A DNA stretch of 64,000 bases from NCBI RefSeq assembly GCF_011839805.1, contig NZ_VWPY01000006.1, positions 1-64,000 of the forward strand, written 5' to 3'. The stretch is from Kineococcus rubinsiae (lineage in GTDB: Bacteria > Actinomycetota > Actinomycetes > Actinomycetales > Kineococcaceae). A program made the translations under genes and the position numbers. This document shows positions 1 to 64,000 of the stretch, in pieces; position 1 is the first letter of the stretch; each line of letters opens with the position of its first letter. Under the pieces are notes generated by a model. The model made no database searches. It was not told where the DNA came from and worked only from the letters and a program-made list of their open reading frames with translations.

Positions 1-1417
1 GGCGCTGCCCCGCCGCTCGCCGTCGCGCCCGGGCGCCGGCCCCGACGCCCTCGCCGCCCCCGGGCTCGGCGACGCCCTGTCCGCCTCGCTGCGCGAGACC
101 GCGGCCGAGGCCGGGCTGCTCGTCCCGCCGGTCATCGCGCCCGACGTCGTCGAACCGGCTGGGGAGGGTCCCGGAAAGGGGCGGGGGAAGGGCTCGGCGA
201 AGTCCGGCCGCGGGTCGCGGCTGCCCTCGCGTCGCGGCCGCACCAAGGCCGCGCCGGCCGACGCCCCCGTCGAGACCGCTTCCGTCGAGTCGAGCCCTGC
301 CGCTCCGGTGGCCGTGCCGACCGGGCTGGACCCCGTGCCCGGCAGCGACTCCGCCCCCGTCCTGCCCGACCTGGCGGAGCTCGCCGGTGAGGCGTTCACG
401 CCGGTCGCGACCGGTGACGGCGGCGCCCTCATGCCGCGCCGCACCCCGTCGGTGCCGCGCAGCTCGGCTGCGGCGCAGGACATCCTGCCGCGGCAGGGCC
501 GCAAGCCCCGCCACGTCCGGGACTCCCCGACCCCCGAGCGCACGTCGGCCGAGGCGTTCTGGACCGCGCGCCACCGCCCGACCGCCACGGAGGCGCTGCG
601 CAACGACGGCCGCCCGGCGGAACCGTTCCTGCCGCCGGTCGACCGGACTCCGCTCCGCCCCACCGCTGATGCCCCGGCCGCCGACGTCCCCACCGCCGAG
701 GTGCCCGTCACCGCGATCCCGGTCGAGGCCTCCTCCGCCGTCGACGGTTCCGCCGCCGAGGGTTCCGCCGTCGAGGTTCCCGCGACGGACGCGCCGAGCC
801 TCTTCGGGCGGTTCGCGCCGGCCCCCGCCCCCGTCGAGGCTCCGGCCCCGGTCGAGGTGGAAGGCCCCGCCTCCTCCCCGTTCGCCCCGTCCCCCTTCGC
901 CTCGGCGTTCCCGCTCGCGCCGCCGGTGGAGGTCCCCTTCGAGGTGACCGACGCGCCCGAGGAGCCGTTCCCCGCGGCCGCGACGGCCGACCCGTTCGCC
1001 CCTGCCGAGCCCGAGGCCGCCGAGACCGCCACCGACGACACCCCCGACGAGGAGCCCGCCGACCTCGCGCCCGCCGGGACGGCCCTCGTCGAGGCGGTGC
1101 CCGCGGAGGACGACGCCCCCGAACCCGCCTTCAGCCCCGAGCGGGGGAGCGGGCTCCGGCCCCTCGTCCGCCGCGAGGCGGCGACGACGCTGCCCGCCCC
1201 GGCGCCGGTCCGGCAGACCGCCGCGTCGCGCCAGCGCCGGGCTCCCGCCGACGTCCGCTCGATGCTCTCGGGGTTCCAGGCCGGGGTGTCGCGGGGCCGC
1301 ACCGGCCCCGCGACGGCCGAGGAGGAGCCGGCCCAGCACGAACCGGCCCAGCACGAACCGGCTCAGCACGAGCCGGCCGGAGCCCGGCACGGCGGCACCG
1401 ACGGTGCCGATGACTGA
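1..1417 (+). CDS. cvnA: Conservon sensor kinase CvnA, C-terminal tail (5' end outside window)
   Basis: The frame is open from the first codon at base 2 to the TGA at 1415-1417, so this is the 3' part of a gene that begins upstream. What is visible is about 470 residues of low-complexity, Ala/Pro/Glu-rich, probably disordered sequence with no kinase motif. It ends in a short tandem repeat. The three genes directly downstream are roadblock, DUF742 and small-GTPase genes. That order is the conservon operon of actinobacteria, whose first gene is a membrane nitrate-sensor-like histidine kinase with a long disordered C-terminus. The cvnA call therefore rests on context and composition; the catalytic part is not in the window. 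Confidence 0.75.
   Translation, partial: ALPRRSPSRPGAGPDALAAPGLGDALSASLRETAAEAGLLVPPVIAPDVVEPAGEGPGKGRGKGSAKSGRGSRLPSRRGRTKAAPADAPVETASVESSPAAPVAVPTGLDPVPGSDSAPVLPDLAELAGEAFTPVATGDGGALMPRRTPSVPRSSAAAQDILPRQGRKPRHVRDSPTPERTSAEAFWTARHRPTATEALRNDGRPAEPFLPPVDRTPLRPTADAPAADVPTAEVPVTAIPVEASSAVDGSAAEGSAVEVPATDAPSLFGRFAPAPAPVEAPAPVEVEGPASSPFAPSPFASAFPLAPPVEVPFEVTDAPEEPFPAAATADPFAPAEPEAAETATDDTPDEEPADLAPAGTALVEAVPAEDDAPEPAFSPERGSGLRPLVRREAATTLPAPAPVRQTAASRQRRAPADVRSMLSGFQAGVSRGRTGPATAEEEPAQHEPAQHEPAQHEPAGARHGGTDGADD
1325..1378 (+). repeat. 15-bp in-frame tandem repeat in cvnA
   Basis: Three units of 15 bp (1325-1339, 1340-1354, 1355-1369) plus a partial fourth encode EPAQH repeated near the C-terminus of CvnA. 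The units differ by only one or two third-position changes, so copy number could vary by slippage. Confidence 0.85.
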
Positions 1418-1483
1418 CCCCGCCCGCCGCAGGAGTTCCCGGCCTGCCCCCGCCGCCACCCGCCCCAGGAGAGGACCTTCCCA

Positions 1484-1930
1484 GTGACCGCGCTGAGCAC
1501 CGAGGCCGCCGACTTCAGCTGGCTGCTCGACAACTTCGTCCGCTCCACGGCGGGCGTCCAGCACACGGTCGTCGTCTCCGCCGACGGCCTCCTCATGGCG
1601 ATGTCCGACCGCCTGGACCGCGAGTCCGGGGACCAGCTGTCGGCGATCGTGTCGGGCGTCTCCAGCCTGGCCCGCGGCGCCGCCAACCAGCTGCGCGCCG
1701 GCGACGTCCGCCAGGCCATCATCGAGATGGACGACTCGTTCTTCTTCCTCGTCAACATCTCCGACGGTTCCGTCCTCGCCGTCTCCGCCGAGGCGGGCTG
1801 CGACGTCGGCCTCATCGGCTACGAGATGGCGATGCTGGTGCAGCGCTGCGAGGCCGTCCTGACCCCGCAGCTCGTGTCGGAGATGCGGGCGGCGCTGCCC
1901 ACCTCGGCGCCGGCCGGGGCGCGGTGGTGA
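1484..1930 (+). CDS. cvnB: Roadblock/LC7-domain protein CvnB
   Basis: This 148-residue protein fits the bacterial Roadblock/LC7 family. In conservons this family acts like MglB as a regulator of the partner small GTPase. The GTG start at 1484 follows a good Shine-Dalgarno sequence (AGGAGAGG near 1468-1475). Hydrophobic beta strands alternate with an amphipathic helix over residues 10-125, with no signal peptide, so it is cytoplasmic. Its end overlaps the start of cvnC by 7 bases, implying translational coupling. Family and operon position agree well. Confidence 0.9.
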   Translation: MTALSTEAADFSWLLDNFVRSTAGVQHTVVVSADGLLMAMSDRLDRESGDQLSAIVSGVSSLARGAANQLRAGDVRQAIIEMDDSFFFLVNISDGSVLAVSAEAGCDVGLIGYEMAMLVQRCEAVLTPQLVSEMRAALPTSAPAGARW

Positions 1931-2385
1931 CTGCCGTGACCCTCCCCGGCACCGCCGGACCCGCCGCGGGCGGCCGGGCCGCCGACCCCGCCGACAGTCA
2001 CCACGACGGTCACCGCGAGGTCGACCTCGACGGCGACCGCGTCGGTTCCTCCGTGCGCCCCTACACGCTGACGGGCGGCCGGACCCGGCCGACGTCGGCG
2101 GACCTGCCCTTCGAGGCGCTCGTCGAGGCGCTCGCGGACCCGGACGTCTCCCATACCCCGGAACGCCGCCGGATCCTCGAGCTGGCCCGCAGCCAGTACC
2201 TCTCGATCGCGGAGCTCTCGGCGCACCTGCACCTGCCCGTGGCGGTCGTGCGCGTCGTCGTCGGCGACCTCGCCGAGGCGGGCCTCGTCCGCGTCCACGG
2301 CGTGCGCCCGGCCACCGCGGCCGCCGAACCCGCGTCCACCATCAGCGTCCTGGAGAGTGTTCTGCATGGCATCTTCTCGCTCTGA
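1924..2385 (+). CDS. cvnC: DUF742 protein CvnC
   Basis: This 153-residue cytoplasmic protein is of the DUF742 family, always found between the roadblock and GTPase genes of conservons. The N-terminal 40 residues are Gly/Ala/Asp-rich and variable. From about residue 45 it shows the typical RPYTLTGGRTRP segment, then a winged-helix-like C-terminal half (ILELARSQYLSIAELSAHL). It starts inside the end of cvnB and its end overlaps the start of cvnD. The exact role of DUF742 is not established; a scaffold or DNA-binding role in the conservon complex is suspected. Confidence 0.88.
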   Translation: MVTAVTLPGTAGPAAGGRAADPADSHHDGHREVDLDGDRVGSSVRPYTLTGGRTRPTSADLPFEALVEALADPDVSHTPERRRILELARSQYLSIAELSAHLHLPVAVVRVVVGDLAEAGLVRVHGVRPATAAAEPASTISVLESVLHGIFSL

Positions 2386-2998
2386 GGCGAACGGTTCCGC
2401 GACGGCGGTCGGCTCCGGCCTGACCGTCACGCCGCAGGCCGTCGCCCCCACCGTCGTGAAGATCGTCGTCGCCGGCGGGTTCGCCGTCGGCAAGACGACG
2501 TTCATCGGGTCGATCTCCGACATCGAGCCGCTGCGCACCGAGGCGGCCATGACCGAGCACTCGGTCGGCGTCGACGACGCCGGGCTGAACTCCTCGCGCA
2601 AGACGTCGACGACCGTGGCCATGGACTTCGGGCGGATCGCGCTGCCCGGCAACCTGTGGCTGTACCTGTTCGGGACCCCCGGCCAGGACCGGTTCCTGTT
2701 CATGTGGGACGACCTCGTCAAGGGCGCGATCGGCGCCGTCGTGCTCGTCGACACCGACCGGCTCGACCAGTGCTTCCCCGCCGTCGACTACTTCGAGTCC
2801 CGCGGCATCCCGTTCGTCGTGGCCGTGAACTGCTTCGACGGGATCGCCCAGCACGACCTCGACGCCGTCCGCGACGCGCTCGCCGTCCCCGCGCACGTGC
2901 CGCTGATCTACACCGACGCGCGCAGCCGGGCCGCCACCAAGCACGGCCTCATCACGCTCGTGCAGACCGCGCTGGCCCGGCTCAACGCCGGCGGCTGA
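2366..2998 (+). CDS. cvnD: Conservon small GTPase CvnD
   Basis: Ras-like GTP-binding protein of 210 residues. The Walker A/P-loop GGFAVGKTT lies at about residues 37-45, a switch II-like GTPGQDRF at about 107-114, and a specificity-like motif NCFD follows. The ATG at 2366 is chosen over the upstream GTG at 2357 because GGAGAG sits at the right spacing before it and homologues begin near here. It overlaps cvnC by 20 bases. It should be switched by nucleotide exchange and hydrolysis under CvnB and the CvnA kinase. A strong hairpin follows. Confidence 0.9.
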   Translation: MASSRSEANGSATAVGSGLTVTPQAVAPTVVKIVVAGGFAVGKTTFIGSISDIEPLRTEAAMTEHSVGVDDAGLNSSRKTSTTVAMDFGRIALPGNLWLYLFGTPGQDRFLFMWDDLVKGAIGAVVLVDTDRLDQCFPAVDYFESRGIPFVVAVNCFDGIAQHDLDAVRDALAVPAHVPLIYTDARSRAATKHGLITLVQTALARLNAGG

Positions 2999-3014
2999 GC
3001 GCACCGCCCACGCC

Positions 3015-3046
3015 GAGGCCGGTTCCCCTCCCGGGGAGCCGGCCTC
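3015..3046 (+). terminator. Hairpin terminator after cvnD
   Basis: A 14-bp stem (one G-U pair) with a short loop, GAGGCCGGTTCCCC...GGGGAGCCGGCCTC, lies 16 bases after the cvnD stop. There is no run of T, as is common in actinobacteria. It separates the conservon from cheA. Confidence 0.65.
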
Positions 3047-3135
3047 GCGGCGTTTCAGGTCCGAGGAGGCGGTGCCGATGGAGCCACTGAGCAGTCAGAC
3101 CCCCTGAACGCCTGAAGAGATCCGGAGCGGCCCAC

Positions 3136-5460
3136 ATGGACGACATGGACGAGATCGTCCAGGAGTTCCTCGTCGAGAGCTACGAGAACCTGGACCAGCT
3201 CGACTCGGACCTCGTGGCGCTCGAGCAGCAGCCCGAGTCCCGCGAGCTGCTCTCCAGCGTGTTCCGGACCATCCACACGATCAAGGGCACCAGCGGGTTC
3301 CTGGCCTTCGGCCGCCTCGAGGCCGTCGCCCACGTCGGCGAGAACCTCCTGGCCCGCCTGCGCGACGGCCAGATGGTCATGACGCTCAGCACGACCGACG
3401 TCCTGCTGCGCATGGTGGACACCGTCCGCGCCCTGCTGAACCGCATCGAGGAGACCGGCGTCGAGGGCGACGTCGAGGTCGACCTCGTCGTCACCGCGAT
3501 CCGCGCCGTCCTCGACGGCGAGGAGCCCGTCCTGCCGCCCGCCGACGGTGCCGGCAGCACCGCCGACGACGTCGCCCCCGCCGCCGCTGTCGCCGCGCCG
3601 GCCCCCGTGGTCGCCGAGCCCGAGCCCGTCGTCGAGGTCGTGCCCGAGCCCGTCGCCGAGGTCGTCCCCGAGCCCGTCGCCGTCGTCCCCGCCGCCCCCG
3701 CCGAGCAGGCCCCCGCGGCCCCCGAGACGGCCCGCGCGCAGGCCGGTTCCGCCGCCGAGTCCACCATCCGCGTCGACGTGGAGCTCCTGGAGTCCCTCGT
3801 CCGCCAGGCCGGCGAGCTGGTCCTGGCCCGCAACCAGATCCTGCAGCGCGCCAGCGCCCTGCGCGACGAGGACCTCACCCGCGCCTGTCACCGCCTGAAC
3901 CTCGTCGCGAGCGAGATGCAGGAGGGCGTCATGCGCACCCGCATGCAGCCCATCGACCACCTGTGGTCCAAGCTCCCCCGCGTCGTGCGCGACCTCTCCA
4001 GCCAGCTCGGCCGCAAGATCAAGCTGGAGATGGAGGGCGGCGACACCGAGCTCGACCGCACGCTGCTGGAGGCGGTCAAGGACCCGCTGACCCACATCGT
4101 CCGCAACGCCGTCGACCACGGCATCGAGCCGCCGGACGTCCGCCTCGCCGCGGGCAAGCCCGAGGTCGGGACCCTGAAGATGCGGGCCGCCCACGAGGGC
4201 GGTCAGGTCCTCGTCGAGGTCCGCGACGACGGCAAGGGCATCGACCCGGCCGTCATCGGCGCGAAGGCCGTCCAGAAGGGTCTGCTCACGCAGGCCAAGC
4301 TGGACACCCTCACCACCAACGACATCCTGCAGTTCCTGTTCATGCCGGGGTTCTCGACCGCGGCGAAGGTCACCAACGTCTCCGGCCGCGGGGTCGGCAT
4401 GGACGTCGTGAAGACGAACATCGAGCGCATCGGCGGTTCCGTCGACGTCGAGTCGACCCCCGGCGCGGGCACGATCTGGCGCCTGCGGATCCCGCTGACG
4501 CTGGCCATCGTCCCGGCGCTGACCGTCGAGTGCGCCGGCCAGCGCTACGCGATGCCCCAGGTGAACCTGCTGGAGCTCGTCAGCCTCGACACGGGCCGCA
4601 TGGCCAACGCGATCGAGGACGTCGGCGGCGCGAAGGTCTACCGCCTGCGCGGGGTCCTGCTGCCGCTGATCCGCCTCGAGGAGGCGCTGGAGCTCAAGCG
4701 CCCCGCCGACGCGGAACTGCCCACCAACCTCGTCATCGCGGTGCTGGAGTGCGACGGCCGCCGGTTCGGCCTCGTCGTCGACCGCGTCCTGGACACCGAG
4801 GAGATCGTCGTCAAGCCGCTCTCCGGTGCGCTGAAGGCGATCGGCAGCTACGCCGGCGCCACCATCCTCGGCGACGGGCGGGTCTCCCTCATCCTCGACG
4901 TGCAGTCCCTGGCCCGGCGCACCATGCGCGCCGACGGCCTCGACCACATCGCCGGCCAGCAGGTCGCCGCGGCCTCCACGGTCGCCGACGGCCAGCGCCT
5001 GCTCGTGGTCGGGCTCGGCGACAACCGCCGGGTCGCGATCCCCCTCGACGTCGTCACCCGCCTCGAGGAGTTCAAGACCGACTCCATCGAGCGCGTCGGG
5101 CGCCGCGAGGTCGTCCGCTACCGCGGCGAGATCCTGCCGCTGGTCCGCCTGTCCCACCACCTCGGCGGGTCCTCCCGCGGCGCGAGGGGCGCGGCGGAGC
5201 TCGACGCGGTCCCCGGTGTCGTCTACTCGGCCCGCGGCCGCAGCGTCGCGATCGTCGTCGACGAGATCATCGACATCGTCTCCGGGCAGGACGCGCACAG
5301 CGACATCGACGACGCGGGCCTGATCGGTTCCGCGGTCATCCGCGACCGCGTCACGGAGCTGCTGGACGTGCGCGCCGCGATCCTGGCCGCCGACCCGAAC
5401 TTCTTCACCGAGCAGGCTCAGAAGGAGCTTGCCGCAGCATCCAGTCGCCTGGGGGTCTGA
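3136..5460 (+). CDS. cheA: Chemotaxis histidine kinase CheA with two C-terminal CheW-like domains
   Basis: 774 residues. The Hpt domain spans about 1-110, with the phospho-accepting His47 in FRTIHTIKGTSG. A Pro/Ala/Val/Glu-rich linker (about 130-210) replaces a recognisable P2 domain. The dimerisation helices lie at about 212-275 and the ATPase domain at about 280-450, with N-box HIVRNAVDHG near 319, DDGKGID and GRGVGMD near 418. A first CheW-like P5 domain spans about 455-597. A second, more diverged CheW-like domain spans about 620-752; this is more than the usual single P5. The start has GGAGCGG upstream. cheW follows after one base, so the two are co-transcribed. It phosphorylates CheY and CheB. 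Confidence 0.95.
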   Translation: MDDMDEIVQEFLVESYENLDQLDSDLVALEQQPESRELLSSVFRTIHTIKGTSGFLAFGRLEAVAHVGENLLARLRDGQMVMTLSTTDVLLRMVDTVRALLNRIEETGVEGDVEVDLVVTAIRAVLDGEEPVLPPADGAGSTADDVAPAAAVAAPAPVVAEPEPVVEVVPEPVAEVVPEPVAVVPAAPAEQAPAAPETARAQAGSAAESTIRVDVELLESLVRQAGELVLARNQILQRASALRDEDLTRACHRLNLVASEMQEGVMRTRMQPIDHLWSKLPRVVRDLSSQLGRKIKLEMEGGDTELDRTLLEAVKDPLTHIVRNAVDHGIEPPDVRLAAGKPEVGTLKMRAAHEGGQVLVEVRDDGKGIDPAVIGAKAVQKGLLTQAKLDTLTTNDILQFLFMPGFSTAAKVTNVSGRGVGMDVVKTNIERIGGSVDVESTPGAGTIWRLRIPLTLAIVPALTVECAGQRYAMPQVNLLELVSLDTGRMANAIEDVGGAKVYRLRGVLLPLIRLEEALELKRPADAELPTNLVIAVLECDGRRFGLVVDRVLDTEEIVVKPLSGALKAIGSYAGATILGDGRVSLILDVQSLARRTMRADGLDHIAGQQVAAASTVADGQRLLVVGLGDNRRVAIPLDVVTRLEEFKTDSIERVGRREVVRYRGEILPLVRLSHHLGGSSRGARGAAELDAVPGVVYSARGRSVAIVVDEIIDIVSGQDAHSDIDDAGLIGSAVIRDRVTELLDVRAAILAADPNFFTEQAQKELAAASSRLGV

Positions 5461-5461
5461 C

Positions 5462-5896
5462 GTGTCCACGCAGTACGCCACCTTCCACCTCGCCGGGCAC
5501 CTGTTCGGTGTCGAGGTCCGGCGCGTGCAGGAGGTGCTCACCGAGCAGCCCCGCACCCCCGCCCCGCTCGCCCCGCCCGCCATCGGCGGTCTCATCAACC
5601 TCCGCGGCCAGGTCGTCACCGCCCTGGACCTGCGCCGCCGCCTGTGGCTGCCGGACCGCGAGGAGGGCCAGGTCGCGATGAACGTCGTCGTCCGGGCCGC
5701 CGACGAGGTCTGGAGCCTGCTCGTCGACTCGATCGGTGGCGTCATCGAGGCCGCCGACGCGAGCTTCGAGCCGCCGCCGGACACGCTGTCGGGCCCGATC
5801 CGCGAGCTCATCCGCGGCGCCTACAAGCTGGACGACGCGCTCCTGCTCGTCCTGGACGTCGACCGCGTCCTCGAGCTCGAGGCCACCCCGGCCTGA
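5462..5896 (+). CDS. cheW: Chemotaxis coupling protein CheW
   Basis: A 144-residue single-domain CheW that couples chemoreceptors to CheA at the inner membrane. It begins STQYATFHLAGHLFGVEV and keeps the GLINLRGQVVTALDLRRRL strand region typical of CheW. GTG at 5462, one base after the cheA stop, is preferred because its N-terminus aligns with CheW and a GGGGGT Shine-Dalgarno lies in the end of cheA. A TTG further upstream at 5429 would add an atypical extension. A strong bidirectional hairpin follows. Confidence 0.93.
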   Translation: MSTQYATFHLAGHLFGVEVRRVQEVLTEQPRTPAPLAPPAIGGLINLRGQVVTALDLRRRLWLPDREEGQVAMNVVVRAADEVWSLLVDSIGGVIEAADASFEPPPDTLSGPIRELIRGAYKLDDALLLVLDVDRVLELEATPA

Positions 5897-5918
5897 CGTC
5901 GGGTCACGGAACGCGCAC

Positions 5919-5959
5919 AGGCCCTCGGCCGTCCCCTCGGGGGGGACGGCCGGGGGCCT
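5919..5959. terminator. Bidirectional hairpin terminator, cheW / paralogue 1
   Basis: An 18-bp stem with one G-U pair (left arm 5919-5936, right arm 5942-5959) and a 5-base loop lies between the convergent cheW and the minus-strand membrane gene ending at 5984. It probably serves both genes. Confidence 0.8.
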
Positions 5960-5983
5960 GCGTCGTCCGCGGGAGGCTCCCGG

Positions 5984-6763
5984 TCAGTGCGGGCGCTGGT
6001 AGAGGACGAGGTCGTCCTCGCGCAGCCGCGGCAGCTCCAGGCGCGGCACGTCGGGGAGCAGGGCGGGCGGCGCCGCGGTCGCACCCGGGAGGGCCTCCTC
6101 GCGGAGGGGGCGGTGCTGCACCTCGTCGCGTGCGACGGCCGGCGCCTCGATCGGCTCGGCGGGCTCGGCGGAGACCGGGGCCCCCGCCGCGGGCTCGCGC
6201 TCCGCGTCCTCCGCGGGCGTGGGTAGGGGCGGGGGCGGCCGGAGCAGGACGACGGTCGCGGCCGCCGCGAGCGCCACGGCGAGCACGGCCACCCCGAAGT
6301 GCGGCGCGAGCGTCAGGTAGTCCGACACCGAGCTGGAGGCGGTGAGGCCCGACTCGTCGTCGGGCACGTCGCGGGCCGTGTAGGCCAGGGTTCCCAGGAC
6401 CAGGCCGAGCCCGACCAGCGTGGTGACGGCGCCCACCCCCACGGCCAGCCACCGGGCCGCGCGCGGGGGCACCAGGAAGCCCGGCCGACGCGCCACGACG
6501 AGCGCGGCCACGACCGCCAGGCCCAGGGCCGAGGCGAGCGTTCCCGTCTCGGGGGCCACGAAGAACTGCAGCGACTCCCACCGCTGCGTGAGCGTCACCG
6601 GCTCGATGCCCCCGTTGCCGTAGTAGTAGTCCAGCTCGCCCCCGAGGACGCGGCGGGCGACGTCGCCCGAGAGCACGACGGGCAGTGCGGTCGCCCCGAC
6701 GAGGGCCCACGCCAGGCCGCCCTGGACCCGCCCGCGTCCGTCGTCCTCCGGCTGCTCGTCCAC
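5984..6763 (-). CDS. Four-TM membrane protein of a tandem YxRP family, copy 1
   Basis: 259 residues. About four hydrophobic segments are followed by an acidic, Pro/Ala-rich cytoplasmic tail. The DVARRVLGG motif after TM1, the TVVLLR end of TM4 and the C-terminal LPRLREDDLVLYQRPH recur in the next two genes upstream on the same strand. The three are therefore paralogues, and this is the last gene of the array, 85 bases after copy 2. I do not recognise the family. Conservation of the last 15 residues across otherwise diverged tails suggests a binding motif. Position between the two che clusters is suggestive only. Confidence 0.8.
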   Translation of the reverse strand: MDEQPEDDGRGRVQGGLAWALVGATALPVVLSGDVARRVLGGELDYYYGNGGIEPVTLTQRWESLQFFVAPETGTLASALGLAVVAALVVARRPGFLVPPRAARWLAVGVGAVTTLVGLGLVLGTLAYTARDVPDDESGLTASSSVSDYLTLAPHFGVAVLAVALAAAATVVLLRPPPPLPTPAEDAEREPAAGAPVSAEPAEPIEAPAVARDEVQHRPLREEALPGATAAPPALLPDVPRLELPRLREDDLVLYQRPH

Positions 6764-6848
6764 CCCCGCACGCTAGCCGCGTCGGGGGTCCGCCGGGGGG
6801 TGTCCGGCGTTCCGATCACCGCCGCCGCTCCACGTCAGCTGGTCCGTT

Positions 6849-7661
6849 TCACCGCGGCCGCCGGTAGCGGGCGAGCTCGTCGGCGCCGGGACGCGGGAGG
6901 GCGTCCGCGGAGAGCGGCCCGGCGGCCGGCACCCCGGGCCCGGGATCCCGCTCGGCGCGGTCCTCGGGTGCGCGGTCCTCGGGTGCGCGGTCCTCGGGGG
7001 CTGAGTCGTCCGCGGCGGGGACCGCCGCCGCGGCCGACGGGGCGTCCGGCTCCACCGGGACGGGGCGCGGGGCCGCGTCCCGGCGCAGCAGCACGACGGT
7101 CGCCAGCACGCCGACCGCCAGGACGAAGAGGGCGACGCCCGTGGTCGGGGCCGCGGCGGGCACGTCCGCCGTGCCGGGGGCGAAGGCGGTGGCGCGGTCC
7201 GTCCGCGGGTCGGCCGGCTTCGTCAGGTACACGACCGTGAGGACGAGGAACGCCGCGGCGGTGAGGGCCGTGAGCGCGGCCAGGGCCGCGGCGGCCCGGC
7301 GGGCCAGGGCGACCGGCACGAGGAACGCGGGCCGCCCCGCGACGGTGAGCGCCGCGAGCGTGCCCACGCCGACGGCCGCGCAGCCCAGGGGCGCCGACGG
7401 CGGCGCCGTGACCAGCATCGAGGCGAAGCGCCCCGCGAACGTCGTGGTCACCGGCAGCCCGAGGAAGAACTCCAGGCCGTTGAAGACCCCGTGCGTCAGG
7501 ACCCGCCGCGCCGTGTCGATCCAGAGGCCCAGCGGCGCCGCCGTCGCGAGGACGAGCACCCAGGCCCCCCACGGGCCGGTGGTCCGGTCCTCCCCGGCGA
7601 CCTCGCCGTGATCCACGCCGTCGCCGGTCACCCCGTCGTCGTCCCCGGGGCCGCGGGTCAC
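6849..7661 (-). CDS. Four-TM membrane protein of a tandem YxRP family, copy 2
   Basis: 270 residues. The GTG start at 7661 overlaps the stop of copy 3 as GTGA, giving translational coupling. It shows the same plan as its neighbours: TM1, then DTARRVLTHG, three more TM segments ending ATVVLLRRD, an acidic/proline tail, and the C-terminal LPRPGADELARYRRPR. The tail carries a three-fold APEDR repeat. The open frame continues upstream to 8366, but that part is the shadow of copy 3. Function unknown. Confidence 0.82.
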   Translation of the reverse strand: MTRGPGDDDGVTGDGVDHGEVAGEDRTTGPWGAWVLVLATAAPLGLWIDTARRVLTHGVFNGLEFFLGLPVTTTFAGRFASMLVTAPPSAPLGCAAVGVGTLAALTVAGRPAFLVPVALARRAAAALAALTALTAAAFLVLTVVYLTKPADPRTDRATAFAPGTADVPAAAPTTGVALFVLAVGVLATVVLLRRDAAPRPVPVEPDAPSAAAAVPAADDSAPEDRAPEDRAPEDRAERDPGPGVPAAGPLSADALPRPGADELARYRRPR

Positions 7662-8431
7662 GGCTGCGGCCGCCGGTACAGCGCGTAGTCGTCGCCGTCC
7701 GGCCGCGGCAGGGCCGCACCGATCGGCCGCAGCACCGCGTCCTGCGGGGCGGGCTCCGGCAGGGCGGGCTCTGGCGGGGCGGCGGAGGCCTGCGCGGGCG
7801 CGCTCGCCGGCGCCGCGACCACCGGGGCCGCCTCCGCGGCCGGCGGGACCACGTCCTGCGGGCTCGCGACCGGCCCGGGCACCGCGCGGGGCCGGCGCAG
7901 CAGCGCGACGGCGGCGGCCACCGAGAGCACCACCGTCAGCGCGACCTCCGCGAGCTGCGGGGCGAACTGCACGAAGGCGGGGTACTGGTTCACGAAGGCG
8001 ACCGTGGCGGGGGTCGAGGCGGGCGGCCGGGCGACGTAGTAGACGACGGCGGCCGCGAAGCCGAGGCCGGCCACTGTGACCGCCGCCCCCACGGCCGCGG
8101 CGACGGCGCGCGGCCACCGCCCCGGCTCCCGCCCGCTCAGGTGCAGGGCCGCCACGACGAGCACGCCGACGGTGGAGGCGACCAGCGCCGAGCCGACGGG
8201 CACCTCGGAGATGAGCCACTGGAAGCGCTGCCGCAGCCCCGCCGACGGCGAGGGGTACCCGCCGTAGGTCGCGGTGTAGACGCGGTCCAGGGCCCCGGTC
8301 ATCACGCGCCGCGCCGTCTCCACGGCGGCGGCGACGGGGACCGCGGCGGCCACGGCCAGCACCCACGCGACGACGGATCCCCGCTCGGGGGCCACGGCCT
8401 CGTCGCCGTCCTGATCGTCCTGCACGTCCAC
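7658..8431 (-). CDS. Four-TM membrane protein of a tandem YxRP family, copy 3
   Basis: 257 residues from GTG 8431, a start chosen because it gives an N-terminus like those of the other copies (short acidic stretch, then TM1); a longer start cannot be excluded. It contains ETARRVMTG after TM1, TM4 ending AVALLRRP, an Ala/Pro-rich tail and the C-terminal LPRPDGDDYALYRRPQ. It is first in the minus-strand array. The region between it and the divergent gene at 8691 (259 bases) should hold both promoters. Function unknown. Confidence 0.78.
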   Translation of the reverse strand: MDVQDDQDGDEAVAPERGSVVAWVLAVAAAVPVAAAVETARRVMTGALDRVYTATYGGYPSPSAGLRQRFQWLISEVPVGSALVASTVGVLVVAALHLSGREPGRWPRAVAAAVGAAVTVAGLGFAAAVVYYVARPPASTPATVAFVNQYPAFVQFAPQLAEVALTVVLSVAAAVALLRRPRAVPGPVASPQDVVPPAAEAAPVVAAPASAPAQASAAPPEPALPEPAPQDAVLRPIGAALPRPDGDDYALYRRPQP

Positions 8432-8690
8432 GTCCCGACGGTAGGCCCGTCCCGCCCGGCGCGCTGCCCGTTGCCGCACGCGGTCCCCCGGGTGCCGCGG
8501 CGCGGGGGTGACGGGGCCGTCCGGGGACGCTCCGTCACCCGGATGGAGCAACCCGTTCGCGGTCCGTCCCTGCAACCGCGTGAGTCGTGAGGCCGAACGC
8601 GTGAGACGACCTCGCCGGGCCCGACCCCCGGTGTCAGGGTGGGGCTCTCGCCGCCCGACCGGGGGGCCGGGGTCCAGGAGGCGCGTCAGC

Positions 8691-9611
8691 ATGCACTACT
8701 CGCTCGTGAGCTCACCCGTGCTGGGCTTCGACCTGGTGCGCCTGCCGGCGGGGGAGTCCGCCGCCGACGTCCTCATCCGCGCCCTGCAGGCGGGTCCCTC
8801 CGAGCTGGACGTCCTCGCCTCCCGCCACGACGACGACGCCCGCACCGCGGCCTGGGAGGTCGTGCACGCCGCGGTCGCCGCGGTCCGCCCGATCGGCGAC
8901 GTGCTCTCCGACGTCGCGAACGGCCTGCTCGAGCGCGAGCACGGCGACCCCGAGGTGGCCGACCGCCTGGAGGCCGGCGTGGTCCGCGTCCTGCAGGCCA
9001 GCACGGTCGCCGACGCCGACGCCCTCGTCCGCCTCGTGCACCACGACGTCCTGGACTGGACGTGGACCGTGCCCGTCGAGGGCGGCCCCGGCCTGCGCAC
9101 CGCGGCGGCCGCACGCGCCGCCGACGTCCTCGCCGACGCGGCCGTGTCCGCCTACCTGGGCGACCGGCTGCCCGACGCGGTCCGGCGCGCGCTCGCCGGG
9201 CCCTACCTCTCCGCCTGCCGCGAGCTCGCCGGGCGGGCGGCGCCGGAGCACGAGGACCTCCCCGCGGGCGTGGCCGCCGTCCTCGACCGCCTCGCGTGCC
9301 TGGACGGCACCGACCGCGCGTGCCTGCGCGCGGTGGCCGAGGGCGACCGCGCCGTCGGCGGCGAGTGGGCCGGGGCGGTCCACGAGGCGTCCTGGGCCGT
9401 GCACCTGTCCGGGCGCACCCGCACCGCGGCCGTCGCCCAGCTCCTCGCCGTGCGCGCGTTCCGCGCCGGCGGCCTCGACGCCTCCGACGGCGCCTCGGGC
9501 CTCTGGAACCTCGTGAGCGGGGTCGTGCACGCCGAGGTCGTCGCCGACCTGCTGCCCGGCGAGGCCCGCGACGTCCTCGTCCGCCCGTGGGACGCGGCCT
9601 TCCCCCGCTGA
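8691..9611 (+). CDS. Hypothetical protein, mostly helical, 306 residues
   Basis: ATG at 8691 has a perfect AGGAGG at 8676-8681. The product is soluble, Ala/Val/Asp-rich and mostly helical, starting MHYSLVSSPVLGFDLVRLP, with no signal peptide or membrane span. I do not recognise a family. The strong third-position GC and ribosome site make it a real gene. It stands alone, divergent from the YxRP array. Confidence 0.75.
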   Translation: MHYSLVSSPVLGFDLVRLPAGESAADVLIRALQAGPSELDVLASRHDDDARTAAWEVVHAAVAAVRPIGDVLSDVANGLLEREHGDPEVADRLEAGVVRVLQASTVADADALVRLVHHDVLDWTWTVPVEGGPGLRTAAAARAADVLADAAVSAYLGDRLPDAVRRALAGPYLSACRELAGRAAPEHEDLPAGVAAVLDRLACLDGTDRACLRAVAEGDRAVGGEWAGAVHEASWAVHLSGRTRTAAVAQLLAVRAFRAGGLDASDGASGLWNLVSGVVHAEVVADLLPGEARDVLVRPWDAAFPR

Positions 9612-9665
9612 CCCTCCCGCGCTGACCCTCGGCGCGGTGCCCGGCTGACCCCACCCTGCTGACCC
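9607..9665 (+). repeat. Four GCTGACC direct repeats
   Basis: GCTGACC occurs at 9607, 9621, 9644 and 9658, that is in two pairs each 14 bases apart, starting over the stop codon of the preceding gene. Function unknown; it could be a regulatory array for the gene at 9719 or chance in GC-rich DNA. Confidence 0.5.
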
Positions 9666-9718
9666 GCACCACCGGTCCCGCCCGGCGGCCCGCGGACCGC
9701 CTCGCCTACCGTGGCGGG

Positions 9719-10366
9719 GTGCAGTCGCCGGCCCGGGGTGCGGTGCGCCTCGTCCGCGCCGCGGCCGTGGCCACCGTCGTCGTCGCGCTCGCCTCCACCG
9801 CGCACGTCGCGGGCGGCGGGGTCCTGCCCGGCCCCCTGCTGCTGAGCGCCGTGCTCGTCGTCACCGCCTGCGCCGCCGTGCTGCTCACCGGCCGGCGCCT
9901 GTCGCCCGCCGCGCTGCTCGTCGCCCTCGGCGCCGGCCAGGCCGGGGTCCACGCCGCCCTCACCGCCTTCGCGGTCGAGACCGTGCCCGTCGTGGGCGCC
10001 GCCCACCACGCCGAGTGGACGCCCGTCGCGCTCCAGACCTCGCCCGGCACCGCGTCCGCGGCCCTCCCCTCAGCGATCATGCTCGCCACCCACGTGGTGG
10101 CCACCGTGCTCGCGGCCGGCGTGCTGGCCTGCGCCGAGCGCGGCGTCTGGACCTGGTGGGCGTGGCTGCAGCCGCTGCACCTGCCCGTCCCCGCCGCCCT
10201 GCACCTTTTGCTGGGTGAGCCCACCCGCGCGCCCGCCCCGGTGGCGCCCGTCCTGCGTCGCCCGCGCCCCGTCCTGCTGCGGCGCTCGCCGCGGCGCGGC
10301 CCGCCCGGGGGCCGCGCCCCCGCTCCTCCCGCCCCGCTGCCCCGGGTCCGGGCCCTCGCCGCCTAG
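9719..10366 (+). CDS. Hypothetical membrane protein with Arg/Pro-rich tail
   Basis: 215 residues from GTG 9719. About four hydrophobic segments occupy residues 10-160, with a HHAEW loop. A cytoplasmic tail of about 50 residues, rich in Arg and Pro (residues 165-215), follows. It sits 71 bases before the YcnI-type gene on the same strand, so they may be co-transcribed. Membrane proteins beside YcnI genes are often tied to copper handling, but no metal motif is clear here. Family not recognised. Confidence 0.65.
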   Translation: MQSPARGAVRLVRAAAVATVVVALASTAHVAGGGVLPGPLLLSAVLVVTACAAVLLTGRRLSPAALLVALGAGQAGVHAALTAFAVETVPVVGAAHHAEWTPVALQTSPGTASAALPSAIMLATHVVATVLAAGVLACAERGVWTWWAWLQPLHLPVPAALHLLLGEPTRAPAPVAPVLRRPRPVLLRRSPRRGPPGGRAPAPPAPLPRVRALAA

Positions 10367-10437
10367 GCGCACGGGCCGGGCCGGGGTGGGGCGGTTCCCC
10401 GAACCCCGCGGCCCCGCCGCCCCCGGAAGGAACCCCT

Positions 10438-11223
10438 GTGCTCAGCTCGACCCTGCCCAGCTCCACCCTGCCCTCCTCCGTCCTGCCCACCCGGTCCCCG
10501 TCCCCCCGGCGCCGCGCCGCGCGCGTCCTCGCGGCCACCGCGACCGGCGGGCTGCTCCTCGTCGGGGCCGCCCTGCCCGCCTCGGCGCACGTGCACGCCG
10601 TCCCCGACACCACGGCCGCCGGCGGCTACAGCGTCGTGACGGTGCGGGTGCCCAACGAGTCCGACACGGCTTCCACGGTGCGGCTCGTCCTCACGCTGCC
10701 GCAGGACACGCCCTTCTCCTTCGTGGCGGTCAAGCCCGTCCCGGGGTGGGCGGCCCAGGTGACCGAGGACCCGCTGCCCACCCCGGTCACGACGGACGGG
10801 GCGACCGTGACCCGGGCGCCGCACACCGTCACGTGGACCGCGGACCCGGGCGGTGGCATCGCCCCCGGGCAGTTCCAGGAGTTCGACCTGGACCTCGGCC
10901 CGCTGCCCGCCGCGGGCACCCGGGTGCTGCTGCCGACCGTGCAGACCTACTCCGACGGCGAGGTGTCCTCCTGGACGGAGCCCTCGGCCCCGGGCGAGGC
11001 CGAGCCCGAGAGCCCCGCGCCGGAGTTCGAGACCACCGCGGCCGTCGCCGACGACGACGCCTCGCCCGTCGCGGCGACGACCGGCACGACCACGGCGGGC
11101 GCCACCACGACGGGCTCCACGGAGGGCCCCGACGTCCTCGCGCGCGTCCTCGGCGGGGCCGGTCTCGCGCTCGGCGTCCTCGCCCTGGCGCTCGCGGTGC
11201 GCGGCCGCACCCGCCGCGGCTGA
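10438..11223 (+). CDS. YcnI-family (DUF1775) exported copper-associated protein
   Basis: 261 residues. An Arg-rich signal peptide ends ALPASA, so the mature protein would begin with His51 and carry His53 (HVHAVPD). An exposed N-terminal His is the copper-binding feature of YcnI proteins. The DUF1775 beta domain spans about 51-185 (TVRVPNE, FSFVAVKPVPGW). A Thr/Ala linker and a C-terminal TM anchor with a basic end follow (about 232-261). GGAAGG precedes the GTG start. CopC and CopD, the usual partners, are not adjacent. The first 16 residues hold an odd SSTLP repeat. Confidence 0.88.
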   Translation: MLSSTLPSSTLPSSVLPTRSPSPRRRAARVLAATATGGLLLVGAALPASAHVHAVPDTTAAGGYSVVTVRVPNESDTASTVRLVLTLPQDTPFSFVAVKPVPGWAAQVTEDPLPTPVTTDGATVTRAPHTVTWTADPGGGIAPGQFQEFDLDLGPLPAAGTRVLLPTVQTYSDGEVSSWTEPSAPGEAEPESPAPEFETTAAVADDDASPVAATTGTTTAGATTTGSTEGPDVLARVLGGAGLALGVLALALAVRGRTRRG

Positions 11224-11228
11224 CCCCG

Positions 11229-11271
11229 CGACCCCCGCGGTCACCCCTCCGGGCGGTGGCCGCGGGGGTCG
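11229..11271 (+). terminator. Hairpin terminator after the YcnI gene
   Basis: A 17-bp stem with one mismatch (outer part CGACCCCCGCGG paired with CCGCGGGGGTCG) closes a 9-base loop just after the stop at 11223. It isolates the following cheB operon. Confidence 0.7.
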
Positions 11272-11416
11272 TGCGCGCCCGTGCCGGGGCTGCGGCGCAG
11301 CGGCTCCCGGCGCGCCGGGTTCAGGGACGGCGCCCCGGAGCCGATGGAAGGGGAGCCACCCGCCCGGGCGGCACGCCCCGCGGCGCGGACGCCGCGGCAG
11401 GAAGGCCAGGTGGCTC

Positions 11417-12721
11417 GTGCGGCAGCGCATCAGAGTTCTGGTCGTCGACGACTCCGTGGTCGTCCGGCGGCTCGTCACGGACGTGTTGGCGTCCGACCCC
11501 GCACTGGAGGTCGTCGGCACCGCGCAGAACGGCAAGATCGCGCTGGGCAAGCTCGAGCAGCTGAAGCCGGACGTCGTCACCCTCGACATCGAGATGCCCG
11601 TCATGGACGGCCTCGAGACCCTCCGGGAGATCCGCCGGATCGACCGGCGCCTGCCGATCGTCATGTTCTCCACGCTCACCGAGCGCGGTGCGACCGCGAC
11701 CCTCGACGCCCTGTCCTCCGGCGCGTCCGACTACGTGACCAAGCCCGCCAACGTGGGCAGCGTCGCCGAGTCGATGGAGTCCGTCCGCCAGCAGCTCATC
11801 CCCAAGATCAAGGCGCTCGTCCCCGACTTCGTCGAGCCGCTCACGGTGGCCGCCCCGGTCGCCGCGGCCCCGTCCGCGCCCATCGCGGTGCGCAGCCGCG
11901 CCGCCGCGGCCGCGACGCCCCGCGCGCTCGTCATCGGCTCCTCGACGGGTGGCCCCGAGGCCCTCTCGAGCGTGCTGTCCAAGCTCCCCGCGACCCTCGG
12001 CGTCCCGGTCCTGGTCACCCAGCACATGCCGCCGGTGTTCACCCGCCTCTACGCCCAGCGCCTCGACAAGGTCAGCGCGCTGCGCGTCGTCGAGGCCACC
12101 GACGGCGAGGCCGTCGTGGCCGGCACCGTCTACGTCGCCCCCGGCGACTACCACATGGAGGTCGTGCGCCGCGGGGCCCAGCTCGTCACGCGGCTGCACC
12201 AGGGACCGCCCGAGAACTTCTGCCGCCCCGCCGTCGACGTGATGATCCGCTCCGCGGTCGCCGCGTTCGGCGGGGAGCTGCTCGCGGTCGTCCTGACCGG
12301 CATGGGTTCCGACGGCAAGCTCGGCTGCAAGGCCGTCGCCGCCGCCGGGGGCCAGGTCCTCGTCCAGGACGAGGCCACCTCGGTCGTCTGGGGCATGCCC
12401 GGCGCGGTGGCCCGCGAGGGCGTCGCCGACGAGGTCCTCCCGCTCGGCTCCCTGCCCGACGCCATCCAGCGCCGGCTGGGGTCCGCGGGCCGGCCTCCCG
12501 CCGCGCGCCCCGCCGCCGCTACCCGCCCGGCGGCGGCGGTCCCGCCCCGCCTCCCCGCCGCCTCACCTCCCCGCCCCGCGACGGCGGCACCCGCTGGTTC
12601 GAGCCCCCGGACAGCGGCCCTGCCGCCCCGCACCACCACAGCTCCGTCCGCCCCGTCGACGCGCCCGTCGACGTTCCGACCGACCGTCCCCCCGGTCAAG
12701 ACCCCCCCAGGCAGGTGGTGA
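11417..12721 (+). CDS. cheB: Chemotaxis methylesterase/deamidase CheB with long disordered tail
   Basis: 434 residues from GTG 11417 (GGAAGGCCAGG upstream). The receiver domain spans about 1-125, with Asp11/Asp12 and phospho-acceptor Asp57 in TLDIEMPVMDG. The catalytic domain spans about 170-350, with Ser in GSSTGGPEAL (about 174), His in TQHMPP (about 202) and Asp in TGMGSDGK. The last 80 or so residues form an unusual Pro/Ala/Thr/Arg-rich tail that CheB normally lacks. It removes methyl groups from chemoreceptor glutamates once phosphorylated by CheA. It is the first gene of the second che operon, and cheR starts one base after its stop. Confidence 0.94.
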   Translation: MRQRIRVLVVDDSVVVRRLVTDVLASDPALEVVGTAQNGKIALGKLEQLKPDVVTLDIEMPVMDGLETLREIRRIDRRLPIVMFSTLTERGATATLDALSSGASDYVTKPANVGSVAESMESVRQQLIPKIKALVPDFVEPLTVAAPVAAAPSAPIAVRSRAAAAATPRALVIGSSTGGPEALSSVLSKLPATLGVPVLVTQHMPPVFTRLYAQRLDKVSALRVVEATDGEAVVAGTVYVAPGDYHMEVVRRGAQLVTRLHQGPPENFCRPAVDVMIRSAVAAFGGELLAVVLTGMGSDGKLGCKAVAAAGGQVLVQDEATSVVWGMPGAVAREGVADEVLPLGSLPDAIQRRLGSAGRPPAARPAAATRPAAAVPPRLPAASPPRPATAAPAGSSPRTAALPPRTTTAPSAPSTRPSTFRPTVPPVKTPPGRW

Positions 12722-12722
12722 C

Positions 12723-13553
12723 ATGGCCCTGACCGCCACAGCGTTCGAGTGGGTCTGCACGCTCGTCCGCCGCGAGAGCGCGATCGTCCTCGAAGCAGGC
12801 AAGGAGTACCTCGTCGAGTCGCGGCTCGTGCCGCTGGCCCGCGCGGCCGGTGCGGCCGACGTCTCGGCCTACGTCGACGGCGTGCGGATCCGCCCGGACC
12901 GCAAGGCGCAGACTGCCATCGTCGAGGCCCTCACGACGAACGAGACCTCGTGGTTCCGCGACGGCGCGCCGTTCACGGCGTTCTCCACCGCGGTCGTCCC
13001 CGCCCTCAAGCAGGCCCGCGCCTCGACGCGGTCCATCCGCGTCTGGTCCGCGGCCTGCTCGACCGGGCAGGAACCCTTCAGCCTGGGGATGCTGCTGGCC
13101 GACTCCCTCCTCTCGGAGGGCTGGCGCGCCGACATCATCGCCACGGACCTGTCGACCGAGGTCCTCGACAAGGCCAGGGCGGGGCGCTTCTCGCAGCTGG
13201 AGATGAACCGCGGGCTGCCGGCGCCCCTGCTGGTGCGCCACTTCACGCGGGTCGGGACGCAGTGGCAGGTGAACGACGCCATCCGCAAGCTCGTGCAGTT
13301 CCAGCAGCTGAACCTCACGAGCTCCTTCGCCGGGCTCGGGCAGTTCGACGTGGTGTTCCTGCGCAACGTCCTCATCTACTTCGACCTCGAGACCAAGCGC
13401 AGCATCCTGGCCAAGGTCCGCAAGGCACTACGACCCGGGGGATACCTGTTCCTCGGGGGTGCAGAAACCACGCTCGGTGTCGATGAAGGTTGGGACCGGG
13501 AACTGATCGGACGGGTCTCCGTCCACCGACCCAAGAACGGAGGTCAGGCATGA
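12723..13553 (+). CDS. cheR: Chemoreceptor methyltransferase CheR
   Basis: A 276-residue SAM-dependent methyltransferase that methylates receptor glutamates. The N-terminal helical domain (about 1-75) precedes NETSWFRD. The SAM-binding segment WSAACSTGQEPFSL lies near 105-118, with IATDLS and the RNVLIYFD motif after it; all are hallmarks of CheR. Translation is coupled to cheB, and its stop overlaps the cheY start as ATGA. No pentapeptide-tethering signal is evident in the one receptor present in this window. Confidence 0.95.
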   Translation: MALTATAFEWVCTLVRRESAIVLEAGKEYLVESRLVPLARAAGAADVSAYVDGVRIRPDRKAQTAIVEALTTNETSWFRDGAPFTAFSTAVVPALKQARASTRSIRVWSAACSTGQEPFSLGMLLADSLLSEGWRADIIATDLSTEVLDKARAGRFSQLEMNRGLPAPLLVRHFTRVGTQWQVNDAIRKLVQFQQLNLTSSFAGLGQFDVVFLRNVLIYFDLETKRSILAKVRKALRPGGYLFLGGAETTLGVDEGWDRELIGRVSVHRPKNGGQA

Positions 13554-13933
13554 GGGCACTGGTCGTCGACGACTCCCGCGCCATGCGGAAGATCATCGCG
13601 GGCGCGCTGCGCAAGCTGGGGTACGAGACGGTGGAAGCGGCCGACGGTGCCCTGGCACTGGCCGCCCTGCAGGAAGGGCCGCTGCCCGACCTCGCGACCG
13701 TCGACTGGAACATGCCGGTGATGGACGGGCTCACGTTCGTCACCCAGGTGCGCGCCAACCGCGAGTACCGGGCCATGACCATGATGATGGTGACCACCGA
13801 GGCCGAGCACGGGCAGATCGTCCGGGCCCTGGCCGCGGGGGCGCACGAGTACCTCATCAAGCCCTTCACCCCGGAGGCGCTCGAGGAGAAGCTCGCGCTG
13901 CTGGGCCTGCTGCCGGAGGTGGCGGGCGCGTGA
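13550..13933 (+). CDS. cheY: Response regulator CheY (copy 1)
   Basis: A 127-residue stand-alone receiver domain. Acidic Asp7/Asp8, phospho-acceptor Asp52 in VDWNMPVMDG, a conserved Thr in MMVTTE and Lys in LIKPFTPE are all present. The ATG start overlaps the cheR stop as ATGA, and its own stop overlaps the next start as GTGA, so it sits in a tight operon. It would carry the signal from CheA to the flagellar switch; the flagellar genes are outside this window. Confidence 0.92.
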   Translation: MRALVVDDSRAMRKIIAGALRKLGYETVEAADGALALAALQEGPLPDLATVDWNMPVMDGLTFVTQVRANREYRAMTMMMVTTEAEHGQIVRALAAGAHEYLIKPFTPEALEEKLALLGLLPEVAGA

Positions 13934-14466
13934 CCCAGTCCACCGAGACAGCTCCCCTGGAACCCGACGCGGTCGAGGACGAGGCCCTGTCGCAGATCGT
14001 CGACGCGATGTGGTCCTCCTACTTCGGCCACGTCGAGCCGATGCTGCCGGCCTTCGAGCCGCACGACATCGAGGGCCCGGTGCTCTGCGCCAGCGTCGGG
14101 ATCTCCGGCGCCCGCCCCGGCCTCGTCAGCGTCGTCGTCGAGAAGGCCGGCGCGGCCCCGCTCGCCGGCGCCCTCCTGCAGGAGGACGAGGGGCTCACCG
14201 ACGAGGACGTCTACGACGCCCTCGGCGAGATCGCCAACATCGTCGGCGGCAACGTCAAGGCGCTCGTGCCGGACGCGGGGGCGCTGGGTCTGCCCGGCAT
14301 CGTCGCGGCCCAGCCGCTGCCGTCCTCGGCGGCGCGCCAGGCGGCACGCCTGGACGCGAACTGGCAGGGTCACTGGCTGACCTTCGTCGTCTGGCTCGCC
14401 GCGCCCGCACAGGCCGTCGCAGGCCACGTCAAGCACACTTCAACGGACACCGGACAGGAGGACTGA
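13930..14466 (+). CDS. CheX/CheC-like phosphatase domain protein
   Basis: 178 residues. The segment DALGEIANIVGGNVKALV (about 97-114) matches the ExxN phosphatase helix of CheX/CheC proteins, which remove phosphate from CheY-P. An acidic N-terminal stretch of about 30 residues precedes the domain. The GTG start is coupled to the upstream cheY stop, and a second cheY follows 3 bases later, which fits a role in adaptation. The activity assignment is by motif and context. Confidence 0.8.
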   Translation: MTQSTETAPLEPDAVEDEALSQIVDAMWSSYFGHVEPMLPAFEPHDIEGPVLCASVGISGARPGLVSVVVEKAGAAPLAGALLQEDEGLTDEDVYDALGEIANIVGGNVKALVPDAGALGLPGIVAAQPLPSSAARQAARLDANWQGHWLTFVVWLAAPAQAVAGHVKHTSTDTGQED

Positions 14467-14469
14467 GAG

Positions 14470-14832
14470 ATGAAGGCCCTGGTGGTCGACGACAGCCGCG
14501 TGATGCGGCAGATCGTCATCCGCACGCTGCGGCAGGCCGGCTACGACTGGGTGGACGTGGTCCAGGCGGAGAACGGCAAGGAGGGCTTCGACGCCGTCGC
14601 GTCCGAGCAGCCCGACCTGGTCCTGTCCGACTGGAACATGCCCGAGGCGACCGGCATCGAGATGCTGCACAACCTCCGCGCCTCCGGTCAGGACGTGCCC
14701 TTCGGGTTCGTCACCTCGGAGGGTTCCGAGGAGATGCGCGAGAAGGCCGCCGCGGCCGGTGCGCTCTTCCTCATCGCCAAGCCGTTCACGCCCGAGGCGT
14801 TCGCCGAGGCGCTCAAGCCGGTGCTGGGGTGA
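14470..14832 (+). CDS. Response regulator CheY (copy 2)
   Basis: A 120-residue receiver domain with Asp7/Asp8, phospho-acceptor Asp54 in LSDWNMPEATG, Thr-Ser in FVTSEG and Lys in AKPFTPE. It differs from copy 1 in having PEATG rather than PVMDG after the acceptor. GAGGACTGAGAG gives the ribosome site. Two CheY proteins in one cluster may split into a motor-binding form and a phosphate sink; the sequence does not say which is which. Confidence 0.9.
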   Translation: MKALVVDDSRVMRQIVIRTLRQAGYDWVDVVQAENGKEGFDAVASEQPDLVLSDWNMPEATGIEMLHNLRASGQDVPFGFVTSEGSEEMREKAAAAGALFLIAKPFTPEAFAEALKPVLG

Positions 14833-14839
14833 TGCGGCG

Positions 14840-15337
14840 ATGACCACCGAGACGACCGTGATCAGCCCGCTGCCGTCGAACCTGGCGATCCGCAACCTGC
14901 TCGAGGACCTCCTCGGCCGCGACGTCGAGGTCACCCCGGGGAAGCCCTGCTCCGTGGGCGGCGCGCCGGGTGCGGCCGTGGCCCTCTACGTCGACGACCA
15001 CCTGCGCTCCGCCGCGGTCGTGGTCTTCGACTTCGCGCTCGCCGCGCACGCCGGTGCCGCCATCGGCCTGCTGCCCCCCGGGGCCAGCGAGGCCGCGCTG
15101 GAGGACGGCGAGCTGCCGACGAACCTGCACGAGAACGCCGCCGAGGTGCTGAACATCCTGGCCTCGCTGTTCAACGTGCCCGGCGCTCCGCACCTGAAGC
15201 TGCACGCCGCCTACGCCCCCGGCGAGGTGCTGCGCAGCGACGTCACCGAGATGGCCACCCGCACGGGCAGCCGCCTCGACCTGTCGGTGAAGATCGCCCG
15301 CTACGGCAGCGGGGCGCTCAGCATCGTCACGTTCTGA
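14840..15337 (+). CDS. Chemotaxis-operon protein, possible distant CheC/CheX relative
   Basis: 165 residues starting 7 bases after the second cheY. The segment LHENAAEVLNILASLFN (about 95-111) has the ExxxN-type helix spacing seen in CheC/CheX phosphatases, and the overall beta/alpha pattern is compatible, but similarity is weak. No signal peptide or TM. Last gene of the operon, followed by a perfect terminator. I infer a role in CheY dephosphorylation or receptor-array function with low certainty. Confidence 0.7.
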   Translation: MTTETTVISPLPSNLAIRNLLEDLLGRDVEVTPGKPCSVGGAPGAAVALYVDDHLRSAAVVVFDFALAAHAGAAIGLLPPGASEAALEDGELPTNLHENAAEVLNILASLFNVPGAPHLKLHAAYAPGEVLRSDVTEMATRTGSRLDLSVKIARYGSGALSIVTF

Positions 15338-15352
15338 GCCGTCCGACCGCGC

Positions 15353-16492
15353 TCAGCAGGGCCCCCTCCCTCCGGAGGGGGCCCTGTCGCGTGGCAGGGA
15401 GGGGATCTCCTGCGTGTCCGCCGGTGCGGCGCCCCAGCACGGTGAGGCGGCGGGCCGGCCGAGCAGGTAGCCCTGGCCGCAGGCGACGCCGAGGTCGCGC
15501 AGCACCGACAGCTCGTCGGGGCGCTCGATGCCCTCCGCGACGACGGTCGAGCCGAGCTCCGAGGCGAACCCCACGAGGGCGCGGGTGACGGCGCGCCGGG
15601 CCGGGTCGGCGTCGATGCCGCGCACGAAGGCGATGTCCAGCTTCACGATGTCGGGCGCCAGGTGCAGGACGTGCTGCAGGCTCGCGAACCCCGCCCCCGC
15701 GTCGTCGACGGCCAGGCGCACACCCTGCCGCCGCAGGGCCTCGGTGCCGGTGGCCAGGGCCGCGTAGTCCTCCACCGGGTCGTGCTCGGTGACCTCCACG
15801 ACCAGGCGCCCGGGGTCCGAGGCGAGCAGCAGGCTGCTGAACCAGGGGTCCAGCAGCAGCTGCGACGACGCGTTCAGGCTGAGGTAGACGCCCGCCGGCA
15901 CGGCGGGCAGCAGCCGCAGCGCCGAGACGACCGCGGCCCGCTCCATGGCCGGGCCGACGCCGGCGGAGCGCGCGTCGGTGAAGACCTGCTCGGGCCGCTG
16001 CGGCTGCCCGTCCTCGGTGGTGAACCGGCTGAGCGCCTCGGCGCCGACGACCGCCCCGCTGGCCAGGTCGACGATGGGCTGCAGCACCGTGAGGCGCCCG
16101 GCGCCCGCCACGAGCGCGTCCAGGGACGCCAGCCGCAGCTCGTGCTCGGCCCGGCGCAGCTCGCGGTGGTGCAGGACGCCCGCGACGAGCGCGGCGACCA
16201 CGTTGAGGGCCTCCAGCTGGCGGGCCGACGGGCCGTCGCCGGCGGGCAGCCCCAGGAGGCGGCCGTGCGGTTCACCGTCGGGCCGAACCACCTCGGCCCC
16301 GGGCACCCGGTCGAGGTCGGCGCTCGCGAGCAGGTCCCCGGTGGCCTCGGGGGGCAGGGTGCTCGACACCTCGTCCACCACGGCCCTACCGTCGGGGGAG
16401 CCGGTGCGCACGAGCACCGCCACGGGGGTGCCGAAGACGTCGCGGGCCAGGTCCAGCAGCTGCGCGACCGCGTCGGCGTCGCCGTCCAGCAA
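15353..16492 (-). CDS. EAL-domain c-di-GMP phosphodiesterase with N-terminal GAF-like region
   Basis: 379 residues, probably from TTG 16492, which has GGGAGG just upstream. The N-terminal 110 residues look like a short GAF-type sensor. The EAL domain spans about 130-355 with E152-A-L, Asn207 in SLNAS, Glu in VEVTEH, Asp263-Asp264 in DDAGAGF (usual form DDFGTG), KLD and VVAEGIE. All metal and catalytic residues seem present, so hydrolysis of c-di-GMP is likely. The last codons are encoded within the terminator hairpin shared with the che operon. It faces the che operon and may link c-di-GMP to motility. Confidence 0.85.
   Translation of the reverse strand: MLDGDADAVAQLLDLARDVFGTPVAVLVRTGSPDGRAVVDEVSSTLPPEATGDLLASADLDRVPGAEVVRPDGEPHGRLLGLPAGDGPSARQLEALNVVAALVAGVLHHRELRRAEHELRLASLDALVAGAGRLTVLQPIVDLASGAVVGAEALSRFTTEDGQPQRPEQVFTDARSAGVGPAMERAAVVSALRLLPAVPAGVYLSLNASSQLLLDPWFSSLLLASDPGRLVVEVTEHDPVEDYAALATGTEALRRQGVRLAVDDAGAGFASLQHVLHLAPDIVKLDIAFVRGIDADPARRAVTRALVGFASELGSTVVAEGIERPDELSVLRDLGVACGQGYLLGRPAASPCWGAAPADTQEIPSLPRDRAPSGGRGPC
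15358..15385. terminator. Perfect hairpin terminator at the end of the che operon
   Basis: A perfect 12-bp stem (AGGGCCCCCTCC paired with GGAGGGGGCCCT) with a 4-base loop lies 21 bases after the last che-operon stop. It also overlaps the final codons of the convergent EAL gene. Confidence 0.85.
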
Positions 16493-16639
16493 GGTGCCTC
16501 CCGCGGGGTGGACGCGTCACCCCGGCGTGGGTGCCGGTGCGACCACGGTCCCCCGCGCGGGGCGGGGTGGCCGTGTGACCTGTCGCCCGACCATGGCAGA
16601 TGCCGCAGCGGTGGGCAATCCACGCCGTGGCGCGTCCGC

Positions 16640-17398
16640 TCAGCGCGGGCGGCGGCCCCCGCCGGAACCGTGCCGGCGCATGCGCACGACGGCCACCATG
16701 GCCTCGGCGATGATCGCCTGCGACATCTTCGACGTGCCGTGGGTGCGCTCGGTGAAGAGGATCGGCACCTCCCGCACGACGGCCCCGCGCTCGATGGCGG
16801 CCAGGGTCGTCTGGATCTGGAAGGCGTACCCGGCGGCGGTCAGGGCGTCGAGGTCGAGCGAGGCCAGCAGCGTCGCCCGCCACGCCTTGAAGCCGCCGGT
16901 CAGGTCGGCGACGGGCGCCCGCAGGAGCATCCGCGCGTACGTGTTGGCGCCGCGCGAGAGGGCCTTGCGGTACCAGGGCCAGGCGTCGTCGAGGGCGCCG
17001 CCGGGGACGTAGCGCGCGCCCAGGACGAGGTCCGCACCGCCCTGCAGCGCAGCGAGCATGGGCTCCAGCGCCGTGACGGGGTGCGAGCCGTCGGCGTCCA
17101 TCTGCACGACGACGTCGTAGTCGCCCGACGCGACCGCCGCGGCGAAGCCGGCGCGGTAGGCGGCGCCGAGGCCGTCCTTGGTGGCGCGGGTGAGCAGCCG
17201 GACCCGGCCCTCGGGGTGGCGCTGCGCGACCTCGCGCACGACGTCGCCCGTGCCGTCGGGGGAGGAGTCGTCGACGACCAGGGCGTCCGGCGCCACCGGT
17301 GAGGCGAGCACCCGCTCGAGCATGCCGGCGATGTTCTCGGCCTCGTTGTAGGTCGGCAGGACGACGACGGTGCGGAGGGCGTTGGCCACAGGAGTCAC
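16640..17398 (-). CDS. Polyprenol monophosphomannose synthase (GT2)
   Basis: 252 residues, a family 2 glycosyltransferase of the dolichol-phosphate mannose synthase type. It would transfer mannose from GDP-mannose to polyprenyl phosphate on the inner membrane face, feeding protein O-mannosylation and lipoglycans in actinobacteria. VVVLPTYNEAENI, the acidic VVDDSSPDGTGD, QMDADGSHP and the GLGAAYRAGF block are characteristic. There is no acyltransferase (Lnt-like) domain as in the mycobacterial two-domain Ppm1. GTG 17398 or a GTG four codons later are both possible starts. Confidence 0.9.
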   Translation of the reverse strand: MTPVANALRTVVVLPTYNEAENIAGMLERVLASPVAPDALVVDDSSPDGTGDVVREVAQRHPEGRVRLLTRATKDGLGAAYRAGFAAAVASGDYDVVVQMDADGSHPVTALEPMLAALQGGADLVLGARYVPGGALDDAWPWYRKALSRGANTYARMLLRAPVADLTGGFKAWRATLLASLDLDALTAAGYAFQIQTTLAAIERGAVVREVPILFTERTHGTSKMSQAIIAEAMVAVVRMRRHGSGGGRRPR

Positions 17399-17483
17399 TC
17401 TTGCTGCTCGGGGGTCACCGGTGCACCGGCGGTCGGTCGCGGCACGCTACCCCAACGGGCTGTGCCGCAGCGCCCGCGGACGC

Positions 17484-17520
17484 CGCAGGGGCCGTCCCAC
17501 GACGTGGGACGGCCCCTGCG
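17484..17520 (-). terminator. Perfect hairpin terminator after the desaturase gene
   Basis: A perfect 17-bp stem with a 3-base loop (CGCAGGGGCCGTCCCAC / GAC / its complement) lies just past the 17547 end of the minus-strand desaturase gene. Confidence 0.85.
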
Positions 17521-17546
17521 GACGGGAGTGCCGGGCGGTGCGGAGC

Positions 17547-18641
17547 TCAGCGGCCGAGCTCGGCGCGCAGCGGGCACGTGAACGGGTTGCGGGCCGCCAG
17601 CCCGACCTTGTTCAGGTCGGCGATGATGTGGCGGTACGCGCCGAAGAACGTGGTCTGCGTGTACGGGATCTGGTGCTCCGCGCAGAACGCCGCGACGATC
17701 GGCTGCACCTTGCGCAGGTTCGGCCGGGGCATGCTCGGGAACAGGTGGTGCTCGATCTGGAAGTTGAGCCCGCCCATGACCAGGTCGATGCCGAACCCGC
17801 CGGAGATGTTGCGGGACATGGCGACCTGACGGTTGAGGAAGTTCGCCTTCACGCCCTTGGGCACGATCGGCATCCCCATGTGGTTGGGGGCGAACGCGCC
17901 ACCCATCGAGACGCCGAACACGGCCAGGTGCACGCCCACGAAGGCGGCGGTGACGGCGGGGCTCGTGAAGGTCAGCAGGAACCCGACGTACAGCGTCCAG
18001 TGCACGGCCATCATCGCGAGGTCCACGAAGCGGCGCTTGGGGGCCTTGCGGCCGAGCAGGGTGCGGAAGCTGTCGACGTGCAGGTTGGCGCCGGCGAGCA
18101 GCAGCAGCGGCGGGAAGAACCAGCCCTGGCGGCGGGTGAGGAAGGCGTGCAGGCCGCGACGGCCCTCGGCCGCCTCGGTGTGGAAGGACACGACGTCGCT
18201 CTCGATGTCGGTGTCGATGCCCTTCTGGTTGGGCGCCTGGTGGTGCTTGTTGTGCTTGCCCATCCACCAGCCGTAGCTGAGGCCCGCGACGAGGCAGGCG
18301 AAGACGCGCCCGGTCCACTCGTTGGCGCGGTGCGACGCCCAGATCTGGCGGTGCGCGCCGTCGTGGCCCAGGAAGGCGCCCTGCGTCATGACGAGGGCCA
18401 GGGCCCCGGCGAGCAGGAGCGTCCACCAGCTGTTCCCGAGGAGCACGACGCCCGTGACGATGCCCGCCAGCGCCAGCAGCGTGGTGCTGATGCGCACGGC
18501 GTAGAAGCCGCGGCGGCGCTGCATGAGGCCCGTCTCCTGGACCAGCGCGACGAGGTCCTTGTACCCGGCGACGGCGCGGTCGCGGGGGCGCGGCGGGACC
18601 GCGTCGCGGGGGACGGCGGGGTCGGACGTCAGCGTGGTCAC
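17547..18641 (-). CDS. Membrane fatty acid (acyl-CoA/acyl-lipid) desaturase
   Basis: 364 residues. Di-iron membrane desaturase with the three His boxes HDGAH (about 93), HNKHH (about 129) and QIEHHLFP (about 297), embedded among four or more TM segments. It introduces a double bond into a membrane fatty acyl chain, which typically helps at low temperature. The second and third boxes resemble the actinobacterial DesA3/front-end-like group. GTG start with AGGAGA upstream. It is monocistronic, bounded by a strong terminator. Confidence 0.9.
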   Translation of the reverse strand: MTTLTSDPAVPRDAVPPRPRDRAVAGYKDLVALVQETGLMQRRRGFYAVRISTTLLALAGIVTGVVLLGNSWWTLLLAGALALVMTQGAFLGHDGAHRQIWASHRANEWTGRVFACLVAGLSYGWWMGKHNKHHQAPNQKGIDTDIESDVVSFHTEAAEGRRGLHAFLTRRQGWFFPPLLLLAGANLHVDSFRTLLGRKAPKRRFVDLAMMAVHWTLYVGFLLTFTSPAVTAAFVGVHLAVFGVSMGGAFAPNHMGMPIVPKGVKANFLNRQVAMSRNISGGFGIDLVMGGLNFQIEHHLFPSMPRPNLRKVQPIVAAFCAEHQIPYTQTTFFGAYRHIIADLNKVGLAARNPFTCPLRAELGR

Positions 18642-18802
18642 GGTTCGTCTCCTGGTTGAACGATCGTGGCGGGGGAGGCCACCTGGCGGGTGCCGTCATC
18701 GGCTGACCCGGGGGCCTCCCTCAGGCTCGCACGCGGACCGCAGGGGGCACATGAGACCGCGGTACGGCCCGGCCGGCGGCCGGCGTACCTCCGGGGTCCG
18801 GG

Positions 18803-19570
18803 TCAGGCGCTCGCGCCCAGGAGGTTCTCGGCCAGGACGAGGGCGGCCACGAGGAGGACGAGGACGGCGAAGGCGCGGCGCAGCCGGGCCTCGGGCACGC
18901 GCGCGGCCAGCCGGGCCGCGACCAGCGAGCCCGCCACGGCGGCGGCCGTGAAGGCGACCGTCACGCCCGCGTCGACCTCCGCGTCGCCCGCGTGCGCCGC
19001 GAGCCCGGCCGCGGAGTTCAGCGCCACGACGACCAGGGAGGTCGCGACCGCGGTGGGGGCCGGCAGCCCGAGCAGGAGGACCAGGACGGGGACGACGAGG
19101 AAGCCGCCGCCGACGCCGAACAGCCCCGTGAGCAGCCCGACGCCGAGGCCCGCGGGCACGGCGCGCGGCAGCGTCCGCCGCCAGTCGAGGCTGCCGTCGG
19201 CGCGCACGCACGACGCCGTCCCGGCCCGCGCCGGGGTCAGCATCCGCACGCCCGCCACGACCATGACCGCGGCGAAGCCGACGAGCACCACCGAGGGGGC
19301 GAGCACCCGGTTCAGCGCCGCGCCCGCGAACGCCGGGGCGACGCCGGCCGCGGCCAGCAGCGCCGCGAGCCGCCACTGCACGAGCCGCCGGCGGGGCAGC
19401 ACCGCGGTCACCGAGGAGGTGCCGACGACGAGCAGGGAGGTCAGCACCGCCGAGGCGAGGGGGACGTCGGCGCCGTAGACCAGGGCGGGGACGGCGAGCA
19501 CCGAGCCTCCGCCGCCGAGCAGGCCCAGGACCAGGCCGATGCCGAGACCGAGCACCACGACGACGGCCAC
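18803..19570 (-). CDS. TSUP-family (TauE/SafE) membrane transporter
   Basis: 255 residues, about eight TM segments in two inverted halves. Each half starts with the glycine-rich family motif: GLLGGGGSVLAVPALVY at about 16-32 and LFGVGGGFLVVPVL around 150. These proteins export sulfite, sulfonates or other organic anions; the substrate cannot be read from sequence. A stand-alone gene on the minus strand, just before the divergent tRNA. Confidence 0.87.
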   Translation of the reverse strand: MAVVVVLGLGIGLVLGLLGGGGSVLAVPALVYGADVPLASAVLTSLLVVGTSSVTAVLPRRRLVQWRLAALLAAAGVAPAFAGAALNRVLAPSVVLVGFAAVMVVAGVRMLTPARAGTASCVRADGSLDWRRTLPRAVPAGLGVGLLTGLFGVGGGFLVVPVLVLLLGLPAPTAVATSLVVVALNSAAGLAAHAGDAEVDAGVTVAFTAAAVAGSLVAARLAARVPEARLRRAFAVLVLLVAALVLAENLLGASA

Positions 19571-19676
19571 GGGCCCAGTCTGCCGGGAGGCGTGCGCGCC
19601 CCGACCGCGCCGGGGTGAGCGGCACCCGGCGCGGAGGACGGGTCGCTATGGTCGTCGGGTCACCCGCGGGTGGCCG

Positions 19677-19769
19677 GGAGGGCTGTCTGAGCGGCCAAAA
19701 GAGGCGGTCTTGAAAACCGCTAGGGCGGTAATCATCCCGTCCTCGGGGGTTCGAATCCCTCGCCCTCCG
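19677..19769 (+). tRNA. tRNA-Ser (anticodon TGA)
   Basis: The acceptor arms GGAGGGC (19677-19683) and GCCCTCC (19762-19768) pair, with discriminator G19769. The anticodon stem-loop GCGGT-CTTGAAA-ACCGC gives anticodon TGA. A long variable arm and a GGTTCGAATCC T-loop confirm a class II serine tRNA. CCA is not encoded. Confidence 0.97.
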
Positions 19770-19788
19770 CCTCGTCCCCCGACCGGGC

Positions 19789-20352
19789 TCAGGGGTTCGC
19801 GCAGGCCGTGAGGCCGAGGGCCCGCAGCGCCATGCCGAGCTCGACGTCGCGCACCGTCCCCGCGCGGGCGGCGGCGGAGTGGGCGCCCCAGCCGCCCACG
19901 GCGACGGTGTGCACCTCGAGGTCGATCGACGCGGCGCGGGCGTCCAGCGCGGCGAGGAGGTCGTCGACGGCGGGCCGGGTGTGCGGAGGCACCTCGAGCA
20001 GGCGCACCTCCGCGGCGAGCTCCCGCAGCGCGTGCGCGTAGCCGGTCCAGAAGGGCACCTGGACGATCGGGCCGACGTCGCCCTGCGGCACGACCGCGTA
20101 GGGCTGCAGCAGGGCGTCGCAGCGCGTCGCGACGCCCCGCAGGCCCTGCGCCCCGGCGGTCGCGGGCGGGTCCTGCGGGGAGGCCGTGGCGGGGGCGAGC
20201 CCCAGCGCGGCACCGGCGACGACGAGGAGCAGCGCGCCGAGAGCCAGGTGTTCGCGGGCCCGTCGTCGGCCGGGCGGAGTGCGGCGGCCGAGGACGGCGA
20301 CGCCGGCGCACAGGACGCCGAGGGTCACGAGGACGACCGCCGAGACCTCCAC
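19789..20352 (-). CDS. Hypothetical membrane-anchored protein
   Basis: 187 residues from GTG 20352 (AGGGGGT upstream). Two hydrophobic segments occupy about 5-20 and 36-52; the rest, about 60-187, is an extracytoplasmic helical domain with Cys78 and Cys184. I do not recognise a family. It ends 20 bases past the tRNA-Ser. Confidence 0.65.
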   Translation of the reverse strand: MEVSAVVLVTLGVLCAGVAVLGRRTPPGRRRAREHLALGALLLVVAGAALGLAPATASPQDPPATAGAQGLRGVATRCDALLQPYAVVPQGDVGPIVQVPFWTGYAHALRELAAEVRLLEVPPHTRPAVDDLLAALDARAASIDLEVHTVAVGGWGAHSAAARAGTVRDVELGMALRALGLTACANP

Positions 20353-20592
20353 GTGACCCCCTGGCCTCGTCGTCGGACGGGACGAGTCGGTGGCCGAGCG
20401 GTCCCGGGGCCGGTCGGCGGGTACCGCGGGCGCTCGCGGAGCGCAGCGGCGGGGCAGCGCGGGAGGCGCTGTCGGCGGGCCGGAACCAGCCCCCGGCGGG
20501 GGAGGGAACGCTACCGCCGCGTCCCGTCCCGCGCCCCCCGGAACCGAGCCTGCGGAACCGTGCTCGCGGAACCGTGCTTGCGGGAGGGCGGG

Positions 20593-20889
20593 TCAGAGCA
20601 GCGCGCGCACGCCGTCGAGGTAGTCGGTGAGGACGCCGGGCTGCGCGTGCAGGACGACGCGGCGGCCGCCGTCCTGCCGGACGAGCGCCGCGGTGTCGAC
20701 GCCCACGCCGTAGAGCATGAGGCCCACGGCCATCGGCTCGGGGATGAGGTCACCCGGGGCGAGGTGGAGCGCGTCAGCGCGGTCGCGGTCGCTCAGGTCG
20801 AACCACCAGTGGTCGAGCGCGTCGCGCTCCACGGCGGCGGCGACGGCGGCGTGCCGGCCTCCGGTCGGCCTCGTCAGAGGTGCGGGCAT
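20593..20889 (-). CDS. Small hypothetical protein, 98 residues
   Basis: ATG 20889 preceded by GAGGAG. A short soluble protein containing DALDHWWFDLSDRDRADAL and ending GVLTDYLDGVRALL. No family recognised. It lies directly downstream of the lactone oxidase gene's 3' end on the same strand, 55 bases away. Confidence 0.6.
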   Translation of the reverse strand: MPAPLTRPTGGRHAAVAAAVERDALDHWWFDLSDRDRADALHLAPGDLIPEPMAVGLMLYGVGVDTAALVRQDGGRRVVLHAQPGVLTDYLDGVRALL

Positions 20890-20944
20890 GTATCGCTCCT
20901 CGGTGTCACTCTCAGTTGTGAATGATGCACCCATTGTGCCTCGA

Positions 20945-22348
20945 TCACGCCCGCTGTGGCACATCGCGGCGCCGGCCGGGCAGCGTGTCGCCGCACGACC
21001 CGCCGGGACGGGCAGATCGCCCACCTCCCGCCGCCGTCGCTGGACGACCCAGGACGCGGTCCAGGTGGCCGCTGGCGAAGGTCCCGGCCGGGTCCACGGC
21101 CTCCCGCACGCGCTGCGCGTCGGCGAAGCGCGGGTACAGGGGAGCCAGGTCCCGCGCCGTGCGGGTGTGCAGCTTGCCCCAGTGCGGTCGGCCCTGCGCG
21201 GCGACGAGGACCTCCTCGACACCCGTCAGGTAGTCCACGAAGGGCGCGCCCGCGACCTGCTGGACCGAGAGCCAGGCCGTCGCCCGGCCGTGGCCGGGGG
21301 ACAGCCACGCGTCCTCGGGCGCGGACACGCGGGCCTCCAGCGGGAACGGCAGCCGCCAGCCGCGGAGGTCGATGAGCCGCCGCACCTCGCGCAGGACCTC
21401 GGGCAGGTCGGCGCGCGGCAGCGCGTACTCCATCTCCCGGAAGCGCACCCGGCGCCGCGAGGTGAACACGCCGTGCGAGAGGTCGGTGTAGCGGCGCCGG
21501 GACACCGCCCGGGTCGAGAGCCGGTTGATGGTGGGGACGAGGCCCGGCAGCAGCGTCCCGGCCGCGCAGGTCGCCGCGAAGAGCCCGTTGGCGACGACCT
21601 CGTCGTCCAGGAGGGCGCGCCAGCGGGGCAGCGGCTCGGCGCCGGCGCTCAGCGGGCGGCGGGTGTTCTCCTTCACCATCGCCGCGCCGGTGTGCGGGAA
21701 CCAGTAGAACTCGACGTGGTCGGTCGCGGTCATCCGCTGCTCGAAGCCGTCCAGCACGGCGTCCAGCGGCTCGAGGTGCTCGTCGGCGGCCAGCAGGAAG
21801 GCCGGCGGGCAGTGCAGCAGGACCTCGGTGACGACCCCGTAGGCCCCGAGCCCGACCAGCGCCGCCGCGAACAGCTCGGGGCGCTCCCGCGGCGAGCACG
21901 TCGCGACCGAGCCGTCGGCCAGCACCATCCGCAGCGCCCGCACCCCGCCGGCGAGCGACGGGTGGGCGGCGCCCGTGCCGTGGGTCCCGGTCGCGAGCGC
22001 CCCGGCCAGCGTCTGGCGGTCGATGTCCCCGAGGTTGGCCACCGCGAGGCCGTGCCGCAGCAGCGCTGCGGACAGGGCGTCCAGGCGGGTGCCGGCCCCG
22101 ACGGCGACGAGACCGCGCGCGAGGTCGACCGGGCGCACGGCGTCCAGGTGCGTCAGGCGCAGGCAGACGTCGTCGCCCGCGGCCACGGGGCTGCCCGAGT
22201 GCCCGGAGCCCAGCGGCCGGACCGTGCGCCCGGTGGCCGCCGCGCGGGCGACGACCGCCGCGACCTCCGCCTCGTCGCGGGGGACCGCCACCGTCGCGGG
22301 AGCCGCCTCGACGGTCCGGCTCCAGTTCCGCCAGCGGGTTCCCGTCAC
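20945..22348 (-). CDS. FAD-linked sugar-1,4-lactone oxidase
   Basis: 467 residues from GTG 22348. VAO-type flavoprotein: the FAD-binding domain spans about 10-175 with RPLGSGHSG and GTHGTG. The C-terminal ALO domain has the diagnostic PHWGK motif near 415. Members oxidise L-gulono- or D-arabinono-1,4-lactone or related alditols. Start chosen because homologues begin close to TRWRNWSR and upstream residues look unrelated. A GGAGAG lies close to the start. It is divergent from the small membrane gene at 22483. Confidence 0.88.
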   Translation of the reverse strand: MTGTRWRNWSRTVEAAPATVAVPRDEAEVAAVVARAAATGRTVRPLGSGHSGSPVAAGDDVCLRLTHLDAVRPVDLARGLVAVGAGTRLDALSAALLRHGLAVANLGDIDRQTLAGALATGTHGTGAAHPSLAGGVRALRMVLADGSVATCSPRERPELFAAALVGLGAYGVVTEVLLHCPPAFLLAADEHLEPLDAVLDGFEQRMTATDHVEFYWFPHTGAAMVKENTRRPLSAGAEPLPRWRALLDDEVVANGLFAATCAAGTLLPGLVPTINRLSTRAVSRRRYTDLSHGVFTSRRRVRFREMEYALPRADLPEVLREVRRLIDLRGWRLPFPLEARVSAPEDAWLSPGHGRATAWLSVQQVAGAPFVDYLTGVEEVLVAAQGRPHWGKLHTRTARDLAPLYPRFADAQRVREAVDPAGTFASGHLDRVLGRPATAAGGGRSARPGGSCGDTLPGRRRDVPQRA

Positions 22349-22482
22349 CTCTCCAGTGTGAGTGACGAGGCGGCTGCAGCCGGTGACCCGGGGTCGGGCC
22401 ACCCGGTCGGCCCAGGCCGGGAGCAGCCCCGTCCCGTCCTACGATGGGCCTCCCAGCAGCAGCAGATCGCAGGAGGTGCGCC

Positions 22483-22860
22483 GTGGCCGTCGTCGGCCCA
22501 GAACTGCCTCCCCAGCGGCGGGCGCGCGCGGTCCGGGCCTTCCGCGCCCTGCCCGCGGAGGACCGTCGCGAGGTCCTCGGCCTCGCCCGCCAGGGCCGCC
22601 GGCACCCCGACGAGCGCGTCGCGGCGGTGGCCTGGTGGTACGCGGCCGCGGTGCTGCAGCCCCGCTGGTACAACCGGGTCCCGGTGGTCGTCGCGCCGCT
22701 GCTCGCCCTCGCCCTCGTCGTCGTGGCCTTCGCCCTCGACGCCTGGCCGCTCGCGCTGCTGGGCCTCGTGGTCCTGTTCGCGGGCGCCGCCCTCGCTTGG
22801 CAGCGCGCCGCGACCGTGCCGGTGCTGCGCCTCATGCGTCCCGTCGACGCCGCTGACTGA
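22483..22860 (+). CDS. Small membrane protein, 125 residues
   Basis: GTG 22483 with a perfect AGGAGG at 22471-22476. The N-terminal 50 residues are basic and helical; two adjacent TM segments lie at about 65-105, then a short tail. Family not recognised. It lies 54 bases upstream of the GGDEF gene, so the two may be co-transcribed. Confidence 0.65.
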   Translation: MAVVGPELPPQRRARAVRAFRALPAEDRREVLGLARQGRRHPDERVAAVAWWYAAAVLQPRWYNRVPVVVAPLLALALVVVAFALDAWPLALLGLVVLFAGAALAWQRAATVPVLRLMRPVDAAD

Positions 22861-22914
22861 CCTGAGCGGGTCGCGGACCCTGCAGTCGGGGCCCCGACGT
22901 GCCGATCGAACGTC

Positions 22915-24474
22915 ATGGACCCGGCGGTGACGGCTCGCCACGCGCGCCTCCCGCGCGTCCCGGCGCTGCCGGTGCGCGTTGCCGTGCTCCTCGCGGCCCT
23001 CCTCGCCACCTGGTGCGCCGCGCAGCTCGCGGCGGGCGACCCGGTCCTGGCGAGCGCGGTCGTGGGCGGCGCCGAGGCCGTCGTCCCGCTGGTCGCGGGT
23101 GTGACCATGCTGCGGGCGCGGACCCGCGCGGGCACCCCGCGGTGGATGCGGGCGGTGTGGGCGCTCATGGGCGCGGCCTGCCTCTGGTGGTCCGCCGGGC
23201 AGACCGTCTACGCGGCCGGCGACGCCTTCGGCCTGCTGCCGGAGACCGTCCCCGGGCCCTACGACGTCGGGTTCCTGCTCTACACGGCCCTCTCGCTCAC
23301 CGCCGCCACCCTCTACGCGGGGCGGACCTCGCGGCGCTTCCTCAGCCTGCGCGCGCTGCTGGACGGGATGCTGCTCGCGGGCAGCCTGTTCTCCGTCGTC
23401 TGGGTCGCCTGGCTCGCCCACACCACCTCCGACCGGGGCGACTCGCTGGTCGCGCTGCTCCTGCCGCTGGCCTACCCCGTGGGCGACGTCGTCGTCGTGA
23501 GCGTCCTGGCGCTGACGATGCTGCGCACCGGGGTCCGGCGCGCGGCCCTGCTGCTGCTGCTCGCCAACGCCGTCATGGCCGTGGCGGACTCGACGTACCT
23601 CGTGGGCGTCGCCCAGGACGTCTTCGCGACCGGCGGCATCAGCGACTACCTGTGGATGCTGGCCTTCGGGCTGGGGACGCTCGCCGCGATGGAACCGGTC
23701 GGCCGCGCCTTCCCCGTGCTGGAGGCGACCCGCGCCGACGCGGCCGTCGCCCTGCCGTACCTGACCCTGCTGCCGGCCGCCGCCGCCGGCATCGTCCGCC
23801 TGTGGTCCACCCCCGACCGCGTCGCGCTCCTGACGCTCGGGGGTCTCGTCGCGCTCGCCCTGGCCCGGCAGTTCGTCGTGCTGCGCGACAACCGGACGCT
23901 GCTCGGCGTCAACGAGGCCCAGCGCGAGCAGCTGACGCGGATGGCGCACACCGACCTGCTGACGGGCCTGGCCAACCGCCGGCTGTTCACCGAGCAGCTG
24001 ACCGCCGCGGCCGCCACGGCCCAGCGGCAGCGGACCTCCCTGACCGTCGCCTTCGTCGACCTCGACCGGTTCAAGGTCGTCAACGACACCCTCGGCCACG
24101 CGGCCGGCGACGAGCTCCTGCGCTCGGTCGCCGAGCGCCTCGTGGCCTGCGTGCGCGCCGGCGACTGCGCCTCGCGCTGGGGCGGGGACGAGTTCGCGTT
24201 CCTCGTCACCGACCCCGGGGTCGAGGCCGGCGCCGTCGTCGAGCGGCTGCGCGCCGCCATCGCGGCGCCGTTCTCCCTCGGCGGGACCGTGGTCAACGCC
24301 TCCGCGAGCATCGGCGCCGTCAGCGAGGTGCCCCTGCCGGGGCGCCCCGTCGAGCAGGTCGTCGACGCCCTGCTGGCCGCGGCCGACGCGGAGATGTACG
24401 TGGTCAAGCGCGCGGCGCCCGCCCCGGCGCGCGCCGCGGACGCGCTCGCGCTGGACGGCGTCGACCGCACCTGA
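22915..24474 (+). CDS. Membrane diguanylate cyclase (GGDEF)
   Basis: 519 residues. About nine TM segments fill residues 20-320, forming a membrane sensor region. The GGDEF domain spans about 340-500: LTGLANRRLF, FVDLDRFKVVND and RWGGDEF (about 421-427). RAGD lies exactly five residues before GGDEF, a classic RxxD inhibitory I-site, so product feedback is likely. It makes c-di-GMP from two GTP. The start at ATG 22915 has no strong ribosome site; an internal GTG three codons later is an alternative. Confidence 0.9.
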   Translation: MDPAVTARHARLPRVPALPVRVAVLLAALLATWCAAQLAAGDPVLASAVVGGAEAVVPLVAGVTMLRARTRAGTPRWMRAVWALMGAACLWWSAGQTVYAAGDAFGLLPETVPGPYDVGFLLYTALSLTAATLYAGRTSRRFLSLRALLDGMLLAGSLFSVVWVAWLAHTTSDRGDSLVALLLPLAYPVGDVVVVSVLALTMLRTGVRRAALLLLLANAVMAVADSTYLVGVAQDVFATGGISDYLWMLAFGLGTLAAMEPVGRAFPVLEATRADAAVALPYLTLLPAAAAGIVRLWSTPDRVALLTLGGLVALALARQFVVLRDNRTLLGVNEAQREQLTRMAHTDLLTGLANRRLFTEQLTAAAATAQRQRTSLTVAFVDLDRFKVVNDTLGHAAGDELLRSVAERLVACVRAGDCASRWGGDEFAFLVTDPGVEAGAVVERLRAAIAAPFSLGGTVVNASASIGAVSEVPLPGRPVEQVVDALLAAADAEMYVVKRAAPAPARAADALALDGVDRT

Positions 24475-24523
24475 GCCCCGGGCGCGCGGGCGGGCGGCGG
24501 CGGTGGGCTGCGAGGGTGGCCCG

Positions 24524-25561
24524 ATGAGCGCCGATGACCTGTCGCCCGCCGTCCTGTCGCCTTCCTCCGTGCTGGCCGCCGCCGCGGCGGTCGCCGCCGA
24601 GGACGAGGAGCGCGCCGGGGTGGCGATGTTCCTCGCCGTCGGCCCGGTGCAGGCTGCCGCTGAGCAGGCGGGCGGCGCGTCGGCCGACGACGCCCGGCTC
24701 GGGGCGGAGGTCGCGGCCGTCTGGGAGGTGCTGGCGGCCGCCGACCCGGAGGTGACCGCGCAGGACGCCCTGGCCGTGCTCGCCGACCTGCGGCTGCGGC
24801 CCTCGCCCGCACCCGTCCCCGCCGTCGCCCCCGCCCGCCTCGCCGCGTGGCGCCCCGCGGGCACCGCCGTCCCCCCGCGGGCCGAGCGCGACGCCGAGGC
24901 CGTCGCGGTCGCCGACGCGCTGGCCGGCGGCCGGCTGCTGCGGGTGGTCAACTTCCACGACACCCCCGTCTCGCGGCGGGCGGAGCTCGCGGCCGAGTTC
25001 GCCTGGTACGCCGAGCGGTTCGACCCGGTGAGCGCCGCGGACGTCCACGCGTTCCTGGACACCGGCCGGTGGGGCAGCGACCGGCCTGGTCTCGTCCCCG
25101 CGTTCTACGACGGGTTCGCGAGCGCCGCGCGGGTCGCGGTGCCGCTGTGCGAGGAGTTCGGGTTCACGGGCTGGTTCTACCCGCCGACGGAGTTCCTCGA
25201 CGTCCCGGCGGACGGGCAGCGCGCCTTCGCCGAGCGCCACGACTACGGCGTCCTGGACGCCGATCCCGGCGGGCGGCTGGCGATGACCTGGGACGAGCTG
25301 GCCGACCTCGCCACCCGCCACGAGGTGTGCGGGCACACGGCGACGCACGCACCCTCGGCGGCCGTCGCGTCGGCCGCCGAGGTCGAGCGGGAGGTCCTCG
25401 CACCGCTGGCCCGCCTGCGCGAGGTCACGGGCCGGACCCCGGCGAGCTGGGCCTGGCTGGGCGGCACCCCGCACGATCCGGCCCGGCCGGGGGACCGGGC
25501 CGTGGCCGGGGCGGGCGTCCGGCTCGTCACGTCGAACGCGGCGCTGCAGCGGCTCGGGTGA
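24524..25561 (+). CDS. Divergent polysaccharide deacetylase (NodB-like) protein
   Basis: 345 residues from ATG 24524. The N-terminal 110 residues are Ala-rich and unfamiliar. A NodB-like domain spans about 125-340: FYDGF replaces the usual TFDDG, so the second Asp (metal) is kept but the first Asp (base) is Tyr. The metal motif HTATH follows near 270, then SWAWLGG. The zinc site seems intact while the catalytic base differs, so activity is uncertain. It converges on the sugar ABC transporter, whose genes end 7 bases away, suggesting a carbohydrate link. Confidence 0.72.
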   Translation: MSADDLSPAVLSPSSVLAAAAAVAAEDEERAGVAMFLAVGPVQAAAEQAGGASADDARLGAEVAAVWEVLAAADPEVTAQDALAVLADLRLRPSPAPVPAVAPARLAAWRPAGTAVPPRAERDAEAVAVADALAGGRLLRVVNFHDTPVSRRAELAAEFAWYAERFDPVSAADVHAFLDTGRWGSDRPGLVPAFYDGFASAARVAVPLCEEFGFTGWFYPPTEFLDVPADGQRAFAERHDYGVLDADPGGRLAMTWDELADLATRHEVCGHTATHAPSAAVASAAEVEREVLAPLARLREVTGRTPASWAWLGGTPHDPARPGDRAVAGAGVRLVTSNAALQRLG

Positions 25562-25567
25562 GGGCGC

Positions 25568-26452
25568 TCACTTGAGGCCGCTGCGCGCGATCCCCGCCAC
25601 GAACTGCCGCTGGGCGACGGCGAAGAGGACCAGCACCGGCAGGATCGACACGAGCGCGCCGGCCATGAGGGCCGGGTAGTCCGTCGTGTACTGCCCCTGC
25701 AGGAACGACAGGCCGACGGGCAGCGTGTAGAGCGCCGGGTCGCGCAGCGCCACCAGCGGCCAGGCGAACTCGTTCCAGCGGTACATGAACGTCATGACGA
25801 CGAGGACCGCGACCAGGGGCCGCGACAGCGGCAGCACGACCGACCACAGCGTCCGCAGCTGCCCGGCCCCGTCGAGCTGCGCGGCCTCGAGGAGCTCGTC
25901 GGGCATCGACAGGAAGTACTGCCGGGCCAGGAACACCCCGAAGGCCTCCGCCGAGCGCGGGATGATCACGGCCCAGTAGGAGTTCAGCCAGCCGAGCTGC
26001 GCGACCAGGTCGAACTGCGGGACGAGCAGCACCTGGATCGGGATCATCAGCGTCGCGATGATGAGGAAGAACACCACCGAGCGGCCCGGGAACCGGTGCT
26101 TGGCCAGGACGTAGCCCGCGAGGACGTCGACGACGACGGTGATGACGACGGCCACGACCGCGATGGCCGCGGAGTTCGCCGTCCACTGCAGCACGGGGAA
26201 GTCGACGAGCGCCCGGTGGAACCCGCCGCCGTCCAGCGTCGTCGGGACGAGGCCGACGTCGCCCGCGGCGAGGTCCTCGCGCGGCGACAGGGCCGTGACG
26301 ACCATCCAGTACAGCGGGAACACCCAGACGAGGGCGAGGACCGCGACGAGGACGAACCGGCGGCCGCGGCTGCGGCGCCGCCGCCGCTCGGGGACCGTCG
26401 CCGCCGGGGCGGGCGCGCCCGACGTGCGGGGCCGGGTACCGGTGGTGCTCAC
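25568..26452 (-). CDS. Carbohydrate ABC transporter permease, MalG type
   Basis: 294 residues, six TM segments, with the EAA loop ELLEAAQLDGAGQLRTLW and following VVLPLSRP that contacts the ATPase. The N-terminal 35 residues are Arg/Pro-rich. The GTG start overlaps the upstream permease stop as GTGA. It is third and last in the solute-binding protein / MalF / MalG operon. No ATPase gene is adjacent, so it probably uses a shared MsmK-type ATPase from elsewhere. Substrate unknown. Confidence 0.9.
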   Translation of the reverse strand: MSTTGTRPRTSGAPAPAATVPERRRRRSRGRRFVLVAVLALVWVFPLYWMVVTALSPREDLAAGDVGLVPTTLDGGGFHRALVDFPVLQWTANSAAIAVVAVVITVVVDVLAGYVLAKHRFPGRSVVFFLIIATLMIPIQVLLVPQFDLVAQLGWLNSYWAVIIPRSAEAFGVFLARQYFLSMPDELLEAAQLDGAGQLRTLWSVVLPLSRPLVAVLVVMTFMYRWNEFAWPLVALRDPALYTLPVGLSFLQGQYTTDYPALMAGALVSILPVLVLFAVAQRQFVAGIARSGLK

Positions 26453-27366
26453 GCGTCCTCCTCCGACTCGCGCTGCATCCGCCACCACAGGACGGTGCTG
26501 ACGAGGACCACGACGAACACGACGACGCCGATCGCGGAGCCGTAGCCCTCGCGGCGGGCGCTGAACCCCTGCCCGTAGGCGTAGGTCACGAGGAGCTCGG
26601 TGCCGCCCGCGGGCCCGCCGCCCGTCATGACCCAGACGATGTCGAACACCTGGAACGTCTCGATCACCATGAGGACCGTGACGAAGAACGTCGTCGGCCG
26701 CATGAGGGGCCAGAGGACGAAGCGCAGCCGCTGCCAGGGACTGGTGCCGTCGAGCTCCGCGGCCTCGAGGACGTCGCCGTCGACGCCCTGCAGCGCACTG
26801 AGGTAGAGCACGACGACGAGCCCGGTCCGCGCCCACAGCAGGACCAGGACGACGGAGACGGCCGCGGCGGGGGCGCTGGACTGCCACGCGGGCGCCGGCA
26901 GGCCGAGGCCCGTGAGCGCCCGGTCGACGATGCCCACGTTCTCGTCGAAGATCCAGCGGCCCGTCATCGCGACGACGACGCCGGAGATGACGTACGGCGC
27001 GAGGAACAGCGCCCGGAACAGGCCGCGGCCGGGGAGGCGGTCGCGGAGCAGCAGGGCCAGCCCGAGGCCGATCCCGACGCTGACGGGGACGGACACGACG
27101 GCCAGCAGGACCGTGTTGAGCGCGGCCTTCCAGAACACGCCGTCGGAGAGCAGGGTGCGGTAGTTCCCCAGCCCGACGAACGTCGCCTGCCCGATGCCCG
27201 AGGAGTTCGTCAGCGAGATCCGGACGGCCCCGACGAGCGGGTAGAGGACGAACACCCCGAACAGCACGAGGGCGGGGGCGAGCATGACGTAGGAGGTGAC
27301 CCACCGCCGCACGTCGGGGGCCCGGCGCCGCACCGGGGGCCGGGGCGCGGTCGCGACGGCGCTCAC
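26449..27366 (-). CDS. Carbohydrate ABC transporter permease, MalF type
   Basis: 305 residues with six TM segments and the EAA loop VLEAAELDGTSPWQRLRF. It starts at GTG 27366 inside the stop of the solute-binding protein gene (GTGA), and ends inside the start of the MalG-type gene. It forms the membrane channel heterodimer with the next gene. The long frame upstream of 27366 is a shadow of the binding-protein gene. Confidence 0.9.
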   Translation of the reverse strand: MSAVATAPRPPVRRRAPDVRRWVTSYVMLAPALVLFGVFVLYPLVGAVRISLTNSSGIGQATFVGLGNYRTLLSDGVFWKAALNTVLLAVVSVPVSVGIGLGLALLLRDRLPGRGLFRALFLAPYVISGVVVAMTGRWIFDENVGIVDRALTGLGLPAPAWQSSAPAAAVSVVLVLLWARTGLVVVLYLSALQGVDGDVLEAAELDGTSPWQRLRFVLWPLMRPTTFFVTVLMVIETFQVFDIVWVMTGGGPAGGTELLVTYAYGQGFSARREGYGSAIGVVVFVVVLVSTVLWWRMQRESEEDA

Positions 27367-28709
27367 CGCGTGAGGACGGACTGCACGGCGTCGGTGATCT
27401 GCGCCAGCGCCGCGGCGTCCTCGGCGCTGCCGAGAAACACCTCGTCGAGGCGGTCGCGCAGCTGGGCGTTGACCGCGCTGAACGCGGGCACGACGACCTG
27501 GTCGACGAGCTGCTCGCGGATCGTCGTCGCCTGCTGGACGTACAGCGGCAGCAGGTCCGGGCGCACGGCGTAGGTCAGCGAGGCCGGGTCGACGTCCTTG
27601 CGCGTGGGCAGGACCGTCGCGGTGCTGCAGAACTCGCCCATCTGCTGCGCCTGGGCGCAGTAGGTGAGGAACTCCAGCGCCTGGGCCTTGCGCGGGCTGG
27701 CGTCGACGGCGACGAGGGCGTTGCCGCCCAGGTCGGCCGAGGCGTTGACGTCGCGCGGCAGGAACGTCGCGGTGTACTCGAACCCCGCCCCTTCGATCTC
27801 CTCGAGGAGGAAGTCGCCCGCGAAGCACATCGCCACGGTCTGGTTGGTGAAGAAGTCGCTCGCGGGCTGCCCGCGCGTGGAGCTGGCCTGCGGCACGAGG
27901 CCCTTGCGGAAGAAGTCGCGCGTGTAGGTGAGGGCCTTCAGCGCGCCCGCGTCGTCGGTGGCGGCGCTCGTCAGGTCCTCGCTCAGCAGCCGCCCGCCGG
28001 CCTGGTCGACGAAGTTCAGCCAGCGGTAGGCGCCGGCCTTCTGCCAGTTCACGGCGAGGGCGTAGGTGTCGGCGCGACTGGGCTGCACGCGGCCCACGGC
28101 GTCGGCGAACTGCTCCCACGACCACGCGGTGTCCAGGGTCGTCGGCAGCGGCCCGAGGCCCGCGGAGGCCACGGCGGCCGTGTTCACGAGCACCATCGAG
28201 GTGTCGGTGTGGTGGGGGACGCCGAAGGTGCCGGCGTCGTCGGTGACGGCGGACCAGAAGGCGGGCAGGAACGACGGTTCGAGGGTGGCGGCGTCGGGGA
28301 GGTCGGCGAGGACCTTCTGCGTGCGGTACGCGCCGACGTCGGTGTAGCTCACGCGGAACAGGTCCGGCGGGTTGTCGGTGCGCAGCCCGGTGTCCACGGC
28401 GGTGAGGATCTCCGAGTAGGGCACGACCTGGACCTTCACCGGCGGGCCGCCCTGGGCGGTGAAGCCGTCAGCGAGGGCCTTGAACGCCTTGGCCTCGGCG
28501 TCGCCGGCCCACGTCAGCATCGTCAGCTGCTCGGTGCCACCGCCGCCGCCGCTCTCGCCGGAGCCGGACGAGCCGGTGGAGAAGCCGCTGCAGGCGCTCA
28601 GGCCGGCTGCGGTCAGCCCCGCGCCGGCGCCGCCGAGGACGGCGCGGCGGGAGGCCGAGGGCCCGCGGGGGGAGGAGGTCCGGGGACGGGAGGTGCCGTG
28701 GTTCGACAT
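27363..28709 (-). CDS. Sugar-binding lipoprotein of ABC transporter (family 1)
   Basis: 448 residues from ATG 28709 (AGGAG upstream). The N-terminus has twin arginines (ASRRAVLGG) and a lipobox LSAC with Cys40, so it is an exported lipoprotein, possibly through Tat. A Ser/Gly linker follows, then the extracytoplasmic solute-binding fold (TMLTWAGDAEAKAFKALADG, about 60-75). It captures an unknown sugar and delivers it to the two permeases. First gene of the operon; a pair of dyads lies upstream. Confidence 0.92.
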   Translation of the reverse strand: MSNHGTSRPRTSSPRGPSASRRAVLGGAGAGLTAAGLSACSGFSTGSSGSGESGGGGGTEQLTMLTWAGDAEAKAFKALADGFTAQGGPPVKVQVVPYSEILTAVDTGLRTDNPPDLFRVSYTDVGAYRTQKVLADLPDAATLEPSFLPAFWSAVTDDAGTFGVPHHTDTSMVLVNTAAVASAGLGPLPTTLDTAWSWEQFADAVGRVQPSRADTYALAVNWQKAGAYRWLNFVDQAGGRLLSEDLTSAATDDAGALKALTYTRDFFRKGLVPQASSTRGQPASDFFTNQTVAMCFAGDFLLEEIEGAGFEYTATFLPRDVNASADLGGNALVAVDASPRKAQALEFLTYCAQAQQMGEFCSTATVLPTRKDVDPASLTYAVRPDLLPLYVQQATTIREQLVDQVVVPAFSAVNAQLRDRLDEVFLGSAEDAAALAQITDAVQSVLTR

Positions 28710-28764
28710 CGGGGGCTCCTGGGGTGTGGGGGACCCGGGAGTCGGCCGCTCCGCGGAGGGCCCG

Positions 28765-28793
28765 TCACGGGCCGTGAACGGTGGCGTCACCGT
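28765..28793. promoter_or_regulatory. Two adjacent dyads upstream of the sugar ABC operon
   Basis: TCACGGGCCGTGA (28765-28777) is a perfect palindrome about a central G. It is followed at once by ACGGTG-GCGT-CACCGT (28778-28793). They lie about 55-85 bases before the binding-protein start, where an operator would be expected. The regulator is not identified in the window. Confidence 0.45.
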
Positions 28794-28876
28794 AGGCACA
28801 CGCGACGGGGACGGCACCTCGGACGGCAGAGGGGCGGGCAGGGACCGCGACCGGCCCCGCCACGCCCCTCGACGGA

Positions 28877-29092
28877 CTACTTCTCGTAGCTGCGCAGGGC
28901 GTTGCCGACGCCGAAGAACGTGGGCGCCCAGTGGCCCACGAAGATGCCCCAGCGGTCGGCGCGGTCCGTGCCCGCGTCCTCGGCCTGGCGCGAGATCGTC
29001 CACGCGAGGAAGGACAGCCCGATGCTCGCGAAGCCCGCCGCGTAGGCCCACTCCGCCTTGATGCCGTAGTCGTGGAGAGCCTTGATCACCAT
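28877..29092 (-). CDS. Small single-TM protein, 71 residues
   Basis: ATG 29092 is preceded by GGAGG. The short protein starts MVIKALHDYGIKAEW, has one hydrophobic helix (about 18-33) and ends with WAPTFFGVGNALRSYEK. Family not recognised, but the good ribosome site and non-random composition argue for a real gene. It lies between the sugar ABC operon and the divergent dipeptidase gene. Confidence 0.65.
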   Translation of the reverse strand: MVIKALHDYGIKAEWAYAAGFASIGLSFLAWTISRQAEDAGTDRADRWGIFVGHWAPTFFGVGNALRSYEK

Positions 29093-29216
29093 GGGATGTC
29101 CTCCGGGACGTCGCGGGTCGATCCCGGCCGACGGCCGGGTGATCTCGATGGGACCGCGCCCCGGACGATCTCGCCACTCGGGGCGTGCGGGCACCCCCTG
29201 CTGGCACGATGCGCCC

Positions 29217-30446
29217 GTGACCACCACCCCCGCCGAGCCGCCGTCCGAGCTGGTCTCCGAGGTCCTGTCCGCCGTGCCGCTCGTCGACGGGCACAACGAC
29301 CTGCCGTTCGCCCTGCGCGCCACGAGGGGGTGCGCCGTCGACGGCTTCCGCACCGGCCTGCCCGATCTGCACACCGACGCGGCGCGGCTGCGGGCCGGGC
29401 GGGTGGGCGCCCAGTTCTGGTCGGTGTGGGTGCCGTCCTCGCTGGCCGAGCCGCAGGCCGTGGTCGACACGCTGGAGCAGGTCGACGTCGTGCACCGCCT
29501 CGTCGCCGCCCACCCCGACGTCCTCGCCCTGACGTGCACCGCCGACGAGGTCGAGGCCGCCTTCGCCGCCGGCCGCACCGCGTCCCTGCTCGGGGTCGAG
29601 GGCGGTCACAGCCTGGCCGGCTCGCTCGGGGTGCTGCGCTGCCTGGCCCGCCTCGGCGTGCGCTACCTGACCCTGACCCACAACGACTCCACGGCGTGGG
29701 CGGACTCGGCCACGGGGGAGGTGGTCGTCGGCGGGCTGGACGACGCGGGCCGCGCCGTGGTCGCCGAGCTGAACCGCACCGGTGTCCTCGTGGACCTGTC
29801 CCACACGGCGGACTCCACCCAGCGCGCTGCGCTCGCCGCGAGCTCGGCCCCGGTGATCTTCAGCCACTCCTCGGCGAAGGCCGTCACCGACCACCCCCGC
29901 AACGTCGCCGACGAGGTGCTGGAGCTCGTGGCCCGCCACGACGGCGTCGTGCAGGTCACCTTCCTGCCCGCGTTCGTCTCCCAGGCCGTCGCCGACCACG
30001 GGCGGGAGCTCGCGGCCGAGCGGGCACGCCTCGGCCTGCCCCGCGACGGGTGGGCCTGGCCGCGCGGCCCGCGGCCGGGGGAGAGCGACGAGCAGGCCGC
30101 GGCCGCCGTCCCCGCCCCGGCACCCGAGCCGGAGCTCCAGCGGTGGCTGGAGGCGCACCCCGCGCCGGTCGCGACGATCGCCGACGTCGCCGACCACGTC
30201 GAGCACGTCCGGGAGGTCGCGGGCGCGGCGCACGTCGGCCTGGGCGGCGACTACGACGGCACCGACGCGCTGCCTGCGGGCCTGGAGGACGTGTCCGGCT
30301 ACCCGCGGCTGCTCGGGGAGCTCGCGCGGCGCGGCTTCTCCCGCGCCGACCTCGAGGCGCTCACCGGCCGCAACGTCCTGCGGGTGCTGCGGGCGGCCGA
30401 GGACGTCGCGACCGAGCCGCTGTGGCCGGGGGCCCGGTCGCGCTGA
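29217..30446 (+). CDS. Membrane dipeptidase (peptidase family M19)
   Basis: 409 residues. TIM-barrel renal-dipeptidase family. The zinc ligands H26 and D28 in VDGHNDLP and Glu in LLGVEGGHS (about 122-130) are present, as are LTHND, VDLSHT and the GGDYDG block near 342. It cleaves dipeptides, including D-amino-acid-containing ones. No signal peptide is visible from GTG 29217, so it is probably cytoplasmic. The hydrolase gene follows 16 bases later. Confidence 0.9.
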   Translation: MTTTPAEPPSELVSEVLSAVPLVDGHNDLPFALRATRGCAVDGFRTGLPDLHTDAARLRAGRVGAQFWSVWVPSSLAEPQAVVDTLEQVDVVHRLVAAHPDVLALTCTADEVEAAFAAGRTASLLGVEGGHSLAGSLGVLRCLARLGVRYLTLTHNDSTAWADSATGEVVVGGLDDAGRAVVAELNRTGVLVDLSHTADSTQRAALAASSAPVIFSHSSAKAVTDHPRNVADEVLELVARHDGVVQVTFLPAFVSQAVADHGRELAAERARLGLPRDGWAWPRGPRPGESDEQAAAAVPAPAPEPELQRWLEAHPAPVATIADVADHVEHVREVAGAAHVGLGGDYDGTDALPAGLEDVSGYPRLLGELARRGFSRADLEALTGRNVLRVLRAAEDVATEPLWPGARSR

Positions 30447-30462
30447 TGGGACCGTCGCGCTG

Positions 30463-31236
30463 ATGCCGCTCGCCACGTCGCAGGGGTTCGGCGTCGCCTA
30501 CGAGCGCACCGGCTCGGGCCCGCCCCTGCTGCTGCTCTCGGGGCAGTCGCTGGGGCCGGGCACGTGGGCGGGGGTGCGCGACGACCTCGCCGCGCACGCC
30601 ACGGTGCTCCTCGTGCACACGCGCGGCACGGGCGACAGCCGCGGGCCCGTGACCGACGGCTGCTCGACGGAGCTGTTCGCGCGCGACGCCCTCGCCGTCC
30701 TGGACCACGCAGGCGTCGGGCGCGCGGCCGTCTACGGCTTCTCGATGGGCGGTCGCGTCGCCCAGGTGCTGGCCGCGCGGTCCCCCGACCGGGTCCGGCG
30801 GCTGGTGCTCGGGGCCACCGGCCCGGGCGGGGCCCACGAGGTGTCCCGCGCGGACGCCGTGACGCAGGTGCTGCGCCGCAGCTCCACCGACGCCGGACGA
30901 CGAGCCCTCGCGGACCTCTTCTTCTCCCCGGCCTTCTCCGCCGCCCACCCCGCCCTCGCCGCGGAGTTCGCGCCGTCCGCGGAGGGCCGCTGGCAGCGGC
31001 AGCACCACGCCGCCAGCACCGCCCACGACGGGTGGGACCTGCTGCCGCTGATCACCGCACCGACCCTGGTGCTGCACGGCGCCGACGACGCGATGACCCC
31101 GCCCGGCAACGCCGACGTCCTCGCCGCCCGGCTGCCCGGCGCGCGCGTCCACCTCGTCGCCGGGGGCCGCCACGGGTACCTGCAGGAGTTCCGCGCCGAG
31201 GCCGGCGCGGTCGTCGCGGGGTTCCTGCGCGGCTGA
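30463..31236 (+). CDS. Alpha/beta hydrolase
   Basis: 257 residues. A complete catalytic triad is visible: Ser in GFSMGG (about 93), Asp in HGADDAMTPPGN (about 208) and His in GRHGYLQEF (about 235). The oxyanion/HG-like segment LLLSGQSLGPGTW precedes. Resembles 3-oxoadipate enol-lactonase-like hydrolases, but the substrate is not determined. Probably co-transcribed with the dipeptidase. Confidence 0.87.
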   Translation: MPLATSQGFGVAYERTGSGPPLLLLSGQSLGPGTWAGVRDDLAAHATVLLVHTRGTGDSRGPVTDGCSTELFARDALAVLDHAGVGRAAVYGFSMGGRVAQVLAARSPDRVRRLVLGATGPGGAHEVSRADAVTQVLRRSSTDAGRRALADLFFSPAFSAAHPALAAEFAPSAEGRWQRQHHAASTAHDGWDLLPLITAPTLVLHGADDAMTPPGNADVLAARLPGARVHLVAGGRHGYLQEFRAEAGAVVAGFLRG

Positions 31237-31270
31237 CGTCGGGCTGTGGTGACGGCAAGACCCGGTGACC

Positions 31271-31606
31271 TCAGGGGCCGGTGACGACGACCCGGTTGCC
31301 GTCGGGGTCGGTGAGGACCAGGGCGCGGCCCACGGTGATCGGCTGCGGCCCGTCGTGCGGCAGCCCGGCCGCGGTGAGCCGGGCGGCGAGCGCGTCGAGG
31401 TCGGACACCTCCAGCACCAGGGTGGAGCGGCCGGCGCGCGCCGGGTCGCACCAGACCTGGACGCCGAAGGACTCGCCGAGCTCCCACTCCAGCAGCCCGT
31501 CCATGGGCCGGGCCCCCGGCGGTCCGGCGAAGACCTCCGCGTACCAGGGCTCGGCGACCCGGAGGTCGCGGACGACGGCCTGGGCCAGCAGGTGTCGGAA
31601 CGTCAT
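31271..31606 (-). CDS. VOC-family (glyoxalase-like) protein
   Basis: A 111-residue single VOC domain with the beta-alpha-beta-beta-beta pattern and the common C-terminal LTDPDGNRVVV. Family members include glyoxalases, dioxygenases and antibiotic-binding proteins; nothing here fixes the function. Stand-alone gene converging on the hydrolase. Confidence 0.8.
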   Translation of the reverse strand: MTFRHLLAQAVVRDLRVAEPWYAEVFAGPPGARPMDGLLEWELGESFGVQVWCDPARAGRSTLVLEVSDLDALAARLTAAGLPHDGPQPITVGRALVLTDPDGNRVVVTGP

Positions 31607-31654
31607 GCCGGTGCTGACCCGGGCCGCCGCGGGAACTGAGCGGCGGCGGACGCC

Positions 31655-32539
31655 TCAGACGACGGTCTTCAGCGCCCGGGGCAGGCAGCGCACGACGACG
31701 TCGGTGCCGCCGTCGACCTCCATCACCTCGCCGTCCAGCTGCAGGGGCATGGGCGTGTACGTCGTGAAGGTGTAGGGCTCGCTGCGCGAGACGACCTCGT
31801 GCTTGCCGCGCAGCACGCGCGTGAAGTCGGCGACGAGCCGGAGCTTGCTGCGGTGGCGGATCAGCAGCGTCTCGTAGCGGCCGTCGTCGGGCGCGGAGTC
31901 CTCGTCGATCGTCGCGTACTTGGCCATCCGGTCGATGTTGGCGAAGACCAGGCTGTCCAGGTCGATGTCCCGGCCGTCGTGGCGGATCGTCAGCGGCCGG
32001 TAGTGCCAGAACGTCCTGGCCACCAGGACCGTCTCCTTGACCGCGTCGAGGTGGTGCTCGTTGAGGGCGGCCGCGGCGACGGGCGTGATGCCGACGCCGA
32101 CGTAGGAGTGGGCGACGCGCGGTGCCACGTCCCCGGCCCGCACCTCGAGCAGGTCCAGGCGGGTGCGGGCGCCCGCGACGATCGCCTCCACCAGCGGCCG
32201 CCCCTGCACCGCGGTCGCGTGGTCGTTGGCGTTGCCGGAGGGCAGCACGGCCGCCGCACCGCTCGTGGCGCCCTCCCGGCCCGCGCGCACCACCCCGTTG
32301 ACGACCTCGTGGTAGCCGCCGTCGCCGCTGGCCGAGACCACGAGGACGTCGTCGTGCGTGGTGACGGCGTCGTAGGCCAGGTCCTCCGCGTGGCCCGCGT
32401 GCTGCGTCTCGACGAGGTCCACGGTGAGGGCGGGGGCCCTCTCGGACAGCTCGTCCCGCAGCTCCCGCGCGTTGCTCGGGCCGTCGCCCGTGGAGTTCGG
32501 GTTCAGGACGACGACCACGCGGGAGAAGGGCGAGCTCAC
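31655..32539 (-). CDS. Diacylglycerol/lipid kinase (DAGK catalytic domain)
   Basis: 294 residues from GTG 32539. The nucleotide motif SGDGGYHEVVNGV (about 68-80) and LPSGNANDHA (about 96-105) are variants of GGDGT and GTANDFA of the DgkB/YegS family. The N-terminus VVVVLNPNSTG fits the family. It phosphorylates a lipid, probably diacylglycerol, at the membrane. A longer start at 32650 is less likely since it overlaps the divergent kinase gene. Confidence 0.85.
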   Translation of the reverse strand: MSSPFSRVVVVLNPNSTGDGPSNARELRDELSERAPALTVDLVETQHAGHAEDLAYDAVTTHDDVLVVSASGDGGYHEVVNGVVRAGREGATSGAAAVLPSGNANDHATAVQGRPLVEAIVAGARTRLDLLEVRAGDVAPRVAHSYVGVGITPVAAAALNEHHLDAVKETVLVARTFWHYRPLTIRHDGRDIDLDSLVFANIDRMAKYATIDEDSAPDDGRYETLLIRHRSKLRLVADFTRVLRGKHEVVSRSEPYTFTTYTPMPLQLDGEVMEVDGGTDVVVRCLPRALKTVV

Positions 32540-32628
32540 GCGTCCGAGCCTAGGGGCGGCACCGTCGCCGGCCCGATCGGACGGCGTCCCGTCACCCGTT
32601 CGAGGGCGGGCCCTGGCAAGCTCCCGCC

Positions 32629-34137
32629 ATGTCCTCGACACCGTCGTCACCGGCAGCCTCCGACCCCGTGCCGCTCGAGGCGCTGCTGGCGGGCTTCCCG
32701 CCGCCGCGGGCGGTCGACCCCGCGGCTCTGGCCGCTGCCGTCGCGCGGGGCCGCCGCCTCGTCGTGCTCGACGACGACCCCACCGGCACGCAGAGCACCA
32801 CGGACCTGCCGGTGGTCACCACGACCGCCGCGGAGGACCTGCGGTGGGGCCTGCGGCAGCCGACGCCCGGGTTCTTCGTGCTGACGAACAGCCGCTCGCT
32901 GGCCCCGGCCGACGCGGCGGAGCTGCTGCGCGGCATCGTCACGACGCTGTTCGCCGTCGCGGCCGAGGAGGGCGTCGAGGTGGTCGTCGCGAGCCGCGGG
33001 GACTCCACGCTGCGCGGCCACTTCCCCCTCGAGACCGACGTCGTCACGCAGGCGCTCGCCGCGGTGGGGCGCACCGTCGACGGGGTCGTCGTCGTCCCGG
33101 CCCTCGTGGACGCGGGGCGCGTCACGGTCGGGGCGGTGCACCTGCTGCGCACGCCGGAGGGCTACCTGCCGGTGGGGGAGAGCGAGTTCGCCCGCGACGC
33201 GACGTTCGGCTACGCCTCCTCCGACCTGCGGGACTGGGTGGTGGAGAAGACGGAGGGCCGGGTGGTGCGCGAGGACGTCGTCGCGCTCACGCTGACGGAC
33301 CTGCGGTCCGGGCCCGAGCGGGTGCTCGAGGTGCTGGACGGCCTGCGGGGCGGGGCGTTCCTCGTCGCCGACGCGGCCGACGACGAGGACCTGCGCGCGC
33401 TCGTCGAGGGCCTGCTGGCCGCCGAGGCCCGGGGCCGGGAGTTCGTCTACCGCACGGGCCCGTCCTTCGTGCGGGCCCGCACGGGGCAGGTCGCCACCCC
33501 GCCCGTCACCCCGGAGCACCTGCGCGCGGCGCTGACCGACGAGCCGGACGAGCGGCCGCGCACCCCCAGCGGGCTCGTCGTCGTCGGCTCCCACGTGGGG
33601 CTGACCACCCGCCAGCTCGACGCGCTGCGCGCCGCGGGCGGCATCGTCGAGGTGGAGCTCGAGGTGCCCGTGCTCGTGCAGCCGGGCGCGCGCGACGCCC
33701 ACGTGCGGGCCACGGTCGACCGCGTCGTGCAGCTGCTGGACGAGGGCGGCCCGGACGTCGTCGTCCGCACCAGCCGCACCCTGGTGCGGGGCACCGACGC
33801 CGACGACAGCCTGCGGATCGCCCGCGCGGTCAGCAGCGCCCTCGTCGAGGTCGTGCACGACGCCGTCGCCCGCACCCGGCCCGCGTTCGTGCTCGCCAAG
33901 GGCGGCATCACGTCCTCCGACACGGCGACGAAGGCGCTGGGCATCACGCGCGCCTACTCGCGCGGGACCCTGCTGCCCGGTCTGGTCTCCGTGTGGGAAC
34001 CCGTGGTCGGCGCGGCCCGGGGCGTCGCCTACGTCGTGTTCGCGGGGAACGTGGGGGACGAGAACGGGGTGCTGGACGCGGTCACGACGCTGCGCGCCGC
34101 CGCGCGGCCCGCGCCCGGTGAGCGGGCCGGGTCCTAG
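32629..34137 (+). CDS. Four-carbon acid sugar kinase family (DUF1537) protein
   Basis: 502 residues. The N-domain has LDDDPTGTQ (about 47-55) and SRGDSTLRGHFP (about 123-134). The C-terminal nucleotide-binding domain has LAKGGITSSDTATKAL (about 423-438). All are signatures of OtnK/DtnK/YgbK-type kinases that phosphorylate four-carbon sugar acids such as threonate. The usual partner dehydrogenase and aldolase are not adjacent. It ends 9 bases before ureA, so it may share a transcript with the urease genes. Confidence 0.88.
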   Translation: MSSTPSSPAASDPVPLEALLAGFPPPRAVDPAALAAAVARGRRLVVLDDDPTGTQSTTDLPVVTTTAAEDLRWGLRQPTPGFFVLTNSRSLAPADAAELLRGIVTTLFAVAAEEGVEVVVASRGDSTLRGHFPLETDVVTQALAAVGRTVDGVVVVPALVDAGRVTVGAVHLLRTPEGYLPVGESEFARDATFGYASSDLRDWVVEKTEGRVVREDVVALTLTDLRSGPERVLEVLDGLRGGAFLVADAADDEDLRALVEGLLAAEARGREFVYRTGPSFVRARTGQVATPPVTPEHLRAALTDEPDERPRTPSGLVVVGSHVGLTTRQLDALRAAGGIVEVELEVPVLVQPGARDAHVRATVDRVVQLLDEGGPDVVVRTSRTLVRGTDADDSLRIARAVSSALVEVVHDAVARTRPAFVLAKGGITSSDTATKALGITRAYSRGTLLPGLVSVWEPVVGAARGVAYVVFAGNVGDENGVLDAVTTLRAAARPAPGERAGS

Positions 34138-34146
34138 GGTCGGGCC

Positions 34147-34449
34147 GTGACGCTGACCCCGCGGGACTCCGACCGCCTCACGGTCTTCATGATCGCGGAG
34201 CTGGCGCGAAAGCGGCGCGCGCGGGGCGTCAAGCTCGGCCACCCCGAGGCCGTGGCCCTGATCTGCGACGAGATGCACGAGGCCGCGCGCGACGGCCTGT
34301 CCTACGCGGAGGTCACCGCGCTGGGGGAGTCGTTCCTCACCGCGGACGACGTCATGACGGGGGTGCCCGAGATGGTGCCGATCATCCACCTCGAGGTGAT
34401 GTTCGCCGACGGGACCAAGCTCGTCGCCGTCCGCAGGCCGATCCGGTGA
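34147..34449 (+). CDS. ureA: Urease gamma subunit
   Basis: 100 residues, the full length for UreA. It begins MTLTPRDSDRLTVFMIAELA and keeps NHPEA-like LGHPEAVALICDEM and the C-terminal VPEMVPIIHLEVMFADGTKLV block. GTG start; its stop overlaps the ureB start as GTGA. It contributes to the (UreABC)3 structure. Confidence 0.93.
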   Translation: MTLTPRDSDRLTVFMIAELARKRRARGVKLGHPEAVALICDEMHEAARDGLSYAEVTALGESFLTADDVMTGVPEMVPIIHLEVMFADGTKLVAVRRPIR

Positions 34450-34895
34450 CCGGCGTCCCGCTCTCGCCCCTGGTGGGCCCGGTCGGTGAGGTCGTCGTGG
34501 GCGCGGAACCGGTGGTCGTCGCGACGGGGGACCGGCCCACCGCCCGCGTGCGGGTGGAGAACACCTCCGAGTGGCCCGTCGTCATCACGTCGCACTTCCA
34601 CTTCTTCGAGGCCAACCGACGGCTGCGGTTCGACCGCGCCGCGGCCTTCGGCCTCCACCTGGACCTGCCCGCGGGGTCCTCCGCGCGCTTCGACCCGGGC
34701 GAGACGCGGGAGGTCGAGCTGGTCGGCTACGCCGGTGCGCGGGCGCTGCACGGGTTCAACGGCCTCACGAACGCCGTCCTCGGGACCGGCGAGGAGCTCG
34801 AGCGGCAGCGCGCCGCCGCCGTGGCCCGCGCCCGCGCGGCGGGTTTCCTCGACGTCCCCACCGACGACACCCCCACCGACGACACCGACCGCTGA
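34446..34895 (+). CDS. ureB: Urease beta subunit
   Basis: 149 residues. The beta-barrel core (VRVENTSEWPVVITSHFHFFEAN, FDRAAAFGLHLDLPAGSSARF, VELVGYAGARALHGFN) matches UreB. A C-terminal extension of about 35 residues with a repeated TDDTP is acidic and variable. Translationally coupled to ureA and 17 bases ahead of ureC. Confidence 0.92.
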   Translation: MTGVPLSPLVGPVGEVVVGAEPVVVATGDRPTARVRVENTSEWPVVITSHFHFFEANRRLRFDRAAAFGLHLDLPAGSSARFDPGETREVELVGYAGARALHGFNGLTNAVLGTGEELERQRAAAVARARAAGFLDVPTDDTPTDDTDR

Positions 34896-34912
34896 CGTCA
34901 GGAGCCCCGGCC

Positions 34913-36595
34913 GTGCCCGCACCGATGGACCGATCCGCGTACGCCCGCCTGTACGGCCCGACGACGGGCGACCGGATCCGGCTCGCCGACACGAACCTCG
35001 TCGCCGAGGTGGAGCGCGACGACACCGCCTACGGCGACGAACCCCTGTGGGGCTTCGGCAAGACGATCCGCGACAGCATGGGCTCGACGAGCCACCGCTC
35101 GTCGGACTCCACGATGGACCTCATCATCGCCAACGTCGTCGTGGTCGACGCGACCATCGGGATCGTCAAGACGAACATCGGCATCAAGGACGGCCGCATC
35201 GTCGGCGTCGGCCGCGCGGGGAACCCGGACACCACCGACGGCGTCGACCTCGTGGCGGGCGCGAACACCGGCTGGATCATGGGTGAGGGGATGATCGCCA
35301 CTCCCGGCACCGTCGACCCGCACGTGCACCTGGCCACCACGAGCCTCATCCCCGCGGCCCTGTCGGCCGGCACCACGACGATCGTCGGCATGGGCTACGG
35401 GCACGTCTCCGACATGGGCGTGAACCCGGAGTTCCACTTCCACCGCATGATCGAGGCGTGGGAGGGGTTCCCGCTGAACGTGGCGCTGCTCGCGCGGGGC
35501 AGCGCGTCGGACCGGTTCTCCCTCGAGCGCAACATCGAGATGGGCTGCGCTGGGCTGAAGGTGCACGAGGACACCGCGAGCTTCACGTCGGTGATCGACC
35601 AGGCCCTGACCATCGCCGACGAGTACGACGTGCCCGTGTGCGTGCACACCGACTCCAACCAGGAGGGCGGGGAGCTGGGGGACACGGTCGACGCCATCGG
35701 CGGCCGGACGATCCACGCGTACCACGTCGAGGGGCTCGGCGGCGGGCACCCGAACGTCCTGGAGCTGGCGGGGAACCCGGCGATCCTGGGCTCGTCGACG
35801 ACCCCGACGATCCCCTACTCGGTGAACACCTACGCCGAGTACGGCGAGATGAAGATGGCCGTGCACCGCATGCACCACGACCTCGAGGAGGACCGGGCGT
35901 CGCTGGCCTGGCGCGCCCGCGGCGGCACGGTCGCGGCCGAGTCGGTGCTGCACGACATGGGCGCCATCGCGATGATGTCGTCGGACGCCCAGGGCATGGG
36001 CCGGATCGCCGAGGTCTCGATCCGCACGTGGCAGATGGCGCACCGGATGAAGGAGGTCCTGGGTGCGGTGGGCGACAACGACAACGAGCGGATCCTGCGC
36101 TACGCCGCGAAGCTCACCATCAACCCGGCGATCGCCCAGGGCCTGCAGCACGAGGTGGGGTCGCTCACGGCCGGCAAGCTCGCCGACGTCGTGCTGTGGC
36201 GGCCGGAGTTCTTCGGCGTGAAGCCGCAGTTCGTCGTCAAGGGCGGCATGGTCGTCTGGGGCCCGGTCGGCCCCGGCAACGACTCCACGCGCCTCGGGCA
36301 GCCGCAGGTCTACCGCCCGATGTTCGGCGCGATGGGGACGGCCCCCGCCTCCCTGGGGGTCGCGTTCGTGTCGCAGGCCTCGCTGGACACGGGGCTGCGC
36401 ACCCGGCTGCCGGTGAAGCGGCGGTTCTCGGCGGTCCGGGACTCCCGGCACCTCACGAAGGCGGACTTCGTCCGCAACAACGCCTCCCCCGCGGTGCGGG
36501 TGGCCCCGGACAGCCTCGACGTCACCATCGACGGCCGCCCCGTGGACCTCGCCCCCGCGGAGGTCCTGCCGATGACGAACCGCTACTTCCTCTGA
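34913..36595 (+). CDS. ureC: Divergent urease alpha subunit
   Basis: 560 residues from GTG 34913 (AGGAG 8 bases upstream). Amidohydrolase fold with the nickel/carbamate residues kept: DPHVH (His-x-His), the Lys in GLKVHED, His in CVHTD, His in HAYHVEG and Asp in SSDAQGMGR. However, the flap Cys-His-His-Leu-Asp of standard UreC reads Val-His-Arg-Met-His here, so the mobile-flap cysteine is absent (the next His is kept). The usual TNATTCTPG loop is replaced by GYGHVSDMG. No ureD, E, F or G genes follow. It may be an atypical urease or act on another amide. Confidence 0.85.
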   Translation: MPAPMDRSAYARLYGPTTGDRIRLADTNLVAEVERDDTAYGDEPLWGFGKTIRDSMGSTSHRSSDSTMDLIIANVVVVDATIGIVKTNIGIKDGRIVGVGRAGNPDTTDGVDLVAGANTGWIMGEGMIATPGTVDPHVHLATTSLIPAALSAGTTTIVGMGYGHVSDMGVNPEFHFHRMIEAWEGFPLNVALLARGSASDRFSLERNIEMGCAGLKVHEDTASFTSVIDQALTIADEYDVPVCVHTDSNQEGGELGDTVDAIGGRTIHAYHVEGLGGGHPNVLELAGNPAILGSSTTPTIPYSVNTYAEYGEMKMAVHRMHHDLEEDRASLAWRARGGTVAAESVLHDMGAIAMMSSDAQGMGRIAEVSIRTWQMAHRMKEVLGAVGDNDNERILRYAAKLTINPAIAQGLQHEVGSLTAGKLADVVLWRPEFFGVKPQFVVKGGMVVWGPVGPGNDSTRLGQPQVYRPMFGAMGTAPASLGVAFVSQASLDTGLRTRLPVKRRFSAVRDSRHLTKADFVRNNASPAVRVAPDSLDVTIDGRPVDLAPAEVLPMTNRYFL

Positions 36596-36599
36596 CCGC

Positions 36600-37433
36600 T
36601 CAGGACGCGGTGGGCGCCGGCACCGTGAACGCCTCCCGGAAGCGCTGCAGCGCAAGATGGCTGTCGCCCTGCGCCCACGCCTCCAGCCCGACGGTCCCCC
36701 GGTAGCCGGTGGCGGCGAGGGCCGCGGCGACCGCCGGGTAGGCGATCTCCCCGGTGCCGGGTTCGCAGCGCCCGGGGACGTCGGCGACCTGCACCTCGCC
36801 GATCAGCCCCGCGCTGCCGCGCACGAGCTCGATGAGGTTCCCCTCGCCGATCTGCGCGTGGTAGAGGTCGAGGTTCATCCGCAGGTGGGGGCTGTCCACG
36901 GCGGCGACGAGGGCCCGGGTGTCCGCCGCGGAGGCGAACGGGGTGCCCGGGTGGTCGACCGCGGTGTTGAGGTTCTCCAGCGTGAACACCACGTCGTGGC
37001 GGCGGCCGAGCTCGGCCACGCGCTCCAGGGTGCGCGCGGCGGCGATCCACATCGGGCCCGTGACGAGCTCCACGGGCCGCACGGGCAGGCCCCGCTCGTC
37101 GAGGCCCGTGCCGTGCAGGTTGAGGTTCGGCGACCCGAGCCCGGCGGCGGCCTCGATGGACCGGGCGGCGCCGGCCAGCAGCCGGTCCGCGCCGTCGGGG
37201 TCGACGAGCTCGCCGTCGACGTAGCCCGTCATCGAGGTGAACGTGGCCCCGGTGGCGGCCAGGGCTGTCAGGTCCTTGCGCGTCCAGTCCCAGACCTCGA
37301 CCGCGAAACCCTGCTCGTGCAGGGTGCGCACCCGCTCGAGCAGCGGCAGGTCGAGCAGGACCATCTCGGCGCAGACGGCCAGGGTGAAGGCGTTGCCCGC
37401 CGTGCTCCCCGCCGCGTCGACCGGCGCGCTCAC
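36600..37433 (-). CDS. Xylose-isomerase-like TIM barrel protein (hydroxypyruvate isomerase type)
   Basis: 277 residues from GTG 37433, overlapping the oxidoreductase stop as GTGA. AP-endonuclease-2-like TIM barrel with metal-site candidates LENLN (Glu), MNLDLYHAQI (Asp, His) and GLEAW (Glu) of the hydroxypyruvate isomerase/IolI group. It pairs with the Gfo/Idh/MocA dehydrogenase as in inositol or sugar-acid catabolism. Second gene of a two-gene operon divergent from a LacI regulator. Confidence 0.85.
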   Translation of the reverse strand: MSAPVDAAGSTAGNAFTLAVCAEMVLLDLPLLERVRTLHEQGFAVEVWDWTRKDLTALAATGATFTSMTGYVDGELVDPDGADRLLAGAARSIEAAAGLGSPNLNLHGTGLDERGLPVRPVELVTGPMWIAAARTLERVAELGRRHDVVFTLENLNTAVDHPGTPFASAADTRALVAAVDSPHLRMNLDLYHAQIGEGNLIELVRGSAGLIGEVQVADVPGRCEPGTGEIAYPAVAAALAATGYRGTVGLEAWAQGDSHLALQRFREAFTVPAPTAS

Positions 37434-38464
37434 GGGGACTCCGCCGGGGCCACGGGTCCGCCCGTGCGAACCGACTCGATGCAGGCCATCGCGACGGCGA
37501 GGGCCCGGTGCGCGTCGCGGCCCCCGACCGCCGGTGCGCGTCCGCCGCGCACGGCGGCGGCGAACTCCGCGAGCTCGGCGGTGTAGGCGTCGCCGAACAG
37601 CTCCACGTCCGAGCGCACGGTCGCGGCGTGCGAGCCGGTGGCGTCGTGGCGCACCACGGACGTGCTCGCCGTCGTGCCGATGGTGAGCATCCCCGCCGAG
37701 CCGAACACCTCGCCCCGCACGTCGTAGCCGTAGGCCGCGGAGAAGCTGGCCTCCGCGGTCGCGATGGCGCCGTTGTCGAAGCGGATCGTCACCACGGCGG
37801 TGTCCAGCAGGCCCGCGTCGCGGAACCCCGGGGCGACGAGGGCGTCGGCGACGGCGTACACCGAGACGGGACGCGCGCCCGGGTTCATCCACAGCAGGGT
37901 GTCGAAGTCGTGGATGAGCGTCAGCCGGAACACCGCCCACGGCGGGACCCGGGTGGGGTCGGCCAGCCCGGGGTCGCGGGTGACGGAGCGCAGCAGCTGC
38001 GGGACGCCGATCGCCCCGGCCTCGACCTGGGCCCGCGCCGCGGCGAAGGAGCGGTCGAAGCGGCGGTTGAACCCGACCTGGAACACGACCCCGGCCGCGT
38101 CGGTCGCCGCGATCCCGCGCTCGACGTCGGCGAGGTCCATGCCGGCGGGCTTCTCGCAGAACACGCCCTTGCCGGCGGCGGCCGCGGCCACGACGAGGTC
38201 GGCGTGGGCCTCGGTGCTGGCGGTGATGACGACCGCCTCCACGTCGGGGTCGGCCAGCAGGTCGTCGACGCCGGCCGCCGCCCGCGCGCCCAGGGGTGCG
38301 GCGAGCGCCTCGGCGGCCCCGGGGCGCGGATCGGCCACCGCGACCAGGCGGGCCCCGGGCACCCGCGTCGCGAGCAGACCCGCGTGCGAGGCGCCGATGC
38401 GGCCGGCCCCGATGAGCCCCACCCCCACGCCCCGCCCGCTCGTGCCGGTCCCGACGTGCGCCAT
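37430..38464 (-). CDS. Gfo/Idh/MocA oxidoreductase (inositol 2-dehydrogenase-like)
   Basis: 344 residues. An N-terminal Rossmann fold with VGLIGAGRIGASHA and the family's CEKPAGMD lysine motif; FNRRFDRSF and the HDFDTLLWMN motif (Asp/His for substrate) follow. This pattern fits myo-inositol or related sugar dehydrogenases. Start 38464 lies just after the twin operators, consistent with LacI control. Confidence 0.88.
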   Translation of the reverse strand: MAHVGTGTSGRGVGVGLIGAGRIGASHAGLLATRVPGARLVAVADPRPGAAEALAAPLGARAAAGVDDLLADPDVEAVVITASTEAHADLVVAAAAAGKGVFCEKPAGMDLADVERGIAATDAAGVVFQVGFNRRFDRSFAAARAQVEAGAIGVPQLLRSVTRDPGLADPTRVPPWAVFRLTLIHDFDTLLWMNPGARPVSVYAVADALVAPGFRDAGLLDTAVVTIRFDNGAIATAEASFSAAYGYDVRGEVFGSAGMLTIGTTASTSVVRHDATGSHAATVRSDVELFGDAYTAELAEFAAAVRGGRAPAVGGRDAHRALAVAMACIESVRTGGPVAPAESP

Positions 38465-38480
38465 GGTTCTCCCCTCGGCC

Positions 38481-38510
38481 CTAGACCGTTCTAGGGCTAG
38501 ACCGCTCTAG
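38481..38510. promoter_or_regulatory. Twin LacI-family operators
   Basis: Two near-identical 14-mers, CTAGACCGTTCTAG (38481-38494) and CTAGACCGCTCTAG (38497-38510), have symmetric arms CTAGA/TCTAG around a 4-base centre. They are 16 bases apart, between the divergent oxidoreductase operon and the lacI-type gene. The placement suggests that the adjacent regulator binds both and controls both directions. Confidence 0.75.
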
Positions 38511-38597
38511 GGTGCAGTGCGGGCGGGAGTCCGTCAAGGTCGGGGGTGGGAGCGGGCCGGTCCCTAGGATGGCCGCCGGCCGACGAGGGGGGTGCGC

Positions 38598-39620
38598 GTG
38601 TCCGAGAGGTCCCGGCCGGTGACGATCGCCGACGTCGCCGCCCTGGCCGGTGTCTCGCGCGCGCTGGTCTCGATCGTCCTGCGCGGGGTGCCCGGTGCGA
38701 GCCCCGCGAACCGGGAGAAGGTGCTGCGGGCCGCCGCGGAGCTCGACTACCACCCCGACCAGCGAGCCCGGCTGCTCGGCGCCGCCCGCAGCCGGACCCT
38801 GGGGGTCGTGCACGACCTGCGCCGGGCGTACCAGGGCGAGGTCGTCGAGGCGCTGTACGCGTCGGTGCTCGACGGTGCGGCGGGCGGTGACGGCTGGAGG
38901 CTCGTGCTGGAGCCCACGGGGTCCCGGCGCCCCGAGGCCGTGGCGCTCCAGGCCCTGCTCGACCAGCGCTGCGAGGCCGTCGTCCTCGTCGGCCCGACGT
39001 CGGCCAAGGCCCAGCTGGCGAGCCTCGCGGCCCGGGTGCCGGTCGTCGTGCTCACCCGGGCGGTGCGCGGGCTGGACGTCGACGTGGTCCGCACCGACGA
39101 CGAGGCCGGGGCCCGGCTGGCCACCGAGCACCTCCTGGCCCTGGGGCACACCCGCATCGCCCACCTGCACGGCGGCCGGGCGCCGGGGGCGGCCGAGCGG
39201 CGCGCGGGCTACGGCGCCGCCCTGCGCCGGGCGGGGCTGGCGCCGGAGCTCGTGGCGGGGGGCCCGACCGAGTCCGACGGCGAGTCCGCGGCTCCCCGGC
39301 TCCTGCGCCCCGGCGGGCCCACGGCCGTCCTCGCCTTCAACGACGCCTGCGCGGTCGGGCTGCTCGCCGCCGCCCGTGCCGGGGGTGCGGCGGTGCCGCG
39401 CGACCTCTCGATCGTCGGCTTCGACGACAGCGCGGCGGCCGCGCTGTCCGCCGTCGCCCTCACCACCGTCGGGCAGGACGCCGCGGCCCTGGCCGCGCAC
39501 GCCGTGCGCCGGGCGGTGGCCCGCGCGGAGGACCCGCGGCTGCCCGCCTCGGAGACGGTCGTCCCCCCGCACCTGGTGGCGCGGCGGACCAGCGCCGCCC
39601 CGGGAGCCTCCGCCGGGTGA
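38598..39620 (+). CDS. LacI-family transcriptional regulator
   Basis: 340 residues. The HTH domain VTIADVAALAGVSRALVSIVL (residues 8 to 28), read as two parts, and the hinge DYHPDQRARLL are typical, followed by a periplasmic-binding-like effector domain (about 65-330) ending in IVGFDD. It probably senses a sugar or inositol-type ligand and represses the divergent operon through the twin operators. GTG 38598 is chosen because GAGGGGGG is well spaced; GTG 38592 is also possible. Confidence 0.9.
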   Translation: MSERSRPVTIADVAALAGVSRALVSIVLRGVPGASPANREKVLRAAAELDYHPDQRARLLGAARSRTLGVVHDLRRAYQGEVVEALYASVLDGAAGGDGWRLVLEPTGSRRPEAVALQALLDQRCEAVVLVGPTSAKAQLASLAARVPVVVLTRAVRGLDVDVVRTDDEAGARLATEHLLALGHTRIAHLHGGRAPGAAERRAGYGAALRRAGLAPELVAGGPTESDGESAAPRLLRPGGPTAVLAFNDACAVGLLAAARAGGAAVPRDLSIVGFDDSAAAALSAVALTTVGQDAAALAAHAVRRAVARAEDPRLPASETVVPPHLVARRTSAAPGASAG

Positions 39621-39782
39621 GTCCGGGTCCCTGGGAGGACACGGCATCCACTGGCGGGTGATCGAGGGCTTGACGCCCCGCGGTGGTGGTCGAGGACGGA
39701 CACCGCAGCAGGTGGCCGACGCACTTCGGGCGACGCCGCGGGTGCCTTGCGCGCCCGGGCCTCCCGCCCCCACGCTGCGCTC

Positions 39783-41393
39783 GTGGACGAAGCGACGCAG
39801 GACGCGTGGACCGGGACCGTGCGGGCGGGGTACGCGGGGACGGGGCCGGCCATCGAGCTCGGCGCCCTGCTCACCGGCGACCCGGGGTCACCGACCGCGG
39901 TGCCGGACGCTGCCGTGCGGTTGCCGCTGTCGACCCTCAACCGGCACGGGCTGGTCGCGGGGGCCACCGGGACAGGTAAGACGAAGACGCTGCAGCTGAT
40001 GGCCGAGCAGCTCTCCGCGCAGGGGGTCCCGGTGTTCCTGGCCGACGTCAAGGGCGACCTGTCCGGCATCGCGGTGGCCGGCGCGGACTCGCCCCGGGTG
40101 CGCGAGCGCGCCGCGACGGTGGGCCAGGAGTGGGCGCCCTTCGCGGCCCCCGTCGAGCTGCTGGCCCTGGGCGGCCGCGGCACGGGGGTGCCGGTCCGGG
40201 CCAGCGTGACGTCCTTCGGGCCCCTGCTGCTGGCCAAGGTGCTGGGCCTGAACGACGTCCAGACGTCCTCCCTGCAGCTGATCTTCCACTGGGCCGACAC
40301 CCGGGGGCTGGCCCTGCTGGACCTGCCCGACCTGCGCGCCGTGGTCACCCACCTGACCTCCGACGAGGGCCGGGCCGAGCTGCGGGAGCTGGGCGGGCTG
40401 TCCCGGTCCACGGCCGGGGTGGTCCTGCGCGAGCTGGTGGCCTTCTCGGCCGGCGGGGCGGACGCGTTCTTCGGTGAACCCGAGCTCGACACCCACGACC
40501 TGCTGAGGGTCGCCCCCGACGGGCGCGGGGTGGTGAGCTGCCTGGAGCTGGCCGGGGTCGTGCAGCAGCCCCGGGTGTTCTCCGCGTTCCTCATGTGGCT
40601 GCTGGCCGACCTGTTCGCCGACCTGCCCGAGGTCGGGGACGTGGAGAAGCCGAAGCTGGTGTTCTTCTTCGACGAGGCCCACCTGCTGTTCGCCGACGCC
40701 TCCGACGACTTCCTCGAGCAGGTCACCCAGACCGTGCGGCTCATCCGGTCCAAGGGGGTCGGGGTGTTCTTCGTGACCCAGGTGCCCGCCGACGTCCACC
40801 CCGCGGTGCTCGCCCAGCTGGGGAACCGGGTCCAGCACGCGCTGCGCGCGTACACCCCCGGCGACGCGAAGGCGTTGCGGGCCGCGGCGTCGACGTTCCC
40901 CAGATCGCCGTACGACCTGGAGGAGCTGCTCACCGGGCTGGGCACCGGCGAGGCGGTGGTGACGGTGCTGTCCGAGCGGGGGGCGCCGACGCCGGTGGCG
41001 TGGACGCGGCTGCGCGCCCCCGGGTCCCTCATGGCCCCGGCCCCGGCCGCGACGGCCGACGCCCTCGTGACCGCCTCCCCGCTGCAGGCGCGGTACGGCA
41101 CGGCGGTGGACCGGGAGTCGGCCCGGGAACTGCTGGCGGCCGAGGTCACCGGGGCCCCGACCCCCGCGACGCCCGCCCCCGCGACGCCCGCCCCCGAGCG
41201 GCCCGCCCCCGAGACCCGCCGCCGCGCACCGGACCCCGAGCGACACCGCCGCGCACCGGACCCCGAGCCCTCGGTGGTGGAGTCGGTGGTGCGGTCGTCG
41301 GCGTTCCGGTCCTTCCTGCGCTCGGCGGCCTCGGCGGTCGGCCGCGAGATCGTCCGCGGGGCGATGGGGACGTCGACGAAGCGGCGACGCTGA
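39783..41393 (+). CDS. HerA-like DUF853 ATPase (YjgR family)
   Basis: 536 residues from GTG 39783, where homologues begin. Walker A GATGTGKTKT lies at about 60-69 and Walker B KLVFFFDEAHLLF near 295-307. DVKGDLSGIA, LRELV and FVTQVPADVHP are DUF853 hallmarks. The C-terminal 70 residues are Ala/Thr/Pro-rich with a repeated RRAPDPE. The biological role of this family is unclear; it resembles hexameric DNA translocases. Start is moderately certain as no strong ribosome site is seen. Confidence 0.87.
   Translation: MDEATQDAWTGTVRAGYAGTGPAIELGALLTGDPGSPTAVPDAAVRLPLSTLNRHGLVAGATGTGKTKTLQLMAEQLSAQGVPVFLADVKGDLSGIAVAGADSPRVRERAATVGQEWAPFAAPVELLALGGRGTGVPVRASVTSFGPLLLAKVLGLNDVQTSSLQLIFHWADTRGLALLDLPDLRAVVTHLTSDEGRAELRELGGLSRSTAGVVLRELVAFSAGGADAFFGEPELDTHDLLRVAPDGRGVVSCLELAGVVQQPRVFSAFLMWLLADLFADLPEVGDVEKPKLVFFFDEAHLLFADASDDFLEQVTQTVRLIRSKGVGVFFVTQVPADVHPAVLAQLGNRVQHALRAYTPGDAKALRAAASTFPRSPYDLEELLTGLGTGEAVVTVLSERGAPTPVAWTRLRAPGSLMAPAPAATADALVTASPLQARYGTAVDRESARELLAAEVTGAPTPATPAPATPAPERPAPETRRRAPDPERHRRAPDPEPSVVESVVRSSAFRSFLRSAASAVGREIVRGAMGTSTKRRR
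41221..41268 (+). repeat. 27-bp direct repeat inside the DUF853 gene
   Basis: Two copies starting at 41221 and 41248 share 21 identical bases and encode RRAPDPER/RRAPDPEP in the disordered tail. The 27-base period keeps the frame. Confidence 0.75.
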
Positions 41394-41478
41394 CCTGGAT
41401 GCGTACCGCAGATGCTCCAGGACGCAGCACCGCGCGACGGTGGCTACGCGCCGAGTCGGCGAGGAGGTGCTGCAGGCT

Positions 41479-43074
41479 CTAGACGCGGAACTTCGCGGTC
41501 GCGGTGCGCAGCGTCGCGGCCAGCTCCTCGACCTCGGCGACCACGGCGGCGCTCTCGTCGGCGCGGCTGCTGGTGTCGGCCACGGCACCAGAGAGGGTGC
41601 CGAGGTCGGCGGCCACGTCGCGGGAGGTGGAGGCGGCCGTGGCGATGCGGCGGTTCATCTCGTCGCTCGTCGCGCTCTGCTCCTCGGCGGCGGCGGCGAT
41701 CGTGCCCTGGTACTCCGTCATGCGGGCGACGATCTCGCTGATGTCGGCGATGGCCGCGCCGGCGCCGTGGCTGTCGGCCTGCAGGACGGTGACCGTGCGG
41801 GTGATGTTCTCGGTGGCCGCGGCCGTCTCCTGCGCGAGCGCCTTGACCTCGGCGGCGACGACGGCGAAGCCCTTGCCCATCTCCCCGGCCCGCGCGGCCT
41901 CGATGGTCGCGTTCAGCGCCAGCAGGTTCGTCTGCGCGGCGATGGAGGCGATGACCCCGACGACGTCGCCGATCTCGCGGCTGGACGCGGACAGCTGCTG
42001 CATGGTCGCGGACGTGGCCCCGGCGACCTGCACGGCCTCGTCGGCGACGGTGGCCGACGTGGTCGCGCTGCGGGAGATCTCGGCGATGGCGGCGGCCATC
42101 TGCTCGCTGGAGGTGGCCAGCGACGCGACGGCGCCCGAGACGACGCCGGCGCCGTGCGTCGCCGAGGCCGACAGCCCGTCCGAGAGGGAGGCCGCGGAGG
42201 CGATGCCGGTCGACGACGTGCGCAGCCGCACGGTGGCGCCGCCGAGCTGGTCGGCGGCGGTGGTGATGTCGCGGACGAGGGTGCTCAGCGCGGCGCCGGC
42301 CTGGTCGAGGGCGGTGCCCATCCGGCCGACCTCGTCGGTGGTGTCGAGCCCGGCGCTGACCGTGAGGTCGCCCGCGGCGAACCCGGTCAGCGCGGCCGAG
42401 ACCCGCCCCAGCGGGCGGGTGACGCTGCGCGAGACCAGGCGGGCCAGGACGAGGACCGCGAGCGCGGCGGCGAGGCCGGCGACCGCGATGAGCCGCAGGC
42501 CGTGGTCGCGGGCGCGGGTGACGGCGGTCTGCTGCTCGGTGGCCTGCGCCTGCACGGCGTCGGCGACCGGCGGCAGCAGGTCCTCGACGGTGGTGAAGCG
42601 CTGCAGGAAGGCGGGGTACTGCGCGAGCGCGGCGGCGGGGTCGGCACCGCTGAGGGCGGCGAGGCGCTGCCCGTCGCCGACGTAGTCGGCCACGGCCGGG
42701 GCGGCCTCCCGGCTCGCCGCCTCGACGGCCGGGCCGAGGTCGGCCGCGGACACCTCCGCGAGCCGCCCGGTGATGGCGTCCGCGGCGTCGGCGACCCCCG
42801 CGACGGCCTCGTCGTGCGCCGGGCCGGTGGGGAAGAGCAGGGACTGCAGGATCGCTCCGCGCAGCGCGTCGTGCGCCATGTCCGCCTCCAGCGTCGCGCG
42901 GACGGCGACGCTCGAGCGGTTGAGCTCGCGCGTGGCGGTGTCGGCCGTGCGCAGCGACGTCGCGCCCACGCCGGCGAGCACGGCGAGCCCGACGAGCGCG
43001 GTCGCCGAGGACACGGCGAGCTTGCGCCCGAGGGGGAGGTCCGCCCACCGGCGGGGTGGTGCGGTTGTTCCCAT
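41479..43074 (-). CDS. Methyl-accepting chemotaxis protein
   Basis: 531 residues. TM1 lies at about 20-42, an extracytoplasmic helical sensor of about 145 residues follows, TM2 is at about 190-212, then a HAMP domain (about 213-266) and a long helical signalling domain. The hairpin tip [20 protein letters not shown] (20 residues) and the following GKGFAVVA block are the receptor signature that docks CheA and CheW. There is no C-terminal CheR-binding pentapeptide. It is the only chemoreceptor in the window and stands apart from the che operons. Confidence 0.93.
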
Positions 43075-43185
43075 GCCTGATCATCGGCACGCCGGGCCGC
43101 CGGCTGTACGGGTGGGCGCGTCCCCGGGGGTCCGCGGCGGGGCCGGCGTCGGCTCCACCCACCCCGGGCGGCCGCCGAGGGGCCG

Positions 43186-43203
43186 AGAAGATCTAGAAGA
43201 TTC
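43186..43203 (+). promoter_or_regulatory. AGAAGATCT / AGAAGATTC direct repeat upstream of the signal peptidase operon
   Basis: Two 9-mers sharing AGAAGAT sit head to tail 80-97 bases before the GTG at 43283. This AT-rich spot stands out in a GC-rich intergenic region of 208 bases. It could be a regulator site; no promoter hexamers are certain. Confidence 0.35.
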
Positions 43204-43282
43204 GTGGAACCGGGGCTCAAGCTCCCGGCCCGGGAGCCGATCACCCCCTGGAAGAGGTCCGCCGTCGGGAAGGAGTGAGGTC

Positions 43283-43981
43283 GTGGTCACCAGCAGCACA
43301 CGTGCCGTGGACCCCCACCGGGGAAGGGGGAGCAGCACGAGCCGGCGCCGCTCCCTGAGGGGCCTGGTCTCCAGCCTGGGCCTGCTCCTGGCCGCCGGCG
43401 TCCTGGTGGCCCACTTCAGCGTGGGCCTCACCGTGCGGACCGTCCTCAGCGGCAGCATGAGCCCCGCCATCGAGGCGGGCGACCGGGTCCTCACCCTGAA
43501 CACCGAACCGCAGCGCATCCACCGCGGTGAGGTGGTGCTCGTCAACACCCCCGACATGACGGCCCCCCTCGCCCACCGGGTCCACGACGTGCGGATGATC
43601 GCCGACGCCGTGTCCGTGCGGACGAAGGGCGACGCCAACGCCAGCCCCGACGAGTGGACGAACCTGCTGCCGGGTGCGGAGGTGCCCGTGGTGGTGGCGG
43701 TGCTCCCGGCCGCGGTCCCCGGCATCCCGAGCACCTGGGGGAGCGGCCCCAAGGTGCTGCTCGTCCTCCTGCTGGGTCTCGGCGTGACCGCGACCATGGT
43801 CGTCCCGCAGTGGCGGCGACGGCCCTGCGACTGCGACGAGTGCACCGCTCCCGCCGCGTCCCCGTGCCCCTCGTGCGGCGACACCGCCGCGCCGCAGGGC
43901 CGGCTGGTCGGCGCGACGAGCGCCCCCGACAGCTCCCCCCACGACACCCCCACCGCGACGAAGGACGAGGTCACACGATGA
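43283..43981 (+). CDS. SipW-type signal peptidase I with Cys-rich tail
   Basis: 232 residues from GTG 43283 (AAGGAG upstream). TM1 at about 28-52 is followed by the serine motif SGSMSPAIEAGD (about 57-68). LAHRVHD carries the His that replaces Lys in ER-type/SipW peptidases, and RTKGDAN supplies the third box. TM2 lies at about 153-172. The cytoplasmic end has six Cys in CDCDEC and CPSC pairs, which SipW enzymes normally lack. It would release the signal peptide of the next gene product. The end overlaps the next start as ATGA. Confidence 0.87.
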   Translation: MVTSSTRAVDPHRGRGSSTSRRRSLRGLVSSLGLLLAAGVLVAHFSVGLTVRTVLSGSMSPAIEAGDRVLTLNTEPQRIHRGEVVLVNTPDMTAPLAHRVHDVRMIADAVSVRTKGDANASPDEWTNLLPGAEVPVVVAVLPAAVPGIPSTWGSGPKVLLVLLLGLGVTATMVVPQWRRRPCDCDECTAPAASPCPSCGDTAAPQGRLVGATSAPDSSPHDTPTATKDEVTR

Positions 43982-44694
43982 GCGCCGCCGAGCACACCCG
44001 GGCCACGATCCACGCCGTCGGTCGCGGCGCCCGCCGCCACGGCGCGCTCGTCGGTCACGGCGCCGGTCACAGCGCCTGGCAGATCGCCGGCATCGCCGCG
44101 ACCGTCGCGGCCGGGGTCGCCGTGACCTCCGGCGGCGTCTACGCCGCCCTGACCGCCGACGCGTACAACGCCACCGGGCAGGCCGTCACCAGCGGCACCT
44201 TGAAGCTCACCATGACCCAGAACGGCGTCGGGTTCACCTCCCCGATCGCGGACCTGGCGCCCGGCGACACCGTCTACCGCTACGTCACCCTGCAGAACGG
44301 CGGGTCCCTCGCCGGGCAGGGCTTGACGCTGTCCGTCACCGACTCCACCGCCACCCTGCTGACCACCGACACGTCCAAGGCCCTGCAGGTGGCGATCGCC
44401 GAGTGCCCCGTCGCCTGGGTGCCGGGCACCGGGGTCTGCACCGGGGGGAGCACGTCCGTCCTCAGCGCCACGTCCGTCCCGTCGCTGACCGCGGCCTCCC
44501 CCACGAGCATCGCGGCGTCCGCCTTCGCGCCGACCGCCGTGCGCTACTACCGGGTGGCCACGAGCCTGCCCACGACCATCGTCGAGACGACGCTGAACGG
44601 CGCCCCGCTCACGGGGTCCATCCAGGGCCTCGCCGCCAACCTGACGTACCGGTTCTCCATGACCCAGCGGGCCGGGACCACCACCGGCGCCTGA
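43978..44694 (+). CDS. TasA/CalY-like secreted protein, probable SipW substrate
   Basis: 238 residues. A long N-terminal region precedes a hydrophobic signal segment (about 34-56) ending GGVYAALTADA, the SipW-type cleavage context. The mature part is a Thr/Ser/Val-rich beta protein with GTLKLTMTQNG and LAPGDTVYRYVTLQNGGSL, as in TasA/camelysin-like fibre proteins. Cys pair in CPVAWVPGTGVCTGG. The start is coupled to the signal peptidase gene by ATGA. It may form surface fibres, inferred from family resemblance and gene pairing. Confidence 0.8.
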   Translation: MSAAEHTRATIHAVGRGARRHGALVGHGAGHSAWQIAGIAATVAAGVAVTSGGVYAALTADAYNATGQAVTSGTLKLTMTQNGVGFTSPIADLAPGDTVYRYVTLQNGGSLAGQGLTLSVTDSTATLLTTDTSKALQVAIAECPVAWVPGTGVCTGGSTSVLSATSVPSLTAASPTSIAASAFAPTAVRYYRVATSLPTTIVETTLNGAPLTGSIQGLAANLTYRFSMTQRAGTTTGA

Positions 44695-44727
44695 TCAGGC
44701 TGCGAGGTCCACCGGGGAGGGGGAGAG

Positions 44728-45246
44728 ATGGGGACGGGCCGCCGGTGCTCGACCGGCCTGCGCCTCGTCGCTGCCCTGGCCGCGATCCTGCTGTGGTCGG
44801 CCCCCTCCGCCCGCGCGGAGGTGACGGCGGCCGCCGAGTCCGTCCCCGTCGCGGTGACGTCGGCGTCGTGGGGGGTCGTGATGTCCACCGCGGCCCAGGG
44901 GCCCTACACCGCGGGAACCACCGCCGCCGTCTCCGGCGCGCTCCTCGCCACCCGCTACGTCACCGTCGCGAGCACGGGGAGCAGGTCACCGGGGACGGTC
45001 ACGTACCTCTACTCCGGGGACGCCCTCGCCCTCGGCGCCTCCCTGTGCCCGACACCGTGGACGGCCCTCGCCACCTGCGCCGGTGGCCAGGACACGACCG
45101 TGCCTCTCAACCAGTCGGTGAGCGGGGCGGGCATGGTCCCGCCGGGCCGGGGTGTGCTCTACATGAAGCTGAACTTCCTCGCCGGCAGCGCCGGGACGCT
45201 GGAGGCCCTGGCGACGAAACCGGTTACTCGCGTGACGACCACCTAG
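44728..45246 (+). CDS. Secreted protein related to the upstream TasA-like protein
   Basis: 172 residues from ATG 44728 with GGGGAGGGGGAG upstream. A classical signal peptide ends PSARA (about residue 30). The mature part is beta-rich, with CPTPWTALATCAGGQ, which matches the Cys-Pro-x-x-Trp...Cys-x-Gly-Gly pattern of the previous protein. I infer a related fold, perhaps a minor fibre subunit or anchor. Third gene of the signal peptidase operon, ended by a strong terminator. Confidence 0.75.
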   Translation: MGTGRRCSTGLRLVAALAAILLWSAPSARAEVTAAAESVPVAVTSASWGVVMSTAAQGPYTAGTTAAVSGALLATRYVTVASTGSRSPGTVTYLYSGDALALGASLCPTPWTALATCAGGQDTTVPLNQSVSGAGMVPPGRGVLYMKLNFLAGSAGTLEALATKPVTRVTTT

Positions 45247-45266
45247 TGCGCCACCGCGGACGACGA

Positions 45267-45296
45267 AGCCGCGCCGGGGAACTCCCCGGCGCGGCT
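45267..45296. terminator. Perfect hairpin between the SipW operon and alcohol dehydrogenase
   Basis: A perfect 14-bp stem (AGCCGCGCCGGGGA and complement) with a 2-base apex lies between convergent genes ending at 45246 and 45317. Likely bidirectional. Confidence 0.85.
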
Positions 45297-45316
45297 CTGT
45301 CGTGCAGGGCTCTGGA

Positions 45317-46360
45317 TCAGCCCAGGGTGGAGGTGTCGATCACGAAGCGGTAGCGCACGTCGGAGGCGACGACGCGCTCGTAGGCCTCGTTGATCTGGTC
45401 GGCCGAGATGACCTCGATCTCGGCGCCCAGGCCGTGCTCGGCGCAGAAGTCCAGCATCTGCTGGGTCTCGGCGATGCCGCCGATCATGGAACCCGCGAGG
45501 CTGCGGCGGTTCGGGATCAGCGAGAACGCCGCGACGGTCATCGGCTTCTCGGGCGCGCCGACCTCGACGAGGGTGCCGTTGACGGCCAGCAGGCCGAGGT
45601 AGGCGTCCAGGTCGATGTTCGCCGAGACCGTGTTGACGATCAGGTCGAAGGAGCCGGCGAGCTGCTGGAACACGTCCGGGTCGCTCGTCGCGTAGTAGTG
45701 GTCCGCGCCGAGGCGCAGGCCGTCCTCCTGCTTCTTCAGCGACTGCGACAGCACGGTGACCTCGGCCCCCATGGCGTGGGCGATCTTGACGCCCATGTGG
45801 CCGAGCCCGCCGAGGCCGACGATGGCGACGCGCTTGCCGGGGCCTGCGCCCCAGTGGTTCAGCGGGGAGAACAGCGTGACGCCCGCGCAGAGCAGCGGGG
45901 CTGCGACGTCGAGGCCCAGGGCCTCGGGGATGCGCAGGACGAAGTCCTCGGTCACGACGACGTGGGTGGAGTAGCCGCCCTGCGTGGGCTGGCCGTCCTT
46001 GCCGACGGCGTTGTAGGTGCCGATGTTGCCCTTGAGGCAGTACTGCTCCTCGCCCTGCTGGCAGTTCGCGCACTCACCGCACGAGTCGACCATGCAGCCG
46101 ACGCCGACGTGGTCGCCCACGGCGTGCTTGGTGACCTCGGAACCGACCTCGGCGACGACGCCGGCGATCTCGTGGCCCGGGACGACGGGGTAGTTCGGCA
46201 GGCCCCACTCACCGCGCGCGGTGTGGATGTCGGAGTGGCAGATGCCCGCGAACTTGATGTCGATGAGGACGTCGTGCGGGCCGAGGTCACGGCGCTCGAC
46301 GGTCATCGGGGCGAGCGGCTCGGTGGCGGACGTGGCGCCGTAGGCGTTCACGGTGAGCAT
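45317..46360 (-). CDS. Zinc-dependent alcohol dehydrogenase (cinnamyl/AdhC-like)
   Basis: 347 residues from ATG 46360. The catalytic zinc ligands Cys41 (GICHSD) and His63-Glu64 (PGHEIAG) are present. Structural zinc cysteines occupy about 95-113 (CGECANC and nearby Cys), and the Rossmann motif GLGGLGHMG follows. The form resembles NADP-dependent YahK/cinnamyl alcohol dehydrogenases acting on aldehydes. Stand-alone gene, divergent from the RsbW-like gene at 46561. Confidence 0.92.
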
Positions 46361-46560
46361 GCGGAGGAGCTCCTCGGTGCTGGGGGATGCGGTGTCGGGA
46401 CGGGGGTCCCGGGTGTTCGACGTTCGGTAGCGGCAGGGGGAGGAGGGCGCCGTCGACCGTCTCCCGCTGCCCTGACGGTAACCCGCCGGAGGGGGTGCCG
46501 CAGTACGGGGCACCGCGGTTCAGAGGGCGGGGGGCCGTCCCAGGGGCCACAGTGGGACTC

Positions 46561-46941
46561 ATGTGCGACGACACCCCGTTCGTGGAGGTACGCCTGCCGG
46601 CGGACCTCTCGGCGGCGCGGCACGCACGGTCGTTCCTGCGTCGTTCCCTGTGCGTGCACCAGTCCCGGGTCATGGACCGCGCCCTCCTGCTGTTCTCGGA
46701 GATGGCCGTCAACGCCGTCGAGCACGGGGCTCCGCCCGTCACCGCGGCCCTGGACTGCGAGGGCGTCGGGGGCGTCCGGCTGGCCGTGCACGACGGCAGC
46801 CCGGCGCAGCCCGTCCTGCACGAGGTCGGCCCGGAGGCCGAGTCCGGCCGCGGCGTGAACCTGCTGCAGGTGCTCAGCGAGGACTGGGGCGTCGACGTGG
46901 ACCCGCGCGGCAAGACCGTCTGGTGCGTGCTGCGGCCCTGA
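46561..46941 (+). CDS. RsbW-like ATP-binding anti-sigma factor kinase
   Basis: 126 residues, a single HATPase_c_2 domain. The N-box FSEMAVNAVEHGAPP (about 41-55) has the Glu and Asn needed for ATP-Mg binding. VHDGSPAQP forms the G1 region and GRGVNLLQVLSEDWGV the G2 region. These kinases bind a sigma factor and phosphorylate an anti-anti-sigma protein. It converges tail to tail on the LOV-PP2C phosphatase gene, its likely functional opponent; the two stops are only 29 bases apart. Confidence 0.85.
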   Translation: MCDDTPFVEVRLPADLSAARHARSFLRRSLCVHQSRVMDRALLLFSEMAVNAVEHGAPPVTAALDCEGVGGVRLAVHDGSPAQPVLHEVGPEAESGRGVNLLQVLSEDWGVDVDPRGKTVWCVLRP

Positions 46942-46970
46942 CCGTCGGGCCGTGACGCTCGGCTGACGGA

Positions 46971-49106
46971 CTAGGCGGCGGGGGTCTCGAGCACCCGCAC
47001 CACGACGACCGCCACGTCGTCGTCGCTGCCGTCGGGCAGCATTCGCGCGATCAGCTCGTCGCACAGCTCGTCGAGGGGCCGGTCGGCCAGGTCGGCGACG
47101 GCGGCGTGCAGCTCGTCCAGCCGCTCGCCCATGGTCCGGTCGCGGCGTTCGACGAGGCCGTCGGTGTAGAGCAGGACGATCGAGCCCGGCAGCAGGTCCG
47201 CCTCGTGCTGGTGGCGGCGCTGGTCCGGCCCCAGGCCGACGACGATCCCGGTGCCGCTGAGCTGGGTCACCTCGCCGTCCGGGTGCACGAGGACGGCGGG
47301 CAGGTGGCCCGCGACGCACCACCGCGCCCGGCGCACGCCGCCCTCGCCCTCGGAGATCTGCAGGACGATCGCCGTGGCCAGGGTCGTCATGCCCAGGCCG
47401 TGCAGGACGGTGTCGAGGCGGCCCACGACCTCGGCGGGCTGGGCCCCGCGGTCGAAGGCGATGCCCCGCACCAGGGTCCGCAGCTGCCCCATCGCGGCGG
47501 CCGCGGACACGTCGTGGCCCATGACGTCGCCGATCACCACGGTGGTGCAGCCGTCGGGCTGGACGAAGGCGTCGTACCAGTCGCCGCCGACCTGCGCGGC
47601 CTCCGCGGCCGGGTAGTAGCGGGTCGCCACGGCCAGGCCCTCGGAGTGCTGGGGCGGGGAGAGGAGGCTGCGCTGCAGCACTTCCGACGTCTTGCGCTGC
47701 TGCGCGTACAGCCGGGCGTTCTCCAGCGCCAGACCGGCCCGGTAGCCGAGGTCGACGGCCGTGCTGAGGTCGTCCTCGTCGAAGGGAGGCCGGCCGGAGC
47801 CGCTGAACATCGTGAGGCAGCCGGTGATCGCGCCGCGGGCGCGCAGCGGGACGACGAGGACGCTGCCCAGGCCCAGCCGTTCGAGCAGCTCGGTGAACTC
47901 GCCCTCGGCGGCGCCGTCGTGCAGCTCGTCGGCCCCGACGATCCGGCGCAGCGTCGGGCCGAGCTCGCCCCGCAGGACCCGCGAGGACACCGAGGACGGC
48001 AGCAGGCCCGTCGCGAGCAGCTCCTCCAGGCGGGCGGCGTCGGCGGCGCGGGCCTCGTCGGTGTGCGTGGCGCTGACGTGCTGGATGCGCCCGGCGGCGT
48101 CCAGCACGCTCGCGAAGGCCCACAGCGCGAAGTCCGGCACGACCAGCGACGGCAGCACGTGCAGCGCCTCGTCCGGGTCGAGCAGGGTGACGAGGCCGTC
48201 GGTGACCCGGGACAGGAACTCGAGGCGGCCGCGCGCCGAGCGGGCCTCGGCCAGGGCGGCGTCGCGCTCGCTCTCGGCGTGGATGCGCGCCGTGACGTCG
48301 TACTGCACCCCGACGTGGTGGGTCACGGTGCCCGTCGCGTCGCGGACGGGGGAGATGACCACCTCGTTCCAGAAGGCGGTGCCGTCCTTGCGGTAGTTCA
48401 GGAGCAGCTCGGTGATGTTGTCGCCCTTGGCGAGCGCGGTCCGGATCCGGTCCACGGACGCGCGGTCGGTGTCCTCGCCCTGCAGGAACCGGCAGTTGCG
48501 CCCCAGGACCTCCTTGCCGTAGCCCGTGACGCGCTCGAAGGCGGGGTTCACCCAGACGAGCGGGTTGTCGGGCTGGCTCGGGTCGGAGATCGTGAACGAG
48601 AGGTCGCTGGCGACGACGGCCCGGCTGCGCAGCTGGGCGGCGGACTCCTGCGCCTCCGCGACGGCCACCTGCTCCCGCATGGGCAGGAGCACGACCAGGC
48701 TCAGGTCCGTGAGGCCCTCGGCGGCCGCGTCGGCGAGGGGGAGGCCGACGACCCACAGCGGCTCGCGGGCCCCGCTGAGGTCCGTGCCGCGCAGCGCCGT
48801 GACGCGCTCGCCCTGGATCGGCTCACCGGCGGCGACGCGGGACAGCGGGCTCGAGGCCTGCCCCTGGTCGGGGCGGTCCAGCCGCGACCCGTCCTCGGCC
48901 TGCAGGCCGGCGGCGCGCGACCACTCCTCGAGACCGCAGGGCAGCTTCTGCCCGGGGGCCAGCTGCTCGGCGACCGGGTTCGCGACCAGGACCGTGGCGT
49001 CGGCGTTGCGCACCAGCAGGACGGCGCCGGGGCGGCCGTGCATCACGCTGGGCAGGAGCTGCGGTGCAGGACCATCCACGTAGGTGGTCGCCGGGCCGTC
49101 GGTCAT
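46971..49106 (-). CDS. LOV-GAF-PP2C (SpoIIE) phosphatase, putative blue-light stress sensor
   Basis: 711 residues from ATG 49106. A PAS-like region (about 20-130) precedes a LOV domain at about 168-275. Its GRNCRFLQG motif has Cys205, the residue that forms the flavin adduct under blue light, and NYRKDGTAFWNE follows. A GAF domain spans about 305-475. The SpoIIE-type PP2C domain spans about 490-705, with GGDWYDAF, IGDVMGHDVSAAAAMG, YTDGLVE and DDVAVVVV. It likely dephosphorylates an anti-anti-sigma factor in response to light. Its gene converges on the RsbW-like kinase gene. Confidence 0.92.
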   Translation of the reverse strand: MTDGPATTYVDGPAPQLLPSVMHGRPGAVLLVRNADATVLVANPVAEQLAPGQKLPCGLEEWSRAAGLQAEDGSRLDRPDQGQASSPLSRVAAGEPIQGERVTALRGTDLSGAREPLWVVGLPLADAAAEGLTDLSLVVLLPMREQVAVAEAQESAAQLRSRAVVASDLSFTISDPSQPDNPLVWVNPAFERVTGYGKEVLGRNCRFLQGEDTDRASVDRIRTALAKGDNITELLLNYRKDGTAFWNEVVISPVRDATGTVTHHVGVQYDVTARIHAESERDAALAEARSARGRLEFLSRVTDGLVTLLDPDEALHVLPSLVVPDFALWAFASVLDAAGRIQHVSATHTDEARAADAARLEELLATGLLPSSVSSRVLRGELGPTLRRIVGADELHDGAAEGEFTELLERLGLGSVLVVPLRARGAITGCLTMFSGSGRPPFDEDDLSTAVDLGYRAGLALENARLYAQQRKTSEVLQRSLLSPPQHSEGLAVATRYYPAAEAAQVGGDWYDAFVQPDGCTTVVIGDVMGHDVSAAAAMGQLRTLVRGIAFDRGAQPAEVVGRLDTVLHGLGMTTLATAIVLQISEGEGGVRRARWCVAGHLPAVLVHPDGEVTQLSGTGIVVGLGPDQRRHQHEADLLPGSIVLLYTDGLVERRDRTMGERLDELHAAVADLADRPLDELCDELIARMLPDGSDDDVAVVVVRVLETPAA

Positions 49107-49164
49107 TCCGTGGATCCTAGTCGGGAGGGCGGACACCGCAGGGCGTGGCGAGTGTCCGGACGTG

Positions 49165-49203
49165 GACGCGGGGAGCGCCCTCCCAGAGGGCACTCCCCGC
49201 GTC
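49165..49203 (-). terminator. Hairpin terminator after the CWB2 gene
   Basis: An 18-bp stem with one G-U pair and a 3-base loop lies 18 bases past the minus-strand CWB2 stop at 49221. Confidence 0.8.
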
Positions 49204-49220
49204 ACGCTGTGGTCAGGACG

Positions 49221-50264
49221 TCACTGCACCGCTGCGGTGGCCGCGTCGGCCGCGGCCTGCGGCACGGCGGTCAGGCCACCGAAGATCCAGCCGTTGCCGG
49301 GCTGGACGAGGGCGGCCTTCTTGCTCGTCAGGTACGCCGTGGTAGTGGCGCCGAGCGAGCCGTTGGCGTCGGTGAAGAGGATCGGGACCCCCTGCGAGCC
49401 GGACACCGGGGCCGCAGCGAGGGCGTCGGCGGAGGCGCCCGCCGCGCCGCCGACGAGACCCGCGGACTGCGTGTCGAAGAACTCGGTCGCGAGGGCCTGG
49501 TCGGCGATCTTCGTCGCCGTCTCCTGGCGGTTGGCGCCCGCGAGGCGTGCGGTGCCCGCGAGCGACGTGTACGTCGCGTCCGAGACGACGCTGGTGCCGC
49601 CGAGGACCCACCGCGTGGTGGTGCCGAGGCTGTCGAGGGCCGCCTTCGTCTCCGCGGGGACGCTGTCGGCCTGCGTCAGCAGGATGGGGTAGTTGCGCGA
49701 CCACGCGATGGGGCCGGCCGCGAGCGCGTCCGCGGTGGACGTGCCGGAGGCGACGAACACCTTCTCGGGCGCGGAGGTCTCGTCGGCCTGGGCGACGGCC
49801 GCGGCCGTGGCGTAGCGGTTCGCCCCGGCGTAGCGGACGACGGTCTTGCCGGCGCCCTTCCACGCGGCCTCGAGGCCGGCGGAGACCTGGGCCTCGCCGC
49901 CCACGATCCACACGTTCTTCGCACCCAGGCGGGTGATCTCGTCCGCGGTGACGGCGGGGACCGAGTTCGCCTGGGTGTAGAGGATGGGCGCGCTGTAGAG
50001 GCCCGCCAGGTAGGAGGCGGTGAGGCCGTCGACGGTCGCGGTGCCGTTGACGATGACGACGTCCTCGGTGTCGCCGTCCGTGGGGGACAGCAGCTTCGAG
50101 GCGGCGACGGCGGTGGCGTAGCGGTCGTTGCCGGACACGCGGGTGTCGAAGGCGAACCCGGTGGCGGCGTTGGCCGGGGCGGCGGTGGCCGCGACGGTGC
50201 CGAGCCCGACGAGCAGCGCGGCGCCCGCGCCGATCGCCCGTGCAGTGCGGTGGTTCCTGGTCAC
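49221..50264 (-). CDS. Cell-wall-binding repeat 2 (CWB2) secreted protein
   Basis: 347 residues from GTG 50264 (AGGAGA upstream). A signal peptide of about 35 residues ends AAPANAA. Three CWB2 repeats follow, each opening with a family signature: RVSGNDRYATAVAAS, RYAGANRYATAAAVAQ and RLAGANRQETATKIAD. These repeats bind anionic cell-wall polymers and often anchor S-layer proteins. No extra catalytic domain is present, so it may be a structural wall protein. It follows the ferritin-like gene by 52 bases on the same strand. Confidence 0.92.
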   Translation of the reverse strand: MTRNHRTARAIGAGAALLVGLGTVAATAAPANAATGFAFDTRVSGNDRYATAVAASKLLSPTDGDTEDVVIVNGTATVDGLTASYLAGLYSAPILYTQANSVPAVTADEITRLGAKNVWIVGGEAQVSAGLEAAWKGAGKTVVRYAGANRYATAAAVAQADETSAPEKVFVASGTSTADALAAGPIAWSRNYPILLTQADSVPAETKAALDSLGTTTRWVLGGTSVVSDATYTSLAGTARLAGANRQETATKIADQALATEFFDTQSAGLVGGAAGASADALAAAPVSGSQGVPILFTDANGSLGATTTAYLTSKKAALVQPGNGWIFGGLTAVPQAAADAATAAVQ

Positions 50265-50316
50265 GATGTCTCCTGAAGGTTTCAAAGGTGTTGGTGGGCG
50301 GGGCCGGAACGGGACG

Positions 50317-51249
50317 TCAGGTGGTGCGGAGGACGCCGTTGAGCCCGGCGGGGTAGAAGCCGCCCTGGGTGGCTCCCTTGTCCGCGGTCAGGTAGACGAT
50401 GTTCAGGACCTCGTTGTAGCTGCGGCTGTAGGCGATGCTGTTCGCGTCGGTCGGCACGAGGTTGGCCCGGTCGCCGGTGCCGACGGTGATGCCCTGGTCC
50501 TTCGACACGGCCGTCCCGTCGAGGGAGTCGCGGGCCGCGGAGATCAGGTTCGTGGGCGCCGCGAGGTCGTTCGCGTACAGCAGCGTGCGGACGATGCCCG
50601 CGTGGTAGGCCTCGACGGCGAGGATGCCGGCGGCCGCCTCGAGGTAGTCCTTGTTCTCCACGAGGGGGGAGGCGCCCTTGTAGGCGGTCACGCCGACGTC
50701 CTCGAACAGGAAGGCGCCGAGCAGGAAGAACGCCTCGTTGGCGAAGGGGTCGAAGGTCTCCCCCGCCTTGATGACGCCGGCGGCCTGGGCTGCACCGGTG
50801 AAGGACTCCCGCAGGTTGATGGCGGGGCGGGCGACGGCCGCCGTGCCCAGCGCACTGCGCAGGAACTTGACGTGGGCGATCTCGTCGTTGGCGATCTCCT
50901 CGGCGTAGTACCGCGTCGCCTTGGACTTGAAGGGCACGCGGTGCCCGCCCGTGACGCCGCCCTGGGTCCCCTGCCCCGTGGCCATGGCCTCCGCGAGCCC
51001 GTGGCCGTAGGCGGCGTAGCAGTAGAACTCGGCCTCGAGGTACTCGAGGTTCAGGGCGAAGTTGAGGATGGCGACGTCGGAGACGGGGCCGTCGGCGGCG
51101 TCGGCGCGCTGGGCCGCCGCGGTGCCGACGAGGCCGGCGCCCACGACGCCGGCGGAGAGCAGGCCCATCCCCTTGAGGAAGGTGCGTCGTTCCGCCTCGC
51201 TGGTGGAGCTGCGGTTGATCATGTCGACGATGAGCGACTTCTTGAACAT
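50317..51249 (-). CDS. Tat-exported ferritin-like desiccation-associated protein
   Basis: 310 residues from ATG 51249. A twin-arginine signal RRTFLKGMG (about 21-29) is followed by a hydrophobic stretch ending AAAQRADA. The ferritin-like domain (about 60-230) has helices with Glu/His metal candidates: LEYLEAEFY, EEIANDEIAHVKFL, FLFEDVGV and VEAYHAGIV. The C-terminal 70 residues resemble the plant/bacterial desiccation-related PCC13-62 group. It is likely to protect against oxidative or drying stress outside the membrane. Confidence 0.88.
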   Translation of the reverse strand: MFKKSLIVDMINRSSTSEAERRTFLKGMGLLSAGVVGAGLVGTAAAQRADAADGPVSDVAILNFALNLEYLEAEFYCYAAYGHGLAEAMATGQGTQGGVTGGHRVPFKSKATRYYAEEIANDEIAHVKFLRSALGTAAVARPAINLRESFTGAAQAAGVIKAGETFDPFANEAFFLLGAFLFEDVGVTAYKGASPLVENKDYLEAAAGILAVEAYHAGIVRTLLYANDLAAPTNLISAARDSLDGTAVSKDQGITVGTGDRANLVPTDANSIAYSRSYNEVLNIVYLTADKGATQGGFYPAGLNGVLRTT

Positions 51250-51668
51250 GGGCAGCCTTCGGTGGTGTGTGGTGCCGGGAGCTGGGCACCGTGGCTGGGC
51301 CGCCCCGCAGGGCGGCGGTGGCACGAACGTCTGACACGCGCGTTGTCGTGGAGCGTCTGCGACGAGCGGCGGTCACCTGGCCGGCGCGACATCCGTGTCA
51401 CGGAGGTGGAGGGTCCCGGTCGATCGGTCCTGCCCCACCCGTTCGGCGCTGGGGACGCCGTGGATGGGTCCAGATTCGTGCGGACCGGGTACCTGATCGC
51501 ACCCCTCGTCCGGAACGACCATGACACGGTCCGTCACACCATGGCTACCTCTCGTCACAAGACGGTCGGTGATCAACGCCTCACTCTGTGCTGACAAGCG
51601 TCGGCGGCGGGGCGACCGACACCGCTCTCGGTCAGTGCCACCCCCGGGCGTAGGGCACTGTGAGGCGC
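51250..51668. other. Intergenic region, 419 bases, between divergent genes
   Basis: This should hold the promoters of the ferritin-like gene (minus) and the small gene at 51669 (plus). I see only a weak GGAAC (51512) and CGTC (51532) pair on the plus strand, spaced 15 bases apart, which is not a secure ECF-type promoter. No repeat or RNA gene is evident. Confidence 0.5.
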
Positions 51669-51917
51669 ATGGACACCCCCGTGAACCCCATCCAGACCTG
51701 GTGGGACACCGCTACCGCGCGCACCCGCCAGCGGGCCCTCGGCCTGGACCCGGCCGAGCCGGTGCCGGGCTGGCTGGCGGAGGAGCTCACGGCGGCCGGG
51801 GTCGCGCTGAGGATGGCCCTGTTCACCGAGGGGTCGCGCATCGCGCGCCGCTACACGCAGTCGACCGAGCTCCGCACGCACCTGGCCGCCGAGCGCGCGT
51901 CGGTGCCCACCGCCTGA
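51669..51917 (+). CDS. Small hypothetical protein, 82 residues
   Basis: ATG 51669 with GTGAGG upstream. A short soluble protein beginning MDTPVNPIQTWWDTATARTR, helical, with a Trp pair near its start. It lies 42 bases before the antiporter gene on the same strand, so co-transcription is likely. No family recognised. Confidence 0.6.
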   Translation: MDTPVNPIQTWWDTATARTRQRALGLDPAEPVPGWLAEELTAAGVALRMALFTEGSRIARRYTQSTELRTHLAAERASVPTA

Positions 51918-51959
51918 GCCGGTGAGCGCGTCTCCGCTTCCCGGGAGACACTGCCCTTG

Positions 51960-53231
51960 ATGCTCTCTCCCGTTCTCTTCTCCCTGGCCGGGGCGAGCGC
52001 CCTGGTCGCCGCCCTCCTCCCGCGGGTCGTGCGGCACCTGCCGGTCAACCTGCCGATGGCCTTCCTGGCCGCCGGTGTGCTGCTCGGCCTGCTGCCCGGA
52101 CTGCCGTCCGTCGACCCCCTCGAACACCGCGAAGCCACCCAGCACGTCGCCGAGATCGTCGTGATCATCTCGCTGATGGGCGCCGGGCTGGCGATCGACC
52201 GCCCCATGGGCTGGCGCCGCTGGGCCACCTCCTGGCGCCTCATCCTCGTCGCCATGCCGCTGACGATCGCCCTGGTGGCCGTCGCCGGCACCGCGCTCGC
52301 CGGGCTGCCCGTCGCCGCGGCGATCCTGCTCGGCGCGGTGCTCGCACCCACCGACCCCGTCCTCGCCACCGACGTCCAGGTCGGTGAACCCGCCGACGAG
52401 GAGGGGACCGAGGACGAGGTGCGCTTCGCCCTCACCAGCGAGGCGGGCCTGAACGACGGCGCCGCCTTCCCCGTCGTGCACCTCGCGATCGTGCTGGCCA
52501 CGGCCGGTGCGACGTCCGCGGCGCTCGGGCACTTCGTCCTCGAGAACGTGCTGCTGCGCGGCGTCGTCGGGGTCGTCGGGGGGCTCGTCATCGGCAAGGT
52601 GCTGGGGGCGCTGTTCTTCCGCTCCCCGATCCCTTCCCTGCGCCTGGCCGACGAGGCCGAGGGGTTCACGGCGCTGGCCGTGACGTTCCTCGCCTACGGG
52701 GTCACGGAGATGCTGCACGGCTACGGGTTCGTCGCGGTGTTCCTCGCGGCGGGCACCATCCGCGCCGCGGAGCGCTCGCACGGTGCGCACCGGGTGGCGC
52801 ACGGCTTCGTCGAGCAGATCGAGCGCATGCTCACGTCGTGGCTGCTGCTGCTGCTCGGGGCGGCGCTCGCGGACGGGCTGCTGGACGACCTGACGTGGCA
52901 GCTGGCCGCGGTCGGCGTCCTGCTCGTCGTCGTCATCCGGCCGCTGGTGGGGATGCTGAGCCTCGCGCGCACCCCGGCCGGACCGCGCGAGCGGTGGGTC
53001 ATCGCGATCTTCGGTGTGCGGGGGATCGGGTCGCTGTTCTACCTGGCCTACGCGCTGGGTGAGGGGGAGTTCCCGGCGGGACCGCTCTGGTCCGTCGTGG
53101 GCTTCACGATCGCCCTGTCCGTGCTCCTGCACGGCGTCACGGCCACCCCGCTGGTGCGCCGGCTCGACGCCGCCCGCTTCCGCAAGGCCCCGTCGGAGCG
53201 CCTCGAGGACGTGGCCGGCACCCACCTGTGA
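51960..53231 (+). CDS. CPA1-family sodium/proton antiporter
   Basis: 423 residues, about 12 TM segments. The CPA1 ion-binding signature GAVLAPTDPVLATDVQVG (about 119-136) and ALTSEAGLNDGAAFP (about 155-169) are both present. It exchanges Na+ or K+ for H+ to control pH and salt. ATG 51960 directly follows an in-frame TTG; the ATG is preferred. Resembles the NhaP/YjcE type. Confidence 0.92.
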   Translation: MLSPVLFSLAGASALVAALLPRVVRHLPVNLPMAFLAAGVLLGLLPGLPSVDPLEHREATQHVAEIVVIISLMGAGLAIDRPMGWRRWATSWRLILVAMPLTIALVAVAGTALAGLPVAAAILLGAVLAPTDPVLATDVQVGEPADEEGTEDEVRFALTSEAGLNDGAAFPVVHLAIVLATAGATSAALGHFVLENVLLRGVVGVVGGLVIGKVLGALFFRSPIPSLRLADEAEGFTALAVTFLAYGVTEMLHGYGFVAVFLAAGTIRAAERSHGAHRVAHGFVEQIERMLTSWLLLLLGAALADGLLDDLTWQLAAVGVLLVVVIRPLVGMLSLARTPAGPRERWVIAIFGVRGIGSLFYLAYALGEGEFPAGPLWSVVGFTIALSVLLHGVTATPLVRRLDAARFRKAPSERLEDVAGTHL

Positions 53232-53325
53232 CGGGTCGGCTACACCGCGATCTTCGAGTGGCCGGGGTCACTCGGAGGCCCTACATTCGTCGTCGGTCGA
53301 TCGTCATCGAGAGTAGGGAAACACC

Positions 53326-53604
53326 ATGCTGGGTACCATCGTCGGTCTGATCATCATCGGCCTCATCGCCGGCTTCATCGCTCGCGCCGTCGTCCCGGGC
53401 AAGCAGCACATGGGCATCGGCGCCACCATCCTCCTGGGGATCGTCGGCTCGTTCATCGGCGGCTTCCTCGGCTACCTGATCTTCGGCAAGGACGCGGGCA
53501 GCGGCTTCGTGCAGCCCTCCAGCTGGATCGGGTCCATCATCGGCGCCATCATCGCGCTGATCATCTGGATCAACGTCAGCAAGCGCAGCTCCGTCCGCCG
53601 CTGA
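53326..53604 (+). CDS. GlsB/YeaQ/YmgE-type membrane protein (transglycosylase-associated)
   Basis: 92 residues, three hydrophobic Gly-rich segments: GLIIIGLIAGFIARAVVPGK at the N-terminus, GIVGSFIGGFLGYLIFG in the middle and GSIIGAIIALIIWI near the end, with a basic tail. This family is often stress-induced in actinobacteria and other bacteria, and its exact role is not known. Its own 94-base upstream region and terminator make it a single-gene unit. Confidence 0.93.
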   Translation: MLGTIVGLIIIGLIAGFIARAVVPGKQHMGIGATILLGIVGSFIGGFLGYLIFGKDAGSGFVQPSSWIGSIIGAIIALIIWINVSKRSSVRR

Positions 53605-53632
53605 CGTGAGCCCGCTCGGGAACGAGCACCGG

Positions 53633-53666
53633 GAGGCGGTCCACTGCTGAGGCAGTGGGCCGCCTC
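53633..53666. terminator. Bidirectional hairpin, GlsB-type gene / GGDEF-EAL gene
   Basis: A stem of about 15 bp with one G-U pair (arms GAGGCGGTCCACTGC and GCAGTGGGCCGCCTC) lies between the convergent genes ending at 53604 and 53674. Confidence 0.8.
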
Positions 53667-53673
53667 TCGCACG

Positions 53674-56025
53674 TCAGGACGGTCCTCCTGCTGCGAATGC
53701 ACCGGCCGCGACCGCACCGGCCGCGGCCCACCGGTCGAACGCGTCGGCCGGGACCGGCCGGCAGTGCAGGTAGCCCTGCGACTCGTCGCAGCCGAGCCCG
53801 CGCAGGAGCTCCAGGGTCGGCAGGTTCTCCACCCCCTCGGCGACCACCCGCAGCCCCAGGGCGTGGCCCAGTGTCACCGTTCCGGCGATGATCGCCGCGA
53901 TCCGCGGCTCCGCGACGGCCCGGTCGGTGAAGGAGCGGTCCAGCTTCAGCTCGGTGGCGGGCAGGTCGGCGAGGTAGGCCAGCGACGAGTAACCCGTCCC
54001 GTAGTCGTCGATGCTCAGCCCGATCCCCAGCGCCGCGATCTGCTCGCAGGTGCGCAGGGAGACCGCCGGGTCCTCCATGAGGGTGGTCTCGGTGACCTCG
54101 AGGACGAGGTCGCCGGGGACGATCCCGCTGCCCCGCAGCATCGCCTCGAGCGACGGCAGGAGCCCCGGATCGGTGAGGCAGCTCGTCGAGAGGTTCACCG
54201 ACAACCGCACCGGGTTCCCGTCGGCGCGCCAGCGCTGGGCCTGCTGCACGGCCGTGGACAGCACGTGGCCGGTCAGCGCGCCCATGTGTCCGCGCTCCTC
54301 CAGCAGATCGAGGAACGCGTCGGGAGCCAAGAGCCCCAGCCGCGGGTGCTCCCACCGCACGAGGGCCTCGGCGCCGACCACCTCGCCGGTGTGGATCGAC
54401 AGCTGCGGCTGGTAGTGGACGACGAACTGCGCAGGGCCGGCGGCGTCGTGCTCCGCCCCCAGCGCGTCCTCGAGCTCGACGGCCAGCAGGGCGCGCTGGC
54501 GGGCCCCCAGGTCGGCCTCGTCGTCGTAGACCGCGACGCCGCTGCCGAGGCCCTTGGCCAGGTACATGGCGGTGTCCGCCCGCCGCAGCAGCTCCGAGGG
54601 GGTGACCGGTTCGCCACCGGTGACGGCGATGCCGACGCTGGCCCCCACCCGGAGGCGGTGCACGCCGACCGGGACGGGGTGCTCCCCCAGGGCCGCGACG
54701 CGGTGCGCCACGGCCTGGGCCTCGGCCAGCCCGGCCCCGGGCAGCAGCACCGCGAACTCGTCGCCGCCGAGGCGGGCGGCGGTGCTGCCGGACGGTGCCG
54801 CGTCCAGGAGCAGGCGTGCGCACCAGCGCAGCAGCTCGTCGCCCACGCCGTGGCCGAAGCGGTCGTTGACCTCCTTGAAGCGGTCCAGGTCCACCACCAG
54901 CAGGGCGGTCGCGGCCCCGTCCCCGAGCGCCTCCGCGAGGGCCGCCAGCAGGGAGCGGCGGTTCGCGAGCTGGGTGAGGTCGTCCGTGCGGGCCTCCTGG
55001 CGCGTCCGGGCGAGCTGGGAGAGGTCCCCGACGAGGCGCATCGCGTTGACGCAGGCCCCTGCGACCGCGAGCAGCCCCAGGACGACGACGGGAGCCGTGC
55101 GTCCGGGGTCGAGGCGGGTGGCGAGGGCGATGGTCGAGACGCCGCCCACCAGGACCACCAGGCAGCCGACGGCGAGGTCCTGGGTCTTGGAGGCCTGCGG
55201 GAGGGCGGGGTGGGCGCGCAGCACAGCGGCCAGCGCGAGGCCACCGGCGATCAGGACCCACCCGACGGCGGCCAGGTCACCCGCGGGCACCCCCCCGTGC
55301 ACCAGGACGTCGGCGCCGGTCAGGACGGCCAACCCGACGGTGGCCAGACCGGCCAGCCAGGAACGGGGGTCGAGCTGGAGGTCGCTGAGGGTCGCGACGG
55401 TGAGCACGGTCCCGACCAGGAGCAGCAGGGCACCCACCTGCAGCACCGCGACCTGCTCGAGCCACCACGGTGCGACCGTCCAGTCCGGCTGCCACCGGGC
55501 GACCGTGAGGTCGATGACCGCGGTGATCGCCAGTCCGCCACCGAGGCCGTTGAGCCAGTCGGTCGGATCCGACGTCGTCGTCCCCACGCGGTTCCACTGG
55601 ATGAGTCCCCGGTAGAGCAGCGGTGCGGCGACCAGGGTGGCCAGGCCCCCACCGAGGAGCTCGGCGTCGGAGCCGGTGGCGCCGCCCGCGGCCAGACGGG
55701 CCACGCCCTTCAGCACGGCTCCCGCCGCGAGGGCGGCGAGGGCACGGCTGAGCCACCGCCACAGCTCCGCCTCGGCCATGCTCCCGGCGGCGCGCCGACG
55801 CAGGAGGACCGAGGTGCCGGCGAAGACGACGCCCTGGCCCGCGGCGCCTGCGAGGGAGGTCGTCGGAGACGCGGTGCCGCTCGCGGCGACCACGGTGAGC
55901 CACGCGGTGGAGACCACGACGAGCGCGGCCGCCGGGACGAGCACGGCGTGCGGTGGGACGGGGCGGAACACGGTGACTCCGTGGGGCTCGGACTGACGTC
56001 CCGGAGCGTCGAGACGGTGGTGCAT
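53674..56025 (-). CDS. Membrane GGDEF-EAL protein (copy A)
   Basis: 783 residues from ATG 56025 (GTG 56031 also possible). About eight TM segments occupy residues 20-335. The GGDEF domain (about 355-510) has VVDLDRFKEVND and RLGGDEF, with no clear RxxD I-site before it. The EAL domain (about 535-765) has GAEALVRWEHP, LSVNLS, LEVTET, SIDDYGTGYSSL, KLDRSF and VVAEGVEN. All catalytic residues for c-di-GMP breakdown are present, and both domains look active by motif. It precedes the terminator at 53633. Confidence 0.9.
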   Translation of the reverse strand: MHHRLDAPGRQSEPHGVTVFRPVPPHAVLVPAAALVVVSTAWLTVVAASGTASPTTSLAGAAGQGVVFAGTSVLLRRRAAGSMAEAELWRWLSRALAALAAGAVLKGVARLAAGGATGSDAELLGGGLATLVAAPLLYRGLIQWNRVGTTTSDPTDWLNGLGGGLAITAVIDLTVARWQPDWTVAPWWLEQVAVLQVGALLLLVGTVLTVATLSDLQLDPRSWLAGLATVGLAVLTGADVLVHGGVPAGDLAAVGWVLIAGGLALAAVLRAHPALPQASKTQDLAVGCLVVLVGGVSTIALATRLDPGRTAPVVVLGLLAVAGACVNAMRLVGDLSQLARTRQEARTDDLTQLANRRSLLAALAEALGDGAATALLVVDLDRFKEVNDRFGHGVGDELLRWCARLLLDAAPSGSTAARLGGDEFAVLLPGAGLAEAQAVAHRVAALGEHPVPVGVHRLRVGASVGIAVTGGEPVTPSELLRRADTAMYLAKGLGSGVAVYDDEADLGARQRALLAVELEDALGAEHDAAGPAQFVVHYQPQLSIHTGEVVGAEALVRWEHPRLGLLAPDAFLDLLEERGHMGALTGHVLSTAVQQAQRWRADGNPVRLSVNLSTSCLTDPGLLPSLEAMLRGSGIVPGDLVLEVTETTLMEDPAVSLRTCEQIAALGIGLSIDDYGTGYSSLAYLADLPATELKLDRSFTDRAVAEPRIAAIIAGTVTLGHALGLRVVAEGVENLPTLELLRGLGCDESQGYLHCRPVPADAFDRWAAAGAVAAGAFAAGGPS

Positions 56026-56095
56026 CGGCACGTGGTGTCACCGTCGTGAGGCCGGACGGTCGCCGTCGTCGCGGCTCCTCGAGGACCCTCGGGAG

Positions 56096-58342
56096 TCAGA
56101 CCACCTCGGCGTTGCGCATCGCGAGGGTCGCCGGCACGGAGTAGACGTGCGCGACCTGGGCCGCGAGCTCGGTGCGCGGCACGGCCGCGGAGTACAGCCA
56201 GCCCTGGGCCAGCGGGGCGCCGATGAAGCGGCAGATGTCGGCCTGCTGCTCCGTCTCGACGCCCTCGACGATGACGGTGAGGCCGAGGCGTGTCGCCAGG
56301 TCCACGACGCACGTGACCACCGACTGGCCGTTCACGTCGTCGGTCATGGCCTGGGTCAGCGACCGGTCGATCTTGAGGATGTGCACGGGCAGCCGGCCGA
56401 GGTAGCCGAAGGCGGAGTAGCCGGTGCCGAAGTCGTCGATGGCGATGCTGCAGCCGAGGCCCGCGAGCTCCTTGACGACCCGCTCGGCCAGGGAGTCCTC
56501 GTCGAGGAACACCGACTCCGTGAGCTCGAGCGTCAGCTGGGCCGGGACGATCGCGTAGGTGCTGAGGATCTCGCGGACGATGTCGGCGAACCCGGGCGAC
56601 TGCAGCTGCACGACGGAGACGTTGACGGCGAGGCCGACGCCCGCCTCGAACACCCCGGCCGCGTGCGCCCAGTCGACGGCCCGGCGCAGGACGCTCTCGC
56701 CCAGCGCGACGACGAGGTTGGACTCCTCGGCGATGGCGATGAACTCCACGGGGCTGATCCGCCCGAGCACCGGGTCGTTCCAGCGGGCCAGGGCCTCGAA
56801 CTTGATGACGCGGCCGCTGAGGAAGTCGACGACCGGCTGGTAGTGCACGTCGATCCCGCCGTCGCGGATGGCCTCGGCGAGGCGCTCGCGCAGGACGCTG
56901 CGGCGGTGGTGCGCCGCCGCGACGGACCCGGAGAACACGGACACCGTCCCGCCGCCGGAGGTCCGGGCGTCGCGCAGCGCGATGTCGGCCTGGACGAAGG
57001 GGAGCATCACGTCGTCGCCGTGGTCGCGCGGGGCCGCGGCCACGCCGGCGAGGGCGGTGAGCGGGAACCGCTCGACGCCGTCGACGTGGGCGGGGGCGCC
57101 GGAGACGGCGGTGATGAGGCGCTGGGCCAGGCGCAGCGCGTCGATGCCGTCCCCGTCGACGAGGACGACGAACTCGTCGCCCCCCGTGCGGAAGGCGCGG
57201 CCCCCCGTCTCGTCGAGGACGGCCGTGATCTCCTGCGACGCAGCCAGGATCACCGAGTCGCCGACGGCGACGCCCAGGACGTCGTTGACGTCGTCGAGGC
57301 CGTCGAGCTCCAGGAGGACGAGGGCCTGGTCGCGGTCGGGGCGGGTCAGCGACGACGTGAGGGCGACGCGGTTGCTGAGGCCGGTGAGCGCGTCGTGCAG
57401 CGCCTGGAACTTCAGCCGCTCCGTCGTCAGCTGCACCGCGCGGGCCGTCCCGGCGTAGCGGTAGGTGAAGGCGAGCATGACCGTGGAGTAGAAGGCGAAG
57501 AGGATCGGGTCCGAGCGGGGGGACACGACGATCAGCAGGATGTCGAGCAGCAGCACCGCGCCCGGGACGAAGGACGTGACCTCCAGGCGCCGCACGGCGC
57601 GCGCGGCGGACTCCCCGCCGTGCTGCACGAGGCCGCGGCGGGGGAGCGTGACGAAGGTCCAGACGAGCGCGCCGACGGCGAGCACCACGCCCGCGTGCGA
57701 GACGGCGGGGGAGGACTCGAAGCAGACCGCCGCCACGACCGTGCCCAGGCCCAGCCCGCAGACGCCCATCGTCGGGCGGGTCAGGTAGGGGTGCTCGACG
57801 GCGAGGGCGATGTTGGCGCAGACGAGCAGGGCCGCGAGGGTCACCAGGACGACCACGGAGGCGTTCCAGCCCCCGGGGCCGGTGTGCCCGGTGCGGGCGA
57901 GGAGGTCCCAGCCCGCGGTCGCGAGGGCGCTGGTGAGCATGAGGGCGTCGGCGACCAGGGGGGAGTCGTCGGACTCGGCGCGCGCGGAGCGCAGCTGCCG
58001 GGCCACGAGGACGAGCAGACCGGTCGTGCCGGCCGACATGACGAGCACGGGAGCGTGCAGGCCGACCACGTCCCGGCCGACGAGCGTCCCGCTGAGCGCG
58101 AGGGCGGCGCCCCACAGCCCGCCGGTGAGGGCGTAGCGCCGCACCAGGGCGAGGGGAGCGCGCAGCGGCAGGACGGGCGCGGTCACGCAGAAGGCGAGCA
58201 CCGCCATCCCGCCCGCGAACACCCACCGGTCCACGGTCGCGTCCCGCTCGAGCACGCACAGCGCCGCGAGCACCGCCAGACCCACGAGGACGACGGCCAC
58301 CCCCGCCACGCGGGGGCGTGGCACTGCGGAGGTGGCCGTCAT
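56096..58342 (-). CDS. Membrane GGDEF-EAL protein (copy B)
   Basis: 748 residues from ATG 58342. About ten TM segments lie in residues 10-300. The GGDEF domain (about 310-470) keeps GGDEF, but its metal region LELDGLDDVND departs from the usual DLDRFKxxND, so cyclase activity is doubtful. The EAL domain (about 490-730) has KFEALARW, VNVSV, LELTES, IDDFGTGYSAFGYL, LKIDRS and VEGVET, and looks active. Net activity is probably phosphodiesterase. It lies 70 bases upstream of copy A on the same strand, possibly one operon. Confidence 0.88.
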   Translation of the reverse strand: MTATSAVPRPRVAGVAVVLVGLAVLAALCVLERDATVDRWVFAGGMAVLAFCVTAPVLPLRAPLALVRRYALTGGLWGAALALSGTLVGRDVVGLHAPVLVMSAGTTGLLVLVARQLRSARAESDDSPLVADALMLTSALATAGWDLLARTGHTGPGGWNASVVVLVTLAALLVCANIALAVEHPYLTRPTMGVCGLGLGTVVAAVCFESSPAVSHAGVVLAVGALVWTFVTLPRRGLVQHGGESAARAVRRLEVTSFVPGAVLLLDILLIVVSPRSDPILFAFYSTVMLAFTYRYAGTARAVQLTTERLKFQALHDALTGLSNRVALTSSLTRPDRDQALVLLELDGLDDVNDVLGVAVGDSVILAASQEITAVLDETGGRAFRTGGDEFVVLVDGDGIDALRLAQRLITAVSGAPAHVDGVERFPLTALAGVAAAPRDHGDDVMLPFVQADIALRDARTSGGGTVSVFSGSVAAAHHRRSVLRERLAEAIRDGGIDVHYQPVVDFLSGRVIKFEALARWNDPVLGRISPVEFIAIAEESNLVVALGESVLRRAVDWAHAAGVFEAGVGLAVNVSVVQLQSPGFADIVREILSTYAIVPAQLTLELTESVFLDEDSLAERVVKELAGLGCSIAIDDFGTGYSAFGYLGRLPVHILKIDRSLTQAMTDDVNGQSVVTCVVDLATRLGLTVIVEGVETEQQADICRFIGAPLAQGWLYSAAVPRTELAAQVAHVYSVPATLAMRNAEVV

Positions 58343-58574
58343 GCGTTCTCCATCGGCGCGCGCCTCGGGGGACTTGACGGTCGACCGCAGCGGGCCTTCT
58401 AGAAGGAGCGGTTGCAGAGCGCGACTGATCCCGGGGCCGAGCTGTCCGGCACTGCGCCGGACCTGTCACCCACAGGCGCACCGCGGGCCATGGCCCGTGC
58501 GTGGCCGGTGACCCCATCCCGTGTGACTAGTCCGTTCGGGTGGGTGCAGGGTTCGGCCGACCGTGATCATGCCC

Positions 58575-58590
58575 GTTACCAAAATGTAAC
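58575..58590. promoter_or_regulatory. GTTAC-N6-GTAAC element
   Basis: GTTAC and GTAAC lie 6 bases apart (centre CAAAAT). The arms can be read as an inverted repeat or as a GTWAC direct repeat like the MtrA-type boxes found before cell-wall genes in actinobacteria. Its position, about 230 bases before the CWB2 start, is only loosely supportive. Confidence 0.4.
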
Positions 58591-58596
58591 CATCGG

Positions 58597-58624
58597 CCGT
58601 GACCTGCATCACCGCAGGTCACGG
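58597..58624. promoter_or_regulatory. 11-bp perfect inverted repeat
   Basis: CCGTGACCTGC and GCAGGTCACGG are perfectly paired around ATCACC. This lies 6 bases after the GTTAC element. It could be a regulator site or, in RNA, a leader hairpin. Confidence 0.5.
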
Positions 58625-58816
58625 GCGGTTAAGCGATCGTGACGGTGCGTGCGGACCAAGATCTGCCATTACTCACCGTGTTGCCAGTGTGACTGTCGTG
58701 TACGTTCGGAACTGTCACCGAGGGGATCCGCTGAGTAGCGGACAAGGGCGGTGGCGAGGCTCGATCAGAGCCGGCCCCCACGGGGGGACTTCACTTCACA
58801 TGCCTTGGAGGCAATC

Positions 58817-61429
58817 GTGACCGCAGCAACCTCCCGGTTGCGCCGGCGTGGCATCGGGGCCGGCGTTTCGGCCCTCGTTGGTCTCAGCTCGGTTGTTGGA
58901 CTCGCCGCCGCAGCGCACGCTGCGCCTGGCTTCACCTTCCCTGACACGAACCGCGTGGCTGGCGCTGACCGCTACGCCACCGCGATCGCGGCCTCGACCA
59001 AGGCCTTCCCGACCGGCACGCAGGCCGGCGGGGTCGTCCTCGTGAGCGGCTCTTCCACCGTTGACGGCCTCACCGCCTCCTACGTGGCCGGCTCGCACAA
59101 CGCTCCGATCCTCCTGGTGAAGAACGGTGTTGTCGACGCCACCACCCTCGCGGAGATCAACCGCCTCAACGTGACCGACGTGTACATCGTCGGCGGCACG
59201 ACGGTCGTCCCCGAGGGTGTCGAGACGCAGCTCGACGGCAAGACGATCACCCGCTTCGGTGGCGCAGACCGTTACGAGACCGCGAGCCGTGCGGCCACGA
59301 ACAACAACAACGTCACGACGCAGCCGGGCAAGGTCTTCATCGCCTCGGGCACGGCTGACGCCTTGGCCGCAGCGCCGGTGCTCTACAACAAGAAGTACCC
59401 GCTGCTGCTGACCCGCGCCGCCTCGGTCCCCGCCACTACCGCGGATGCGCTGAGCAAGCTGACGACTGCTAATCGCACCGTCCTCGGTGGCACCACTGCC
59501 GTGGAGGCGGGCACGTACACCTCCCTCGGTGGCACCGTCCGCATCCAGGGTGCAAACCGCTTCGAGACGGCCGCGAACATCGCCGCCTCCGCGGTCGCGA
59601 ACGAGAGCTTCTCGGCAGCGAACGTCGCCATCGCCAACGGCAACGACGTCGCGGCCGTGGACTCCCTCACGGGCTCGGTCGTTGCTGGCAAGAACGGCGT
59701 CCCCCTGATCTTCACCAACGGTACCGACGTCACTCCTGCAGCCACGACGGCGTACCTCACGGCTAACAACAACGCCCTCACCGGACAGCTATACGTCTTC
59801 GGTGGGACGACGGTTGTGAGCACTGCTGCCACGGCGTCTGTGGTTACAACGGTCACGACTCCTGTGACGGTTGGTCAGAGCCTCTCCATCACTCCGACCA
59901 CCGCAGCGGCGCTGACGGTCCAAGACGAGAGCGGTACCACTGCGACGGCGGATGACCGTTCCTACACCGTTTCTGGTCTTACGGCCGGCACTGATTACCG
60001 CATCACTCTTGTGGACGCCGAGAGCGTTCGTACCGCGGCCAACGGTGCGGTCACCTTCCTGAGCTCGGCAGACGTGGCTTCCGCGACTGGTTTCTCGGTC
60101 AACGCTGGCGCTCAGACGGCCGCCAACATCACCGTCGTGAACAACACGACGCTTGGCTTGAGTTCGGCGCCGACCTTCGTCACCCAGCCCGTCAACGGCA
60201 GCATCACGGTCACCATCGACGGTGAGGGCGCTGGCGCGGTTGTGCCGGTCGTTTACCTCAACGGGGGCACGGGCAAGTCCGCCTCCGAGGGCGGCAACAG
60301 CACGCGCCTTGAGACGTCTGCCACTGCCGCGGCGCAGTTCGCCGCACCGGTCGAGTCCTTCGGCGTCGGTGGTCAGATCACCTACACCTCACCTTTGGCG
60401 GAGGCTGGCAGCACGCTGTCGTCCGACCCGATCGACTCGGTCGACAAGGCGACCGACTCCTTCGACGTGGCGGGTCTGCGATACGCCTACGACGCTAACG
60501 ACCTCTTCCGCCTCACGACTGGCGGGACGACCACCTCGGTGGGTCTGGCAGCGTTCGAGGCGGCCCTCTCGTCTGACGACGAGATGACCATTGGCGGTGA
60601 CGGCTACGCCGCTGACGCGGGCGGTGTCACGACGTTCGAGCTGAACGACGTCAACCCGACCACTCCGACGACCGTCAGCGCCGAGAAGGGCGCCCTGACG
60701 TCGACCTCGAACGACCTGTCGGTCACAGTGGCCATCAGCCCGACCGCCGTCTACGACCAGGTCGTGATCCAGCGAGCTGTCGTGTCGGGCAGCCCGCTCG
60801 ACGAGTCGGCTGTCAACCCGGCCAACGTGGGTGCCTTCGTCGACGTGGCGACTGTGACTCCTACGGACGCTCAGCGTACGGCGGGCTCGATCACCTACAT
60901 CGACAACGACAGGGCCAACGGTGCTTACAACTACCGCGCAGCTCTGATCAACGACGGTGACACCGGTGCTTATGTGGCCGACGGAACCGTGGAGACCGCC
61001 GTGTCTCCTTCCACGGATTCGACTGTTCCCACAGTCGTCGACGCCCGCGTGGCCGCGAACACCGGCAGCCCCTTCCAGTTGGACGCCGCTACCGATAGCT
61101 TCAAGCTGGTGGCGAGTGAGGTCCTTGCCGCTCCGAGCACGGGCGACGCGCTGCGTCTCACCGACACGGATGGCACGGTGGCGGACATCGTCAACGGCAC
61201 CGGGACCACTGCCTTCACCCTCAATGCGGCGCCTGAAACGGTGGGTGGAGTTGAGTACTCCGTCGGCCGAGTTCTCACCGTCGTCGTGGGTACGGTGACC
61301 CCGGGTACTGTCGGGACCGTGACTGGCCTGGGCATCCCGAGCACCATCACGGCGACGTCTGGCAACACGGACGTGGCTGGGAATGCTCTGTCGCTCTCCG
61401 GTGACGTGATCGTCGACACCGAGTCCTGA
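58817..61429 (+). CDS. Large S-layer-like protein with CWB2 repeats
   Basis: 870 residues from GTG 58817 (GGAGG at 58807-58811). The signal peptide ends AAAAHAAPG. Three CWB2 repeats occupy about 40-345, opening with RVAGADRYATAIAAS, RFGGADRYETASRA and RIQGANRFETAANI. The remaining 520 residues are Thr/Ser/Val/Gly-rich beta modules without Cys, as in S-layer or adhesin stalks. Codons ending in T or A are much more common than in neighbouring genes. The N-terminus is clearly related to the 49221 gene. A strong terminator follows. Confidence 0.9.
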   Translation: MTAATSRLRRRGIGAGVSALVGLSSVVGLAAAAHAAPGFTFPDTNRVAGADRYATAIAASTKAFPTGTQAGGVVLVSGSSTVDGLTASYVAGSHNAPILLVKNGVVDATTLAEINRLNVTDVYIVGGTTVVPEGVETQLDGKTITRFGGADRYETASRAATNNNNVTTQPGKVFIASGTADALAAAPVLYNKKYPLLLTRAASVPATTADALSKLTTANRTVLGGTTAVEAGTYTSLGGTVRIQGANRFETAANIAASAVANESFSAANVAIANGNDVAAVDSLTGSVVAGKNGVPLIFTNGTDVTPAATTAYLTANNNALTGQLYVFGGTTVVSTAATASVVTTVTTPVTVGQSLSITPTTAAALTVQDESGTTATADDRSYTVSGLTAGTDYRITLVDAESVRTAANGAVTFLSSADVASATGFSVNAGAQTAANITVVNNTTLGLSSAPTFVTQPVNGSITVTIDGEGAGAVVPVVYLNGGTGKSASEGGNSTRLETSATAAAQFAAPVESFGVGGQITYTSPLAEAGSTLSSDPIDSVDKATDSFDVAGLRYAYDANDLFRLTTGGTTTSVGLAAFEAALSSDDEMTIGGDGYAADAGGVTTFELNDVNPTTPTTVSAEKGALTSTSNDLSVTVAISPTAVYDQVVIQRAVVSGSPLDESAVNPANVGAFVDVATVTPTDAQRTAGSITYIDNDRANGAYNYRAALINDGDTGAYVADGTVETAVSPSTDSTVPTVVDARVAANTGSPFQLDAATDSFKLVASEVLAAPSTGDALRLTDTDGTVADIVNGTGTTAFTLNAAPETVGGVEYSVGRVLTVVVGTVTPGTVGTVTGLGIPSTITATSGNTDVAGNALSLSGDVIVDTES

Positions 61430-61800
61430 GCTGAATAGCTGAAGGGCAGGTCCCCCGTAATGGGGGACCTGCCTTTCGGCATTTGTCCACCCATCGAAGC
61501 GCCTGCGTCTAAGGCGCTCTAGTAGTTGATCCTGCTGTAAGCGCCCTACTTGCCTGCCCTCCTCGCGTTCTGCCTCGAGCCTTTCGGGCAGTTCACGCGT
61601 CCTCACGCCGGTCGAGGACGTGTTTTGACGACCTCATCCTCCTGCGCTCCCTGGGTGAGGTAAGCGTCCCATGCGCACTCGTGACGATGACTTCGGCGGC
61701 CGGGCACGCTGTGCTTCGCCAGTGCCGTCAGCCCTGGACATCCCGTTGTTGCGTGCTGTTGCGCAGTCGATTCCCAGCAGTTCTTCAAGGATGGTTGGCC
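61430..61800. other. Intergenic region, 371 bases, before the protease gene
   Basis: It holds the CWB2 terminator and then a less GC-rich stretch. A 6-bp GGCGCT...AGCGCC dyad lies at 61513-61545 and a TTGACG at 61625, with no good -10 partner. The protease promoter should be here, but I cannot place it. Confidence 0.5.
61441..61477 (+). terminator. Strong hairpin terminator after the S-layer-like gene
   Basis: A 16-bp stem with one G-U pair (arms at 61441-61456 and 61462-61477) and a 5-base GTAAT loop lies 11 bases past the stop, with a short T-run in and after the right arm. Confidence 0.88.
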
Positions 61801-64000
61801 GTGCTTCATCGACCAAGACTGGTGATGTCTTCGATATGGATATGCGTACAACTTCTAGCTGTCCTCGTGACGTCACTACCTGCCTCGGCGTCAGCCGGGG
61901 AAATGGTGGTCGGCCAGGTCGTGCATGTCGCTACCGAGGTGAACGCCGAATCGGGTAGCGGTGCCGACGACCTAGTCGACACATTCGTTGCCGTAGGCGG
62001 CAGGCTGATCGAGGTCACGGATTTACGCGTCACAGCACTGCCCGCGGAGAGTGACGTGAGCCTCCGTGTTGCTGACGCTGACGCTTCACAACTGCAGGTG
62101 CTCGCTGTCCAGGAGGTTGGCATCGCTGCTGGGTCGCCGGCGCCCGCAGTGAACGCCGCCGTGCCTCACAAGGTCTCCATCGCTATGGCCGTCCCCGCGG
62201 GCGTGGCGCAAGACGCGGCGCCGGTCACGACCCCCCAGGTGCAGACCGCACTGGAGCAGGCTTCGGACTACTGGTCTGCGCAGACCGGCGGACGGATCTC
62301 CTTCACCCTGGGCGCGATCGTCCCCTGGTACACCAGCACGGCGACCTGTGCCGACTACTCCAGCCTGTGGAGCGAGGCGGCGAAGAGGACGGGCTTCACC
62401 TACGCGCCCGACGAGAACCTCATCGTGGTCGTGCCGGCTCGGGGGTACTACAGCGGCGCGTGCGACTCGTACGGCAAGGGGACGATCGGGAACACCGTCC
62501 ACAGCAGCGGTGCCCTCTACGTCACCGACGTCGAGCCGTCCCTGTGGGCGCACGAGCTCGGGCACAACCTCTCCCTCGGTCACGCCAACGCGCTCTACGA
62601 CACCACCCGCAGTGACGTCGTGTACTCGGGGTCCTACGGCGCCAGCCGGTGGGTCAACTACGGCGACGTCTGGGACGTCATGTCCTACTCGAGCTCCACC
62701 ATCGGCCACGGTAACCTCGGGGCCGCAGGCCAGGACCGGCTCGGTGTGCTGCCCGGCGGTGTCCGGAAGGTCGTGACGTCCGGGACGTACAGGATCGACG
62801 CGCTCCCCGTCGCCGACGACGGTGCGGTCCACGGGTTGAAGGTGACCGATCCGGCGACCAACGGCTCGTACTTCGTCGAGCTGCGCGGAGACAGCCGCGC
62901 CGACGACCTGGTCGCCTCGGACTGGCGCAAGCCCACCAAGGGTGTGCTGGTCACCAAGGCCGACGGCGCGGAAGCCCACGCCTCGGTCGTCCTCGACGGC
63001 TCTCCGACCGGCAACTCGAGCAGCGACTTCGACTTCACCGTGCCGGTGGGTTCGACGATGGACAGCGCCAGCGGCAAGCTGCACGTCACGGTGATCTCTG
63101 CCGACGGTCGGTCCGCGACCGTCCGCGTCGTCCTCGGCGACGCGGACGCGCCGACCGTCACCGTGCCCGGTGCCCCCTCCTCGGTCACCGCCTCCGCGAC
63201 CACCAGTGGCACCGCCTCCGTCACCTGGACCCTAGGGGCCGCCAACGGCGGCACCGTGACCGAGCAGACGGTCACTCCTGCCGTGGACGGGGTGCCGCAG
63301 CCCGGGCTGCAGACCGTGGTGCCCGGCACCGCCACGTCGGCGACCGTCAGCGGCCTGACCAACGGCACCGCCTACACCTTCACCGTGAAGGCCGAGAACG
63401 AGAAGGGGTACGGAGCCGCCTCCACGCCGTCCGCTCCCGTGACCCCGGCGGACCGTCCGGGTGCGGTGGCGACGCCCGTCGCGGTCCTGTCGGGGACGAC
63501 GGCCACGATCACCTGGGCGGCGCCGCAGGACAACGGCGCGGCCATCACCTCCTACGCGGTGACCCCGTCGAGGGACGGTGCGGCGCTGGCGCCGATCACC
63601 ACCAGGACCACCACGGCCACCGCGACCGTCGAGGCGGGCGCCGACTACACCTTCTCCGTCGCCGCCACGAACAGCCGCGGCACGGGGACCGCCGGGGTCT
63701 CGAACGTCGTGCGCTACCGACCGCCGGTCGCACCGCCGCCGGCGGTGTCCCCTCCCGTCGTGGAGCCTCCCGTCGTGACCCCGCCGGTGGCGCCCGCGCC
63801 GACGCCCGTGACCCCCGCTCCCGCGCCGCAGACGCCCGGGAACCCGGTGCGGAACGCGGACGGCTCCACGACCTACGTGGCGCCCTCCGGTGCCCGGGTG
63901 GTCGTGGCGGCCGACGTCCACGCCGCCTACACCGCCGCCGGTCCCGGGCTCGGTCTGCCGACCGGCGACGCCCTCGCCCTCACCCGGGGCGGGTCGGTGC
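61801..64000 (+). CDS. Secreted metzincin protease with fibronectin III domains (3' end outside window)
   Basis: 733 codons are visible and the frame is open to the window edge. GTG 61801 has AAGGA upstream. The signal peptide ends SLPASASA (about residue 32). A propeptide-like region follows, then a zinc protease domain with HELGHNLSLGH (His251, Glu252, His255, His261) and a Met-turn DVMSYSS near 294; this fits the gametolysin-like M11 type. Two fibronectin III domains (about 460-640), a Pro-rich linker and an LGFP-like repeat (YTAAGPGLGLPTGD) follow. A rare TTA leucine codon occurs at 62023. Probably a wall-bound or secreted protease. Confidence 0.85.
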   Translation, partial: MLHRPRLVMSSIWICVQLLAVLVTSLPASASAGEMVVGQVVHVATEVNAESGSGADDLVDTFVAVGGRLIEVTDLRVTALPAESDVSLRVADADASQLQVLAVQEVGIAAGSPAPAVNAAVPHKVSIAMAVPAGVAQDAAPVTTPQVQTALEQASDYWSAQTGGRISFTLGAIVPWYTSTATCADYSSLWSEAAKRTGFTYAPDENLIVVVPARGYYSGACDSYGKGTIGNTVHSSGALYVTDVEPSLWAHELGHNLSLGHANALYDTTRSDVVYSGSYGASRWVNYGDVWDVMSYSSSTIGHGNLGAAGQDRLGVLPGGVRKVVTSGTYRIDALPVADDGAVHGLKVTDPATNGSYFVELRGDSRADDLVASDWRKPTKGVLVTKADGAEAHASVVLDGSPTGNSSSDFDFTVPVGSTMDSASGKLHVTVISADGRSATVRVVLGDADAPTVTVPGAPSSVTASATTSGTASVTWTLGAANGGTVTEQTVTPAVDGVPQPGLQTVVPGTATSATVSGLTNGTAYTFTVKAENEKGYGAASTPSAPVTPADRPGAVATPVAVLSGTTATITWAAPQDNGAAITSYAVTPSRDGAALAPITTRTTTATATVEAGADYTFSVAATNSRGTGTAGVSNVVRYRPPVAPPPAVSPPVVEPPVVTPPVAPAPTPVTPAPAPQTPGNPVRNADGSTTYVAPSGARVVVAADVHAAYTAAGPGLGLPTGDALALTRGGSV

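Follow-up and report, generated by a model that had tools for sequence, protein, structure and literature searches.

A SipW/TasA-like three-gene unit in Kineococcus rubinsiae and other actinobacteria as a candidate sortase-independent surface-fiber operon

Described TasA-type systems and the actinobacterial locus

Fibers of the TasA type have been studied in Bacillus and in some archaea, and SipW/TasA is a known kind of system. In Bacillus subtilis, according to PMC9674648 and PMC10151520, every TasA subunit passes an N-terminal strand on to its neighbor, the first strand comes from TapA, which is already complete, and the resulting filament is non-amyloid and built by donor-strand exchange. 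A job related to that of TapA is done for TasA and CalY by CapP of Bacillus cereus (PMC13082335), and the archaeal bundling pili (AbpA, AbpX) are TasA-related donor-strand fibers as well (as cited in PMC9674648 and PMC11952670). Here we describe a three-gene unit of Kineococcus rubinsiae that we read, with a probability of about 0.58, as a sortase-independent operon for a donor-strand-exchange surface fiber, in which the third protein would be the initiating or anchoring subunit. This third component, and the trio as a unit, appear to be undescribed in the searchable literature: among the papers listed by a search that covered few subscription journals, none was seen to describe a TasA fiber in actinobacteria or an actinobacterial trio.

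The window, that is, the whole stretch of 64,000 nucleotides that was analyzed, carries the unit on its forward strand at 43283-45246. The original prediction of a three-gene operon held; the genes are co-directional and tightly packed and end in a strong hairpin. The gene of an ER-type signal peptidase (43283-43981, 232 aa) begins with GTG, and an AAGGAG ribosome-binding site (43270-43275) lies 7 bases upstream of this start. The ATG of the second gene, which encodes the precursor of a subunit of the TasA/camelysin (CalY) family (43978-44694, 238 aa), overlaps the peptidase stop codon (ATGA), and 33 bases separate its own stop from the start of the gene for a third secreted protein (44728-45246, 172 aa). 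The operon is closed by a 13-pair hairpin without a T run (45267-45296); for 45255-45310 the predicted folding energy is -43.5 kcal/mol (z -5.64), a stability that 0 of 200 shuffles equaled. A pattern scan for a promoter and a terminator at the trio gave no match. In each of the three genes, 94-99% of the third codon positions are G or C. Upstream, on the opposite strand, lies a chemotaxis receptor gene, and downstream a convergent zinc alcohol dehydrogenase gene; we see no functional tie of either to the trio. At 46387-49205, a gene for a HATPase_c_2 (anti-sigma-type) protein on the forward strand adjoins one for a PAS-GAF-SpoIIE phosphatase on the reverse strand, likely a partner-switching pair.

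The tetranucleotide CTAG is uncommon in these GC-rich genomes, with 21 copies in the whole 64-kb window, and is clustered a short way upstream of the trio, where it occurs in the window (43192) and at L006, L007 and L043-L046. Within about 220 bases upstream there is one copy in the window, three in genome G001 and two in G007, and four loci of another family have two per 450 bases. Two copies also occur at L061, which is without the third gene; L058-L060 have none, and none was seen by eye at an Arthrobacter locus described below. This pattern, noticed post hoc, makes the upstream CTAG a possible operator.

The locus resembles tapA-sipW-tasA of B. subtilis in having an ER-type peptidase beside TasA, in the TasA fold and the proline-box positions of the subunit, and in the presence of a further secreted protein whose N terminus looks donor-like. 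It differs in gene order, which in the window is peptidase, TasA-like protein, third protein, and in that neither its peptidase nor its subunit comes near the cut-offs of the Bacillus equivalog models. Moreover, the third protein is by profile comparison a TasA paralog, unlike TapA of B. subtilis; the TapA model (TIGR04087, YqxM_for_SipW) has no match in the genome, and a B. subtilis control matches it. The sipW-tasA / capP / calY region of B. cereus likewise joins a peptidase, TasA-family proteins and an assembly factor; it has two full TasA-family subunits plus CapP (DUF4047), whereas the third protein of the window has no Pfam match (PMC13082335 for B. cereus).

The co-encoded peptidase and the TasA-like subunit

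The peptidase scores 59.4 bits against the NCBIfam model TIGR02228 (cut-off 51.85) and 41.8 bits against the Bacillus SipW equivalog NF046067 (cut-off 190), so that by these models it is SipW-like and not a Bacillus SipW equivalog; against Pfam Peptidase_S26 it reaches 23.4 bits (cut-off 22.9). Searched alone against the PDB, it matches solely SEC11A (two sequences) and SEC11C at E<=1, and its SGSM, HRV and GDxNA motifs fall in register with SEC11A (7P2P). The predicted catalytic residues aligned to SEC11A are Ser58 (43454-43456), His98 (43574-43576) and Asp117, and they are conserved across three genomes. By homology, then, the enzyme is an ER-type (S26B, Ser-His) signal peptidase, as had been proposed. 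Hydrophobic stretches start at residues 33 and 158 and, less marked, at 128, a pattern compatible with two membrane spans. The tail (43826-43876) carries CxCxxC, kept in three genomes of the genus, two of which have an extra CPSC; perhaps this is a metal-binding cytoplasmic tail.

TIGR02228 matches three places in the whole genome, and the window peptidase is the only one above the cut-off. The other two are in tandem, below the cut-off, and bear a KR...GLPGD motif that we read as Ser-Lys; apart from the window peptidase, then, no ER-type enzyme was found in this genome. To this extent the proposal of a dedicated peptidase holds. It may not extend to both secreted proteins: the third has a conventional Ala-x-Ala signal peptide with a hydrophobic segment (44728-44817, predicted cleavage ARA|EV) and therefore need not be a substrate.

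The second protein was correctly described at the outset as TasA/CalY-like. It scores 34.7 bits against Pfam PF12389 (gathering cut-off 22.5) and 21.2 bits against the TasA equivalog NF046066 (cut-off 450), which makes it a relative within the TasA family and not a Bacillus TasA equivalog. PF12389 matches one place in the genome, as does a 26-row profile of the subunit family. This profile retrieves the TasA fiber structure 8AUR (E 1.1e-8) as well as 5OF1 (E 1.6e-8), with both the N- and the C-terminal parts matched; the archaeal AbpX (9RHP) appears at E 0.22, which is not significant. An AlphaFold2 model of the subunit has a pLDDT of 84.1, with mature residues 1-8 below 50. The top four chains in Foldseek are all TasA at probability 1.00 (TMq 0.60 for 5OF2), and VIA gives Z 11.5 for 5OF2 (3.2 A rmsd over 142 residues) and 11.4 for 5OF1, followed by an unrelated row at 7.8 and the fiber form 8AUR at 7.1.

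PF12389 carries the name 'Camelysin metallo-endopeptidase', and a subunit that matches it above the cut-off could on that ground be taken for a camelysin-type metallo-endopeptidase. We consider this hardly credible. The mature chain of 182 residues contains no histidine, and thus no HExxH-type zinc site, for which reason the protease reading was rejected; CalY itself is treated as a matrix fiber protein in PMC13082335.

In TasA, the filament-interface residues F29, P62, F200 and Q232 belong to the proline box (PMC10151520), and they correspond to L58, P95, L197 and Q230 of the subunit, two being identical and two changed from Phe to Leu. In the 26-row alignment the four columns contain, in this order, L/F/W (26 rows), P (25), L/F (26) and Q (20), and they rank among the most conserved of the alignment. 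The PGD motif, part of the proline box, is present in 23 rows, and a Gln lies within the last 12 residues in 21. The conservation of positions identified as a filament interface in PMC10151520 argues against another reading, namely that the locus encodes secreted proteins that do not polymerize, such as a TasA-fold carbohydrate- or envelope-binding protein with a peptidase of its own. So does the retention of the donor segment and of the SipW-type cleavage site. The patchy presence of the trio in the genus would agree with such proteins, as would the many unrelated beta-sandwiches that give middling Z values with the models of both the subunit and the third protein; on balance we regard this reading as improbable.

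Mature TasA starts at residue 28 (PMC10151520), and alignment to it places the end of a SipW-type signal peptide in the subunit (43978-44145) at a predicted VYA|AL cleavage site. The segment that follows (44146-44190) aligns to the donor strand of 8AUR, has low confidence in the monomer model, and is the putative N-terminal donor strand. None of the NCBIfam SipW-substrate models matches the window subunit at E<=1; relatives match TIGR04088 and TIGR04090 below the cut-off only. B. subtilis TasA is a poor substrate of LepB, a Ser-Lys peptidase, with a Trp at P2 and a Phe at P2' implicated (PMC10269814). In the window subunit, P2 is Tyr and P2' is the non-aromatic Leu, so this argument holds for it in part.

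We infer from these homologies that the Sec pathway would secrete the TasA-like subunit and the co-encoded peptidase would cut it at VYA|AL, and that the N-terminal strand freed in this way would insert into the beta-sandwich of the next subunit, giving a TasA-type filament at the cell surface. The original prediction had spoken of amyloid-like matrix fibers built by such systems in Bacillus. Homology points instead to a filament of the donor-strand-exchange kind, as distinct from cross-beta amyloid (PMC9674648 and PMC10151520).

The third secreted protein and its place in a filament

The third protein has no match at E<=1 in Pfam or NCBIfam, and neither seven relatives from other loci nor the G007 copy reach any Pfam cut-off. 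A search of the PDB with its family profile gave no match at E<=5, and BLASTP between the subunit and the third protein gives no useful match. Aligned as profiles by hhalign, the third family and the TasA family match with a probability of 96.4% in one direction (score 62.2) and 97.0% in the other (score 68.9); 200 column shuffles in the first direction average 10.0 (sd 1.7) with a maximum of 16.2, and reversed profiles give 10.5 and 9.7. The suggestion that the two secreted proteins are related is thereby borne out, and at the level of sequence profiles the third protein is a diverged TasA paralog. The Arthrobacter third protein, which stood outside all profiles, matches the third profile at E 2.7e-23 and the TasA profile at E 1.1e-7, the latter within a small set of frames and with a composition-bias correction as large as the score; for this reason, the shuffle-controlled hhalign comparison is the main evidence of homology. 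By eye, the third protein and TasA have in common a segment before the first strand, N-T/G-G after the middle strand, and a Cys...Trp...Cys arrangement.

A TapA-like initiator would combine a donor-like N terminus with a domain that does not accept a strand. The N terminus of the third protein is donor-like over 13 pairs: the segments of subunit and third protein, which include the start of the first strand, reach a summed score of 274, compared with 141.5 +/- 16.5 when shuffled, and 0 of 1000 shuffles reach the sum, the pairs coming from related loci and being not all independent. Pair by pair, at most 4 of 1000 shuffles do as well in G007, G151, one pair of G308 and Arthrobacter, and 21-90 of 1000 in five pairs; the similarity is not significant for the window (278 of 1000), G001 (352), G172 (267) and G188 (642). 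On the acceptor side, PGD is found in 0 of 9 third-protein rows as against 23 of the 26 subunit rows. However, three of the nine have a Gln among their last 12 residues, seemingly one place off, and the other six lack it, so the case for acceptor loss stands on PGD. The fold model of the third protein is weak as well (pLDDT 63.0), and the absence of TasA from its Foldseek and VIA lists therefore says little.

Since the donor end is kept and PGD is lost, the third protein would most likely sit at one end of the filament, as an initiating or anchoring subunit, in the role that TapA has in B. subtilis and CapP in B. cereus. It might also be a second structural subunit or a distal adhesive tip, in the manner of CalY with TasA in B. 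cereus. This would suit a TasA paralog, and sets of paralogs do occur: two operons of G308 (L053, L055) each have two TasA genes and a third gene. Both proteins also end at many loci in a similar tail (TTNS, TTYS, TTGS and similar, TTxS-like), the C terminus is an interface between subunits in TasA fibers (PMC9674648), and the Gln near the tail in three of nine rows fits as well. The loss of PGD from every third-protein row nevertheless argues against acceptance of a strand in the manner of TasA, and we hold a second subunit or tip to be rather unlikely.

A more detailed version of the filament-end reading can be put forward tentatively, as possible yet doubtful: an undescribed, mobile actinobacterial donor-strand fiber whose starter is a cut-down copy of the subunit, with the strand kept and the groove lost, and whose processing is split between the ER-type peptidase for the subunit and housekeeping peptidases for the starter. 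The third protein would perhaps be cut by ordinary Ser-Lys peptidases. The legend of Fig. 9 in PMC13082335 depicts the CapP of B. cereus as a substrate of SipW, which speaks against split processing and makes this part a guess.

Distribution and mobility of the three genes

As the original prediction proposed, the trio was sought in other actinobacteria. Within the genus, the subunit and the third protein occur together in 3 of 11 genomes, its own included (G000, G001, G007), each time with the peptidase, and the other eight have no trio. The subunit is present in 4 of 59 sampled relatives and, across the class, in 23 of 296 genomes, and the third protein in 12 of 394, its own genome being included in each count. 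In ten of these twelve a TasA gene adjoins the third gene; one match lies at a contig edge and one genome is without TasA. A peptidase gene lies near the TasA gene within the fetched stretch at 22 of 28 TasA-selected loci, with none found at the other six; the same peptidase profiles gave 0 matches in a control made of five 8.5-kb pieces of this window only.

The trio is complete at 12 of 31 examined loci (L043-L046, L048, L050, L051, L053, L055, L063, L064 and L101), which span five family groups of the class (f1, f30, f32, f44 and f55), and also in the window and on an Arthrobacter plasmid. The peptidase gene comes first at most of them and last at L046 and L051. Seven of the twelve genomes with a third protein supplied seeds chosen beside TasA genes, and G251, G308 and Arthrobacter were also reached via TasA, so the counts show that TasA loci other than the seeds carry the third gene, not that the third gene always adjoins TasA. 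Reached by the third profile alone were G369, where the gene adjoins TasA and the peptidase and its open frame also matches the TasA profile (E 6.4e-6), G401, whose match starts at a contig edge so that its neighbors cannot be judged, and G430.

Several candidates were set aside. The 8.5 kb examined for G430 (L103, E 6e-4) contain neither a TasA nor a peptidase gene. The third-protein match in G005 (L012) is spurious, with four TAG stops and an opposite strand that reads like a sugar-binding protein. In G050 (L008, L062), the small secreted protein after a TasA-like gene matches neither Pfam nor the third profile, and at L047 two TasA genes precede a gene that is third-like by eye only and was left uncounted, the profiles giving no match. 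In the small genome G308 (f44), each of the two operons combines a peptidase gene and two TasA genes with one for a third-type protein that is enlarged, its open frames being 268 and 286 residues long.

Arthrobacter sp. YA7-1, from tomato rhizosphere, carries the same three genes in the same order as the window, there annotated as signal peptidase I, CalY family protein and hypothetical protein (OIT41_RS20525-RS20535); unlike those of the window, they lie on a conjugative plasmid, pYA7-1b. Its TasA-like protein is 42.4% identical to the window subunit over 76% of the query. The idea of an undescribed actinobacterial system therefore survives for the third protein and for the trio as a unit, and not for the TasA relative, which had already received its CalY annotation there. 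A gene for an Hpt-domain protein (L104:5215-5667) follows the trio on this plasmid.

The trio is apparently mobile. In the relative G002, the stretch 43119-45313, which carries all three genes, is missing as one unit: 41481-43118 and 45314-46950 of the window have their counterparts in L096 at 3718-2081 and 2079-489, so that a single base replaces the stretch and the two flanking genes abut. Between the portions of these genes that align lie about 300 bases in G008 and about 1000 in G005 and G007, and at that scale the trio is not among them. G001 and G007 carry the trio away from their dehydrogenase genes, and in G001 a transposase frame of the IS4/5 type (PF13340, E 1.5e-21) lies beside it. 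In GC content the trio (0.742-0.746) is equal to the window as a whole (0.746), and its composition thus bears no sign of recent foreign origin.

Taken together, we suggest that this three-gene kit very probably builds a TasA-like surface fiber outside the Bacillus group. That the trio lies on a conjugative plasmid in one case and occurs patchily, as a unit, within the genus suggests a transferable surface trait. As the putative starter is recognizable as a paralog of the subunit, the initiation or anchoring of a fiber without sortase would become directly testable with three small proteins. If the more detailed of our readings is true, an independent origin of the starters TapA, CapP and the third protein described here would imply repeated evolution of initiators on a single filament design.
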